DNA from: Isoetes taiwanensis
Lineage: Eukaryota; Streptophyta; Lycopodiopsida; Isoetales; Isoetaceae
Direction: 5' to 3'
DNA: 64,000 nt
NCBI GenBank assembly: GCA_021234155.1
Contig: JAJEKV010000039.1
Coordinates: 1,738,001 to 1,802,000 of the forward strand
Position numbers and translations under genes: made by a program. Each line of letters starts with the position of its first letter. Within the stretch, counting starts at the first letter, position 1. Of the stretch, positions 1 to 64,000 are shown in pieces. The notes under the pieces were generated by a model, which saw only the letters and a program-made list of their open reading frames with translations, ran no database searches and was not told the origin of the DNA.

Positions 1-209
1 TTTTGGAAGACTATTTCTACTCAACAAGTATCTTTTGGCCAATTCACATCACCTCAGGGTCTAATTTCTGCTACATACTCTTCATACTACACATCACAAC
101 ATTTTGATGGACGTTTATGTATAAAAATCTTTGATATGCTTTAATCTGCTGATCAAAGCAGATCTATGTACTGTGTTTCTTGATTAATGGAAAAACTTAC
201 TCTTACTCT

Positions 210-244
<35 letters not shown>
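1..244 (+). mobile_element. 3' tail of a retroelement with poly(A)
   Basis: The first 210 bases have no coding signal and end in an uninterrupted run of 34 A residues (211-244). A long pure A run after non-coding DNA is the usual 3' end of a LINE, SINE or processed copy in the + orientation. The element starts before the window, so its family cannot be named and no target duplication can be tested. Confidence 0.4.
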
Positions 245-246
<2 letters not shown>

Positions 247-1633
247 CTCCTCAAGATAAGGGGATGTACACCTCCTCCCTCCAATTTCTAGCCCTTGCTT
301 GATCAGTGCTCTATCCACTTCAGCCGCTTTTTCAGATGCTTCTGTGATGCCAACTTAATAATGACCAAGAATAGAGTTTTGAAGAGAAAAGCTGTATTTT
401 TGCATCATGGCAAAAAAGAGGTGTTAATTTGAAGGAAAATATTGATTATGGAGATATTTTGTTCTCTTCCGATGATGAGAATTATTGAAATATTTTTAGA
501 CCTTGAGAAGACCCCCTAAATTTTGGTGCTTATCTTTTGTACCACGTATATGACCAAGATTAAGTAATTTTTAATGGTTTGGATTTGGATGAAAATGTAT
601 AAAGGAAAGAGACGTGAATGAAAAGACTACCTTTTTGTGCCTATTTGACTGCTTCCTGCTTATGAGTGTTTTTGGTATATCTGGTCCATCAATGCTGTGC
701 ATAATGTATTCTTTTGTGTAAAGAACATACGATGATGATAATTGGGGGAGAATAATTTCTTTTATATGTGTGTGCAACGCTGAAATTGCATCAAACCCGT
801 CTGTTGTTTGGAAGCCAGTCTTTTACAAGGATTTACCTTGATATTTACCTTGAAGGAAATCCTTGTGAATTCTTGTGTCCTGGAAATGAATGCCATGAAA
901 TATTCATAAAAATTAAATCTAGAATAAAAACTCGCGTGTTGTTGAATATGTGATGCATCAAGAAATGCAAATGGAATGAAAAGAATCAGAGGAAAAAAGA
1001 TATGTTCTTGTACTGTTCTGTTTAGACCATGTTTTTGTTGTAAATCCGTCATGGATGTTGCCCTAAATCTCAAGATCTGAACGGTGTTCTGATGTAAACC
1101 ATAGACAAGGAATAAATTAGCAACCCGGTGCCGGATTCCTGCCAGAGACTCCTCGTTTTTGCCATAGTCTCCCCTCAAATTGCTAAAGACTACCCTGGGT
1201 TGCCGAAATTGCAGTGCTTGATTCTCCTTTTGTGATAAAAGATTTTTGAGATGCAAATCGATGGAGATAGTTGCTTCATGAGAAATTCACCATCTTAAGC
1301 CAGATAAATTCTCCATCTTATTTGTGAGCAATTCCCGTTCCAAGGAAGTGATTCTTGTTTGATATTATTCTACACAACACCTTTGCCAGAAAACTGCCTT
1401 TGTTGAAGAACGAAACCTGTGATAATCAGAGATGAGAAACTGAATCTTTTGCCATAGCCGTTGCTTCCTTTGTGCAAGCTAGTTCCGATCTATTGCTGGG
1501 AGGAAGTGGAGCTCGAATCACCGTCTGGAGGAACCGAACTTCTGCTTGGTCGATGCCCTAAAGCAGAGGTTAGGTTTCTGCCTTATTTCATTAACTATTC
1601 TCTCAAAGTTGGACCATAACCAAGAGGAAACTG
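245..1633. other. No supportable gene
   Basis: AT-rich DNA. A 164-codon minus-strand frame (1256-762) has no recognisable domain and lies just upstream of a LINE, so I do not call it a gene. The last ~100 bases before 1634 may be LINE 5' leader. Confidence 0.4.
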
Positions 1634-2173
1634 ATGTCGAAGGCGCAGGTTGAAGCGGCCGCGTCCGCGGCAGTCGGAAACGGACCTAGAATAGACCCAG
1701 GCGATTTCAACGGAGGCACAGGGCCTCCGACTTACCTTTCTACGGCAGCTCAGGGCTGCACAACAGTTGGTCGTCAGACCATTAGGGTCTCGTGTAATCC
1801 ATCCCCAGCTGAAGGGACTTCCAACGAATCCCATCAAAAATTTGGGGCTTCTGCCCTGCAAGAGGCGCAGGAATGGGCGGCTTCTGCTGCAACTCGGCAA
1901 GCAGCTTCAGAGGCAGACCCAGATCGAGGGGGCCCAGGTAATGTTTCCATTAATCGCTCAGCTCTGCTAAAACGCGTAACACATGCAAATGAGGCAAAAG
2001 CCCCAACTTCCGGCGAGGGATTGAGCGGAATCGATGTAAATTGTGAGCTCCAGACAAGGAAAACTGAGATAAAAAGGAATAATAGTGGAGGAAGAAATGA
2101 GAAGAATGGGGCTCTACATAATAAGCCATGGAATAATTTAAGGGCTAAACTTAGCTATTTGGCGATTTTTTAG
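1634..2173 (+). pseudogene. LINE ORF1 N-terminal part, upstream copy
   Basis: A 179-codon frame starting MSKAQVEAAASA. It is low-complexity and rich in Ala, Gly, Pro and Ser. Its first ~45 residues resemble the translation of 2845-2960 (alternating Ala/Gly followed by a PPT motif), which leads into the main LINE ORF1. The ORF1 N-terminal region therefore seems to occur twice, separated by the AT-rich repeat at 2174-2745. Either an older LINE copy was truncated by a second, or the 5' region was duplicated. There is no recognised domain in this stretch itself. Confidence 0.4.
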
Positions 2174-2745
2174 CACATTTTCGAAAAAAATTGGCTAAAG
2201 TAAATGGAAAAAATTGGGAAAAAAATTATAATTTTAGCTTAACTTTTTTCGGGACTGCACCCACCCTAGAGCTCTTTAGCCAAACGCTAGAAAGTAAGAC
2301 AGTGAAATTTTGTATTGTTTAGCTAAACCATAGAAACTTTTAGAATGAATTTCGGGCTAGTTTAGCTAATATTGTTCTAGTTTATAACAAATATATGATT
2401 AGTAGTTTAGTTTCTAGCATTATAAATTGATTTGAGTCATAGATTTTGCTAGCTAGCATTATTTTACAATGTTTTCACAAAGAAAATGACTAAAATAAGT
2501 GGAAACAATTGAAAAAGGGTATAGTAATTTGGCTTAATATTTTCCGTTGGCCACACTATAGAAATTTTGGGGATGATGTTTGGGTTAGTTTAGCTAAACG
2601 CTAGAAAGTATGAGAGGAAAAATATGTAGAGTTTAGCTAAACCACAGAAAGTTTTGGGATTAATATCGAGCGAGTTTAGCCAAAGTCATTCTGGCTAATA
2701 AGAAATATGCGATTAGTAATTTATTCCCTGTAATAAGCTGGCAGA
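2174..2745. repeat. AT-rich imperfect tandem repeat (~300-bp unit)
   Basis: Two diverged copies of a unit containing TTTAGCTAAACGCTAGAAAG and later TTTAGCTAAACC, ending ATATGCGATTAGTA or close variants (near 2390 and 2705). The region is non-coding and separates the two ORF1-like N-terminal stretches. The short motif TTTAGC and its reverse complement GCTAAA recur throughout, giving local self-complementarity. Confidence 0.5.
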
Positions 2746-2825
2746 GCTCAGGCAAAAATCTGCAGCCCAAGTTAATGCTATAGTTGCTGGGAGACAGACT
2801 GATGGCCAAGAATACGGTGTAATGA

Positions 2826-4918
2826 ATATGGTGCAGTGCAGCAGAAGCGGCAGCCTTGGCGACTGCTGGGAACCGACCTGGGTTAGACTCAGGAGTGCAC
2901 AACGGGGCCCCATGGCCTCCTACTCGCCCTGCCAGCATCAGTTCAGGCTGGACAACAGCCAAATGAACGGATTCAGGGGCCAGAAAATCGTCCCCAGAGG
3001 ATGGGGCTGCCGCTCCTGCTTCACAGGGTATAGACCATTCCCCAAAGGGAGCACAATACAATGGAGTAGGTAAAGCAACTGCAGGGGGTGATCTGGCTGC
3101 CAAGGCAAGCGTTTGCGCTATCGGAGCTATCCAGAAAGTGAAAGATGCAATGTTAGGGGCAGGGACAGGAGGCAGAGCATGTGGACAGGGAATACCCATA
3201 CAATCTAACAGATCAGAATCATCCATGGAAGCTTCACCTATGGAAGAAGTAGAAACCGAAGTAAATAAGAAAGAAACCGAGGTGGATTATTCATCTCTAG
3301 AAAGCAGGGCAGTAAACAGGGGAAATAATATTGGATCCAGCATCATAATGATGGGAATGATGCTAGCCAAGGGAATTTTACACAAAATAGGGTGAATCAT
3401 CCAAAGGGTACAACTTGGAATGGACTGGATTCAGTGAGAATAGTGAACAAGCCGAGATTCCCTGAGTGGATTCAAAAGCAAACCCATGCTACTAACAGAA
3501 GCCCAAGAGTCACGGACGCTCTCCAAGCGTTACAGAAAGGTCTCGTTCAGAATCCTGGGGTAGTTACTACAAATAATGAGCCTGGATTGGTCAATGGCAT
3601 TAATGTGCAGACAGATGATAATTTCCCAGTGGCTGAAATTGATCACGAGATGCACAAAAGGTATCTGGAAAGTTTGATCTCGCACTCAGTAGTGGGCTTC
3701 TTTACTGGGGGCTTCCTGGACCTGCGCAGTTTAAACTCATGGCTATCAGCTCACCTGAAGAGGTTAGGTTTGCCCCAACACCAATCGCTAAAGGCACTGG
3801 GTAACAACTTTTTTCTCATCATGTTTGACTGTGAAGCAGCTGTGGATAGATTAGTTGCCCGTGCAGCAGACCCATTTGCAGGAGGCTTCATTTTGTACCA
3901 GTTTTACACGCCAGGCTTTCTCCCTAATAAGCTTTCCGTTATCAAAATCCCTTGCTGGTTTGAAATAGAGTATCTTCCACCAGACCTACTAGTCCCGAAG
4001 TTCCTAAAGTCTATTGCCAACACGCTAGGCTCATATGTATCTCACTCTATTGCCAAAGGGCCTAGAATCTGTGTTGCCATCACAGCCAACACGCAGATCC
4101 CCAAAGGAGTGACTGTGAAAAGTGGAATGTGTTGCTTTAAGTTTTTACTCAAGCTATTAAATGGATGGGAAATAAGGAGGATGTTCCCCAATGTGGAACT
4201 AGAAGAAGTGATCAAACCAAGCCACACAAACGTCAAAGATCAAAATGCCTCCGAGGGCAATGACAGAGAGCATGTGCATGTGACTGAAGACGACACACAG
4301 AGAGAAGCCTCTCAAGGGACACATGTTCCCCTCCAGGTTGCGGTCACTCCCCCATTTACTCCCGCTCCCAAACCAGCTTTCGCTACCCCTTCTTCATCCG
4401 GTGTGCCTAGAAACGCGACCCCGAGTGTGCCAAGTTCTAAAGTGGACACCTTGGGTGGGAAGACTCAATGGCAAGTGGTGGCCTCCAAACATGGAATAAG
4501 AGCTAGAAATCTGGCCAGGAAATCTAGAGGCTCCCATAACATGGTGAACTCTAAATGTGCAGACTCTCCACAACCAATGTCAGCTCTATCCAAGTATATC
4601 TCAGAGGTATCTTCTCTTGAGAAGGGGGTTCTCGCAGGTATGATAACCAAGAATACACGAGGAGCAGGGCTCCTTGAATCGGCTCTGGGGAATCATAAAG
4701 GCAACTCCAATTGGGCAGATACTGATACTGATACAGTAGATGACGTGGAGATGCTAGAGAACCCATTTGCTCTAATAGGTAAGAAAAATAAGCTGGATGC
4801 AAATATGAATCCAGATAACTTAGGTGAGATGAAAAGGAAGAAAGCTTCGACCTCTTCTTTTAGCAACTCTGCTGATGACAATGGTATAGTTGGCTGTCCC
4901 ACAACTTTCAACTTATGA
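2826..4918 (+). pseudogene. LINE ORF1 (DUF4283-like nucleic-acid-binding protein)
   Basis: The main open frame is 3392-4918 (508 codons). The frame upstream (3138-3395) is out of register, so the start is lost or shifted, and 3392 itself is a GTG. The region around residues 90-240 has the layout of the plant LINE/gag-like DUF4283 domain: a short helix (YLESLISHSVVGFF), a WLSAHLKRL stretch, a hydrophobic strand (FFLIMFD) and a basic PCWFEIEYLPPDLL strand. DUF4283 proteins bind the element RNA. The C-terminal half is polar and Pro/Ser/Thr-rich with no zinc knuckle that I can see. It overlaps the ORF2 start by four bases. The family call comes from layout, not from a profile search. Confidence 0.65.
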
Positions 4919-7900
4919 TTATTGTCTCATGGAATTTGCATGGCATCAAGGGTGTTCTTAAGCGTGGGCGAGTGTTAGCAGCTATCAGGTCTATGAAGGC
5001 GGATGTCATCCTTCTACAGGAGCATAGACTTCCAGACTTTGAGGCCAGGTCTATTGGCAGTTGGATTGGAGGTAATTACTCCTCCTTTAGTTGTGCGGCT
5101 GAAGGAACTAAAGGAGGCACTTGTATCTTATGGAAGGGACAAGTCCAAAAGTATCAATATGCAGGGGGAAGTGGTAGATGGCAGATTGTAATTTTTGAAA
5201 CAAATAATTGTATATGGGGGCTCATCAACATTTATGCCTCTAATATACCTGCAGAAAGGGCAGCTATGTGGAGAGAGATTGAGCTCTGGATAACTCATCA
5301 AGGTGTTGGAGTTGAAAATTGGATCCTTGGAGGGGATCTGAATATGACAGATGTATGGGATCAAAAAATTGGGCTGCACAGGAATCTGCTACAAGAGAAA
5401 GAAGTTGCGTGGAACTCTCTTTTAAACAGCGTTGGCTTCTCCCTTATTCCTCCATCTAACGCTGCATTTTCCTGGTCTAATAAGCAGAAGGGGCATGACA
5501 TAGTATACTGCTTATTAGACAGGTTCTACATGGCTAATAGGACAGCCTCCTTCATGGACAGATGTTATGTCGAAGGAGAGCTTGCTTTCTCGCATTCAGA
5601 CCATGTGCCACAAAAGTTAGTATTGGAGAGTATCCCTGCTAAAAGAAGAGGAGGGAATGTGCCTTTCAAGTTTAATACCTCTCTACTAGGGAAGGAGGCT
5701 TTTTGCAGACCCTTTAGGACTTTCTTGGCTTCTCTAACTAATACGGAAGGCCTCCCTTCCATGAAGGCCTGGGTTAAAAAGATTAGCCTTATGAAAATGT
5801 GGATCAAGAAATGGGGCAAGGATAAGTGCTTGAAATTCAAGAAAGAAAAAGATACCGTATATAACCTTCTTAGGGTAGTCAAGCAGGAACCGTTACTAGA
5901 TCCCCACAATAGAGACAAGCAATCCTTAGAGGAGGAACTGGAAACAAAAGCCAAAGCTATTGAGGAGGAGGAAGCTAGGGGGGTGCGGTCCGTTCCAAAA
6001 CAAAGTGGTACGCGGAGTCAGACCATGAAAATTCTAAGTGCTTCTTTAGAATGGCAGGGGCCAGATTAGCAGAGAACGGTATTACTTCAATTAAGGATAA
6101 TTGTTAAAACACACTTATTGATCCTGGGGATATCAAGGCATTTATTCAGGACAGCTTTCAGGCTCAATACAAAGCAGACAATTTCCCATCCTCTTATCAA
6201 TCCCAAATCTCTCTTTGGTTGGCCCAGATTGATTGGGCACATAAGATTACTGTGGATGACAACCAAGCTTTATTGTGTCAGCCAGGCGAAGATGAGATAT
6301 TTAAAGTACTATGCTCTCTGGCCTCTAGTAAGTCCCCAGGCCCTGATGGCTTTCCTCCTGAATTCTTTGTGGAGTTCTGGGACGCTCTTGGACCAGACTT
6401 TGTGAAGGCTGTTTGGGGGGCTTGGTCCTCTTGCTCATTACATCCTACTCTAGCGGCAGGATTCATCACCTTGGTCCCAAAAGTCTCTAGACCTCTATCA
6501 CTTGAGGAATGGCGCCCCATTGCACTAACAAATGTCTTATATAAGGTAATTATGAAAGGCATCGCCAACCGTCTTAAGCCTATCCTAAACAGGGTTATTG
6601 AAAGGGAGCAATCAGCTTTTCTACAAGGTAGATATATTTTGGACAACTATCTAGCGGCTAGAGAAGGAATGCATTGGTGCAGATCTACACGGCAAAGTTG
6701 TGTACTTATTAAGATGGATTTTTAAAAAGGCCTATGACTCCCTTAGGTGGGATGGTCTGCGAGAAGTGATGAGCCATATGGGATTCAATAAACAGTTTAT
6801 CAACATTTCAATGGGAATGAACAAATTTGCCTCTGCATCTGTCTTGGTTAATGGCGAGCCTTCTGGTCTCTTTGATCTCAGGAAGGGTATTAGGCAGGGC
6901 TGCCCACTTGCCCCATACCTTTTTTTAATTATGGCCAACCTTCTCACAAGGATGGTTAATCTCAAAGTTCTGGAAGGGGGCATCAGTGGTCTGTCTATAC
7001 CGAGTCAAGCAGAAAAACTCACAATCATGCAATATGCGGATGACACCTTTATGTTCCTCAGGTATGACGATGGTAGCTTTCATTCCTTTCGTGAGATATT
7101 GATTGCGTTTGAGGTTATATCAGGCATTGGGCTAAATGCCACCAAATGTACTGTTTTATGGGCCTTAGAGGGAGATATTGACCCTCGTGCTAATGGATTG
7201 GGCTTCCCAGTCGTGGCTGCAGGGGAAACAGTTAAGCTATTGGGTTTGCCCCTTTCTGTCTCAGATAATATGAAGGGTCTTTGGACTCCTATTTTAGACA
7301 AACTTAGAAAAAAGGTTGGGTTATGGTCTTCTAAAGGATTATCTGTAGCAGGGAGAGTAACAGTTGCTAATGTTGTTTTGGCCAGCTCTCACATATAGTC
7401 CTCGTCAGTGATGGTAGCCCAGAAAGGAATATATAATCAAATACAGGTTATCATTAGAAAGTTCATCTGGGGGGGTATGGCTAACGTTGCTTGGTCCGAG
7501 CTATGTAGAGATAAAAGGGATGGAGGGATAGGATGTAAGGACCCTTTCACGCAGGCTCAAGCTCTAGCGGCCAGATTTGTCTGGCGAGTTTTACAAGGGG
7601 GTACATCTCCTGCTTTGGCTTTTGTTAAGCACTGGTTTGATCTGTGCAGGATTCAAGGTAAACCATCTCTTCCTATTGATGAACTAGGAGCCTCTTTTTG
7701 TAACTTTAAGGTGGCCCCTGGCACTTCCCCAGTCATGAGGCGTATTCTCCATGCTTGGAGGGAGGTACAAACAGTGTGCTCCCCCTTGGCTATACCTCAA
7801 GAGGCTGGGAAAGCCAGTCTATTCTGGAACATTCATGTATGGGAAGAGAATGGACGTCCCTTGGCATTAGTTCATCCTCACATCTTTAAGAAATGGCGAG

Positions 7901-8022
7901 ACCATGGGATCTTAAAATTGCAACATCTTTGGGAAAATGATAGATGGATCTCTTGGATGGAATTTAGACTCAAAGTGCAAAGAGCAGGGGAGGGAGATAG
8001 AAAGATACTACGAAAATTCTAG
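4915..8022 (+). pseudogene. LINE ORF2: APE endonuclease and reverse transcriptase (broken)
   Basis: Starts ATG ATT ATT GTC TCA TGG AAT, the IxSWNLxG start of an APE-type endonuclease. Endonuclease motifs follow: LLQEHRL, GGDLNMTD and SDHVPQKL. Reverse transcriptase motifs are GPDGFPPEFF (6335-6370), FLQGRYILDNYLAA, KKAYDSLRWDGL, RQGCPLAPYLF and the catalytic YADD (7033-7044). The reading frame is interrupted near 6060-6220, at 6720-6725 (frame shift within the DFKKAYD motif) and at 7396. The 3' part (7408-8022) resembles the C-terminal zf-RVT-side region of plant LINEs. Intact protein would nick DNA and copy the LINE RNA at the cut; this copy cannot. Confidence 0.85.
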
Positions 8023-8259
8023 ATAATGTTAAGCTTCTCTCAGGGGCTACTGGTCCTGAGGAAAAGTGGTCCTGTGCAGGTAAGGAGACATACAATGTTG
8101 CAAGTATCTATCGGGCCCTTTATGATGACTCTCCTCTTAAAGCAGAGGCTAGGGTTCAAGTGAATGGATCAGCGGCTAAGCTCCTCTTAGCAAACTCCTG
8201 GAAAACCTTATGCTCTAGGAGAATACAATTTTTTAGACTTCCAGAAAAAAACCAATAAA

Positions 8260-11200
8260 CCCCAATCGACCATTGGGAAACCAGAACCTAATTACTGAGT
8301 CAGCAATATAACAATTTGGGATACGAATACATGCACAAACCATCAAAAATCTTATGTAACACGACCACCCCCAAACAACATTTTGGAAACCTAATAGGTG
8401 GTGATCGTAAGATAGGTCATGATTATGGACAACTTTCGAGAATCTCTAGCATTCTACTGCTAAGATTCTTGATGGATTTTTTATTTTTTTTCAAACAGTT
8501 CGCCTATTAAAATCAAAATCTAGGTTTTTGTAGACCCTTTTGGTCAAGCTTGGGTGACCCGGGTGACTCTGCGCCAATCGACTTTCTGAGAGTCTCAAAA
8601 ACCCCATCCACCTGGAGTAACCCAGTTTGGCCAAATTTTAGCTTAAAAGTGTTAAATAAATGTGAAAGAAGATGATAATTAGGGTAAAACTAGCCAAATT
8701 TTGCATTCTAACATTTTATATCATAAAATTTGGACAAATTTAGACCGAAATGGATCCATTCAGGTCACTCGTGCGAAGTAACTCGGTTTGACCCACTGAG
8801 GCCCAAAATTGACCAAAGCTTCCTAATGAATTACTCCAACAGGCAGTTATGACATGGAAACCTAGGCAACCCTAGTCTATATAAGGGAACCCCATTTGAC
8901 CTTTTTCTTCACCAAAAATCAAGCTCCCTTAGGTGATTTCCCAACCCTCTTGTCATCTTTCGAGCGACTTTCTAGCCTACTCCCTACTCCAATAGAACCT
9001 ACAAACTTCATCGAATGGTACAATGGCACCAACCACATCCAGTTGAGGAAGCCTTTCAGCTGTTCGACCACACCTTTGATCTGCATGCAACATTGTCCAA
9101 GACACCCTTCTACATCGACATCATGTCCGAGTACGATCATCAAGTTCTACCTTGGGAAGTAACTATTCCACCAAGGGAAGGAAAATGGGTCTTTTTAGAA
9201 GCACTCAGTCAAGTGCGTGCGGGGAAAGAGGGCAAAGGTCAAGTGCCAGACTAGATAAGCTGTAAAGCCCACAGGCATAGATACATGTCATCACAGGCAG
9301 CCTTAATCACATTGATGCACTTCAATACCATCAACAAAGTAGGAGAACCGTCCATACACTCTTTTCTTTTTGCATAAGTCATGCAGTATTCTCTGTTGTT
9401 TCTGTGCAGCACTGTAGGGGTCCAACGTTTCAAAAAAAGAAAACAATTTTGTCAACAAAGTAAAACGAAAGATAGACTCGCAAATGGCAACACTCTAGGT
9501 CCGTTTGTGCACGACAAAGCTCTCTTTCTTCTGTAGATCTTTTTGCTCTTAACCTTTGTATGATGTTTTATTCTTCTTTATGCTTCATTTCCAGGTTCTG
9601 TTGGTAGGGAATCACAAACATATGCATTTGAAGATTGAATTTGTAATGCCATCATTTAGGCAGTGTAGAAGATCAAATTGTTGGAGATTTGCTTCTCTTG
9701 AGGCAATATTATAATGTCGGGGTGGGCTTTAGAATATTCTAGCATGCAAGATTGCAAGATTGTAAGCTGCCTTTTCCATGATTGTCCGGCAATGTTCTTC
9801 CGAGTCTACTTTTTCCTCAGCCTACTTTAATCAATGCATGGTATAGTTGTGGGTTGATATGCTTCTTCATTCCATTTTGGTCTCTAATAGAGTGTTTATT
9901 TCATAGGGAAGCAGGGCAAGCAGAGTTATATATAAATTCAAGTTAATATAATTGAAAGGCCATCACTCTTTAGCAGTGCAAGCACTATATTCTCTTTCTT
10001 TACATGTCAAGATCTATTAGGAAGATTCTCTTGGATGCATTACAATGAAGAAGCTCAACCTATAAGTCGGTGCAATAAACCTCTTGATCCTCTTTATCTG
10101 TAAGTGGGTCATCCTGTGTACTCAAACATGTAAGATAGTAATGCCTATTTGATGGTCTTTTCTGTTGTTGTATGTAAGAATGCAATTTTGATCATCACTG
10201 CCAATAGAGGACATACCATCTACACTCCCATTGCAGTTTAATGTGCAAGTTTTTGCAAAAAATTTGCAGTTCAGCTCACTTCTGTGCAGATTTTCATTGG
10301 CTAGGGTAACTGTGGCATGTTAACCTATATCTCAAGCTACCACTTTTTCAAGGCGTGGATGTTATGACTGTAAACAAGTCAAGAGATTTATGCAATTTCT
10401 TGCATTTTGTGTGAATTTTTGTTGCCAATTTTCTGTTCCAATTTCAACACTTATTTAAGACATGGAATGTCAATGGACCTGTATTCTATACATCTGCATT
10501 GCAAGTAACTATGCATTATAGATTGAAGATGCACAAATTTATAGGAATTGGATCTACATGATAGAATTGCAGCAGAGAATTAGCAAAGCAGATTGTAGGT
10601 ATACCATGTATCATTTACTCAAGTTACTTGGCCGTTGCAGAATGCATAGGAAACCAATAATGGTACGGTCGATTCATGTAATCTATGTTCCATACATAGA
10701 TTTTGCGTGTTAATTTGTATTTATTTTATTCCATATTAATGTGTCATAAAAATGCCGCTCTATGATCCGCATCTGGTCCTAGCACTAAGGCTTTATGCAA
10801 TTCAAGAAACATCAAACTTAAACTTTGTTTACTCCAACATAGCTGTCATTCCCTTGAAAAGGGAAATGAAAAAACGATTTGTTATCACATGGCAGGTTAC
10901 AAAGACTAATACATAGAATGGAGTAGTTTCTTTTCCTTGCATGCGAGTTTACACTATTAAAATTCTTTTGATAAGTAGTATCTTTTCCTTGCACACCATA
11001 ACTTGATGAGTTTACACTATCTATTAAATATGTTGCTACAAAGAGGACAGAATAGCCCCTCCATCAATACATATATAAGGCAGTATCATTTTATGTTTGA
11101 AGATAATATTTTTGCACCAGGAAAAAGCATGAGAAGGACACGTATCTTTGAAAAAAAAATGAAAAAAAGGGGGGACGTCCCTTTCTCTTGCTTTGCAAGC

Positions 11201-12251
11201 AACCCGGCCTTGCAGAGCAAGCAATCCGACCTTCTCAATTTCGGCCCTGCTCAATAGGTTTCCTCTTTCCCTTTCTTGCTCTGCAAGCAAGACATATTCG
11301 CTTTTCTTCCTTTCTGGCTAAACTCCATAGCCATAGCGATCACGGTTGTTTTCTTTTTAACAGATCAAGACTAAATATTTCCTCCCAGATCTCTAAAAAA
11401 CATGCAATGTATGCTATTCTGACTCTGCATGGCCGCCGTGATAAATTTTTTGTAATGTATAATTATGACATACTATGTAATAGCTTCACAATGTATAAAT
11501 TTGAAGTGAAAAAAAGGCAAAGTAGAATCAAACTTACGATTGCTCAATAAAATTCATACCAAACTAGACAGTAAAATTCATAGCCAAATGCACAATCTTT
11601 GATGGGATCAATGTTATAGAAGCTCCCTTAAATAGTAAACACTTAACTTACAAACAAATAATATACAGAACAAAAAATAGAGCAAAAGCAACACACAACT
11701 TCTAACTACGGTGGTGTCTTTGGTGAGTGCAAAGAAATTACCATGGCCCTTTTTAAAGATGTTAGCCATCGGTTGGAAAAACAAAGAGGTTTAAAACATT
11801 TACAAGTTGGAAAAACAAAGAGGTTTAAAATATTTACGCGTTCTCAAGTTATTATGTGGTCTTCTCCAGGCTTATAATGCAAACTTTGGACCAACCCACT
11901 CCTTGAATTCTTCCACAACTTAAACCTTGCCGAAGGATTGAGCTTTTGTTTAAGGATATGAGGATTTGCAGTAAGGGTACACATTTCATGTAGTATCATG
12001 ATAGGACAAAGGCAAAGTCGTAGAGAGCGACAGATGGTGCAGGTTTTGCAGATATTTATGTTATTTGTCACAATGAGACTGTTTTGCACCCGAGGATATA
12101 AAATCTTATGGTTTCATTTTGGTCAAATATTTTATGATATATCCTTTCCATGAAGGTGCTGAAAACATGCTCAACAAATCAGTTGGTCTTGAGAAATTTT
12201 GCATTTTTTTTCCATCTTTTGTATATTGACAATTTATTGTTCGTTGTGTAG
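8260..12251. other. Long intergenic stretch, no supportable gene
   Basis: I see no convincing coding run. Short frames at 8896-9162 and 9015-9254 overlap each other in different registers and match nothing I know. AT-rich sequence with intron-like T-rich tracts dominates 9500-12250, so it could be intron or flank of the exon-like block at 12252. Confidence 0.4.
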
Positions 12252-12350
12252 ACTATTCAGATGCAAAGGAAAAAGTTAGAAGAATATGAAAACCAGCTTA
12301 ATCTGCGCAGGTCTATTTTAGAGTTCCAGAAGAAAAGAGGTTTCAAATAA
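12252..12350 (+). other. Exon-like block, possible last exon of a host gene
   Basis: A T-rich tract ends in TTGTGTAG at 12251, a good 3' splice site. It is followed by 33 codons reading TIQMQRKKLEEYENQLNLRR and ending EFQKKRGFK with a TAA stop (12348-12350). The composition (Lys, Glu, Arg, Leu) is that of a charged coiled-coil C-terminus and stands out from the AT-rich surroundings. I do not recognise the gene and found no matching upstream exon. Confidence 0.35.
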
Positions 12351-12980
12351 TTCGCTGATTCTGTTGTTTGCCATTATGGCATTCCCTGTATATTTGCTAT
12401 TTGCTATTTCCTGTATCAACTATGGAACCTCAAAACATAATCTGCCAATTGCTATCTGGCTGCATTGTTCTTCGTTGATCCTGCTTTGTCAACTAAATAA
12501 AAATTGCAAAATGAGAGTCCAAATATGCAGCAAAGGAGTCCAAACTCAAACATTCCTGCAAGCTTCACAACGGATATTTAGAAAGAAATCTGAACATAAA
12601 AGGAAAAAATGCCATGTGGTTGAGTCAGCCAGCAGAAGAAGAAGAACAAAGTGGTAAGGGAGTTTAAGGCTAACAGTCAGATCCAAAAAATGGAACGTAG
12701 CCAGTGTTTTGGCGCACCAAAAACTAAGGGTTCATTATTTGACCCACTATTAAAGGTGGGACAGTGGAATCCACAATGTGTACAGCTCAAAGCTGGTAAT
12801 AGCAAAGCACACTCGCATGGCCATGAAGCCAAATAGAAGTGGGGTGCAGGTATCAATAGAAAATAAGATAAGCCCTCCAAAAGGGCTACAATGAACCAGC
12901 ATGATGAGCTAGTAGCACCCTCCTGAGGGAGCTCGCCCATGCTACATCAGTTCAGGGGCCTCAGGGCACTAGGGACAATA

Positions 12981-13028
12981 ATTCTATTCTATTCTATTCT
13001 ATTCTATTCTATTCTATTCTATTCTATT
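12981..13028. repeat. (ATTCT)n microsatellite
   Basis: Nine full pentanucleotide units plus a partial one, without interruption. No gene is attached to it. Confidence 0.95.
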
Positions 13029-13261
13029 GCTGCAAAAAGAGACCATCAGATTGTTGCAAATCCAAAATTTCGAGTAAAGATGTACAAAAGCTAGCTAGAA
13101 AGAGTTCTGTTGGCTTTGAGTATCTTTCTATTATGTTTGAAACCCTTTTGTCATGCTTTTAAGCCCTGTAACATTCAGTCTAGCTCTTTTTATGCTTTCA
13201 AGCTTTGTAACATTCACTGTATCTTTTTTTTTTAATTTTTAATTGTTAAGCTTTTGCATGG

Positions 13262-13544
13262 ATGAATGGCAGAGAATACCTGCAGAGTATTGCAGAGCAT
13301 GTGCCACCCAAAGGAATAGAGGTACAGATTATAGGTCATGATGGCATTCAAATGCCAATTTGGCATACATGAGTTTCATCTTATATACAGAATGGATGGG
13401 CCAAGATACAAGCACTATACCCTGAAATTAGGGGACCTTCTTACGTTCAAAATTATAGCAGATTGCATCTGGAAATTGGAATTACAGAGATTTGAATGTT
13501 TGAAGTCTGTTTTAATCTTATTCAAAGAGAATAGTATAGAATAG
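13262..13544 (+). pseudogene. B3-like DNA-binding domain remnant
   Basis: Read across frames, this stretch gives EHVPPKGIEVQIIGHDG, then WH, then NGWAK, then LKLGDLLTFKII and WKLELQRF. This follows the order of a plant B3 domain: a basic start, strand with DG, W, a GW(x)F-like turn, LxxGDxxxF and a last strand. The frames do not join (a TGA at 13370 and at least one shift), so this is at best a dead copy or an exon with errors. B3 proteins are plant transcription factors. Its 13290-13370 part is also found in both arms of the hairpin at 30115-30299. I assign the family from motif order only. Confidence 0.4.
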
Positions 13545-13849
13545 ACACCTGTACTTCCTGGCAAAACTACCTGCTTGAGCCATGCTATTTTGTACCGATA
13601 TTATCTTATTATATGTCTTTTTGATTGCTCACTACATAATCACCGTATTATAGATTGTTAGTTATTTGCGTCCAAAGTCCATAATTTTCTTTTTGCACAA
13701 TGTTTTCTATTCATTAATAATTTAACAAAATTAACAAGAAGGGAGTATCTAATAATAGGAGTAGTTCTATTTGGTGCCCTCATTTATCTGCATGAACTTA
13801 TGCACGTTAACTATTGCCCTTATTATTATGGCCGTGAAGCTCCCACACT

Positions 13850-13886
13850 CTCGGGCCACTGGAGGGCAACCCTCCGTGCGCAGCAC
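13850..13886 (+). repeat. Short dispersed repeat with GGAGGGC hairpin (copy 1)
   Basis: Contains the hairpin GGAGGGCAACCCTCC (13861-13875) followed by GTGCGCAGCAC. A nearly identical copy with the same flanking order lies at 38885-38920. It may be the end of a small non-autonomous element, but no second end was found. Confidence 0.55.
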
Positions 13887-14183
13887 CTTGTTAGTTGTAG
13901 TTGTTTATGGGATTTGTGATTTTTGGATTATAATAAATAGATATCAAATACTTAATTTTTCTGGATGTATTTAATGGTTTATGTGCTATTTTAAAATTGC
14001 CAATGGTTTTTTTTTTTTTCTTTAGAACCAAAATAAAAACATTTCCTATATAAATAACCACAAAAGTAAATAGCATATTATATTTGAATGCCAATGCCAA
14101 TTATTTTTAGGGAAAATTATAAAAATGCCCTTGTATTTTATGAAAATGGCCCTATATTTTTATAAGAAGCATTCATCGTTCAC

Positions 14184-14846
14184 TTGATGGCCTTGCAATT
14201 AATGCTTGTACAGAGAAACATATATTTGAGGTCGCGTTATCACCAAATCAGGATAAAAGAAAACGACATCCACAAGATAGCGTTTAGAATGAGGTATAGC
14301 CACTATGAATTCACAGTGATGCCATTTGGATTGTCCAATGCCCCAGCAACCTTCATGAGACTCATGAAGATATATTTCGTGAGTTTCTCGATACCTTTGT
14401 CATCATATTTTTCGATGACATCTTGGTATATAGCAAGACCCTGGAGGAGCATGTCCAACACTTAAGGATGGTACTTGAGAAGCTTGGGAGGCATCAACTC
14501 TATGCGAATCTATCCAAATGTCACTTCATCACCACAAGGGAGTATTTGGGATACGGCATATCAGCTGACTGGATCTCTACAGATCCCGCAAAGATTTCGG
14601 CAGTAATTGAATGGCCAGTACCAAAATTGACGGACCTCACCAACACAGAAAAGATAAAGAACTGGGCAGATCATTGGCACAAGAAGGCACAAGCAGGATT
14701 TGAGAAGCTAAAAGAAGCATTGACCGTCACCCCAGTCTTAATATTGTCTGATCCAAAAAATGATAAGTTAATAGCAACCGATGCTAGTAAAATTGCGATC
14801 GGAAGAGTGTTAATGCAGGAGAAAAGGGTCGTAAATAGGTTCAGGG
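14184..14846 (+). pseudogene. Ty3/gypsy reverse transcriptase/RNase H fragment
   Basis: Translation gives [31 protein letters not shown], the catalytic [10 protein letters not shown] (near 14408-14437) and YLGYGISADWI, then PKLTDL. Next, after an apparent deletion where the LRSFLG region should be, comes AGFEKLKEALTVTPVLILSD with ATDAS of the RNase H start. These are standard Ty3/gypsy pol motifs in the right order. The frame shifts at about 14400-14425, and there are no gag, integrase or LTRs next to it, so this is an isolated dead fragment. Confidence 0.85.
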
Positions 14847-14872
14847 GATTGCCAAGGTACCCATCAGTCTAG

Positions 14873-15212
14873 GCCCACTTGGGATGGGACTAAGAGATTA
14901 GTCCTCATCTGATTAGTTTAGAAGGAGCTATCGTTTATGGATCAGCTCTACAAGCAAGTTGGAAAGGACTTAGGTAATGCTAGGACAGCCAAGTCTCATC
15001 ACATTTGCAAATACTTTTTACAAAATTTTGGTTAAAAACAAAAAGTTTTAATCAAAAATAAGATTTTTATGAGAGGCCCGAATTATCTTGCCCAAATCAT
15101 TATCTCTCCCTTCTTTGTTTTTTCTATGGTTTATATCTGTTGAAATCAAACCATTAGCTTTTTGGAATAGACTTTCATCCAATTATCAATTTAATATTAA
15201 TTATGGTCCAAC
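14873..15212. other. No supportable gene
   Basis: AT-rich sequence between the gypsy fragment and the T run of the minus-strand LINE tail. I see nothing else in it. Confidence 0.5.
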
Positions 15213-15860
15213 TTTTTTTTTTTTTTTTTTTTTTTGAGGGTAAGAGTGTGTTTTTTTTTTGTTATTAATAATAATAATAAAGATACAGAGAGTCCCCAGT
15301 GGGACAAATAGGAAGCATTAGGGCTATTATATGGGTTCTCTATGCATCAATGATGTGTGTACTAAGGGAAGACTTCCCTTAGTACACACATCATTGATGC
15401 ATAGAGAACCCGTCTATTTCCACAACAACATAATGGTAGAGAGACCCCATCTAGTCAGTTACTCAGATTGCTTTCTCCACTAAACTCAGATTGTTCCACC
15501 ATTAGATCTATCATGAAAGTCTAGGTCCTCAGAGCTCATCCAATGGCACTTAAAGTAGTTATAAAATCCTTCAATCTTACCAATTCTGTCCAATCCCTTA
15601 TTGTAACTCATCCCCATCTTCTTATGGTGGGACAATGCCATTAAAGCAACTTCCTTATTGAAAAGACTCTTAAGTTTCTCAATAGAGATGGATTGCCCCC
15701 CCAAAGTGACATCGCACCGATGTCTCCATATAATCCAGAGAGCCACGCTAACCAGGGAAGCATCAATACAATCTCTGTCCAAGATCATACAGCATTCGGC
15801 CACCCAAGTTGGTGTGTTTGTAGTCTCATAATAGGGCATACCCAATACCAGAATTCAATA
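15213..15860 (-). mobile_element. 5'-truncated LINE tail, minus strand
   Basis: A run of 23 T (15213-15235) is the poly(A) tail of a minus-strand retroelement. Upstream of it (15845-15486) a 119-codon minus-strand frame contains LWIIWRHRCDVTLGG. This is the typical LWxIWxxRN-type motif of the ORF2 C-terminal region of plant LINEs. The copy is truncated at its 5' side and interrupted by the palindrome at 15333-15411. Confidence 0.6.
15333..15411. repeat. Perfect 79-nt palindrome (39-nt arms, 1-nt spacer)
   Basis: The left arm begins GGGTTCTCTATGCATCAATG at 15333. The right arm (15373-15411) is its exact reverse complement, with a single A (15372) between them. I checked every base. No target duplication flanks it. 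It could be a young foldback element, a repair palindrome, or an assembly/read fold-back artefact. Confidence 0.9.
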
Positions 15861-16208
15861 ATTTTTGGACAGAAAAAGAGATGTGAAAGAGATTCGCTAG
15901 CCTGGGCAATTTTTAGAAGTCGAGTCGTGGCGATGGCCTGCCGTGCACGTGGAGCGGATGGAGCAGAGCAGAGGCACTTCCGGCGAGAGGCTTCCAGTCG
16001 TCATGTAGTACCAGGTTAGTGTGCTCCTTGTTCTTCGCCATGTCGTGTCGCAGTTCCAGGTATTTATGTGGTCTGTATGAGCTGCTTTTCCGAGAGTTTT
16101 TGAGGTGGGCTTCATCCTCCGTCTGCTTATAGCTGCATCTTGTTATTGTGGTGTTGCTGCTGCAGTGGACTTCTTGTTCCGGCTTTGCTACTCTGCAACT
16201 CAGGTAAC

Positions 16209-17237
16209 ATGTTGAAGAGGGCAGCTAGATGTAGAAAACAGACCTTTCATTCTGAGGCTAAATTTCCTTGTGTTGAGGATGCTTTCTCTGTGGGGGATGG
16301 GGAGGGCACGTCCAAGGGCAGGGGTAGAGTAGAGGGTGAGGATGAGGGCACCGGCCTGTTGGATGTGAGCCTTACTCTGGGTTATGCTGGGACTGATGTT
16401 CCCGTTGCCATGTTTGACAAGCTTGTGGATGTTTTGAAGACCCAGACTGTTGCTGGTGCTGTAGCTCTTGAAAGGGGATCAGAGCTTGACCATCTGCACT
16501 GCCAGGGGGTGCTGAAGAGCACGTTCAAGACCCCTCGTGCTGTCAATGCTGCCATCAAGAGGTTCTTTGGGTGGGGATCTCAAAGGCCGGCAGACATCCT
16601 TCTAATATGCAAGGCTCTTAAAAATACGAGGATGCATTGTTTTGAGGGCTTGGTGGGATACTGCTTGAAGGACCTTGGTAAAGTGCACTTCAAAGTGTGC
16701 TTGCACAATGTCTCTGAGAGGCAGATCGAGATGGGGAAGGATCTCTACCTGCTTCATGGTGCAGGTGACCTGAAGAGTGTGGTTGTGTTGGATAACAGAA
16801 ATTTGTTGCACAGGGCCCATCACTTTGTCAAATACCATGGCAGGAAGCAGCTATCTGCTTCTCTTGTGTATACTGTATGCCGGATGCTTAGGACTGGCAA
16901 GTTCATTTTGTCTAGTCAATGAATTTTGCCTACTAATTGTGCTTTTATTTCAGAGCATAGGGTGAAGGCAGCATGGAGAATAACTCTTAATCCTTCGCAG
17001 GCCATGCCTAGTGATGTACGATGTGTGATTTTCAATGTCCCTGCAGGTATGCAACCTATGGAGCGCATAGGCAAGGCACGTAAGAGGTATTATGATGATG
17101 TCCCAAGTCCTGGAGATGGGGATGAGGGTTTCGTGGACATTGCGGAAGACGAATTCAGGCCTGGGATGGAAGAGACGTCTGAGCAACCAAATTACATCTC
17201 TTTGGATTGTGCTGATTATACAATGGCTGTTAATTGA
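16209..17237 (+). CDS. HUH endonuclease (Rep-like, Replitron-like)
   Basis: The open frame starts at ATG 16209 and reads to 16922. After a stop (TGA 16920-16922) the same frame continues to 17237. Removing 16897-16953 as a GC-AG intron keeps the frame and joins ACT-G to AG-CAT (Glu-His). Key motifs are ALERGSELDHLHCQG, with the metal-binding His-Leu-His (16491-16499), and GYCLKD (YxxK, around 16656-16673) carrying the likely nucleophilic Tyr. This pairing is the signature of rolling-circle Rep HUH endonucleases, which nick single-stranded DNA and stay bound to its 5' end. No helicase domain is visible. The C-terminal part is acidic. Replitrons, recently described eukaryotic HUH transposons, are the closest fit I know; a Rep captured from a CRESS-DNA virus or plasmid is the alternative. 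Confidence 0.7.
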
Positions 17238-17382
17238 TTCTGCAGTTTGTGTTTGCTTTTGTTTGTAATGTTGTTCCATTGTTTGGCACGTTCCATTGTT
17301 TGTGTTGTGTAAGATGTTTGCTGAATTCTATGCCTTGTGTTGATGCAGTGATGGAGTACTGACCTGAGATGTTTGCAGGCAC

Positions 17383-17818
17383 ATGCCTATGCCATTGTCT
17401 TCCGATGCTGAGATGGAGAATGGCCACCAAGAAGTGGCTGTCTTGCCTGCACCTCCTGATAGGCCTCCTGAGCCTGCATTGCCACGAGCTGCAGATGCAG
17501 AGCATGCCCATGTGGCATCCGAATTACTCACTAGCGTTGTTAACATAAACACACTTGCTGAAACTGTTGCAACCTCTGTGCGTTTGCTTCGGATGCAGTT
17601 GGGACGTCTGTTTCACGAGCTTGAGGAGACAATTGGCACCATGGAGTGGGATGAGGTTGCTGTTTCTACAAGAGAGAGGCAGCCTCTTAGAAGTCATATG
17701 AATTTGGCACGGGCGCTGCTGCTGCGAGAACTCAGGCACATTGACAGGTACATTGTTAGCATGTTGCAATTTCATTGTCATGTGTTGTTCCTCTAACAGG
17801 TGCACAGGCGTAGGATAG
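17383..17818 (+). CDS. Hypothetical protein next to the HUH gene
   Basis: Starts MPMPLSSDAEMENGHQEVAV. Coding continues to 17747, where AG|GTACAT looks like a donor; joining to 17800 after CTCTAACAG adds CTGVG and a stop (17816-17818), giving about 127 residues. Without splicing the frame ends at 17796. The middle is an amphipathic helix (ETVATSVRLLRMQLGRLFHE) that could mediate self-association. I do not recognise a family. It lies about 150 bases downstream of the HUH gene on the same strand, with similar base composition, so it may be a second gene of the same element. Confidence 0.4.
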
Positions 17819-18062
17819 GCTTGCGAGGAGGCACGCAGAGGCACTAAACATTACAACCAATTGATGTGAACTGTTATGCTCTGGATCTTTGAACCATTTT
17901 CTGCTGCTGTTTCTTTGATGTAGTTGCATTGTATGGTGTGTATGGTGCATGAACAGTGCATTCAAAAAACTTAAAAAGCTTTTTCTGAATTCTTAATGCA
18001 TATGCATTTGTATGCTTGAGCACTTGCACGGGAATAGCCCTTGCCATAATGGGGAGCCCTTT

Positions 18063-18173
18063 GGGGACCTCCATTATAGTTGGCGAAGCATCAGGGTGTC
18101 GGCTTCTGCTGGCGGGGTTCAACTCCCCATGCTTCGTTATTGCTTCTCTTTGTCTGTTGCAGGGGAGGTCCCC
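18063..18173. repeat. Inverted repeat downstream of the HUH gene
   Basis: GGGGACCTCC at 18063-18072 is the exact reverse complement of GGAGGTCCCC at 18164-18173. The second arm is itself within a self-complementary GGGGAGGTCCCC. It could be a structured end of the HUH element, but no mobilisation product is available to test this. Confidence 0.4.
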
Positions 18174-18509
18174 TTATGGGTGTGCAATGGACTTGCACAT
18201 TACTGTTGCATGCATGTACCAGGTCAAGGTTATTTAGAAGTTGACCTGAACCTTTGGATGCCGTGGAAATGGGGATTTGACCCCATCTTAATTTCTGATG
18301 GACGGTTGTGGTTATTGGGTTTTGGACATGCTTGGGAATATGCCCTTTTTCAATGGCCAGGATACAGCGATTATAGGATCCATTCTTCAACATCAATGAG
18401 TTACATTACATCCACAATGTTGGGCATTGCACTAAAAGTATCTGCAAAAAATAACGCATTAAAGTTCCAACAAATCGAGCATTTTGAGACAAAATCACAC
18501 AAAAAATAA

Positions 18510-19492
18510 CCAAAGCAAGGTATTAATTATTCCGCCATCATAATCGTACTAGCATGAAGAGGTCTAAGGACAGCAATATCTAATGATCCCCCCTCCCCAA
18601 CCTACAAACGCGGATGGGAGGTGCGGCTAAGGTTTCTATAGATATTTTGGGTGCCCTTGTTTTAAAATTTTATCATACTGCCCCTAAATATACAATCTAT
18701 AAAATAGATAGATAGATAGCATTTTTACGTCATGTCACATTAACAGCATCCATTAGGATATATGGGGCAATAATGGTAAGCATGAAACATATAGAGACAT
18801 TTTTTGTAATTAGTAAAATTTGTAGGGGGCATTTTGGTGGTTTTCGCTCACTTTTAAACTAGAAAGCGATGGGTTTTCCTTGGAAGTCCGTTCCAAATGA
18901 ATCTCGAATAAAAAAATCCAATCTCTTTTGGAGAGCAATCTAATTCATCCGTTAACAAAGCTCAATTCCAATTATATAAAGACCACCCAACCAAAAAGCC
19001 AAGGTGCTTCGCAAGATCCAATCTGTTTTTTGTTTTAATAGGTCAATTTAATATAGCCTAGGTCAATTTAATGCTCTTTTTTTTATACTTTTCCAATTAC
19101 ATCATGTGAGTTGTCTGTTTTGCAGAGTATAGGCTACAAACAAAATACAAAAGAATCAACAGATTCTGTTCGGAGACCATGCTTCTAAGGGCAACCCTTA
19201 TTGCAGATATTCTGTTCGGATCTGTTCGGATTTAGTAATTGGTCCTAAGGGCAAGAAGATTGACCAAAATTCTTTATTTTTTTATTATAGCATCAAAATT
19301 GAGATATCGAAGTATCCACAAAAAAGAAATATGAGGCCACTAAGGTGGTAATGAGGAAAAACAATATATAATGCAGGGAAATGAAGTCATACTACATCTT
19401 CGACAGCCTTCAAGTTCAACACAAAACACAAAACTCCTTCATGAACATAGAACCAGAACCAAAAACAAGTATATACAAGATTTCCAGACTGA
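18510..19492. other. No supportable gene
   Basis: AT-rich intergenic DNA with a short (GATA)n run near 18706-18720. Nothing else stands out. Confidence 0.5.
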
Positions 19493-19822
19493 TCAAGGGG
19501 AGTGAGTACCCTTCATGTCTGCACGAGAGTTTGGTCCACCACTGATAGATTCAGTAGCTGGGTTGCTTCCAGATCGAGGAGCAAAACCATGCCTGGGAGC
19601 TCTTGGTGTAGATGGGTTCTTGGGCTTCTCGTTGCCACCATCTGATATGGGCCTATTCTCCCATGGAGCCGGACCTCCCAGAGATGCCAAAACCCTTGAA
19701 ATATGGCTGCTTTCCAATCTTCTCAGCAACCCAACCTGTAAGTACCTAACCGGCCTTGCTGCTTCTACCACAAAAATGCATGACAGCAAAAGCCAAACCA
19801 ACATAGCCCTCCTTGCAGCCAT
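19493..19822 (-). CDS. Small secreted protein, possible peptide precursor
   Basis: A 109-codon minus-strand frame. Residues 1-21 (MAARRAMLVWLLLSCIFVVEA) form a clear signal peptide with a likely cleavage before ARPVRYLQ. The rest is rich in Pro, Gly, Ser, Arg and Asn, has no cysteine and ends near GPNSRADMKGTHSP, which is the look of a plant peptide-hormone precursor. I cannot match it to the CLE, CEP, PIP, IDA or RGF consensus. A 3' splice site (TTTTGTTACAG) lies 13 bases upstream of the ATG, so a 5' exon is expected; 20649-20798 is the candidate. Length and signal peptide are seen; the hormone role is inference. Confidence 0.6.
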   Translation of the reverse strand: MAARRAMLVWLLLSCIFVVEAARPVRYLQVGLLRRLESSHISRVLASLGGPAPWENRPISDGGNEKPKNPSTPRAPRHGFAPRSGSNPATESISGGPNSRADMKGTHSP

Positions 19823-19833
19823 GAGTGAGTTTA

Positions 19834-20648
19834 TTCTGTAACAAAACAGAGTTGCATGGATTCAATACTAACAGACAATGCACTATACAACTAAGCCCAG
19901 AAAGAATGAAGACTTATATTCATTGCATATAACTACTGCAAAATAGAAAGAAAAACTGCTAAGGAGGCCGAGATTCGACTAAGCCAATGATATGCTAATA
20001 CATAACCAGTTCGGAATGAATGAATGATATTTTAACGTCCATGAATTCAGATTACCTTAAATCTTGCTAAGATATGAGCACTGACTGTGTATCTCTCTAT
20101 ATATCACATCTAGAGATAAGATTACTTCCACAAAGACCAATGCCATTAGAAAAGCTATTGGAAGTATGAAATAGCATACAGAAAATAGATAAAACTTTCA
20201 TTTAAACAGAGGGATAGGTGAGCATTTGCCACAACATGTAGAAATAGTAGATACTAAAACATTCATTCCTCCGGAATGTCTAATTAACATTTGACACAGC
20301 AATGGGTCCCAAAAAAACCAACGAAAACACTAGAGATTAGAAGTAAAGAAATGTAAAAGAACCTGGTGAAAGATCTGCTGCACAAAACACAAACTATATT
20401 CTGGAATATATGAACTGACCTTGTGAAAATGGCGACTTTCCAACAAAAACAGAGAATCGAGACTTCAGTTTAAGCGAATGCGAGCTTCAAAACTCGGTAT
20501 TGCCTAATGAAGCCGCATTGATATGGACAGATCAATCAGTCAATAATCAATAAATCCCTTTTGCAGGGGATGTTTCAGAATTAAAGCTAAAGGGCATATG
20601 CAATGATGAAGGATTTTCTATGGAATGATGCAGACAAGATTGAAATAC
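19834..20648 (-). other. Probable intron of the minus-strand small-protein gene
   Basis: AT-rich DNA between the donor at 20648 (AAAG|GTATTTC on the minus strand) and the acceptor just upstream of the ATG at 19822. No coding stretch is seen inside it. Confidence 0.45.
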
Positions 20649-20798
20649 CTTTCTCGATTCATTCTCTGAGCAGAGGAGCATAGCTCGTACGCTTGCTGCC
20701 ATGGCTTCTGATGCAAGGCGCGTAGGGCCGTCCGCATGCTTGACAGATCTGACGCCATAGCCAGTGGCAGACATTAATCCCTTGGTTTCGTAAAACAT
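20649..20798 (-). other. 5' exon of the minus-strand gene (leader or coding)
   Basis: Open from ATG 20798 for 50 codons (MFYETKG...SENESRK), ending exactly at a good donor AAAG|GTATTTC. Joined to the acceptor before 19822 it runs in a different frame from the signal-peptide protein and stops after about 30 codons. So either it is a 5' leader with an upstream reading frame, or the true product is a different short protein. It starts within 25 bases of the telobox promoter. Confidence 0.4.
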
Positions 20799-20897
20799 CC
20801 CGAAACCCTAAAATTCGCCATCGCCCTAAACCCTAGAATCCGCCATCGCCATCGCCATCCTAGCCTGCGCATCACCGTTTTGTTTCTACAAAACAAA
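20799..20897. promoter_or_regulatory. Bidirectional promoter with teloboxes
   Basis: The ~100 bases between divergent genes carry AAACCCTAAAA (20803-20813) and CCCTAAACCCTAG (20824-20836), both teloboxes in the plant sense, followed by GCCATC repeats. Teloboxes are common in promoters of growth-related and translation genes and bind Myb/TRB factors. The divergent layout on both sides supports a shared promoter. Confidence 0.6.
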
Positions 20898-21224
20898 ATG
20901 GTTGATTATGCTGCATCCCCGTCGCCCATTGGCCCCTTGCTTGTTCTCGGAATAATGCTTTCCATTTGGGCCGCTCCCATGGCCTTCAAAGCCAAGCCAC
21001 AGCCTTCTAAATCTGTAAAATCTGCCCTTGTTGCACCTCTGATCCTAGTTCCGGTTTATCTCATCGTTCATCAGCTCTATGCTTCATACAAAATGAGGAT
21101 TCAACAGCAAAAAAACATCATCCAACGGCAAAAAACCATCGCTTCTGGCAATCTTTTTGCATTTAGGGGACTGCTAATCCTGGTGATTGTGCTTATTCTG
21201 TGCTCTCTTCTACAGAGTTTATGA
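20898..21224 (+). CDS. Small membrane protein, unknown family
   Basis: 108 residues starting MVDYAASPSPIGPLLVLG. Three hydrophobic segments are seen: residues about 12-32 (GPLLVLGIMLSIWAAPMAF), about 45-62 (SALVAPLILVPVYLIVHQLY), and the C-terminus (LLILVIVLILCSLLQ). Between the last two is a basic, Gln-rich loop (KMRIQQQKNIIQRQKTIASG). No introns, signal peptide or known motif are evident. The ATG at 20898 is the first one downstream of the telobox promoter. Plant endomembrane proteins of this size are common, so I give no function. The frame is intact and its codon use is unlike the surrounding AT-rich DNA, so I believe it is a real host gene. Confidence 0.65.
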   Translation: MVDYAASPSPIGPLLVLGIMLSIWAAPMAFKAKPQPSKSVKSALVAPLILVPVYLIVHQLYASYKMRIQQQKNIIQRQKTIASGNLFAFRGLLILVIVLILCSLLQSL

Positions 21225-21521
21225 TAGGCCTGGTTTCGCAAAAGAAGGTAAGCTTGAAGATGAAAACCCGTAGAAGGAATTTTGATCATCTTCAATACTT
21301 ATTAGAAGCCCTGTTCGAGTAATTCTACTAAACTTTTGATAAGAATACTACGAGTTTAACTTTTGTATAGATGATATGTTTAACTTTTTGTAAATATACT
21401 ATCATTGCCAGTTTATGTATTTTTAGATTTTAGATGATCTGGATTATGAGTTTGGTTTTGTATCTAACTCATGTAACAAGATGCTTTTCAAATTTAATAG
21501 TGACACGTTTATTTTTGGGTT

Positions 21522-21730
21522 GCCCCTAGGGGGGCAAACCCTGTTCATATGGGTTTTTGGCATATTCTAAGTATATGCCAGCATATGTCTAAAATATGCC
21601 GGCATATGCCTAAAATATGCCAAAAAACTGCTTCAAACTGGCTATTGCCATTAAACTAGCGGTCAGCCCTGTTGTCGGTTCGTGCTGTTCGAACCGCCTA
21701 ACCGGCTATGTCAATTGCTTTTCTGATGGA
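21522..21730 (+). repeat. Dispersed repeat, GGGTTGCC family (copy 1)
   Basis: Begins with an inverted repeat GGGTTGCCCC...GGGGCAAACCC, followed by TATGCC/GGCATA-rich sequence. It is similar over about 190 bases to 36074-36260, including the later AAACT(A/G)GCGGTC stretch. Both copies follow a T-rich run. It may be the start of an LTR or a small element. Confidence 0.5.
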
Positions 21731-22270
21731 TCTAAGCCAGAAGTCCGGCGTCTATAAGAGGAGCCGGCTCTTTCTCTTACTACTGTGCTTCAATATTTTT
21801 CGGATGTTTGGGTTATTTCCGATCTCTGCACGTAAAACCTCTTTTTATTGGTAAGTCTTTGTTGCACCGCCTGCCTGGGCATGTTGAAGATTTCCTTTTG
21901 TTAATGGCTTTTTGATCATGCGGGCTGCATTGATTCACAGTGCAGTACAACAAGCTTACGTATTTGGACTTGGAGGTAATGGAAAAGCACAAATCTTGTT
22001 TTTCTTTCAAGGCTAAGCTTCGCAGTGGCTTTCACACCATCTCAGATGTGATAATCAAATGTCTTAGCTTGCTCAGAACCCTTTCACGCACGTAGAAACA
22101 TATAGAAATATAGTATATTGTCAGGAAGAAGGTTTGACAGGTGGTGGGATCTTCAAAATGCCTGTAGTAGAGAATAATTGATGTCAACATGGGATCATGC
22201 TACATGTTGAGCATTATGTTGAATTGGGATTAGCTTGTAGATAAACATTGTTGAGCCATTTTCTTTGCAG

Positions 22271-23706
22271 GTCCCAAGGCAGCCAGCGTCTAGTAAAGAT
22301 GAATGGATAGAACAATGCAATTATGGCCTACAGCTTTTCATCCCAATAGGTGTCTAACACATTTGAGGTATTTGTCCATTATTGGTAGTCTTATATATAA
22401 TATCATTTTTTATTCCTAGAATATTCGCAATTCTTCAGACTTTTCACTTGGATACTAATTCTATATATGCTGGGCTTAAATCCACTTTCTGGCTTCCCAT
22501 AACCTGGTCAGGAGTTTGCCAAAAACCCCTCTTTCTGGTCCGTCTGTAAATCCCCCTCCCCTAAATTGAGCTATTTTTTTGAGCTGCTGTTTTCTAGATC
22601 TTTAAGTCTTCCTCGATCAGAAAGTCTAGTGTTGTAGATGCATATCAGGGAGCCTTAAGTACATCTACAGTCCCTTAAAACGGATGGGGGGGTGGAGGGG
22701 ACGAACTTTTGGTTTTATAAATGGAAAAATGATCTTATTACTAAATCTCTGCATGCTTATTATGATTAGATTTGTGTGCTTTGCACACCATTGTCTTTGC
22801 AATTGAGACCAGTGCTTCAAATAAGACCTGATATTTGTTGGCTCATGAAGATAAAAGCTTTGAGAATATCCTTAAGGAACTTCAAATGCAGGCTTCAAGC
22901 CCATAGAAGAGTACAACGAGGTGGATAAAGACCAGTTAAAGTTCCAAGATAAACTAAAACTAACTGACAGCTTTCTTCTTCGGTAGTAAATCTAGAAGGC
23001 AGATTGCATCTCATTGACTACATCTTTGCATTAACATGTATACAGTTTAAGACCGGAGCAGATGGAATTTAGTATGGATGAGAGAAGGACGATTTTTAAA
23101 TACATGGAATTAGCAATCAAGCAAGCCTGCCTTGCAAGGAAGCTCGATCAGGTCTTAAGGTTTCATTACAGTATTCTTAGTCGTATTACATATATTCTTT
23201 TAGCTTCTTATATTAGGACTGCATAATGAGGCTTGTGAAAAGATGTCTATCCCCAATGCCAATATAAAATATAGTGAGAAATGTTATACTGGGATTATTG
23301 TGTCTGCAATGTAAATCATAGGCATGCAAATTTCGTGGCCAACAGATTATAAGTGGTCTCAATGTGCAAAGACCTAATAGGTAATATTTAAATATGCCGA
23401 TGAGCTTGTTAATATCTTGTTGTTAATAAGCAAATTAATTGCGAGTAAGGAACCCCTTTTTGCTGTCATCTAGGTTTCAAAGGAACATATGCTTCCGTTC
23501 TTTCCGTGTCATTTAAAAGAGCTCCTTAATTTAGGATTTATTCCACTAAACTCTTGCTAGGATATCAAAAAAGTCTGAAGGAAAGTACTATGCCCTTCAT
23601 TTACTTGCAGCCTACGAATGGAGCTGTTACAGTTGATCCAGTCAATGGGTGTATAACTGCAGCAGGACATGATCAAAGCGGTGGTATAGAACATGCAAGC
23701 TCAAAG
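22271..23706 (+). pseudogene. TAD3: TAD3/ADAT3 tRNA adenosine deaminase subunit, upstream exons
   Basis: Three exons with consistent splice phases: 22271-22349, 23046-23151 and 23611-23706. The first reads SKDEWIEQC and, after a one-base shift, LWPTAFHPN, matching the SKEEWEEQCKLWPTSFHP region of plant TAD3 as I remember it. The second reads MDERRTIFKYMELAIKQACL. The third reads GAVTVDPVNGCITAAGHDQ, equivalent to the AAxxVDP start of the deaminase fold. TAD3 pairs with TAD2 to convert A34 to inosine in tRNA anticodons. The N-terminal exons expected before 22271 are not found. The one-base shift in exon one, plus the defects downstream, suggest a dead or dying copy. The intron after 23706 holds the hAT element. 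Confidence 0.8.
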
Positions 23707-23753
23707 GTGCAATTCTTTGTTCTTCCAATTTGACTTTTAGGAGGTCTTAAATC

Positions 23754-23761
23754 CATACGCT
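23754..23761. repeat. Target site duplication, left (CATACGCT)
   Basis: CATACGCT directly precedes the CAGGGATAGGTTC terminus and is repeated exactly after the right terminus at 34425-34432. Eight bases is the normal duplication length for hAT transposition. Confidence 0.97.
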
Positions 23762-24120
23762 CAGGGATAGGTTCTGTACGTATGAAATTATTTTTTCAGA
23801 CGTATAAAGTCCAAAAATACGTATTTTTGGGTAAAATACGTATTTTTCGTATTTTATACCCGCCGGCCGGACAAAAAAAATTTCGCGTAAGCGAAACCTT
23901 CTGTTTCGCTTACGCGAACTTTTTTTCGCGTAAGCGAAAGCTTATTTTTCGCTTACGAGAATCTCCTTCCCGAATCCCCTAAGCGAAGTCTTAAGTTTCG
24001 CTTACGCGAAACTTCTTTCGCGTAAGCGAAACAGATATATTCGCGTAAGCTGTTTTATAAGTTTCGCTTACGCGAAGGGAGTTTCGCGTAAGCGAAACAG
24101 TCGTTTTCGCTTACGCGAAG
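23762..24120. repeat. Left subterminal array of TTCGCGTAAGCGAA palindromes
   Basis: After the terminal repeat come several ACGTATTTTT-like motifs, then about ten copies of TTTCGC(GTAA/TTAC)GCGAAA in both orientations between 23881 and 24119. Many clustered short motifs near an end are typical of transposase binding sites in hAT elements. Each copy can also form a six-base stem. Confidence 0.85.
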
Positions 24121-24126
24121 TTTTCT

Positions 24127-24137
24127 TTATATATAAC
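24127..24137 (+). promoter_or_regulatory. Probable TATA box for the cargo transcripts
   Basis: TATATATAA directly follows the palindrome array and precedes a T-rich leader and the kinase gene on the same strand. Position and spacing suit a promoter at the left end of the element. Confidence 0.4.
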
Positions 24138-24139
24138 GA

Positions 24140-25163
24140 GACGCTTTTTCTTCATTTTTGCGCAGAACAAGGTAAACCACCTGTGCCCCTTTGCCTTTTT
24201 TTTCATTTTTCCTTAGTTTTTAGGCAAACCTAGTTAGTTTTTTGTTGTTTCTTTTATTGTAGGTCTGGGGTTCCTCCATAGTGAGGCCCTCGCCTGTTGC
24301 CCCCCTCCATTGAGGGGCGTGACGATGGTGAGCGTCTCGTTCTATGGTCGAATCCAGACTGCTTTTTATGAAAAAAATAATGAAAAAAAAAAAGAAAATA
24401 AAAAACAATAGAACAAAAAGAATAAAAAAATGAGGAAAAAAATAATGAAATAAAAATAAAAGAAAAAAATAAGTGAGAAATTTGGTTGCCTACCCTTTTA
24501 TCGACAACATTAGCAGTTAGTTTAGGGAGTTGATTAAGAGAGACTAGGTTTTAGAAGTTCGGAGTGATCCTTGGCTGAGGCAGTGACCCTCGCCTGGCGT
24601 GCCACATTGAATTGTGCCATGCCGAGGGTGGGTGTCATTGCTGATGTCGAGGATTGCTAGGGTCAACCTCCCATTGAGGTGTATAGCCCTCTCCTGCCGC
24701 TTGTTGGCTTCGGTCACGCGGTGCTGAAAGGTGGGTGTTGTACTCTTATGGAAGGTTAGGAGAATATTTAATGAGATATACTCTATTTTCTGACGGTGTT
24801 GTTGACGAAAGTCCAATACTAATATAGGTGTATATTTCATTAAATATTCGTGACTTTTCCAGGTGGTCTTATGCAATATGTTCAGTTGAGTGCCGCCAAC
24901 CTCTATGAGGGAGTTTCCTAATGGAGTCAGTAGCTGGGTCAGATCATACGTTAAACTTGTTGAAGAGAATGAGAAAAATGCATTTCATATAACCGTAACT
25001 GTCAAACTCAGTAGATTAACCATAGAGTGCCTATAACCGTCAACTTGAAACTCAGTAGGGTTCCTATAACCGTCAAGCTTGAAACTTAGTAGTTTACTAG
25101 AATCTTAATGAACTATTTCATGGCTTATTGACACTCACTAAAGTGGGTTTTTTTTTTCCCAGA
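24140..25163 (+). other. Leader/intron region before the kinase-like gene
   Basis: No coding run. It contains possible splice acceptors, TTTTATTGTAG near 24262 and a strong T-tract ending CCCAG at 25163, so it is most easily read as a 5' leader with introns. Stretches at 24250-24350 and 24570-24730 contain GC-rich partial self-complementarity (for example GTGACCCTCGCC against GGGTGGGTGTCA). Confidence 0.4.
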
Positions 25164-25235
25164 CTTTTAGGTATTGTTGCTGCTTTGCTACAGTTGGCAT
25201 ATCGCTATCTATACACAATTTCTTCTAAAGCTGCT

Positions 25236-26964
25236 ATGAATCCACAAGAGTTAGACGGGCTTAGACTAGAAGCAGCAGAGCCTCACATGAGCCCTAAAGA
25301 AGGACCTAGGGTAGAAGCAGAGCCTCACATGAACCCAGAGGCCGAGTCCTCTACTAAGATGCAGAGAAAAAGATCAAGACCCCAACAGCCATGGTCCTCC
25401 TTAAGACCCGCTTTAATGAATTGGCTCTGTGAGCGAATATGTGCTGCCACCCCATCTGAGTTAGAGTTGATTACTACAACAGACGAAGGATGGCTAGACT
25501 TCCACTCAAGCCTCATGAGGGATGCTGAGAGAGCTTTTGGGCCTCGAATGATAGACCTAGAACCTGAAAAGATTGATTCTGAAAGGTATGCTTGGATAGA
25601 TGGCAATGTATCCCGTACAACTGGAAATATGATTCATGCAGTGGCAAATCTAACTAGTCCGCACTTGAGAGAGTCTTTAAAAGATAAGGCTGTGGAATGG
25701 AACACAGCTTGGACGAATTGAAAGCTTAGAAAGGAAACCCATCAACCCCCCCCACCTAGTTAAGAAAGTGTTGGCACAGACTATTAGAGCCAAGCATCCT
25801 GGTGAGACTGATAAAGAGTGGGAAGCAAGAAAAAGGGCAGATGCCAAGACTATATGGTTTGCAATGGTGGATTCCTCTCAAATAATCAACAGGACCAGAA
25901 TTGGTTCAGGAACATATGGAACGGTGTTCAAATGCAATATCTTGGGTTCTAGTTTTCTTAAAGACGAACCCTATTGTGTTAAATTTCAGAATGATGATGT
26001 GCAGTTAGGTACGGCCAGGCCTGATGTGATAGTAAAGGCCATGATGAAAAACATGAGGGAATCACAAATGCAGGTTAGACATGGCTCTATCATACGCTGC
26101 ATTAGTCGTACAACTGGGTTGGAAAGAACAGGGTTGATATTTCCCTACGGGAATGGGGGTTCTTGTGCATCTCTTTTTGTGCATCATGGAGATAATGAGT
26201 TTGCCAGGCATGCATTTAAGAGATTAGGGTATAAGCCTACTGTCGAGGTCCACGTCCATAAGCTTGAGCAACGAAGAAAGCAAGAGTTATATGTTGCTCA
26301 AAGAGTGGGTGATCTAACTATGTCGTTTTTAAGCGGCTTGCTTAAGCTTCATAAAGAGCACCATTTACACATGGACTTGCACCCGGGCAATGTCTTGCTT
26401 CATTTTGAATTTAGGAAAGAGAGAGGATGCACAGACCCCCAGGCTGTTTATATTGGTATATGTGACCGGGGAGAAGAACGGCTAATAGGCGAGCCTGTGG
26501 AAGTGAAGCGGTGGGCATACAAAGGCATGGATGCTGCTGCCAAAAAGGCGATTGAGAATGAAAGGCTTGCCTATCCATACATGCATGATGATTTGTATTG
26601 GGGTCCAAAAAGAGATGGAACTAAGACGGTGCCTGCAAGGGTAGACTTCGATCTCTTAGGGGCAGCCTACTTTATCTATTACCTTGCTGATTTTGCACGC
26701 AAGCATTCTTTCTTGGAGACTATGGGTACCAATGAACAAAGCCATAGGTTTCGAAACATGTGCGATTATTTGAAGCACTGTGTCGAATCCCCAATACGAG
26801 ACAAGGCACACAAGTTTGATCTGAACCAGCTACTGAACACCATGCGGAGCATTTGGAATTGCTCTCCAACACATTGCACAAGACCCCAAACAGAATCAGA
26901 TTGGATTCCTCAAGTTGGGTTAGGTGCAGACGATGCTGACCAAGCTGGACCAAGTCACGCTTAG
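25236..26964 (+). pseudogene. Protein kinase-like protein (transposon cargo, one frameshift)
   Basis: ATG at 25236 follows a 3' splice site (TTTTTTTCCCAG, 25163). The first frame gives ~160 residues, with two copies of a short AEPHMxPxxE repeat and then a helical domain with no known match, and ends at 25721. The kinase part continues one frame over, read through PPHLVKKV near 25750, to a stop at 26962-26964. Kinase motifs: RIGSGTYGTVFKC glycine loop (25897-25935); VKF with the likely ATP-binding Lys (25981-25983); catalytic loop HMDLHPGNVLL (26368-26400); CDRGEE in place of DFG (~26464); RVDFDLLGAAYFIYYL as helix F. HxD and Asn are kept, so activity is possible if the frame is whole. A poly(A) signal AATAAA lies near 27036. 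Protein kinases are not normal hAT genes; the gene was probably captured. Confidence 0.75.
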
Positions 26965-27295
26965 CGTGCCATTTATGAGCTCTCTTGTACGCAACCAAAA
27001 AAATTATTGATTGAACAATTGCTTTAAATACATTCAATAAAACATCTTTGGCATTCTTATGTATTTATTTTTGTTGCACTTGTTTTTTTTTATAATTTAT
27101 AAGTCATATTGAGTTGTTTTTTATTTCGCGCAGTTAACGTAAAGCCTATCCGCAAGAAAACGAACAGACAACTTACCTAGTGCCAAACACAAAAGAATGT
27201 CTCAATAACCGAGTTCGTCTCATCGACAACCGAGTTCTTGTCATCAGCAGGCGAGAGAAGGGGCTGATGAAACTGGGCATGGAGCCAACTTCTCT

Positions 27296-28643
27296 ATGCC
27301 GTCCACTTTGAGAACTCCAGAACCAGATGGATTTGTATTCCCTTCTCTACCTACATTGTCAGAGGTTAGAGCACAACAGATACAGAGAGCAGATGAACAT
27401 GCTAGAATGAAGAAGCGCGTGCAAAAGAGTTGTTGAGGTTGAGGGCAATGGCAAAAGTGGCCAAGAAAGAAGGTGTCACAATTACAGAGATGCATGGAGT
27501 TGCATGTGACATGGGCCCAGGTTGTTGCCTGCATGGAGCGGATTTTGAGGATATCGAGGCCAATTTAGACGCCAAACAGTTTGACGTCGACTGGCCAAGC
27601 AGGAGAGCAGGTACGTATAAGGCATACGACTGCAAGATCCCTGAAGTCCGAGCTAAAGCTTTGGAGAGGTGGGTGCAAGTGAAAGGAACAATGATAAAAA
27701 ACCACGAATTCAGCAAGACGTTTGCCAAGCAAGTGTACTATGAGATTGTGAGAGGGGAGCCCGTAAATTATGCCAGTAGAAAGTGGAAACAAGGAAGCGG
27801 CAGTGGTAGCAGCAAGAGAGTGAAGCTCGCGGACGATTCTGAAAGCGCTCTTGGTGATGAGCCCGTGACTATAACCTATTTGCTTCAAGATGCCATAAAA
27901 CTTTTAGATGTGGCGGGGGTTGCAGCAGCAGGTGCAGTGACAGATGAGGTAGATCTGAAGGCTCAGTTAGAGAATGAAAGAAGTCGAAACCTCACTCTGT
28001 CAGAGGAAAACTTGTGCTTAAAAGATCGTGCAAATGCTCACGACAAGCTGCAGAATTACTAGACACGAAGAATCAACTTGCAGCTTTGGGTAGGGAAAAT
28101 ACGGTGTTGAGAGTAGACAATGAGCATATGCGCACAATATCAAGAGTCTTAGATTTTGATCCCCTTAGAGTCTCCAAGGAGCAGGGTATTGCATACCTCC
28201 CTCCCGAATACCTATATGACAGTCAGTGGGATAATGTAAAGAACGGGGACTTTAGATATTGTCAAGTGTGTGCGGACAATCTAACCCAAGTTGGTTGGTA
28301 TGCCTTAGGGTCTGGACATCGTCTGCATTTGAGGTGTTTGTTGGATTGGATGATGCGCAGTAGGTTCTGTCCAGCAGATGATGGATATATTATACCAGAG
28401 CGCCAGTATGCAATGCTCAACCTGCAATCACGCATGCCTCCCTTGCCACCTCTGATTGCTCGCAGGAGGGATGGAATAGCTCATGCGTTCCACACCCAAC
28501 GTGAAATGGACCTTTGGAGGGGGGTAGAAGAACCGCGTGAAGGTGAAGAGGTACCAGACATTAATCAGTACCTGCCGCCCGCTCCTGGGCTAGCAGGTGA
28601 TTGTGGTGCGAACGTGGATGCAGACAATTACTTAAACCCATGA
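27296..28643 (+). pseudogene. Coiled-coil protein with degenerate RING-H2-like domain (cargo)
   Basis: Reading starts at ATG 27296 (MPSTLRTPEPDGFVFPS) and needs two single-base corrections, near 27415-27425 and near 28050, to reach the stop at 28641-28643. Residues from the second segment include ARAMAKVAKK-type helix, a conserved-looking GCCLHGADFEDI stretch and a predicted leucine-rich coiled coil spanning the second break (LENERSRNLTLSEEN, then LAALGRENTVLRVDN). The RING-like part (28260-28380) reads CQVC, then GHRLHLRCLLDW (H-x2-H-x2-C), then FCPAD. It lacks the third metal ligand (Gly/Ser where Cys is expected) and the last Cys (Asp). It could therefore be a dead RING or a scaffold rather than an E3 ligase. 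An AATAAA at 28734 follows. It is 330 bases downstream of the kinase-like gene on the same strand. Confidence 0.65.
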
Positions 28644-28862
28644 GCTATCTACATTATTTTTTTGATATTTTTCCCTAAGATCTCAGATGCACATGAATTA
28701 ACCAACGTTCGTTGACGAGGATTTCTTTGTCTTAATAAAATTTTGGGGGTTGGGTTGCCGCATTGAGTTGTTTGTGTAATAGTTAAGTAAAGTAACTATG
28801 TGAGTGAGTCAAAACATCTGTGAGTGAGCAACCTATTTGACATCTGGACCTCATGTTAGGCC

Positions 28863-29041
28863 TTCTCGAAATTCTTGTTACCTTCTTTAGAAAGAGCGAG
28901 CTTTGCTCTGACTCTCTTTTGGGTGTCGCTGTGTCAATGTATCTCAGATACTTTGCTAGGTTATATTACACAAAGATGCCCAAAATGGGGGTCGGAGCAG
29001 AAATCGTTCGTTCTAGAGGAGGTTACAAGGGTTTTGAGTAC
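28863..29041. repeat. Hairpin A
   Basis: The left arm starts TTCTCGAAATTCTTGTTACC. The right arm ends GGTTACAAGGGTTTTGAGTA. The arms pair over about 75 nt with mismatches and wobble; the loop lies around CAGATACTTTGC. The arms are related to hairpin E. Confidence 0.75.
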
Positions 29042-29123
29042 TCTATTTTTATTGTGGCCGCGGATGATATCAGGCTAGTGGTTGCTTGTGATTCCGTTGG
29101 GGTAATTAGAGGTTAGTGATTGA

Positions 29124-29260
29124 TGGGTTCAAGCATCGAAACTTCCCAATCTTTCTTTCCCCTCCTCTTTGGGCAATGTAGCTTAGTTTATTACATGCTA
29201 AGTTCCATTGTCCAAAGAGGGGTGAAAGCAAGGCTTGGGAAGTCTCGATGCTTGCACTCA
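29124..29260. repeat. Hairpin B
   Basis: CAAGCATCGAAACTTCCCAA on the left pairs with TTGGGAAGTCTCGATGCTTG on the right, and pairing continues through CCTCTTTGGGCAATG against CATTGTCCAAAGAGG. The arms are about 60 nt. It is a tandem relative of hairpin C. Confidence 0.85.
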
Positions 29261-29289
29261 GGAGGTCGATTTGGGATGTTAGTGATTGA

Positions 29290-29427
29290 TGAGTTCAAGC
29301 ATCGAGACTTCCCCGTTTTTCTTTCCCCCGCCTCTTTGGGCAATGTAGCTTAGTTTACATGCTAAGTTCCATTGTCCATAAGAGGCGAGTGAAAGCAAAG
29401 ATTGGGACGTCTCGATGCTTGCACTCA
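29290..29427. repeat. Hairpin C
   Basis: Second copy of the hairpin B type: CAAGCATCGAGACTTCCCC pairs with GGGACGTCTCGATGCTTG. The outer ends TGAGTTC and GCACTCA and the loop-proximal TAGCTTAG and CTAAGTT are shared with B. Confidence 0.85.
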
Positions 29428-29439
29428 GGTCTCTTTCAT

Positions 29440-29572
29440 CCTGGCTTAGTCTCTTTTGCTTGTCCTGTTTATTGTATCTAAAGTGCCCCCTGGGATGAGA
29501 TCGCTCGCTCATTTTAGGGGGCACTTTAGATATATATAAACAGGAACATCGAAAAGAGAGTAAAAAGCCTGG
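29440..29572. repeat. Hairpin D
   Basis: Left arm CTGGCTTAGTCTCTTTTGC...CCTGTTTATTGTATCTAAAGTGCCCCCT. Right arm GGGGGCACTTTAGATATATA...CAGG...AAAAGAGAGTAAAAAGCC. The pairing TCTAAAGTGCCCCC/GGGGGCACTTTAGA is perfect. The loop is about 25 nt (GATGAGATCGCTCGCTC). Confidence 0.85.
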
Positions 29573-29649
29573 AGCGTGACCCTCTTGAATGGTTGTCAAC
29601 TCACCAGGCTTGATATTGTTCGCTTCAAACAATATAGACTTCTCGAAAT

Positions 29650-29806
29650 TCTTGTTACCTCCTCTAGAAAGAGCGAGCTTTGCCCTGACTCTCTTTTGTA
29701 GTCTCTCTCTGTCAATGTAGCTTAGTTACTTTGCTAGGTTATATTACACAAAGAGGCTCAAAATGGGGGCCGGAGCAAAAATCGTTCGTTCTAGAGGTAG
29801 AAGTTG
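29650..29806. repeat. Hairpin E
   Basis: Related to hairpin A: CCTCTAGAAAGAGCGAGC pairs with TCGTTCGTTCTAGAGG across a loop that contains GCTTAGTTACTTTGC. An outer stem may close at 29990-30020 (GTAGGTAACAAGG), in which case hairpin F lies inside it. Confidence 0.7.
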
Positions 29807-29810
29807 CTAT

Positions 29811-29984
29811 GACGTCAGAGGTGAGAGCGCACTCTAATTTCAAGCCAAAGTGGTGCCTGGGCGTTGTCCATCTATATAGCGGCTGTTAGGCACCAAATCA
29901 TGGAACATCTTAACTCCTGCTATTGATGGAGAACCTTGAGCATCACTATAACTTGAAATTAGAGGACGCGTCCCCTTTGGCGAG
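29811..29984. repeat. Hairpin F
   Basis: CTCTAATTTCAAG at 29834 pairs exactly with CTTGAAATTAGAG near 29946. Weaker pairing extends on both sides (GACGTCAG...GCGCACT against GGACGCGTCC, and GTGGTGCC...CCATC against GATGG...GCATCAC). Confidence 0.7.
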
Positions 29985-30114
29985 GTGGTGGATTGTACAT
30001 CGACGTAGGTAACAAGGTTTTTGAGTACTCTTTTTTTATTGTGGCAGCGGATGATATTAGCCTAGTGGTTGCTTGTGATTCTGTGGGTTCATTTGAGATT
30101 ATAGTGATTGACGA

Positions 30115-30299
30115 GTAACTTCGGTATGCCAAATCGGCATTTGAATGCCATCAGGACCTATAATTTGTACCTCCATTCCTTTGGGTGGCACATGCCATGC
30201 AAACCCATTTGGTATTCAGAGCATGTGCCACCCAGAGGAATAGAGTACAAATTATAGGTTCTGATAGCATTCAAAGCCCAATTTGGCGTACCGAAGTTA
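30115..30299. repeat. Hairpin G, arms homologous to the B3-like locus
   Basis: Arms of nearly 90 nt: AACTTCGGTATGCCAAAT on the left pairs with ATTTGGCGTACCGAAGTT on the right, and GGGTGGCACATGC pairs with GCATGTGCCACCC next to the loop. The right-arm sequence, from GAGCATGTGCCACCC to CAATTTGGCGTA, is also found in the sense orientation at 13290-13370. Confidence 0.9.
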
Positions 30300-30365
30300 T
30301 TCCCAATTTGGCGTACACATGAAAGAAACATAGAAAGAACCAGCATACATGAACGAATCATTCAT

Positions 30366-30533
30366 GTACCTTGTGAACCTTCTGATGGATCAGATTCGTC
30401 CAAGCTGGTCCGTGGCTGTTTGGCCCCTTCGCGTGCGTAGATTACTTCTCATCAGCAAGATTCTGTGGCATGCGAAGAGGCAAGCAGCAACGGAAGTCGA
30501 GACGGGTCTGATCCGAGGAGGGTTCTCAAGGCA
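30366..30533. repeat. Hairpin H
   Basis: GTACCTTGTGAACC pairs with GGTTCTCAAGGCAC. GGATCAGA pairs with TCTGATCC. CCCCTTCGCGTGC pairs with GCATGCGAAGAGG around a loop with TTACTTCTCATCAGC. The loop-side sequence is shared with hairpin I. Confidence 0.8.
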
Positions 30534-30593
30534 CTAAGTTCGACGGAGGTAAGGGAACATGGTGATGCATAATCATTGGTTGGAGAGTGGATC

Positions 30594-30764
30594 GTGTATC
30601 TAGTGAAATCTCGTATCCGTCAAAGTCGTCTCGACTGATCCATGGCCATTTGACCCCTTGGCATGCGTAGATTACTTCTCATCCGCAAGATTCTGTGGCA
30701 TGCGAAGAGGCAAGCGTCAACGGAAGTCAAGCCGGCTTTGGCGGGTGCGAGGTTTCTCTAGGCA
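30594..30764. repeat. Hairpin I
   Basis: Tandem relative of hairpin H: GTATCTAGTGAAATCTCG pairs with CGAGGTTTCTCTAGGCAC, and CCGTCAAAG pairs with CTTTGGCGG. The apex (CGTAGATTACTTCTCATC) is nearly identical to that of H. Confidence 0.8.
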
Positions 30765-31001
30765 CTTAGGTCGACTGATGTTACACATGAATGAAACATG
30801 GACCGAAGTTACATGAACCATCATACATGAAACATCATACATGAAAGAAACATAAAACAAGGTGACGAAATATATAGAAGACAAAAACTTGTAACAAAAA
30901 ACTTCACTTTTTATTCATAGTGCCAGAATGGTTACAATAGTTTGAACATCCTCATACACGGTTACAATAGATAGACTGAGGGTACTCATCACATCATCTT
31001 T
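30765..31001 (-). terminator. 3' end region of the transposase transcript
   Basis: ACATGAA-rich short tandem repeats (30785-30860) followed by TTTTTATTCATA at 30908-30919, which on the minus strand reads TATGAATAAAAA and contains the AATAAA poly(A) signal about 90 bases beyond the transposase stop. Confidence 0.45.
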
Positions 31002-33568
31002 CTAGACATCACCTTCTTCATCAGTTTCATCATCCGGGCTTCCGTCCTCTTCTGCCTGCTGACCTAGGTTCAACCTCCTCTGGCCCTTTCCCTTACTGCA
31101 ACGTCCTCGAGATGTGTTTCTTCTGACACGTTGCCTGTTTATCTGGGTCATTGGCATTGGAGAGTCCGCTGGGTCACGTATCATTAAGTCCTCAAGCAGA
31201 TCTCCTGTATTACTTGGACCTGGCCTTTCTGTATCAGACTCCTCTTCTGTATCTTCGTTGTCGTTTGAGTCGTCCGAGAATATGTTCTTGTCTAAATCAT
31301 CTTCGGCATCAACAAAATGGGTACATTGAATGTCCTCATCAACATGGTTAGCGGCATTTACAGCAAGCAGCTCGTCCTCACTGTCTTCGAAGTTGTCCTC
31401 TTCCACTTTAGAATCTGCATCCATGAAAGGAAACTGTAGCTTATCAACTACGGCTGCACCATTGTTGCGATTCAAGAGCCGCCAATTTGAGAAGTTATAT
31501 ACAAGTTTGTCAGCCTTCTTATGCAAGAGGCGATTTCGTGTCATGCTATGTATGTACTTATAAGCACTCCAGTTCCTCTCACTTGCACTATTGAAGGATA
31601 CCAAGGAGAGGATAGTCATTGCAAGGGCCTGTAACGTATCAGTAACCTGTCCATGGGCTTGCCACCATGCATAAGATTCCATATTTGGTTCCTTCTTGTG
31701 ACTCTCCAGTGCATCGTGAAGCTCTTCATCTGCCCACCTTCCACTCAAGTTCTGGTATTCAGTTAACTCGGCAATGAAAATTTTGTAGTCCGAGCTGTTG
31801 GGGTAAAAGATTTTTGCAACCTTCTTCAATGAACCCATCACTTCTTTATCTGTATGCTGGTCCATATCGTGGTTGTGTGGGTCTAAGGCATGTGCGGCGC
31901 AATGAAGATCATTGTAGAACTTCTTCCATCGTTCATTGAAGTCTCTAAGCAGTGCTGCACGCTTAGCATTGTCAAAGGGTGCATTGGGGCCATCGCGTTC
32001 TAGAAAGGATTGAATGGAGTGCCAGCACCTCCAGACCTTTCCAGTGTTTGCCTTCGAAGAATCAAGGGTTTTGATGGCATGACAAACAGGTTGCATGCAC
32101 TTGACAACATTCTTTACGCCTCTCCAAAATGTCTCCCGCCCAAGCATTTCTCGAAGGGCGGCAGCTTGCTGCCGGTGTTTTGAAGCATTTTTTCCCTTCT
32201 GCCTCCTCTACCATTCAAAGAACTCTGTATGGTTGAAGGTCGAGATAATCGAGTCGCGACACCTAAGCACTCTTTCAAGACAAATTTAATTGGAACCAAA
32301 CCGAGTCTGGCCAGGATTCATGAGTGCTAGGGCCTTCTGACACAATGACTTATATATGGCGTAAATTGCCGGCTTCTTTGTGATGAATTTCACGAGACGA
32401 CGAGCCTTTTGAATGGGATCTTTGAACCAAGTGTGCTATGAAAACCAGTCCTTCAGCAATAAGTTTAGGCAAATTGGCAGCTGGTCGCGTGCAATCCTGG
32501 AAATTCAGACTCCAACAATTCACCCGCTAACTTACAATTAGACGCGTTGTCCATTACGACTTGAAATATTCTCTTCGGTCCAAAACTCTCTATCACAGCC
32601 TTTGTTTTCTGAAAAATCCAATCTCCTGTGATTTGGTCAGTTTTGATTTCTACGGTTTTCAAGAATACTTCGCCCCCTGGATACACGATCATGAAATTTA
32701 TAAGATGGTCCTTGTTTACATTGCTCCAACCATCAGTCACTAGTGAGGTGACACGGCCCGATAAGACGACTTACTTCATTTCCACCCTCTCGACCATTTT
32801 CCCGTGTATTTCATCCACCATTTTGTTATTGGCATGTTTGTATGAATGCAATCTAAAAGCCGGCCCTGCTTTGGCAACTTCCTGGAAGGCTTCTTTCATT
32901 GCTTTGTGCTCCAAAATATGTGGAGACAACCCGGCATATAAAAATGCCTCTACAACCTTCAATTGCGTCTTTTTTCGGTTGCTCGATGTTAAACCGGTCA
33001 ACCCTCTGTTGCTTAGTCTGTCTTTCCACTATCTCAATTGTCTCGCCATTCTTTTTCGCCGTACTTAACCCTCCTATCGACCCTAGTCCACCCCCTCCGG
33101 TTGGTACATTTGCCGGGGAGGGGTGGTGTAATTGATCTCTTCTTCTTGGCATGGTGAAGGTCCTTGGCTATCCTTTGGTCGTGTTCTTCTGCTGCTATTC
33201 TTTTTTGACCCAACACTTCAAGTGCATCTTGTCGTATGTCGCCAGGATCCGCAGGTACAAGTTTGCACCCCAATTTTAGGATCCGTAAAAGATGAGCTCG
33301 TATTCTTGTCGCGGATCCATTTATTGACGATGTACCCACAAAATAATGATTGCCACTCATTTCGACCAAATTCCTTCACAAATCCCCACTCGGGACCTCT
33401 CTTTTTGACCACCCGGTATTTCGACATATAATTCTTCCACGTCTTTGTTCCAACCCCTGTAGCCCTGCCATGACCGCGTGATGGCCGCGCACCCCTAGAC
33501 GATGATGCATGACCGCCGGTGGCGCCGGAAGTAGATGCATGGCGCCCGGTGGCGCGATGTAGATGCAT
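31002..33568 (-). pseudogene. hAT transposase (BED, DUF659, dimerization domain; broken frames)
   Basis: Read from 33568 downward. A low-complexity N-terminus is followed by GPEWGFVKEFGRNEW and, in a shifted frame, ATRIRAHLL...GCKLVP, the remains of a BED zinc finger. Next are VVEAFLYAGLSPHI (near 32950) and the DUF659 start MTDGWSNVNKDHLINFM (32740), with VVMDNASNCK. Then comes the C-terminal frame 32147-31002. That frame includes WWQAHGQ, LSLVSFNSASERNWSAYKYI and RNRLLHKKADKLVYN, the hAT dimerization domain (about 31685-31458). A long acidic Asp/Glu tail and a basic end (RRNTSRGRCSKGKGQRR) follow; that tail is unusual. Frames change at least three times between 33400 and 32150. The domains match plant hAT transposases, which cut at the terminal repeats and make 8-bp duplications, as seen here. 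Confidence 0.9.
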
Positions 33569-34014
33569 GACCGGTATGCCATCCCCGCCGCTATCTAAAA
33601 TTACCGTCTCGCCACGGTATGCTAAAGGGTAAAGACTCCTTAATCGTCCGAACTAAAGGCCGACGTCTATATACGCGAAGGACCAAGCTCACTACGCATA
33701 TATTACATCGACGTCCCGTTCGAACGTAAGGAGTGAAGGACAGGAACCTATAGGTCTCTAAGGAACAAGGTAGGAACCCAAGGTCGGGAAAACTCGTGAA
33801 GGAGGAATCTCACTTCACAATTCCGGCGCCGCCCCGGACATAAAAATCCACACCTCAAAGGCTGACCGTTTCCCAAGGAGTATGTGGACTCGACCTGGTA
33901 GTCAACGTTCGAGGCGAATTCTAGGGCTAAACACGGTTTTCTTATATATAATATTTCACCTGCACAAAATAGACCAAACACTGGCGCAAAAAGTTTTTTT
34001 CCCTTAGCAAAATG

Positions 34015-34424
34015 CCCTAAGATGCTTTGCAAACTTTTCGCCAAAAGCGAAACAACCGCTTTATTTAAACACGAAGATGTTTTCGCATAAAGTTTAAGCA
34101 GTTGATTTAAACTACGAAGTTTAAAAAATTTCGGCAGTTTAAAAAAAAAACAACGGTTTCGCTGCTGGCGTTCAATGTTTAAGAAACTGCGATTTTTAAA
34201 CACGAAAATTTTAAACTTCGCAAAGTTTAAATCATGTTTAAACTTCTGCTTGAAAAAACTTTTGGCGTAAAGTTTAAGCAGTTGTTTTTCGCTTATGCGA
34301 AATTTTTTTGACACCGAAAATTTTTTTGGACGTATTTTTGACGTATTAAACGTCAAATTCATGCCGTATCTTTCGAAAAATACGTATTACGTATAAAACA
34401 TATACAGCATTGAACCTATCCCTG
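34015..34424. repeat. Right subterminal array
   Basis: Degenerate copies of CGC(A/T)TAAAGTTTAAG, TTTAAACTTCGC and TTTTCGC(T/A)TATGCG, then ACGTATTTTTGACGT motifs and the terminal GAACCTATCCCTG. The 204-codon minus-strand frame here (34362-33748) is a by-product of the repeats. The motifs correspond to the left array but are more AT-rich and diverged. Confidence 0.75.
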
Positions 34425-34432
34425 CATACGCT
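34425..34432. repeat. Target site duplication, right (CATACGCT)
   Basis: Exact repeat of 23754-23761, directly outside the right terminus. Confidence 0.97.
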
Positions 34433-34487
34433 AGGTCTTATGTAAATTACTGTTAATTACAGCTATACAGTTTCCTCAGGTTACCAG

Positions 34488-35131
34488 GAATGTGTAGGTT
34501 ATTTGATACATCCCTTAAGACATGCTATAATGATTGCTATTGAGAAGGCTTCAGAGCGAGATGTGGATTTGTTTCTAGATGCGAAAGAACAGCAAATTAA
34601 TTCAGAGCTGATAACAATGAAAAGACAATGCCTTGAAATATATGCAACAGAAATAGTAAGTAGTGAGTGAATATCATACTACAAGGTCTTATTTTGTGAT
34701 ATATAATTGGTTTGATAACCAACCTGGAGGTGTTCCCTTACTTGATTGCAGAACAATTTAGATCAACATTTTAGCTCAGTATAATGGGGGGCAAACAAGA
34801 CTTTGGATGTGCCGAGACCATATCTTTGCACAGAATTTGATGTTTATGTTACTCGTGAACCTTAGAGCTTTGTTTGTATTTCTTTTAGCAAATGAATGAA
34901 ATTCTCATGGTAGAAGATACTCTTGATTCTTTAGGTGTGCGATGGCCTTGGTTCATCAAAGATTTCGTCGTGTTATATTTGGCATTCGAAATCTATTATA
35001 TGGCGCCCTAGGAAGCACTTGCAATTTGCATGGACGAGTTTGAAGCATCGCTATGAGGTGTTCCATATTTCAATGGTTGAGGATGATCTACAACGAGACT
35101 TAAGACATTTAAGTCTATATACTGAATGCTG
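34488..35131 (+). pseudogene. TAD3: TAD3/ADAT3, downstream exons
   Basis: Exon 34488-34655 reads ECVGYLIHPLRHAIMIAIEK, with the HPLxxA motif in which ADAT3 subunits lack the catalytic Glu. It joins in phase to the exon ending at 23706, across the hAT element. Exon 34752-34862 carries PYLCTEFDVYVTREP but contains a TAA stop (34782-34784) and ends GAACCTTAG, where a donor is expected. The last exon (34936-35131) reads CAMALVHQRFRRVIFG and LYGALGST...LHG; after a one-base shift, SLKHRYEVFHI follows and ends at a TGA. This order (YLCTGxDxYxTREPCxMCAMALVHQR, GALGS, LHG, LNHHYxVF) is that of plant TAD3. The stop, the lost donor and the shift argue for a pseudogene, unless the bases are wrong. Confidence 0.85.
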
Positions 35132-36073
35132 ATTTAACGTACGTAAAAACCACTTACATTACACTTTGCCTCCTAGTCTAATCATGTGTTGACACATGGT
35201 AGTGAATTTTTTTAAAGAATGTTTAATAGATTTTGCATTCAATATTTCTAGACATTTACCCAACATTCTACATATATATTCAACATTTTGCCCACAGAAT
35301 GTAATGTAAGTGGTTTTCACGTGACAAAAATGTCACTTTAGGTGATATTCTCATGTGTCAACACTGCCTCAGCAGTGTTTCCACATTGTATACACAATCT
35401 TATCAAAGTATGCCAAGCTGGCCCATTGTGAGGTATATTTTAAAGTATCAAAGTATGCCAAGTTGGTCCATTGTGATGATAACTTAATATGGTTTTTTGT
35501 GGCTTGCCATATTCAAAAGTTTTCACCAACATTGTAAATAACATCGTTTCAACAAGATAAAACTCATCATAACTAATTTTTAGGGGTTTTTTCAAAAATG
35601 TGTGTGTTTATATTTAGGAGTGTCACACTGGAAATTTGTGGTATGTTCTTTTGAGCTTGATTTCCGACTAGCTACGAAATAAGATGTGGCATCCTAAGAT
35701 TAATTGTGGAGAGTGATTTGGGGCACAAATTATGGAATCAAGTAGTGAGTCTTTGGTCTTATTTTATTCCCTCGGAAGAAAATAAAACTATACTATTGTA
35801 TAGAAACATGTCGTCAGATCTTAAAAAAGAAAGTACACCCATTTTACATCACAAGAACTTAATAGGCCTAAAAATGAGACTCTAAAATTGGCCAGAGTTG
35901 TTTAAAAGTACCTCCAAGGTTCCAACTTTATTTTAGATGATTCTATGTTATTAGAAACGTGCTGTCATTTTCGGGTTGCTCAAAGGAGCAAACCCTTGTT
36001 TGATATTCTCTTGGTTCTTAAGTCACATGCAGGTCATTTAGGGTACAAATACTTTCGAATTATTAGTTTATTT
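35132..36073. other. No supportable gene
   Basis: AT-rich DNA with a short internal repeat (TATCAAAGTATGCCAAG(C/T)TGG(C/T)CCATTGTGA near 35400 and 35450) and a GGGTTGCTC...GAGCAAACCC palindrome at 35973-35996 that resembles the start of the repeat at 36074. Confidence 0.5.
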
Positions 36074-36260
36074 TTTTGGGTTGCCCCTAGGGGGCAAACC
36101 CTCGCTTATGTGGGGTTATGGCATATCCTAGGTATATGCTAGAATATATCTAGGATATGCTGGTGACTGCACCAAACCTATTATTCCCTGTAAACTGGCG
36201 GTCTCGTGTGTTTTGGATCGCGGATGTTCCAACCGGGTAACTGGCAAGGCAGAACGAAGC
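36074..36260 (+). repeat. Dispersed repeat, GGGTTGCC family (copy 2)
   Basis: Similar to 21522-21730 from the opening inverted repeat through GGCATAT-rich sequence to AAACTGGCGGTC. The following 36260-37240 may belong to the same element; I found no coding sequence there. Confidence 0.5.
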
Positions 36261-38884
36261 TCCAATCTGATGCAACTGCAACGAAACAATATGCTGGGGC
36301 AGCTGAGTCCTGTGCTTACGGGTCCGATAGATGCGGTGCGATGCATGACATCTGATATGGGGGCATGCTAGGGGGTGTGGTCCAGAGAAGAAAATAACTA
36401 AGGCAATGGGGGACATTTGGGAAACAATGGTTACAAGGGCAAGATACCAAGGAACATGGGGCAAGATATTATTTCAAGCAACCATTGGATAAGAAAGATA
36501 GTTAAAGATAAGGGAGACATTTTATTTAAGGAGAAAATATCTTATCTTATGCAAGGAAATAGGCATCGTGTACAAAAAGGCTTACCTTAAAATGGAAGGG
36601 AGATCGAAATAGCAAAGGGAGATCGAAATAGCTTGGCAGCGAACCTTTTTCCATGATAAAAGGCCCGATTTGGTGATATAAGGAGACAACGGCCAGAATC
36701 AGGAGTATTATTGCAAGATTTCGACCTGGTTTCCGGCTGTCTGCGCGAATCCAACCCAGGGACATCATTTGTGTTGAATACGGCTGCAGATTCTCAGATT
36801 TTGTTGGCGGATTGCAGAATCCGGCAGCCTACAGATCTTAGACTTGGGCTTTGGTGAACCGGTTGTTCCTGATCGCTGATGCTAGGACCGATCTGCTTGT
36901 CTTTGAGATAGCCGAAGATCTTGCAAGCAGGGCTTTTGGGTTTGCTTGGACTGCTGGCTTTTCCTGATAAGCCTTGGATTGAATCGGGTTCTAATCCTTG
37001 GAGATTGAGATTCAAGCCCATAATCATTGTAAGATCGGATTGCTCGCAAGCTGAAGGGATAATAGGCTGCGATTCAATTCCTTTCATTCTTCCCTTGGAA
37101 ATTGCCTTTAGTTTTATCTGGATCCGGTTGGGTGGAGAACTGGATGCCCAAATCCATTGGTTGTGGAAACCAAAGCTACTTATTCATATATAAAGATTGT
37201 TCATCTTTGTCTTGTTCTGTGCAATTGATGTAATTACGTCTTTAAGTCACCTTAAAGCGTATCAACATCGCTCACACAGTTGTGGCTCCAACTGAAGCTC
37301 CTTGTCTGCTTCCAACTTCTTCTGGTCATTTTTCTGAAGGCGCAAGCACAAAGACTGCTAAATGAAGTCAGTTTTGGCTCAAAGATGTGTTTCTATTGGA
37401 AAAATATGATGCTTTCTCTATCAATAGATAGCGATTGCTTGGTTTTGCTTGGTGGATCTTCAGGTCTTAGCAATCTCCATTCTTGATTTTAAAGGAGGCC
37501 AGTATTTATTTTAGAAACGTGGCAGAGCTCCTTGAGCATCTTTTGGAGCAGCAGGCTTTTGGCAAAGAATGCTATTCCCCGCGGAATTTTTTGTTGTATG
37601 TTCTACTTCTAAAGCATGTCCCAATGCTTGCATATTTTGGGTTCTTTGTTTTTAATGCAACAGGTCTAATTCTTTGTGTTGTAGATCCAGGATCAAGCAC
37701 ATGTACTCCAAGTTCTGTGGCTATGGTATTCTCTATCAATAAAACAATCGCGAATCTTTACCCTGTTCGACTCTTGTCGGAGGCCATGGCAGGATGGCTT
37801 TGCTTGAGCGCATGGTGCTTCTCTATAATAACTGAAAGTAGGCTGATCATGAGTTTAACTATGCTTTCTTATGTGCCAATTGGCAATGTTAAACTGTTCA
37901 CATTGTTCTCTTGCGGCTTTAAAACCTTCAATATACATCCATGAACTAACAGAGCGCAAGCTTGGAAAGCTTTCAGGTGAAATTTGACTCCCTATTAACT
38001 CTGTTGGAATGCCATGATAAGCATGTCTTTGCTCTTTTCTTGCATCAGTTCAAGGAAATCACAGATTTCTTAAAGATGGTTAGAGCATCTGAGTGTTAGA
38101 TAAGTTAAACGAGATTCCTTGCTGCTTATCTGAGAATTGAGAAATGTCAAGGAAATTAACTGGAGCTCTCATTTATTATCCGAACTATTTGGCCACTCTC
38201 TAGATGATTTATAATTTTACCAATAGGAGGTCTAGCCTAAAGCAAATCTGGCAAAAATCATGTCAAAGTAGTTGATGATTATGTAAGAATTTATGTTATC
38301 AAAATAAGAGTGGATAGAAAGGTCGTAACACCTACAACTTCATCATGGAAGTGCAGCCTAAGTAGTTTAGGAACACAAAGTTCTCGACATACTAAATTGC
38401 CTCTTTCATGCATTCATTATCTGCAAAATGGCTATTGTTCCTTGCGGGGGAGGGGGGAGGGAGGGAGAGCTTCATTTAGATATGGAGACGTGGGTTCTTG
38501 GTATGTGTGTTGCATACATCTTGCATTATGAGTCTGCGATCATCGAATTCTACTTTTTCTTGCGAGGTTTGGAGTTAGGCTATGCATCAATGTTTTATTC
38601 CTCTACAAAACCTGCCCCTCAGATGTTTGAAGCTCTCTGTGACAAAAAATCGATCAGAGGTCTTCAAGGAGTTCTCTCATTTCTATGCTAACAAAACATA
38701 TATTTCCATTTTCTGCTCTATTAGACTTGTCCTTATGCTTCTGCAATACTTCTTCCATGCCGAGCACCAAAGATTTCTTCAGGCCAATTCCCAATCATGG
38801 TATCAAGTATTCTATTGTCTTGAAGTAGCAATTTGAATTGATTGTCAAAACATGACTTTGAACTATGATTTAAGCCACCTCACC
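36261..38884. other. No supportable gene; weak exon-like stretches
   Basis: The stretch 37280-37945 is open in two overlapping frames on the + strand (one gives KEASIYFRNVAELLEHLL), has fewer stops than its surroundings and could be remains of a host gene. I recognise no motif and no splice-consistent chain, so I leave it unnamed. Nothing else is seen. Confidence 0.35.
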
Positions 38885-38920
38885 CTCCGGCCATGGAGGG
38901 CAACCCTCCGTGCACAGCAC
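38885..38920 (+). repeat. Short dispersed repeat with GGAGGGC hairpin (copy 2)
   Basis: Same motif as 13850-13886, with GGAGGGCAACCCTCC at 38895-38909. It lies about 250 bases before the LINE ORF1 start. Confidence 0.55.
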
Positions 38921-39174
38921 ATTATTTGAATATTCCGTGTTTCAGTGGTTCGGGGGGAAAATAGCAGTTTGGAAAGAAAAAACCCCAACAATCAGTCGCC
39001 ACGTCCGAGGAAACTAGGATGGAGACAAACGGGTCCGATCCTTCATCGTCGTCATCCTTGCCATCACAGAGCACCTCTTGAGGCCTCTTGAGACAAAGGA
39101 TGGGCCTCTTAAGGCCCATTAAGAGGGTACTTGATTTTAGGGTTTCTGGGCCATAGCTATTCCTGGTTTCGTAT

Positions 39175-39870
39175 ATGACCAGGCCAAAGAAAGCTGGGTC
39201 TCCCCGCAAAGGAGATCCGGCAGAATATGAAGGGGACTCTGCCCAGATGCTTGCCATGCTACTTGAAATGAAATCAGAGATTGCAGGGCTCAGAAGTTTA
39301 CTTGAAGAAGTGATTAAGCAAAACAAAACATTAACGACTCAAAATCTGGAATTAAAAGAAGCATTAAGCAGACCTGTGGAAACCCAAACAGTTGATGTGC
39401 AAAGCATGGTATCTTTGGTTGCAGAATCAACCAAGGAGCAGATGACCATACATCATGAGAGAATTTTAGCAGAGCAAACAGATCAACAATCCCGTGCCCG
39501 GAATTTGAAAATTTCAGGCATAGCAGAGCAGGAAGGTGAAGACCTCACTGAAGTGCTTGATACATTCTTTCGGGATGTTATGCATCTGCATGAACCGCAA
39601 TTTGTGCAAGGCAGAAGACTAGGCAAACCAGGAGGGTATAATAGACCGGTCTTAGTTAAATTTCGCAGTGTGGAAGCACGAGACCGGATATTACAGAACA
39701 GGGCTGTTTTGAAGGAACAAAAGTGCTATCTAGATCCAGACTTGACCCCGGCTCAACTGGAAGCAAGGAAAATAGAATGGGAAAAAGTGAAAGCAGCAAG
39801 GGCTGAAGGTTTTGTAGCATATCTGGATAAGAATGGGAAGGCAGTTCTGAACAAACGAAAAAAGGATTAG
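39175..39870 (+). CDS. LINE ORF1, coiled coil plus L1-type RNA-binding domain
   Basis: 231 intact codons starting MTRPKKAGSPRKG. Residues ~25-65 form a heptad coiled coil (MKSEIAGLRSLLEEVIKQNK). From ~100 the sequence NLKISGIAEQEGEDL, VQGRRLG...RPVLVKF and RDRILQNR, then LTPAQLEARK, matches the Transposase_22/L1 ORF1p RRM and C-terminal domain. The ending AYLDKNGKAVLNKRKKD is basic. L1 ORF1p trimerises through the coil and coats the element RNA. It lies 21 bases upstream of ORF2. The start at 39175 is the first ATG in frame. Confidence 0.85.
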   Translation: MTRPKKAGSPRKGDPAEYEGDSAQMLAMLLEMKSEIAGLRSLLEEVIKQNKTLTTQNLELKEALSRPVETQTVDVQSMVSLVAESTKEQMTIHHERILAEQTDQQSRARNLKISGIAEQEGEDLTEVLDTFFRDVMHLHEPQFVQGRRLGKPGGYNRPVLVKFRSVEARDRILQNRAVLKEQKCYLDPDLTPAQLEARKIEWEKVKAARAEGFVAYLDKNGKAVLNKRKKD

Positions 39871-39891
39871 GAATTTAGGACTTTGAGGATC

Positions 39892-42306
39892 ATGTTTTGG
39901 AATATACATGGGCTTACACAAGCAAAAGCAGAAGCAGTTGCGGAACAAATTAAGCATTTTGATATGGTGCTGTTTTGTGAAACTTGAGAACACCAAGCCA
40001 GAGCTCTACCAGATATTGCAAACTTCATTTTGTTAGGCTCTGCATGGAATTTAAAAACACCTGGTGTAGGTAGAGGTAACGGAGGGTTGGCAGTTTATAT
40101 AAGGCCAGGGTTGCAGACTTCTATCTCAATTGTGAGAGTACAAGAACATAATCAGCATATGTGGATAAGGGTGAATATGCGGGATAAGGTGATTCACATG
40201 GCTTTATGCTATTATGCACCATTAAATATGAGTCTATACCAGCAGCAAGATCTAGACAGAAGCAATCCATTACATGCACTCTGCAAAGATATCATGGAAT
40301 TCATTGAATTGGGAGAAGTATTAATTGTTGGAGACTTTAACGCACGAACCAAAGGGGCTCAATCCGTCATATTTGAGCAGCCAGGAGATGTCCGCTTGCC
40401 CGAATATGTGGATTCAGGCTCTCTCAGAGCTTCAAATGATGCGGTTAAGAATCTAATGGGGGATTATCTGCTTGAATTGGGTACAATATGCGGTCTCTCC
40501 ATCATGAATGGAATGAGCAGGTTTCCAAACTCAGGAGGCTCTACTTGTTTTACCCCTTTGGGGGAAAGTACAGTAGACTATGCAATGTCCCTCAGAGACT
40601 TGCACCTAGTCACAGACTTTGAAATAGGTACCAAGTTACCAGAATCTGATCATGCCTATTTGAAAGTAGTCTTAGAAGGAACTACCATTAAACAACAAAC
40701 TGACAGGGTTTTCCAACCTAAGCTAAAGCTGGATTACACAAAAGGACCAGCTTTCAAACAAGCCGTGTCAGATGAGCTCGCTCAGATCAAATGGTCAGGG
40801 CTCCTAAGCAAGGATGATGCCATGTTAACAGAAGTTATGATCCATGCTGCAGGTAAAATTTTTGGATATACAAAGCAGAGAAAACCAGGGCACCATTGCA
40901 ATAGCTGGTGGGATCAGGATTGTCGTAGAGCCCGGGCAGTGCTGCAAAAAGGTATCAGAATTAAACCAAAGTGGTATAAAGATTTGATCAGATGTAAGAA
41001 GCGCACCTTTTTTAAGCAAAGACAGGAGTCATTAGGGCACTGGTTTACAAAATACCCAAAAACATTCTGGTCCAAATTGCTCGCCACAAACGTGCAGGAT
41101 ATGGTGAACATCAGCGGCATGTTGGAGATGGTGCAAATGCTCTACCATCAAGAAGTTGCAGGATCAATGAGGAAACTCCGCACTAACGAACTCATGTTCA
41201 ATGAAGATGATGTTAAGGAAGCTCTTTCGCACATGAAAAACGGCAAGGCCTCGGATCTACAAGGTATGTGTATTGAACTGTTTAAATGGGGAGGAGATGA
41301 TCTGATCACAGTGATCACGAACCAACTAAATGAAGCTGTCATTAATGGCCTGCCACAAGCCTGGCGAGAGACAAGGATCATTCCGATCCACAAATCTGGC
41401 AACAAGCTAGAAGCTAAGAATTACCGTACAATTTTGGTGGGCAGCATGTTTTCTAAATTGTTAGGCAGTTTGCTAGAATTCAAATTGAGTCGTTGGGCTG
41501 ATGAAAACAGTAAAAGGGCTCTATCTCAAGCAGGTTTCCGGAGGAATCACAGTACTCTGGATCATGCACTAACTCTCTGGGTTCTGTCAGAGAAAGCTAA
41601 AGCACCCAGGAAGTCTTTATATATGGCTTTTATTGACTTCTCTAAAGCTTTCGACACTGTGCCCAGGGATGGCCTCGATAAGCGAATGGAAAAGCTAGGT
41701 GTGCCGGACTCCTTGCGGAGCTCAGTGGCTTGCTTGTATGAGGAAGTGATCATCAAGTTGGGAACTGGAGCATCAGGCCCGGTATATAGAACCATAGGTG
41801 TACGACAAGGCTGCCCTTTGTCACCTACCCTATTTGGTCTGTACGTTGATGAACTCGAAGATTGGCTTCATAGCAGAGGTGTAGATGGCACCCCTTTAGG
41901 GAATTCTGTGGTCCAGCTTTTACTGTACGCAGATGATGTGGTTCTTCTAGCGGACAGACCTGAAGTATTACAACGCCATCTTGATGTGCTGGTACATTTT
42001 TGTAAGGAGAAGAAAATGCAGGTCAATATGGGGAAATCCAAGGCAATGATATGTGGGAACGTAAGTAGACCTGATTTGCTCTACAATGGAGAAAAGTTAG
42101 AAGTAGTAGACTGTTACAAATACTTGGGTCTAGAGTTCTGCTCTAATTACAGATGGAAAGAGTGCATAAAGAAAAGAGTTGCTGGAGGAAAAGTGGCTCT
42201 ATATGGCATGCTGAGGAAATGCCACAGATTATACCTCACGGATTGGGGTTTGAAAAAAATGTTATTTAAAACTTTGGTACAGACCGTAATACTGATCCGG
42301 CTTTAG
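39892..42306 (+). pseudogene. LINE ORF2: APE endonuclease plus reverse transcriptase, one stop
   Basis: ATG at 39892 (MFWNIHGLTQAKAEAV). The only break in 805 codons is TGA at 39985-39987, after LFCET; codon 46 onward is open from 40030. Endonuclease motifs are GDFNARTKG (40329) and SDHAYLKV (40645). RT motifs are NGKASDLQGM, FIDFSKAFDTVPRDGL, VRQGCPLSPTLFGL and catalytic YADD (41926-41937), followed by NMGKSKAM and the YLGLEF motif. It ends at VILIRL, earlier than related proteins, which continue with a YGxExW-like tail. A single nonsense change in an otherwise clean frame suggests recent activity in this genome, or a base error. Confidence 0.85.
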
Positions 42307-43758
42307 AGGTTAGAGATTTTCGGCTTTGAAGGTTGGAGCGTTCTGGCTTTGCAGATTTGAGATCTTCCATTCCATGCCATAAGGTCGTACATGGCACACA
42401 GAATTAGTATTTATAATAGATAAGTATTCATAATATAAATAACTACAGGGCACACAGAAATGAGTATTTAATTCCATAATAAATAAGTATTCAACCCCTG
42501 AACCTGCATAATATAAGCTTCACATTGGGCACACGAAGATGCGTACTTTCTTATTACTGCGAGACTGCTCCTATACAGATACAAACTTAAGTGATATTAA
42601 ATAGGGGCAAATTGCAGCATGATTTTGCACGTCGCCTGTAGAGAACCCTGCTTTGAAAGAACCGTCCATTGGAAGATCCCACAGCTCCTGCTAGTTTTTT
42701 TCCTCCTAGCATAGATTGTGGAGCTCACATTCATTGTAAGTTTCTTATCTAAATGTCTGCAAAGTCATTGATCTTGATAAGTACGGGAGTTTAGAATTGT
42801 CTAAGCTTAGACATAGTTAGTCAACTTTTGCAGGTCCAGAACTGACATCCTTGTGACTTAATACAAAACATCTTCTGCAACGCATGAGACAAAAGAAATG
42901 TTCGCGGCGGCCAATGCCGCCGTGATAATATCTAAACTATATAATTGCTATAGGCAAGGTTCCTAGAGAATATGCTCTAAGGATCCTGTTTGTTTTGTGG
43001 ACACGTAGCCTTGTCTGTTTGTAACACTTTTAAAGCCATTTTTTGACACGTGTCCAAAGGCTTATTTATTTCTGACACTTTGGATAATATAATTTTAGAT
43101 AACGTTTTTAAAACATTTAAGATTTTTTTTTTACACATGTCCCAAGGCATATTTAGTACTAATGAATTCTTTCTAAAAATTGACACCTCAACATTTTGTT
43201 ATCCAACATTCTATTCAAAAACCTTGACATGTGTGCGAACTTTTTGAGTAGGTTAAGGAAAGTGCCAAGAAGTGGCACTACAATTAATGTGGAAAGGGTG
43301 AGGTGGCACTGTAGCATTCTAGAAATCTTCTCTTTTATGCCTCTGCTTTAAACAACCATATCCCACGATGGTTGAGTCAGATCAAGGAGAACCCATGCAA
43401 TTAGATTCCTCTCGTCGAGAGCTTTCCAGCCATTGTTTCAATGCCATTATAGCCAATGTAATCGAAATGGAGAATCTTCATGCAATCTTATAGAACCTAT
43501 GTGAAATATTCCTAGAATATGAGGGAATCTAGAGGAATCTTTAGACACGTGAACCTCCTAGTGTGTATACGCTGCCGAAGCTCCACGTGATGGAGCTCAA
43601 GAAGCTTCTGTAGTGCAAATTCAAGGTAAGGTTCATGATGGTTTTGCTTTTGTTTCATTGTTGTAGCAGTCTGTGTATCTTGCTTTAGATTGCTAGTGCA
43701 AATTGTCAGTAAGCATGACAGCTCCTAGGATTGACCCATGAGGACATGGGTTGAATTT
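42307..43758. other. No supportable gene; short GC palindrome
   Basis: AT-rich DNA with TTTTTTTT and ACATGTC/GACATGT motifs between 43000 and 43240. A GCGGCGGCCAATGCCGCCG palindrome at 42904-42922 resembles the one at 45827. No coding run. Confidence 0.5.
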
Positions 43759-43771
43759 TAGAAGGGGAGAT

Positions 43772-45209
43772 TGTAACGATCCTAGGCCCTAAGACTGCAG
43801 CATTGGTACTGCACATAAAGCATATATCTAATAGATTGGGATATATGCATGGCATATATCCACATAAGCAAATCCACATAAGCAAAACTATAAAAAGGAA
43901 AATTTTAAAAGAGGTACGTGAGGAATTTTTGCAACAGAGGAGCACCAAATAGGATTTGAGTTGCAGAGGAGCCGGAGGAGGCTATCTGGAGGCAAGAGCT
44001 TGCATAGACGGCATCAAATCAAATCGTTCTTCCTTTCCAGGTGGGGTTTTATGTTTATTCTATGGATCACATGGTTGTTGTTAAGAGGAAATGTATTCAT
44101 GCTTGGTGATAAAGAATTGGGTGCTTATGTACGGATGGGAACACTGGATTCAGAGATGGATGGTTCAGGTGTTGTTTATCAGATGGTACAAGATCTTATA
44201 AGGGAGCTGCATTAATGCACATGGGTGACCTGCAAGCAACTCAGGAAGCACCGAAACTGCTCCTTAGCAATCAGATCTGAGAGGGCAGAGGCAAATTTGA
44301 ATGAATTAAGTCTTCTAGGAAGAATTTAAGAACCTGTCCAGAACTGAGGCAGCAACAAATTCGACTTGGAGACTCTTGGAAATGAGTTACAGCAGCACCA
44401 AATGGGACGAAATTGAAGTTAGAGGGCTGTTTTGATGGAAACAAGGGCTGCCATGACCATTTAGCAAGATTCGAGCTGCTTGCTAGCAACCCAACTGCTG
44501 AAAATTCTGGAAAACAGACTTGGGTCCAGAGGAATCAGGCCGAAACCAAAAGAGGAGGCCGATTTGGGGCATGCATGGGTCGATTTACCTTGGGAAGGAC
44601 CGTAGGAGAGGAATCGAAGCCATTTTTGGAGCTGCCCGATGGCTGGAATTACCCAGTTTTGTGTTGGTGTTAATTCTTTGTTTTTGTGTTGGTGTTAATT
44701 CTTTGTTGGTTTTTACATTAGTATTTTGGAAGGTGTTAAACAATAAATGGAAGGGCCATGACTCTAACATTGGCAACATATGTAAGAGTTGGTAAACAAA
44801 TTGCAAGAGGTCAGCAGCATGGCAGGGATTTGGCGGGGAAAACCCATAGTAATTCCTTTTAGAACTTGCTTCTTTGTGAGTCTTTGAACTTCGTAAATAA
44901 GAAATAACAATGTCTAAGCTTAATAAATCTAAGACACATGGGTTAATTGTAATTTGGCTCCTAGAGATGAGGCTTGCCTGGGAGCTGCTTGACGGGAGTT
45001 CCAGGCAGTTGGGGTCAGGGGACCCCATGGATTTTTAAGCAGGAAAAGCGTAAGTTGGAGACTCCAGTCTGGATGCGCAATTAATTGCTTAGCTATGGAA
45101 GTGGAATTTTAATATTAATACTTGAAACCATCCCTAAGGGAGCTTAAATAAATAATGTTATGGAGTGAATCCTGCATCGAACTTACAGGGGTGGTTTGAG
45201 CACGCTACA
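43772..45209 (+). mobile_element. LTR of an LTR retrotransposon (3' LTR with polypurine tract)
   Basis: Starts TGTAACGATCC and ends GCACGCTACA, with matching TGTA/TACA ends (1438 bp). Directly before the start is a purine run, AGAAGGGGAGA (43760-43770), as expected for the polypurine tract that primes plus-strand DNA at a 3' LTR. A TATA-like ACTATAAAAAGG lies near 43885. I found no second copy of this LTR or internal domain in the window, so it is a remnant. Frames inside it (for example 45028-44585 minus) are not genes. Confidence 0.7.
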
Positions 45210-45419
45210 TCAACATTTGAGTTGTCGTTATGGTTTTTCTCATCGATCTAGCTACTTCGGCATGGTTAGGTTGTATGGGCAACCTCGACAAGGGCTAAGA
45301 GTATGATCTAGGCACATTTATAGTAAATTCTCTAATGAACACACATGTTATGGTCTTTGCATTGTTCCACTGTCGTTCTTGATATTATATTATGTACTTG
45401 GAACCTCCGGGGTCGGACT

Positions 45420-45760
45420 TCCCTGGGATCCTAGAGAAGCTTCATAGAATCTTGAGAATCTAGGGGAACTCTTATATATAGTACTGGGGAATCTTCATGG
45501 TATTTGAGAAAATCTAGAGGAAAGTTCGAGCATCTAGGAGGATCTTGATGGCATCTTAGAGAATCTAGGGGAATTTTCATAGAATATTAGAGAATGCATC
45601 AAAAATCTAAGAGAATCTGGAGTAATCTTTATAGAATCTTCGGAAACCCAACAAAATCATAAGAGAATCTTGGAGAACCTAGACGAATCATATGAGAATC
45701 ATGAAGAATCCCTATGGAACCTAAGGGAATCTCATAGAATCTAGGCCAAACAGAGTTCTA
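45420..45760. repeat. Degenerate GAATCT-rich satellite-like repeat
   Basis: Many irregular copies of (A/T)GAGAATCT, TAGAATCT and AGGGGAA within 340 bases, with no fixed period that I can define by eye. Non-coding. Confidence 0.6.
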
Positions 45761-45826
45761 ATTAGTAAATGAGCCAGTAGAGGGAAGTCGCTTCCCTAAT
45801 ATATGAAAATTGATAGAGAGAAATGT

Positions 45827-45848
45827 TTGCGGCGGCCGGCCGCCGCAA
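45827..45848. repeat. Perfect GC-rich palindrome (half-site TTGCGGCGGCC)
   Basis: TTGCGGCGGCC followed directly by its reverse complement, in AT-rich DNA. A looser version is at 42904 and a half-site (GCCGCCGTGATAA) at 11431. Confidence 0.8.
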
Positions 45849-45849
45849 T

Positions 45850-47049
45850 AAGTTTCTTGTAGATTTAACCTTCACTCATCTTGTTCAATAATAAACTAAT
45901 AGGTCATGCTGTAGCTTGCTTGGTTGATTTTCTATGTTTTTTCTAGAGGAAACCTGCTAGAATTGCTACTAAATTTCCTGTAGTTCCAAAACCAACCAAC
46001 AAGTCTCTTACAAGTTAAAATCTAACCTACAATTTCCTGTAAGTTGTAAGTCAACAAACAAGTTTGAATTAAGAATATCATCCATTAATCAAATATTACC
46101 CAAAACATATGTATATTGTATATATAAAATGACTGATTGAAAATCACACCAGTCTTAAACTCTCAAGTCCATTTAGCAAGTCAAGTCAACTCATTTGAAT
46201 GTCAATTGCCCTATCAAGGAGTCATGCAAAGTTATCTAAAGAAGCAAAAGCCCATTAAATTTTGAAGCATTTTGTATTGCTGCATTTTTCAAAAGCTTGA
46301 ATTAAGCATTACAATGCAGTTATAAATATGCGTTCTATAAATGAATAAAAATGACGTGTGAAAAATAACCATTGTTTCTTATTAACTAGAGATACAACAA
46401 GAACATATACTAACCTGATTCAAGATCTTCAGTTCCGTCTATAAGAATCCATGGCCGTATGACAATAATCTACATGTAAGAGCTCTAGAATACCAATGTG
46501 ATTTACACCAGACCAGCAAAAACCATGTGTTCTTTCACTAATAGAAAAAGCAAAACAAGAAATAAAAACCTAAGCAAACAAAGACAGGAAATTCCAGCAT
46601 AACAACCCTGACCTTATTATGGCCGCACAGTTGGAGTGGGCGTTTCTATGTTGCAGCTACATAAGCTAGAATAGAAAGGAAAAGCATGGAATCACAGCTT
46701 GTGTTTGGTACTGAGATGCAATGTATCACAGCTGTCAAAATAATCCAATGGTCTAATAATAGACGGATGTCTAAAATGTTCGGGCTCAAATTAGGAACTG
46801 CTAGTTTAGCTCCTACGTCTACGGATGGACAGAGTCGCATCTCAAAGTTTTGGGATTTGTACTATATCTATCTAGATCTATCATATTTCAAAATTATTTC
46901 CATTCAAAGTATCTTTATTCTTGGCAGTTGATTTTTTATTTGAATATGGTATCAATACAAACTCGAACCTAAGAATGGTGCATAAAGAAAATCAAGATGA
47001 AGGTTGAAAACTTAAATCATGGAGACACTTATTACTAGTTCATAAGGGG
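45850..47049. other. No supportable gene
   Basis: AT-rich sequence. An 81-codon + frame (46686-46931) and its minus-strand partner show no motif. Confidence 0.5.
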
Positions 47050-47870
47050 TTCATAAGGCTTTAGACAAAGCTGTATGAGAAAGGCTTGTGGGGAATTATG
47101 AATGATGATGAGCCAAGATTCGGTATGGATGTGAAAAGCTTTATAACTCCAGTAGTGACCCAAGATGCTAGGGGTGAAGGGAGTTTCCATATTGTTGAAG
47201 TTAAAATTGGTGAAGCTGAAAAAGAGGCTTTAGCTAAGTGGATACAAAAGGATTGAATGGAAAAATAGTAGGATCTTAGCTATTTGGATGATATCTTGAT
47301 GCCATAGATTCACAGGTTGCAGAAGCATCGTCAGTAAAAGAGGCATTCAAATTTATATGTAGTGGTATTTAATGCCAAGCGAAAAGAACCCATGTCTATG
47401 GGAGAATATGTTGGAAATATTAGACAAGCATTGAAAAACAATTGCAGGGCATGATGAAAGGATTAGATGATGACCTGGTTGTAGAAGCTATCTTGCTGGG
47501 CTACCTAGCTCATATAATAATGTCGGAAACATTATGGAGCTGTTGGAAAGGTAGATTTGGAATGGGCCTGTCAACAACTTGTTCTAAAAGAGAAAAAACA
47601 AAAAGGGGATGAAAAGAAATTCATCAAAGGATGCCCGAGCATTTGTGAGTGGAAGAGAATAAATGAGAAAAATGCTATAATTGCAATCAAACAGGGCTAA
47701 AGATTGTCTGCAACCTGACAAAAGAAAGGTATTTAGACTCTGGAGTGACAAACCATATGATAGCTAAAAGAGAGCTTTTTTGTCAAGTTACCATGTCATT
47801 AAGCAAAGAAAAGGAGCAAAGTGAAAATAGAAATTAGAACTATTGCAAGAATTAGAACTATCAAGTTATA
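47050..47870 (+). pseudogene. Ty1/copia gag-protease remnant
   Basis: Translations across frames give EAEKEALAKWIQKD, ILLGLPSSYNNVGNIMEL (the UBN2-type gag motif, ~47490), KCYNCNQTGLK (first half of a CCHC zinc knuckle) and ERYLDSGVTNHMIAKRELF (aspartic protease DSG, 47736-47759). This is the gag to protease order of copia elements. Many stops and shifts; no LTRs or later pol domains follow. Confidence 0.75.
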
Positions 47871-49506
47871 GATGCCCATAGGTGATGTTTTTTTTATACG
47901 AATGACTTGTTTATCTTGCAAACTTACCAACCTTTATCAGGTATAACCAAAGTAAATCACAGAACAGGGTCTTCTGACACAAATTCACCACCAAACCGGG
48001 TTCAGGCTTGAGAGCACAAGCAAACAAGCATCCCTGGTCCTATTCAATCTTGAGAATTTGACTGAACAACCATTCAATCCTCTCTGGGTTTAGCTTTAGA
48101 AATGTAGTAAGATTATAGAAAGAATAGAAAATTGGGATCGAGCTCTGATTTATGGACAACATGCAGCCTCTAAAGAATTTGAAACTACCAGGGGTGATTT
48201 GCAGATCTCTCTCCTTTTATCAATGAAAAGGTTCTGCCTTTTATAATTGCTTCCTGAAACCTTTGTTGATCGATGTATGCCTCCCTTTATAATTGATGTC
48301 CTACTTATGTATGATTGTTGATATAAAGGTGTTTCCCTTTTGTGGCTCTATTAGTCACTGCCTTTTTTCCCATCTCAATCCTATGATACTCAATTCTTAA
48401 TATAGAGGTAAAGGTCCATTTTACATTTGACTGCTTGCAATCACGACCCGTTTCCGAATACGTTAACAAAGGTCTTTACCTTGATCATGACCCATCCACA
48501 TAAATGATGTTACAACGTTTGATTGGCTAGTGGGAAAGCTATGGCTAATGGAAATGTCGTGCCTGTTTTGTGCTCATCCCTTAAGTCTCCTAAACCGTTC
48601 CCTCAAGCTTGTGCCATAACAATTCCTTCCCATCTCAAGATTGATCATCCTCAATCATCTGCATTGCGACTATAAGTTCTTCCCTTCTTATCTCAACACT
48701 GATCATACTCGATCATCTGCCATGCGGGTATAACTTCTTAAGGACCGATCGAACTCGATTGTCTATCTTAAAGAATTCCCCTTCCTGATCAAACTCAATT
48801 ATTTGTCTTTAGAAGTAACAACCTTTTTCTAGAGCCAGTCAACTGACTATCTGCTTTGAAATGCTTGTCATCTCATATCTAAGGCCAGTAGACTTACCGT
48901 TTGCTTTGAGAGAAATTTCAAAACAATATAATTAGGATATGGTTGTTGCACTGCAGACATAATAACCTCCTATTTACCTAGAGCAAACATTTGAAGGAAA
49001 AGACAACTTCGTCAACTCAAATCAACTGATTCCAATGCTCAATCAATCTAGCAGTTATGTGCGCACAAAAATATCCCTGTAGTAGTCATGTGCACACACG
49101 AATATTCATTTACCTTATAATCGCAAATGCCTAAACCCTAGGTTGCTCCATGCATCAATAAAAGGTAAGAATATCTCTCAAAATATTTTCTTGCATGACA
49201 ATCTCTATGTTTTTCAATAACTCAATGATTAACATTAGTCTATCACATTCAGCTCTTCTTGATTGCTGACTTTTCCACTTAATACGGGTATTTCCTTATG
49301 GTACCACAATTTTTTTTACTTATTTCCTAGTCCATACAAAATGTTTTATTTTCCTTCTAAGGTAACAGGGTTAATAATATGCTTAAAGCATCAAAGCCAC
49401 CAAAGTCATAAGCATCAAAATCTTTGATTATAGAATAGTACAGGCAAGTTGGTTTAGAAAAAAAAAAATATAATATCGCCTTTTTTTTAAATAGATTAGT
49501 GATATC
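47871..49506. other. No supportable gene
   Basis: AT-rich DNA with local near-repeats (AACTCAATT/ACTCGATTGTC types around 48640-48800). I recognise nothing in it. Confidence 0.5.
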
Positions 49507-49705
49507 CAGGGATAGGTTCTGTATGTACAAGTCAAAAAATTTGGACGTATAAAGTCGAAAAATATATATTTTGGAGTATAAAATGTATTTCCCGTATTTT
49601 TCCTTGACGGTCGGAGAAAAAAATTCGCGTAAGTGAAACTTGAATTTCGCTTACGCGAAAAAAACTCCGTGTAAGCGAAACCTCTACTTCGCATAAGCAT
49701 TAGAG
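49507..49705. mobile_element. Second left end of the same hAT family
   Basis: Starts CAGGGATAGGTTCTGTA and follows the left end at 23762 closely: a GACGTATAAAGTC motif, a GTATTT(T/C) run, then TTCGCGTAAG/CTTACGCG palindromes, up to about 49690. No matching right end (GAACCTATCCCTG) was found between here and 64000, and the eight bases before it (GTGATATC) could not be paired. Either the element extends beyond the window or this is a severed end. Confidence 0.85.
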
Positions 49706-50401
49706 TTTTTTTGGGATCACTTATTGTCCCAACCTCGATGCCAGCATGGAAATCGCGCGACCAATGAGAATGCGAGCGCGTACAGGCTTTTCTTCATCCA
49801 TGCCTGCCTTCCCATGCCAGGTGTCGTCAAGGTACAGGTTCGGCATTATCCTTACCTACCTGCCCTGGAGGTTCGGTGGGCGGGAAGCAATAATTACAAA
49901 TTATTCTCGCCCTGAATTACCGCTCAAATGTTGGGGTGTCTATAAGTACCCCCCCTTCCTCAATGACCCGTCTTTTCGCGCCTCTCCATCCAGGTTTGCT
50001 AATGCTTTCAATCCTTCTAGTTCTGCGAGCTCATCTGACTCAGACTGTTTGATCTAATTATTTTGCCGGTTCATTTCAGATGGCGATTACCTCATCCATC
50101 CTGGTGAGAATGATTTCGGCCGCTTCAATATATTTCTTGGAAGCTTCACTACAATCAATCCCGACCGCCACTCGGAGGTCCTCTTAGGGTGATCAAAGGC
50201 GGGGAGAAATGTTATTTCATGCCATTGGAAGGCTATTGTTGTCGGGTTCGAGGTGAGAGGGGAAATATATATCAAGGTCAGACACCTATACACACCGACA
50301 GACATGAGAAAAGAAAAGAAAAGATATCGACGTAATTTCCCTGAGCTTCGTGCTAATTGTGAGTTTCATTATATCTGTGCTAATCCGTCATTCATTATAT
50401 T
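49706..50401. other. Unassigned stretch after the hAT end
   Basis: A TATA-like TCTATAAGTACC (49937) and a possible acceptor TTCATTTCAG (50079) precede a short frame reading DYLIHPGENDFGRFNIFLG, which could be an exon of the gene at 50402. Not proven. Confidence 0.35.
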
Positions 50402-51310
50402 TTGAAGAAATCAACTAATTGGGTTTCTGGTATCTCAAGGCTCTGTATTTCCGATGTGCTGGACCTGGAACCATCGAGTTCTATCACAAGCATCTTCCGT
50501 GCTTTCTATTATGATATTGGATCATTGCTTTTTGAAGGTCAAACAGAAGTGCAGCTGCGGGAAAGGGAGATTTGGTTCTTAAAATATGAGTATTATCCTC
50601 GGAAAGGCAAAATTGTGGACTTACCATTGCCCCCATTATCACAGCTTAGTTCCTGCCCAATGGATTCCAGTTCTCTGTTTCTTGCCAAGCTGAAATTGTC
50701 ACAGGAAATTTTCAGTGCTTTGAAGGAGAAAGGTGGAGTCTGTGGACACGTGAAAGTAAATGTACCCATCGATATGTTTATTACGTTGTTTAAAATGTCG
50801 AGAATGTCAAGAAGACTTCAAAAATGTTTACTGTAAGTGATTGTCAGTTGTTTCTGGATGACATTTTATGTGATGAATGGTCATCCCGTCTGCATGAAGG
50901 AGTTGAGAAGGTACATTGCAGGATAAAGAAAGAAAGCGTTCGAATCAGGTATTGTATTCGAAAGCAAACAGTTTACATTACCTTCAAATACAGAAGATGG
51001 AGGAAAGTAAAAGAAGGGAGCAGATGGACGTGGGTTCCAGTGGAACAAGACGATGCTGATGGTACCCATTCTGCGGTCATTGACATTGCTATCTTTAAAA
51101 GTGGTCATTGACATTGCTATCTTTAAAACCTTAAAAGTCGAAGAAGCATGGTCTTTATTTGATGTAAGAATTATTTTGGAATCAGAATGTGACTCAAACG
51201 TCTTCCATTTTTTGGTGGATGGTGTCAAGGTAGGAAAACGTAGGGAAGAGTTGTATACAACAAAGCTCTGTATGCCTCCTGTTGTACTTTCTTTAAGTGA
51301 AAACAGTTAA
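50402..51310 (+). pseudogene. Unknown protein, broken by a 28-bp duplication
   Basis: Two or three consecutive frames make sense together: 50402-50836, 50824-51111 and 51053-51310. The true start is not seen (no ATG at 50402, where a TGA precedes). Segments read LFLAKLKLSQEIFSALKEKG, then FKYRRWRKVKEGSRWTWVPV, then LKVEEAWSLFDVRIILES and FHFLVDGVKVGKR, ending with a TAA at 51308-51310. The break at 51100 is explained by a tandem 28-nt duplication (51075-51102 and 51103-51128). The basic strand-rich middle may bind nucleic acid, but I recognise no family. Palindromes begin 80 bases after the stop. Confidence 0.45.
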
Positions 51311-51388
51311 ACAAATAAATAACAATGGTGTTACTGGGTTCAAATCCCAGTGTCGTTTGCCAATAACTTATATCCTTTTGCAAAGTCA

Positions 51389-51583
51389 GCACCGTGGCCA
51401 CCGTGCGAAACATGTGGAGTTTGTGTAGTCGTGTTGTATAGTTTCGCACCGTGGCCAGGTGTAGTATGTTTTGCAGTTAACTTAATTTTGGCCTTCTTTT
51501 CGGCAAAATATCTCACCGTGGCCACGGTGCGAAGAACGTATTGTTGTCTTTGGTGTTTATATTTGTTTCGCACCCTGGCTATG
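51389..51583. repeat. Palindrome cluster 1
   Basis: Four diverged copies of the palindrome with half-site TTTCGCACCGTGG (51389, 51442, 51511, 51566), 53-69 bases apart, directly downstream of the 50.4-51.3 kb gene. It probably continued into 53194-53257 before the LTR inserted. Confidence 0.8.
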
Positions 51584-51672
51584 ACGTTCCAGGGGAATAT
51601 ACGCTATGAATACGTATATTCCTGGACCCATCACCATACAAGTCTATCTTCATAGCCTTGTATACCATAGAT

Positions 51673-53194
51673 TGTGGCACTAGGGGGGCATGGCTAAGTT
51701 ATTCTCATAACTTAGCCAACCTTAGGTTGAGACCATTTTCCACGTGGCCTTAACCTATTGGGCCACCGCCACACGGCCTCATCCTAGTGGTGCCACGTGG
51801 CATCCTAGGTGGACCTAACTTATATAGGCTGGAACCCTAACCCTAGGCCTCTTTCCAGCCCTAGCACCCAGAGACTCATCCAACCACGCGAAACCTTGTT
51901 TCGCGTATCGTTCGTTGTGGCATAGATTGGTGTAGCAGCCCCCTGAAGGTAGATCCATCCTTGGAAGGAGAGCAGCTGCATTCGATTCGGAGATCATGGA
52001 GACGCCCGGGTTTGGAAGGAGTGCTTCAGGAGCAGGTATTTAGAGTAGTAGTCATAGTAGTTCATCTGGAATTAGCATTCCAGATGAGTTGGTATCTTGT
52101 ATCTAAGGTAGAGCCATCCTAGAACCCTCATACAACATCTTGAACCCTAATCAAGGAACCCTAACTGTAGGTTAGATTTGTACGATTAGGTTAAGACGTT
52201 CTTATGATGATTCTCGTGATATGATGATTATGTGATGATTGGTTGATCATGTTTGCTCCTCTTGTATTGGGAAGGGGGGTAGAGACCTAGAGCCATATGT
52301 AGTATGCTCCTAGTTTAGATCCCTTAGTTCCTATTAGTTGCGGCCTGTGCATAGGAGCCCACTAGGCTATCGAGGCTTTGATGTGACTCAGCACCACATA
52401 CATAACGGGGCTAGAGGGAATGTGGAGGGAGGATCCCTGCCGAGTGGGGGCTTCGGGGGATCCCATAGTGGGCTAGACTTATGGTCGGTCACTTCGTGTG
52501 GGCCGAGCATGGGTCCGACACCTCCTGGGGCAATGGTGCCGCCCTGCCTCTCGAGAGCTGCAAGTGTCGGCTTGGCTCTCGTTTTGGGGGGTTTCTAGCC
52601 GCCCACGGAACCTCTAGACCCTGGGAAGGGGAGATGCAACCCTTCGTGCCTCATCGGACCAGGGAGATGCAACCTGGAGTAGTCCCGATGGGTGATGCCA
52701 TGGGATTGCATATCCGGAAGGCTAGAGTCATGCCAGAGCCTGATTTAACCCATCTGCAAAGTATGCACATGAGGGGCGGATGGAGTGGTCAACCTTAGCC
52801 ATTGTCTTATGCCAGCCCTCGCCATTGCCATGACTCGGTCTGCTCTATCTTGAGGCCTAGCCGGTCAGTCATCCTCCTTATGAGTCTGAGCCTGGGTAGG
52901 AGCTCTCATGTCTTACGGTTTATGATTATCATCTTTGCATTGGTAGATGTGTGACGAACTACCCTTCGAGGTAGTACTTATATGTTTTGATGCTAGTTCT
53001 GACTTGTTTGTCGCTTCCGCTGTTATAGGAGCCCATAGGGGAAGGGCGCGCAAGACACCTTCGTGTCCCCTCCCCGCACTAGGGTCACCTTAGAGTGCGG
53101 GGTAGACGAAGGGCCTGTGCGGTTGCTGAGCCGGACGGGGTATTTCCTGCCGAGTGTACGGCCGGGCGCCGTATGTTTAGCAGGGAGTGTCACA
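51673..53194 (+). mobile_element. Probable solo LTR inside a palindrome cluster
   Basis: Begins TGTGGCAC and ends GTGTCACA (near inverted repeats, TG...CA). It has a TATA-like CTTATATAGG (51819), then CCCTAACCCTAGG, and a GC-rich 3' part with GGGGTATTTCCTGCC, all usual for plant LTRs. The sequence right after it, ATGGCCACGGTGCGAG, is half of a cluster-type palindrome. No 5-bp target duplication was found, so the exact ends are uncertain. The open frames at 52338-52798 are not genes. Confidence 0.55.
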
Positions 53195-53257
53195 ATGGCC
53201 ACGGTGCGAGATATTCCTCATCAGGACACTTAAGACATTTTAGTTTCGCGCCGTGAG
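53194..53257. repeat. Palindrome cluster 1, continued after the LTR
   Basis: A half palindrome GGCCACGGTGCGA (53198-53210) and TTTCGCGCCGTGAG (53243), the only copies found on the 5' side of a gene. They are best explained as displaced from cluster 1. Confidence 0.6.
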
Positions 53258-53324
53258 CTCGTAGGCACTAACAATTAGGCGATCAAGTTTTTTATTGCAC
53301 TAAAGGAGGCGCTACAATTCCGCA

Positions 53325-54849
53325 ATGTCAAACGGCAGGTCAGAGAAAGCTTGGGAACAGTTCCAGGCATGGTATGACCAGATCGTCAGGAAGGAAGCAA
53401 AGCATCGGCTGTCACACCCAGATGAGTTCACTCAACAGCCTGAAAACCCGGTAGACGCCACTGTAGTCTACAATAACTTCTGCCTAACGGTAGATATAAT
53501 CTCTGAGGCTAACAAACACATTGATGTGTACGGTCAGTACATTCAGAGCTTAATGGCCGTGGCAGAAACTGAAGCGCGTCCTTCTCCCTCGACTGGGAAG
53601 ATTGTATTGAGTCTAAAGTCCTTTCTGAAGCTTTTTCCCAAAGGTGACCAAGATAAGGTTCGAAGGTCGTTCAAGAGACTGCCAGCCGACTTATGTGAGA
53701 AGGATGGGAAGGATAATTTATATCCAATTGACATCATGTTTGCTACTTACATGATATATACGGTTCCACCAACAGATAGGGAAGAACCACAGGTGAAGGC
53801 TATTGCAGAACCTCAGTCACCTGTAGAGGAGGTATTTGATGCAGAGAAAGAGCAGGAACTGGTGGAAAAGCTCGACGAGGACGAGGATGAAGACGTAGAC
53901 GAGCATGAAGAGAATCTTGAGAGATGGGGTATCATGGAAGCCTTGCCAGTTAACATAGGAGGGAAAGACTATCTTCTTCTCCACGATATATCTTCCATTA
54001 CTAGTTTGAGGGAAGATGAGGTCCTTGGACAAATCTATGCTTTCGTTGTTGGTCTAGACGACTTCATTGACTTCGAGCCGGAAGTGCCTAGGGAGCTGCA
54101 CGAGCTCTTAACCTATGATGGAACTTCAATAGCTCCCGAGAATGCTTTTGATAGAGTTCTGGAGATGGCAGAAATGGGCTTGAAGAAAGTCTCAGAAGTA
54201 AAGTTCGAGGCGAGTTCATCAGAAGCTCAAAAAGATAGTGCAAAACAAGTATCAAAGAGCGAATCAAGCTCTTCCAGGTCGTCCATCAACATTTCTACCA
54301 AAGGGGTTATTGCATCTGATGAAGTGGAGGTAAGCTACCATAAGTTTGCTTATTTTGTTAAGTGCTTAAGAACGATTGTTTATTGCACAGGAGATTTTTG
54401 TGGACGATTTTTGCGCCAGACATGACAGAGTTACCCTTGGCAGAGATGCAAGTATCGCCCACTATATGGGCTACCTTTATAAGGGAGAGATCGTTGTGTT
54501 CCATTCTAAGTACAGCCCATATGGACCAGAAGAGGTTTTGAAACTCAAGGCCCTCTCGTTGATTGGTAATCACGTCCCATTATCTGCCAATTCTGATCGA
54601 GTAGTGGCTGTTAGAAGAGATATCGCCACACATATTTTTGGTGGCTTTAGTATGTATTCTATGGCTGCCAGTAGAGCTGCATTGGCCTTGTCCGGCGTGG
54701 ATAAGGCTACAATTCGACTGACTTGGGAAGAGAGCAAGCCCCAGATTCCTCGCCTTATGTACCTGTTGGATGCTGGTCTGCAGGAGTCCGAATTGGAAGA
54801 AGTCGAAGTGTCCGATGACTTACATGTTTCTAAGAGAATGAAGTTGTAA
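53325..54849 (+). CDS. Unknown 487-residue protein, two exons
   Basis: Exons 53325-54329 and 54391-54849, joined at a clean 61-nt GT-AG intron (GAG|GTAAGC ... TTGCACAG|GAG) that keeps the frame; the result is 487 residues with no stop. The N-terminal part is helical and polar (MSNGRSEKAWEQFQAWYDQI). A run of Glu/Asp (EKLDEDEDEDVDEHEENLE, ~residues 180-198) separates it from a second helical part, and a Ser-rich linker (SKSESSSSRSSINIS) precedes the second exon. The second exon has DASIAHYMGYLYKGEIVVF and ends with the basic KRMKL. No known domain is recognised. This is the cleanest gene of the 50-64 kb block. Palindromes start about 100 bases after the stop and a T/A-rich 3' end lies between. 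Confidence 0.75.
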
Positions 54850-54949
54850 CCATTGTTAATTAATGCAAAGACTTGTTTTAAATATCTATTCTTGTTATAT
54901 CGAACATAAACTTCAGTTTCATTTTGATTGGTTTTACGCTTCTATTTTA

Positions 54950-55075
54950 TTCGCGTCGTGGCCACGGTGCGAAAACAGTGTTGTCTGTGCTTACAACTAA
55001 CTGCTATTCGCACCGTGGCCACGGTGCGAAAACATTTGGTTTCCGTGGCTATCATTCGTCGTGTTCGCACGGTAG
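54950..55075. repeat. Palindrome cluster 2
   Basis: Three copies starting 54950, 55007 and 55063 (57 and 56 bases apart). The second is perfect: half-site TTCGCACCGTGG plus its complement. It lies between the 53.3-54.8 kb gene and the next gene. Confidence 0.85.
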
Positions 55076-55201
55076 CAACAATACTCTTTATATAATTATC
55101 TTTGTTATCGATGTTGTCTGCTTTTGATATTTGTTCTAAGACATTACATTGAATATTTATCAATCTTGTCCACTCATTTGTTGCATTACAGTTCAGAGAC
55201 A

Positions 55202-56539
55202 ATGGCACAGAATAGCGGTAATGCCGGATCTAACAATCCCAGCAACCAAAGAACAGAAGAGAAGGCGCCGTCTGGGTGCACACATCATAGGCAAGACAGG
55301 AAGGCAGCGCCACTAACTATATCAGTGCTTCTAACAACCAGAACAGAGCTCAGTCTTCTGAGCCATAAAACATCCATCAAGCAGGTCTGGACGCTGTAGT
55401 TCAGAATGTTGCCAATGGGGCAGAGGAGATTTTTAGAGACATACCTTCCGAGCCAAGGCGTGTTTACCTGTTCTCTGCTGGCCATTTAGTCGGAGAAGGA
55501 ACTTTTGTGCAGGCAGCTGTCTGTCATGGAGTTCCTGTGCGTGATGATTGCATCGTCGTTAACGTCGATGTAGTAGTCGCAGCAGACACGCAGTTGCCTG
55601 TTCCTTCGATGGGAGCTGACAACTTGCTTGAGGCACTCTATTCCTTCGTCATGTGGCCCAGGTTGATGGCTTCTTTGTCGCCAACAATAGGAACATTGTC
55701 TCTGCTGGTTAATGAGATAGATTACATCACCGGACTTCCTCGTAGAGTGCCGGAAGTTGGATTGGCGGAGATAAACCAGGGGCCAGACTTGCTTGGAGCT
55801 GACAATGAGAATGCTAAGCCCCATGAGGATGACCATCAGGATGTGCCTGTCCAGAATGTTCCTGTCGCTGTTCAGAATGAGGATGTGCCTGTCCAGAATG
55901 TTCCTGTTGCTGTTCAGAATGTATTCCAACCCCTGAATGTTATGTACCAGGGTGTCCCTATCCAGGTCCCTGTGACAGCTCAAATCCTAGAAAATATCAT
56001 TCTACAAGAGGCAGCTGCAGTACCTGTGACGGTTGTACCTGAAACCGTAGTACTAGATACAGTAGTGGTTCCTGTTGTTGAGCAGCCTGTAGAGATCACA
56101 GAGTCCAGTAGATGTAAGAGGAAGTCTACTAAGCCTAAGCAGCTGCAGAAGAAACAGGTTCTCTGTAAAGGCCCTCCTAAGCTGAATAAAGCCGTTTAAG
56201 CCAAAGTATAGATGGATTCGGGAAATCCGGCACTTCCAGAACCATGTGGAGTGGGTATTTCCGAAGCTCACAATGGCTAGAATATGTAGGGAGACGGTTC
56301 AGGAGAGATACATTAAGATGAAGAGGGATAGTACAAGGTACCGGAATGCTGGTAGAAGTTTTCCAATGCCAGAAGAGGTGACTCGCTTCACTGCAGATGC
56401 CCTTGATGCTCTGCACGAGGCCGCTGAGAATCACATGGTCAGGTTCTTCGAAGACCGTGTGAAATGTGCTGTGCATTCCAAGAGAGTGACAATAATGAGG
56501 CAGGATATTGCCTTGACAAATTACTTCCGAGGCATGTAA
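55202..56539 (+). pseudogene. DUF8039-like domain fused to a histone H3-like fold
   Basis: Start MAQNSGNAGSNNPSNQRTEE at 55202. A frame change near 55290 and a TAA at 55358 lead into the main frame, open from 55361 to 56199. It contains a GEGTFVQAAVCHGVPVRDDC stretch, then VVNVDVVVAADTQLPVPSM and FVMWPRLM. This order (GEGxV, HxVPLxDDCxxVxVDxV, LPVP, WPxxL) matches the domain I know from plant CACTA proteins (DUF8039). Next are two 14-residue repeats DVPVQNVPVAVQNE (55840-55920) and a basic stretch (SRCKRKSTKPKQLQKKQ). After a one-base shift at ~56186 a histone H3-like fold follows to 56539: IREIRHFQNHVE aligns with LREIRRYQKSTE, LHEAAENHMVRFFED with LQEASEAYLVGLFED, and CAVHSKRVTIMRQDI with CAIHAKRVTIMPKDI. 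Loop 1 is ~16 residues longer than in H3. The two breaks mean the copy is dead, or the sequence has errors. Confidence 0.7.
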
Positions 56540-56630
56540 AGTGTTTTATATTAATGAAACGGTTTTTGTTGTATATTTTGTTTGCTTGCTAAGTATTTTG
56601 ATTGTATCTATTCTCTATGTATATCTACAC

Positions 56631-56767
56631 TGCACCGTTGCCACGGTGCGAAATGCATCTAAATTACTTTGTGAGGGTAGGCATTTTCGCACCGTGGCCA
56701 CGGTGCGAAATTTCTGTAAGTTACTGTGTGAGGGCAGGCAATTTCGCACCGTGGCCACGGTGCGAAA
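56631..56767. repeat. Palindrome cluster 3
   Basis: Three copies at 56631, 56684 and 56741, in 53-57-bp steps, with related spacers ending GAGGG(C/T)AGGCA. The last two are perfect 26-nt palindromes. The cluster lies exactly between the convergent ends of the H3-like gene (+) and the 56922-57518 gene (minus). Confidence 0.9.
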
Positions 56768-56921
56768 TTGAATCATCCATAGAAGGTGAATCACAAGATC
56801 AAAGGGAACATATTAGCATATTAGAGAACATATTAACATATTAGAGAACATTTAAAGAACATATTAACACGGTATCATATGAATTATGTATGATAGATAG
56901 CAAGTAACCTTCCCCTAGGTT

Positions 56922-57518
56922 CTAACCCCTTCCCCTTCCCTTTTCCCTTCCCCTGCGAGGGGTAACCCACGCAGCTGGGTTAGGAAACCAGAGCTCACGC
57001 ATATCCCAGCCCAATTCTTCCCACCATATGGGATACCTAGTCATTAGAAAAAGTAATTCCACATGATGATACTCACGGAAAAAGAGCGGACCCAACTCCA
57101 CAAAGTTGTTGTACTCGTTGTAGTACGCCCTAATAAGGCCATACATCTGTCCCTTACAAATTTCATGAATGAACTCTGATATGTATTGATCCAGAGAGTG
57201 TGCTAAATGACCAGCACGAAGAAGAGGCCTCAACTGTTGTAGCATCTCGTCCAGATAAGGAGGGGGTTCAAGAATTCCCCTCATTGCAAGTCTCCTATAA
57301 CATTCAGATGGATTAATTTCCATCAGTGGCTCATGACCACAATCAAATCGCTCCAGAATGAAGTTGATCAACTCCATTGCAAGCTCCTTGGTGGGACTGT
57401 GGTGCAACCTCCACTCCAAGAAATGGTCAAATAGCTCATCAGATTCAGGCCGCGCAGAATGTCTGGGACATGCTTGCAGGCCTTCTGGAGTAGCCCAGGG
57501 AGGATTGGGTCCAATCAT
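56922..57518 (-). CDS. Unknown 198-residue protein, paralogue A
   Basis: Starts at ATG 57518 (MIGPNPPWATPEGLQACP); the codon reading Met at 57524 is TTG. The frame is intact to 56922. Segments LFDHFLEWRLHH, ELAMELINFILERF, LDEMLQQLRPLLRAG and FVELGPLFFREYHHVELLFL suggest an all-helical protein. It ends in a basic RRGREKGRGRG tail. It is clearly related to the broken frame at 61281-61843: both begin with a WA(T/D)PE motif, contain ELAxxLINFI, LEPP, HSLDxY(I/V) and end W(D)MRELW or WDTRDLW. No known family is recognised. A purine-rich minisatellite (57525-57800) lies directly upstream. Confidence 0.65.
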   Translation of the reverse strand: MIGPNPPWATPEGLQACPRHSARPESDELFDHFLEWRLHHSPTKELAMELINFILERFDCGHEPLMEINPSECYRRLAMRGILEPPPYLDEMLQQLRPLLRAGHLAHSLDQYISEFIHEICKGQMYGLIRAYYNEYNNFVELGPLFFREYHHVELLFLMTRYPIWWEELGWDMRELWFPNPAAWVTPRRGREKGRGRG

Positions 57519-57524
57519 TTGCAA

Positions 57525-57800
57525 AGAGCACGAAGATCAAGTAGCAAAGAACAAGGAGCACGAAGATCAAGTAGCAAGGAGCACGAAGATCAAGTAGCAA
57601 AGAACAAGGATCAAGATCAAGTAGCAAGAAGCAAGGATCAAGGAAGATCAAAGAGCAAGAAGATCAAGGAACAAGGAAGATCATGGAGCAAGGAAGCAAG
57701 AAACAAGATCAAGAAACAAGATCAAGTAGCAAGATCAAGAGCAAGGAACAAGATGAAGTAGCAGAGAACAAGGATCAAGATCAAATAGCAAGGAACAAGG
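57525..57800 (-). repeat. Minisatellite upstream of paralogue A
   Basis: Irregular tandem copies of AAGATCAAGTAGCAAGGAGCA-type units on the + strand, pyrimidine-rich on the gene strand. They begin right at the start codon side. They probably form the 5' leader or promoter-proximal DNA of the gene. Confidence 0.8.
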
Positions 57801-58356
57801 AAGACCAAAGACCAAGACGTGAAAGCAAGGTGAAAACGTGGAACAAAGGTGAGAAGTGAAAGCAAGGTGAAAGAATTTATAGCTACGAATCCAATAATGT
57901 TGAAGTATAATACTAATACTGTTGAAGTATAATACCAAGAATGTTGAAGAATCTTTTATTATAAAATTATAGTGAATGTCTGTTGTGAATGTCGCCCTAA
58001 ATCGGACGGCTGAGATCATTCGTGGCTTAGATCAGACGGTTTCTGTGATTTCTAACCCTAAAAATCCTTTTTCCCTATCGTGTTTCCAAGACCATGGCTA
58101 CCATCGAGCTTCCTCCCATCAATTCCGGTTAGGTAGAGGCGCCGAATCGTGTTTTCCAAGACCATGCCTTGCATGCCTTGCGGTAGACATGGCAAGCAAA
58201 ACTTGATTACCTATTCTTTCGGTGGACACTGGAGTTCGGCTATGTAGGCAAGGCAATCTGAAAGCAATTTGAGCGGACTATGGCGTAATCGAGGATTCTC
58301 GGCAGAAATCCAGGCGACTTTCTAAAATCATTCAGTTCTTAAGTCCAAGAGCATGT
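57801..58356. other. No supportable gene
   Basis: AT-rich then GC-balanced sequence with short frames only. Confidence 0.45.
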
Positions 58357-60231
58357 TTGTTCCGCAAAGCTTGTGCCATAGATGTATTGGTAGCCGGAAG
58401 CAAATCGTGGTGGGCGGGGAAGGAATTTCAGAAGATCCTCAAACTCTTTGAACCCAAAGATGGATGCTCTGAAAGTGACGCCCACCTTCTTTATCTCATT
58501 TTGTTCTTCATGTCTGCCATTGTGAAATTGGTGAGCTGTGGGTGAAAGGGATGTGAGTCATGGGAATCGTGGTATGCCTTAGTATGCCTTGCAACTTTAA
58601 AAGCCTCTGCATTTCCAGTGTAAAAAATGCAAAGCCATGGCTACTCCGATCTGGAACAGAAAGAGAAGCTAGACCTTTGAGAAGATGATCTGCTTAAACA
58701 AGCTTGGCTGCTATAGCTTGCCTTCGCTACAAATTTGACCCCCAGCCGTAGCAGCTAAGAACCTTGCTCTACCATAGCCGCCCTCTTGATGCAGACCCGG
58801 TCGCCTTTCGTCTTTCCTTCGCACAAATGCAAGAGTTAGTGGTTAAAATAAGCAACTTGGTGAGTTTGTTGTGGCATGTCTAATGAAGAAATTATTTCAT
58901 TTCTTCTTTGGAGGCTCAAAAAAGGCGTGAGAAGAGAGCTACAGGTATGGTAGTTTTCATTTTGCTTCATTCATGCTTGAGTCTTTAATGTTATAACATC
59001 CAAATGCAGATCCCTACATTTCTTACATCTAGAATAAGCGATCCATGGATGCCCTGTCTATATTAGTGAAGTTCCAAGAGATGCTAAAATCAATACAAAT
59101 CAGGCCTTATTACTGCTGATACCTACATTGCTGGTAAGTCAGAAGAGTAAACGTTTACAAATTTATATTGTAATGTTAACATTCCTGTTTAATAGAGCCT
59201 TTAAAGTCTTTTATTCCATGTCAAGGCTACGCAGATTACTGAAAAGCTTTCCAGAGCCAATATTGTGTTCATGTTTAGATTTATACCAGATTCTACTGCA
59301 AGCAAGATTTACAGGTTTGTGGTCCATAGCCCTGCTTTAGCCCTTCCTGAGATTAAGAGATACAGCGTGTCTTTTTATATTTAGAGAAAGCACTGATATT
59401 GGTGAACATTTAACTCCTAATGGGCAAGTAGGTGTTGCTTTTTCATCTGAGGCTCATATATCAGGTCAAAATCAGCATTGTTTCAACTATGCACGTACCA
59501 TTGGCATAATAGGAGGCATCAGGTTAGGTCTCTTTTATTTGCTCAGCGTAAACCTGGAAAGTATAACTCTATATATCTGCTATTTGTTCTAAGAAGCTTG
59601 GTCTGGACAGATCAAGTATGCATCATTGTTCGTGATGAGTGGAATCAACGATTGGACACAAACTTAGATAATCTGGAAGTTACAATAAGCTTAATAAAGC
59701 TTAACTTTTGTTTCCTGCCAATCCAGGTTGAAGGAGTCATTCGACGTTGGAGGCTTTTGGAAATAACAATGCCTGATTTATTATGGGAAGATTCTGTTGA
59801 CCAGGGAATTGATATATTGAATGTTACAATTCTTTGCAGCCAAGGCAATAACAATTGGTCATTGCTTTAATGCAGACTTCTCTATTCGTTGAGCAGAATA
59901 TTAATGTTGATGTATGCACATAATGTTAACTACAAATCATTATCTGCTTCGGCAATTAAAAGCTGGACAGGGGCAAATAATTGCAGCTCAAATTTTGTCT
60001 TGCCTTACAGTTTCATCATCTTGCCTTTTATACAACTGTATTCAAATATTGATTGAGCCCAGACACCTTTCAAACCGAGAGTTTACGATGCAATTTTTAA
60101 GACACTTGCAGAATTACAAGCAACATGCTATTGATAAAGGTCCTAACCGTAGTGCTGCAATGTTAACAACATGCAAGTCTACTATGGACCAGAAGGCCAT
60201 AGTAATAGCAACACAAAATGAAAAAAGGTAG
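58357..60231 (+). pseudogene. Exon-like blocks of an unidentified host gene
   Basis: Two blocks join in phase: about 59220-59314 (TQITEKLSRANIVFMFRFIP) ending ACAG|GTTTGT, and 59385-59522 (ESTDIGEHLTPNGQVGVAFS, then NYARTIGIIGG) ending ATCAG|GTTAGG. Further block candidates are 58357-58545 (KSWWAGKEFQKILKLF), near 59040-59130, and 59730-59868 (RRWRLLEITMPDLLWEDSVD), the last ending in a stop. I do not recognise the protein. The AT-rich introns and splice signals look like a plant host gene, unlike the neighbouring palindrome-linked genes. Whether it works cannot be judged. Confidence 0.4.
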
Positions 60232-60930
60232 ACATGTCAAAGAAGAAAATTCATGGCCGTACAACACAAAATGAAAAAGGTAGACATGCCAAAGAATAAA
60301 AGCCATACAACACAAAATGCAAAAGGTAGATATGCCAAAGAAATGCCAAAAATAAAAGCCATAATGAAGTTGAGAGAGGGAAGAGAGAGAGAGTGGGAGA
60401 AAGGATTTCTAAATTCTTACTAAGGCCCACAAGAGCAAAGTTTCGAAATTTGACATCCCATTAAAAGAACACTCAACCATTGAGATCCGAGACATGATAA
60501 AAGAGATAACTAAAAGAACAATCAACCATTGAGGTCGAGAAGGAATTAAAATTGCCCAAAGGCTGCGTGACAAACATCCTCAAATAGCAAAATACAGAGG
60601 CGGTGGAGGAATCGAACCTCTTGACACCCCACACACTCCACATAACAAAAATCGAAAAATATGCAAAGATACAACACAAAACAATTTTGATAGATGAGAA
60701 CCTGGAGAGATACAATGCAAAACTGATAAGAATCGCATTAAACTCTTGAAACCTTCTAGAGCATAAGCATAAACAATTTTGTCAAGCAACTCTAAGCCTA
60801 AACAACATCATTTGCACGTTCTTAACTTATGCCCAGCAACGCTGGGCACCGTTACTAGTAATACCAATAATGCTAAAGTATTATACCATTCGGTGGTGGC
60901 GAAGTAGACCCTTCAATAATTTGTAACTGA
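60232..60930. other. No supportable gene
   Basis: Imperfect repeats of ACACAAAATGAAAAAGGTAGA and GCCAAAGAA near 60210-60360. Otherwise nothing. Confidence 0.5.
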
Positions 60931-60935
60931 GTGGA

Positions 60936-61075
60936 TTTCGCACCGTGTCTATAGTGCAAAAATGGGCCTGTAACTAAACGGGATCTACGTATTTCGCACC
61001 GTAGCCACGGTGCGAAATAGGCCCTTCAATAATTTGTAACTGAAGCAATTTCGCACCGTGGCTACGGTGCCGAAT
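60936..61075. repeat. Palindrome cluster 4
   Basis: Three copies at 60936, 60991 and 61048 (55 and 57 bases apart), the spacers sharing GTAACT and GGCC(C/T)(T/G). They lie about 200 bases beyond the 3' end of paralogue B on the minus strand. Confidence 0.9.
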
Positions 61076-61280
61076 ATGACCACAAATAGAACAATCACAT
61101 GAAAAAATACAAGGAAAATGGTAGAAGATATCATTCAATTACACTAAAAGTGTAATATTGCCAAGATAATACATGATAAGATAAGGATGTTACTTAATTA
61201 CACGAAAATCACTTGCTTATATACTTAATTTCTATGAAAATCTTTATACCAGTTTATACACATATTCCAATGGAGTATCT

Positions 61281-61843
61281 TTACCTGTGATATGTACCTA
61301 TTATGTGCTGTGTGCTATGTAGCCATAGGTCACGTGTATCCCAAGGAATTGTATCCCACTCGGGGAATTTAGACAGTAACCACAGGATGTTGAAGTCAAG
61401 GGAACGGAATAGGAGCTTACCAATATCCACAAAAGATTTGTAATGGAAGTTGTAAAGTTCAATGAGGATATAAATCCTATTCTTTTCACTAGTAGGAATG
61501 ACCAGAGGTACATAGTGATCCAGAGAGTAGGCCATGAAACCATGGAAAAGCATGTCCTTCAACTGTTCTAGCCTATCTTCTAAATCTGAGGGGGGGTTCA
61601 AGAAGCCCCAAAGCACTTAGAGTGAACCTTGCATGACTCCAACTGATCTCCTGCAGTGGAGGGAGATGATGAGTATAGCGATCGATAATGAAGTTGATCA
61701 GCTGCCTTGCAAGCTCTGTGTTGGACCGTGACGCCATCGATGCTCCCAAAAGTTGCTAAAAAATTCATCAAAAGTGCACGTATTTCTGCCGCATGCAGGT
61801 ATTCCGGATCAGCCCAGCGAGGATGTTCTTGCAAAGTTACCAT
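61281..61843 (-). pseudogene. Paralogue B of the 56.9-57.5 kb gene, frameshifted
   Basis: ATG at 61843 (MVTLQEHPRWADPEYLHAAE), equivalent to the start of paralogue A, and preceded by the same TTGCAA element. Similarity continues across frames: DEFFSNFWEHRWRHGP, then ELARQLINFIIDRY, LGLLEPP, then RLEQLKDMLFHGFMAYSLDH, YNFHYKSFVDIGKLLFRSLD and WDTIPWDTRDLW, ending at 61281. At least three one-base shifts (one in a C run near 61592) disrupt it. It therefore probably makes no protein, unless the indels are sequence errors. It lacks the Arg/Gly-rich tail of A. Confidence 0.7.
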
Positions 61844-61879
61844 TTGCAAGAAATTAATGGAGAAGACAAGAAACAACTA

Positions 61880-61995
61880 GTGGAGCAGACAGGGAGGCAA
61901 GGAGCATGCAAGAAAGGAGCAGACAGGGAGGCAAGGAGCAACAAGAGGCGGACAGGGAGGCAAGGAGCAAACAAGAAGTAGACAAGAGGGAAAGA
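61880..61995 (-). repeat. Minisatellite upstream of paralogue B
   Basis: About four copies of GGAGCAGACAGGGAGGCAA-like units. It differs in sequence from the 57525-57800 array but has the same position (just 5' of the start codon) and the same purine-rich strand, as if both genes need or tolerate this kind of leader. Confidence 0.75.
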
Positions 61996-62189
61996 GGCAA
62001 AGACAATGAAGGCATAGATGCCTATTTAAAGAGAAACCAGGTATATATGCTATATACGTACATTATATTTACATGTGTATTTTGTACATTATGCTCGTAT
62101 ATATAACCAATAATGCTGCTACAGTGCATGTCAATAATTTTGTTCGACATAAGTACAGCTCCATTCAATGCAGAAGGCATCCATTTGCT

Positions 62190-62474
62190 ATGTCTCGGCC
62201 TGGTTATTCTTATTACAGGGGGTCTACCTTGCCTCCTCGTCCCAAAGATATAGACTCCATTACTTGCACTATGAAATATAATGATCTTTATAGATGTTCT
62301 CAGAGGGGTATCCCCCTTGATCCCTGGCTGGAAGGAGTAGAAGAGGGTCGAAATCGTTCTTCCAACGGGTTTTATCGTGTTGTTATCCACCTTCATCGGG
62401 TTCCAGAGCATCGCGTCTATGAGATTAATCGCATCACTCAACTACCTGCTCATGATGATCCCGATTGCGAATGA
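62190..62474 (+). CDS. Small basic protein, unknown
   Basis: 94 residues from ATG 62190 (MSRPGYSYYRGSTLPPRPKD) to TGA 62472-62474. It contains three Cys/Tyr-rich turns (ITCTMKYNDLYRCSQRG), then RNRSSNGFYRVVIHLHRV and EHRVYEINRITQLP, which look like a small beta-strand domain. The upstream in-frame part (62073-62189) lacks such character, so I prefer this start. No family is recognised. Palindrome cluster 5 begins about 200 bases after the stop. Confidence 0.5.
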   Translation: MSRPGYSYYRGSTLPPRPKDIDSITCTMKYNDLYRCSQRGIPLDPWLEGVEEGRNRSSNGFYRVVIHLHRVPEHRVYEINRITQLPAHDDPDCE

Positions 62475-62674
62475 ACTTCTGCATTTATGTATGCTATGCC
62501 TCTTATATGAGTTCTAAATTCTGTTACTAGAATATTTCAGACATTCGCTAGTTATAAGTATGTAACCATAAGTGATAGATACATGTGATCCATCTATTTA
62601 CCGCACATTTTCAATTTGGAAAGCTCTTGGCTATTTTCCTTACATGTGGATTCTAAATTCAGATAAACATTCTC

Positions 62675-62960
62675 TTCGCAGTGTGTGTAGTCACGGTGCG
62701 AAATTGCACCCTCCAAAAATGTTGGAACTGCTATTTTCGCACCGTGGCGACGGTGCGAAATAGACCTTCCCACAGAATGTGGAATAGTCATTTTCGCACC
62801 GTGGCGACGGTGCGAAAAAGACCTTCCCACAGAATGTGGAATAGTCATTTTCGCACCGTATGGAATAACTAATTCCCAACTTCATTCGCACCGTGGCCAC
62901 GGTGCGAATACTTGTCATTCATCAATTGAATATCAACTAAGTTCGCACCGTGCCCACGCT
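62675..62960. repeat. Palindrome cluster 5
   Basis: Six copies (near 62678, 62734, 62790, 62848, 62884 and 62941), 56-58 bases apart in the first four. The spacer CCTTCCCACAGAATGTGGAA is itself partly palindromic and repeats. The cluster lies between the convergent genes at 62190-62474 (+) and 63093-64000 (minus). Confidence 0.9.
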
Positions 62961-63092
62961 GCCAACCTAACATATTCGAAACATTATAGTTGCACATCAT
63001 GGTCAATAGTTATACATTAATATGAATTTGTTCATACAATTGAAACCCAGTATATCTTCTTCTAATGCGATCCTTGTGGATCGCCACGCTTT

Positions 63093-64000
63093 TTAACTTG
63101 TCTGGCTGACTAGAGCTACACCATATCTGTTTCTTTTTTTCCGCTCAACTTTTCTCCTCAATATTCTAGCCAACGTCGTGTCTTGTTTAGCTTTATCTTT
63201 TTTCTCTAGCTTGCAGATAATCCTCCTATAGAACCATTGGCACATCTGTTGCAATGAGTTACCACACGAACCTCGATGTTGTGTGAACCTGAAAAAAGCA
63301 TTCTTGGCTTGCTTATGTGACTTCTCCATTCCCTGTGTATTCCATATTCCCAAGCTCCCGTACTCTTTGGCAAACCACAAGCCATGGGCGTGAAGTATAT
63401 GAATGTAATGTGTGATATTGCATTCTCCCCATGCTTGTATAAACAACTTCGTGAATTCAGTTACTGCTACTTTGAATTCATCTAACTTTCCACCCACCAT
63501 TTTTTTCTTCTCGCCATCAAAGTTACCGGGATCGCTTTGATTCTCGCCACGCTTTAATTTTCTTTAGTTTTGCCCTCCCACGTGAAGTACGGTCATCTTC
63601 TGCTACCAGCAAGTCCTTATACCCCTCCCACTTTCCAGTTGGCAATGATCCATTCTTACGTAATTTAGTACAAGGCAAAAATCTTTTCGCTTTCACCCCA
63701 CCCATGGATGGTTTACAAGGAACCTTGCCTCCCTTCTTAGGATCTTGCAAGATTTTATAGTCACCACCATGAAGACCAAGATCAGAAAGCACGTTCTCAA
63801 CATCTTTCATACACTTTTCTCTGGCTGATTGTGGAGACTTATTCCAAGCAAAAAGAATGCTCATGTACATCATCTTATCCACTATTCTTAGAAAGGCATG
63901 GAGAGTGCAGATATGTACTCTCTTCACAGGAATTGCAAGTACGGGGATCAAAGTTTCGTCCTCCTTCTCACGCGTTGGTTCAGCATCCTGGTCACATTCG
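63093..64000 (-). pseudogene. Transposase-like protein, C-terminal part; continues past the window
   Basis: Minus strand. The frame is open from the window end (64000) to 63523, then shifts by one base near 63525-63540 and continues to 63093. The first part reads IPVKRVHICTLHAFLRIVDK and has a basic stretch with LPTGKWEGYKDLL. The second reads HILHAHGLWFAKEYGSLGIW, then QGMEKSHKQAKNAFFRFTQH and a highly basic end (RRKVERKKRNR). A VHxCTLHxxxR segment followed by an acidic GMEKxHK segment is the way the last parts of some eukaryotic DDE-type transposases look. The family is not recognised, so this is inference. It may be the transposase of the element that contains the 50-64 kb block. Confidence 0.45.

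Follow-up and report, generated by a model that had tools for sequence, protein, structure and literature searches.

Young plant MIRNA genes are explained by the inverted-duplication model, in which the arms of the foldback are extended copies of host exons in inverted orientation. A transposon can also carry such a foldback: in rice, CACTA transposons carry miR820, which targets OsDRM2, and a host DNA methyltransferase is thereby silenced (PMC3459959). Other known systems are the plant MIRNAs that derive from MITEs (PMC10004981), the anti-silencing VANC proteins of VANDAL elements (PMC10398659), and the host fragments that are captured by Helitrons or Pack-MULEs and act as siRNA reservoirs (PMC13317346).

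The locus that we describe lies within a window of 64,000 nucleotides of the Isoetes taiwanensis genome (positions 1,738,001 to 1,802,000 of contig JAJEKV010000039.1; all positions below are counted from the first letter of this window). Much as in the inverted-duplication model, the arms of two hairpins, F and G, are inverted copies of host exons, and older copies keep longer arms; unlike that model, these hairpins are carried and multiplied by a transposon and stand in tandem with unrelated hairpins. As with miR820 (PMC3459959), we see a foldback inside a DNA transposon that is strongly similar to a host gene, is probably its copy, and spreads with the element. The transposon here is a hAT element rather than CACTA, in place of a single hairpin it carries an array of at least nine plus protein cargo, a single host exon is represented by two of the hairpins, and the gene is a REM-type B3 gene rather than DRM2. 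The foldbacks are transposon-borne like those behind MITE-derived MIRNAs, but they do not come from the element's termini, and host exons are the source of at least F and G (compare PMC10004981). If our reading holds, the element would resemble VANDAL in being a plant DNA transposon whose cargo acts against silencing, although the agents would be RNA hairpins rather than a protein and the effect is putative (PMC10398659). Finally, as in Helitron and Pack-MULE captures, host sequence has been taken up that could silence the donor gene, but here the fragments are set as hairpins in a modular array that is reused (PMC13317346). The initial annotation of this locus considered a DNA transposon with a hairpin cluster and protein cargo to be undescribed. 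Given miR820 (PMC3459959), that claim has a single-hairpin precedent; for arrays of this sort it stands in the open-licence literature that we searched, which is part of the literature.

The element is a hAT superfamily DNA transposon of 10,663 bp (23762-34424), as initially proposed. It begins and ends with an exact 13-bp terminal inverted repeat (TIR), CAGGGATAGGTTC, at 23762-23774 on the plus strand and, inverted, at 34412-34424 on the minus strand, and the 8-bp target site duplications (TSDs) on either side both read catacgct (23754-23761 and 34425-34432). A second copy of the element (L010) has identical TIRs at both ends. The minus-strand ORF at 31002-32207 encodes the C-terminal part of the transposase with its dimerisation domain (PF05699, E 3.9e-8, above cut-off); according to the ORF list, the N-terminal part has no single open frame upstream in the window copy. 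There are two cargo ORFs on the plus strand. The first, at 25681-26964, has a protein-kinase-like domain (PF00069, E 4e-7, which is 1.6 bits below its cut-off, and PF07714, E 1.6e-5, above cut-off). The second, at 27978-28643, has a weak RING-like C3HC4 motif (zf-C3HC4_2, E 0.0016, and zf-RING_2, E 0.0019, both scoring below the Pfam cut-off). In the cargo region (25101-28643, compared with L002, L003, L005, and L008), the copies fall into two lineages that are about 30% apart in DNA. Between the window and L005, whose copy has three stops, the kinase-like ORF has dN 0.32 and dS 2.7, and the ratio of 0.12 implies that the cargo was long under protein-level constraint. Two further strong foldbacks lie to the left of the cargo in the same element (24561-24660 and 24750-24865).

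The cargo and transposase genes are convergent, and the array lies between them. It consists of nine stem-loops at about 28862-30776, in agreement with the nine long foldbacks that were first noticed. All are on the plus strand: A (28862-29043), B (29117-29268), C (29271-29436, a paralogue of B), D (29440-29570), E (29639-29803, a paralogue of A), F (29806-29989), G (30107-30307), H (30366-30534), and I (30586-30776, a paralogue of H). F sits within the 3' arm of E, and the outer portion of that arm, cut off from E by F, is at 30007-30087 (plus strand, 90% identical to 29020-29100). A and E are 90-95% identical over blocks of 60-97 nt, B and C are 85-100% identical over blocks of 24-54 nt, and H and I are 79% identical over 149 nt. 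These identities confirm the duplicated pairs that were originally recognised, and they support the description of a dedicated array that grew by duplication within a cargo-carrying hAT element.

It had also been suggested that the folding be checked against shuffled sequence, and the expectation of excess stability held. With pair spans of up to 260, the minimum free energy (MFE) of the plus strand is -915.9 kcal/mol, versus a mean of -546.8 for 100 dinucleotide shuffles (sd 14.4, lowest -588.5; z -25.7). So the foldbacks are more stable than chance, as is expected of plant MIRNAs. For the minus strand the MFE is -720.1 (z -12.1). When we scanned 20000-45000 with cmscan and Rfam, no described MIRNA family was found (the best score was about 29 bits, versus gathering scores of 54-90). 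Past the RING-like ORF there is an AATAAA at 28734, and past the transposase stop there is a minus-strand AATAAA at 30910; because these 3' end signals of the cargo and the transposase flank the array, it seems to form a unit of its own.

A DNA search of the species' own 1.66-Gb genome with the array gave at least 305 matches, from 40 scored of 1513 first-look candidates. We compared 30 fetched loci and the window, or 31 arrays. The same modules recur in all of these, with gains, losses, and reordering between copies. For example, an extra D-like hairpin, a paralogue of D, precedes A in 26 of the 31 arrays and is absent from the window copy (two of the five arrays that lack it may be clipped by the fetched stretch). 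Of the 271 hairpin copies at these 31 loci, 244 fold more stably as the plus strand than as the minus strand: 30/30 for A, 29/30 for B, 32/32 for C, 53/53 for D, 32/32 for E, 28/30 for F, 17/18 for H, and 16/17 for I, with G the exception at just 7/29. A peptide-coded search of the genome with hairpin G gave 627 candidates, of which 150 were scored. Among 12 G loci sampled from scored or related matches, 11 are arrays beside transposase coding sequence, and the twelfth ends in the transposase's 3' flank. At some G loci, three or four G hairpins stand in tandem with a spacing of about 171 nt.

The origin of hairpin G can be traced. When the array's 21-mers were scored against the rest of the window, there was a perfect 21-nt match at 13297. 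The surrounding stretch, 13287-13368, corresponds to one arm of G (92% antisense when set against the 5' arm, 88% when set against the 3' arm), and it has no second arm. Sequence comparison places it in a decayed copy of a REM-type B3 gene, outside the element, at 12478-13635 on the plus strand. Two more loci without a hairpin, L039 (C1040) and L040 (C463), share 380-470 bp around this stretch. Compared with L039, the window copy, which lies some 10 kb upstream of the element, has a shifted frame and carries insertions, among them an (ATTCT)n stretch; in L040, the sequence is broken within the exon. In L039, the G-matching stretch forms the final exon of a gene reading RIPIEFREHAPPKGMEVQIIGPDGIQMPIW..., and an intron of the form GTAAGT...GGCAG, identified by eye, joins it in frame to an upstream exon; both exons read open.

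To describe these exons we used a profile of 25 B3 loci from this genome, which is weighted towards REM, includes a few non-REM B3 loci, and does not include L039. With this profile, the last exon of L039 is B3 at 23.6 bits (E 2e-6, and 4e-7 in a second comparison), versus 6.3 for the best of 1000 shuffles, and the upstream exon is B3 at E 2.6e-16. (The profile does contain L079, which lies in the L087 gene, so the score of the first exon of L087 is circular.) An earlier profile, mostly of other B3 types, gave the L039 exon 7.0 bits versus 6.1 for the best shuffle. The last exon also matches, at 41%, the exon that adjoins a Pfam-recognised B3 exon on the same contig (C1040:6502934). Neither a Pfam-A scan nor a PDB search recognised the L039 last exon as B3, and a G arm read as peptide had no match in Pfam or PDB. 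We conclude from these comparisons that hairpin G copies, in inverted form, the first half of the final B3 exon in a REM-type gene.

The complementarity of G to this exon is extensive. In the window, the 5' arm of G (30136-30189) and the L039 exon form an unbroken run of 54 pairs, one of them G:U. In every one of 47 G copies the unbroken complementarity to the exon, counting Watson-Crick and G:U pairs, amounts to 30 nt or more (mean 43.9, maximum 77), versus a mean run of 25.6 for the minus-strand transcript of the G copies. Long-armed relatives of G start where the exon itself starts (13274). Of 51 G copies, 42 have a 5' arm that is closer to the 54-nt target core than their 3' arm is (2 are equal and 7 are the reverse), but the core was picked from the window's own G 5' arm and we do not lean on this comparison. 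The complementarity of the other hairpins to L039 is no better than that of shuffled hairpins, and among the genes that we examined, only G shows the near-perfect complementarity to a host gene that is expected of a plant MIRNA.

Hairpin F comes from the other end of the same type of exon. In Smith-Waterman comparisons, F matches the second half of this exon in L086 (C1042), a relative of L039; the score is 53 in the sense orientation (z 10.8) and 40 in the antisense orientation (z 7.3), where the best of 60 shuffles is 32. A search with REM peptides led to older F hairpins at L105, L106, L107, L112, and L113, and in all five both strands match the L086 exon, with scores of 61-105 (maximum of 34 in 432 shuffles). 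L105 reads as B3 on both arms: PYIRNGWSKFRQLYGLKLGDLL (E 1e-9) and PYICNGWMKFKQVYGLKLGDLL (E 1e-8). The remaining four each have one arm that is clear as a B3 peptide and a second that is weak (E 0.006 to 0.03), and the window's F alone is also weak (E 0.043). Altogether, 14 of 20 fetched loci score higher against F or G than the shuffle maximum, and 8 of those 14 are REM-like exons outside arrays. These matches identify hairpin F as a copy, again inverted, of the second half of the final B3 exon in a REM-type gene. So G and F, which are neighbours in the array, correspond to adjoining parts of a single type of exon. The initial annotation's guess that host genes might be silenced thus gains direct sequence support for two of the six hairpin families.

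As for the other families (A/E, B/C, D, and H/I), there was no match beyond chance among the B3 loci that we examined; for example, hairpin B scores 35 against L087, which is at the shuffle maximum. Peptide searches gave no source gene for A/E in the first 150 of 354 candidates listed, or for D in the first 150 of 301, and the seven D matches that we fetched are hairpins, not genes. A comparison of arm lengths that sought longer, more gene-like arms was uninformative. We also noticed that REM-like B3 exons have many near-identical copies in this genome, with equal open-frame lengths (97, 84, 82, and 71 aa), as if some repeat had dispersed the exons themselves. Neither F nor G is matched by four representatives of these copies (L108-L111). 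At several places, two B3 fragments also lie on opposite strands with about 1.4 kb between them (C977:1047937/1049392, C1064:6873486/6874940, and similar). We checked one such inverted pair, L085 (C977), and its fragments share no long inverted repeat.

What might the cassette do? The account that we consider most likely, to which we give about an even chance, is that it yields small RNAs like miRNAs or hp-siRNAs that lower the mRNAs of the REM family, to the element's advantage. We infer that the array would be transcribed as its own unit into a chain of long stem-loops suited to Dicer-like (DCL) enzymes. F and G arose by inverted duplication of the two halves of one last B3 exon, and one arm of each is antisense to it. 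DCL enzymes would cut the array's RNA into miRNA-like or hp-siRNA-like small RNAs, these would lower REM-family mRNAs (with the other hairpins acting on other transcripts), and lowered REM mRNA would favour the element. In Arabidopsis, four REM factors together with GDE1 recruit Pol IV complexes for 24-nt siRNA (PMC12270911), so REM genes are plausible targets of a counter-defence. This is speculative: the REM family is large and has many functions, and the link to silencing comes from Arabidopsis and from some REM factors only. A bolder version seems doubtful to us, namely that this is a modular RNAi arsenal, with tandem hairpins each copied from a host gene, two of them covering both halves of one REM-type B3 exon, in a cassette that is exchanged among transposon lineages whose cargo differs. 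The element would then evade or reshape its own silencing by shutting down REM factors that direct Pol IV and RNA-directed DNA methylation (RdDM).

If the small-RNA account is true, then one reusable transposon cassette would hold several silencing hairpins, at least two of them aimed at one host transcription-factor family, whose relatives place RdDM in Arabidopsis. The single example from rice, miR820, would be extended to a multi-target system, and it would be seen how host exons can turn into hairpins carried by a transposon. An arms race between elements and silencing would also become testable by small-RNA sequencing. A more practical point is that hairpin-derived copies of exons may pass for genes in this genome.

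The alternative that survives best is that F, G, and perhaps other hairpins are captured gene debris: functionless inverted gene fragments that were amplified and are merely a source of siRNA, and so a liability. Plant transposons often capture pieces of genes and serve as siRNA reservoirs for the donor genes (PMC13317346). Nevertheless, we think that this is rather unlikely. Across the nine consensus hairpins, the plus strand has 60 G:U pairs versus 21 A.C mismatches (p 1.7e-5; the arms were aligned symmetrically, with Watson-Crick pairs only), while the decay of a DNA palindrome would give equal numbers. Since duplicated hairpins are not independent, we recounted with one member per family: the ratio is 40:13 for A, B, D, F, G, and I (p 2.7e-4) and 34:16 if E, C, and H replace A, B, and I (p about 0.015). 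The consensus of G has no plus-strand bias (3:6). Unpaired columns have no such strand bias and lean the other way, and covarying pairs are in modest excess (56 of 475, versus 20-40 in slid controls). Both the G:U excess in the consensus and the stability of the plus strand argue against debris. So do the recurrence of the array by the 3' end of the transposase in the 12 G loci sampled and the derivation of two adjacent hairpins from one exon. On the other side, mutations seen in single copies look neutral, with 120 that make G:U pairs and 129 that make A.C mismatches. Stem mutations common to 2-4 copies lean towards G:U (85:57, p 0.023), and those common to at least 5 copies show no bias (26:22). 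We see moderate evidence in these patterns for past RNA-level selection in an active lineage, combined with neutral decay of individual copies.

The divergence between copies bears on debris as well. Between the window's lineage and L002, L003, L005, L008, and L009, stems differ at 4.6% of sites (276/5954), loops at 8.0% (124/1552), and spacers at 5.8%, and the lower divergence of stems than of loops (p 6e-7) again argues against debris. In the same comparison, the transposase's 3' flank differs by 3.0% and its four-fold sites by 31.8% (221/695), and the block of low divergence has sharp borders near 28862 and 31000. We considered selection as the cause of this conserved block and rejected it, because within lineages the array diverges like the cargo and the transposase (for L002 and L003, 0.067, 0.061, and 0.059), which is also what debris would do. 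The simpler reading, which fits the similarity better than selection does, is that the array moved between lineages of the element as a module.

It is also possible, but distinctly improbable, that the foldbacks act as DNA: they would be independent miniature transposons (nested MITEs) or subterminal repeats that bind protein, with no function as RNA. The insertion of F in the arm of E would suit this idea, as would the presence of hairpin D away from arrays in four of the seven D loci that we fetched (L088, L089, L091, and L093). But we saw no obvious TIR or TSD on F, G is beside the transposase in the 12 loci sampled, the arms read as host exons, and the G:U bias is strand-specific and would be invisible at the level of DNA. 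At the four off-array loci, hairpin D is partly in tandem and adjoins sequence that these loci share.

We think it very improbable that the hairpins regulate the transposase or cargo of the element that carries them, which the initial annotation had raised as control of the element itself. The array does lie between the element's genes, and there are two 14/15-nt stretches of complementarity to the RING-like ORF (28245 and 28130). However, this idea failed when the array's 21-mers were compared with five parts of the element, drawn from the cargo, the transposase, and the terminal regions: 10-33 of 40 shuffled arrays did as well as the best array 21-mer or better. Also, F and G point to REM genes. 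Least credible of all is an RNA decoy, in which long stems tie up Dicer-like or dsRNA-binding proteins regardless of sequence, for although there are many long stems in one stretch and their number varies freely between copies, each hairpin's sequence is kept between copies and two match a host exon. We continue to prefer the account of small RNAs that lower REM-family mRNAs, at the strength given above.

The window contains other mobile elements. At 49507-49698 there is a third exact CAGGGATAGGTTC TIR, followed by sequence that is 75% similar to the left end of the element and carries the same TTCGCTTACGCGAA repeats; judging from this similarity, it is the end of a second, related hAT element. 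An ORF at 16104-16922 has the HUH endonuclease domain of a Replitron (PF21859, E 2.5e-19), which is a different kind of mobile element, and an ORF at 39988-42306 encodes a LINE-type reverse transcriptase (PF00078, E 2.9e-35).
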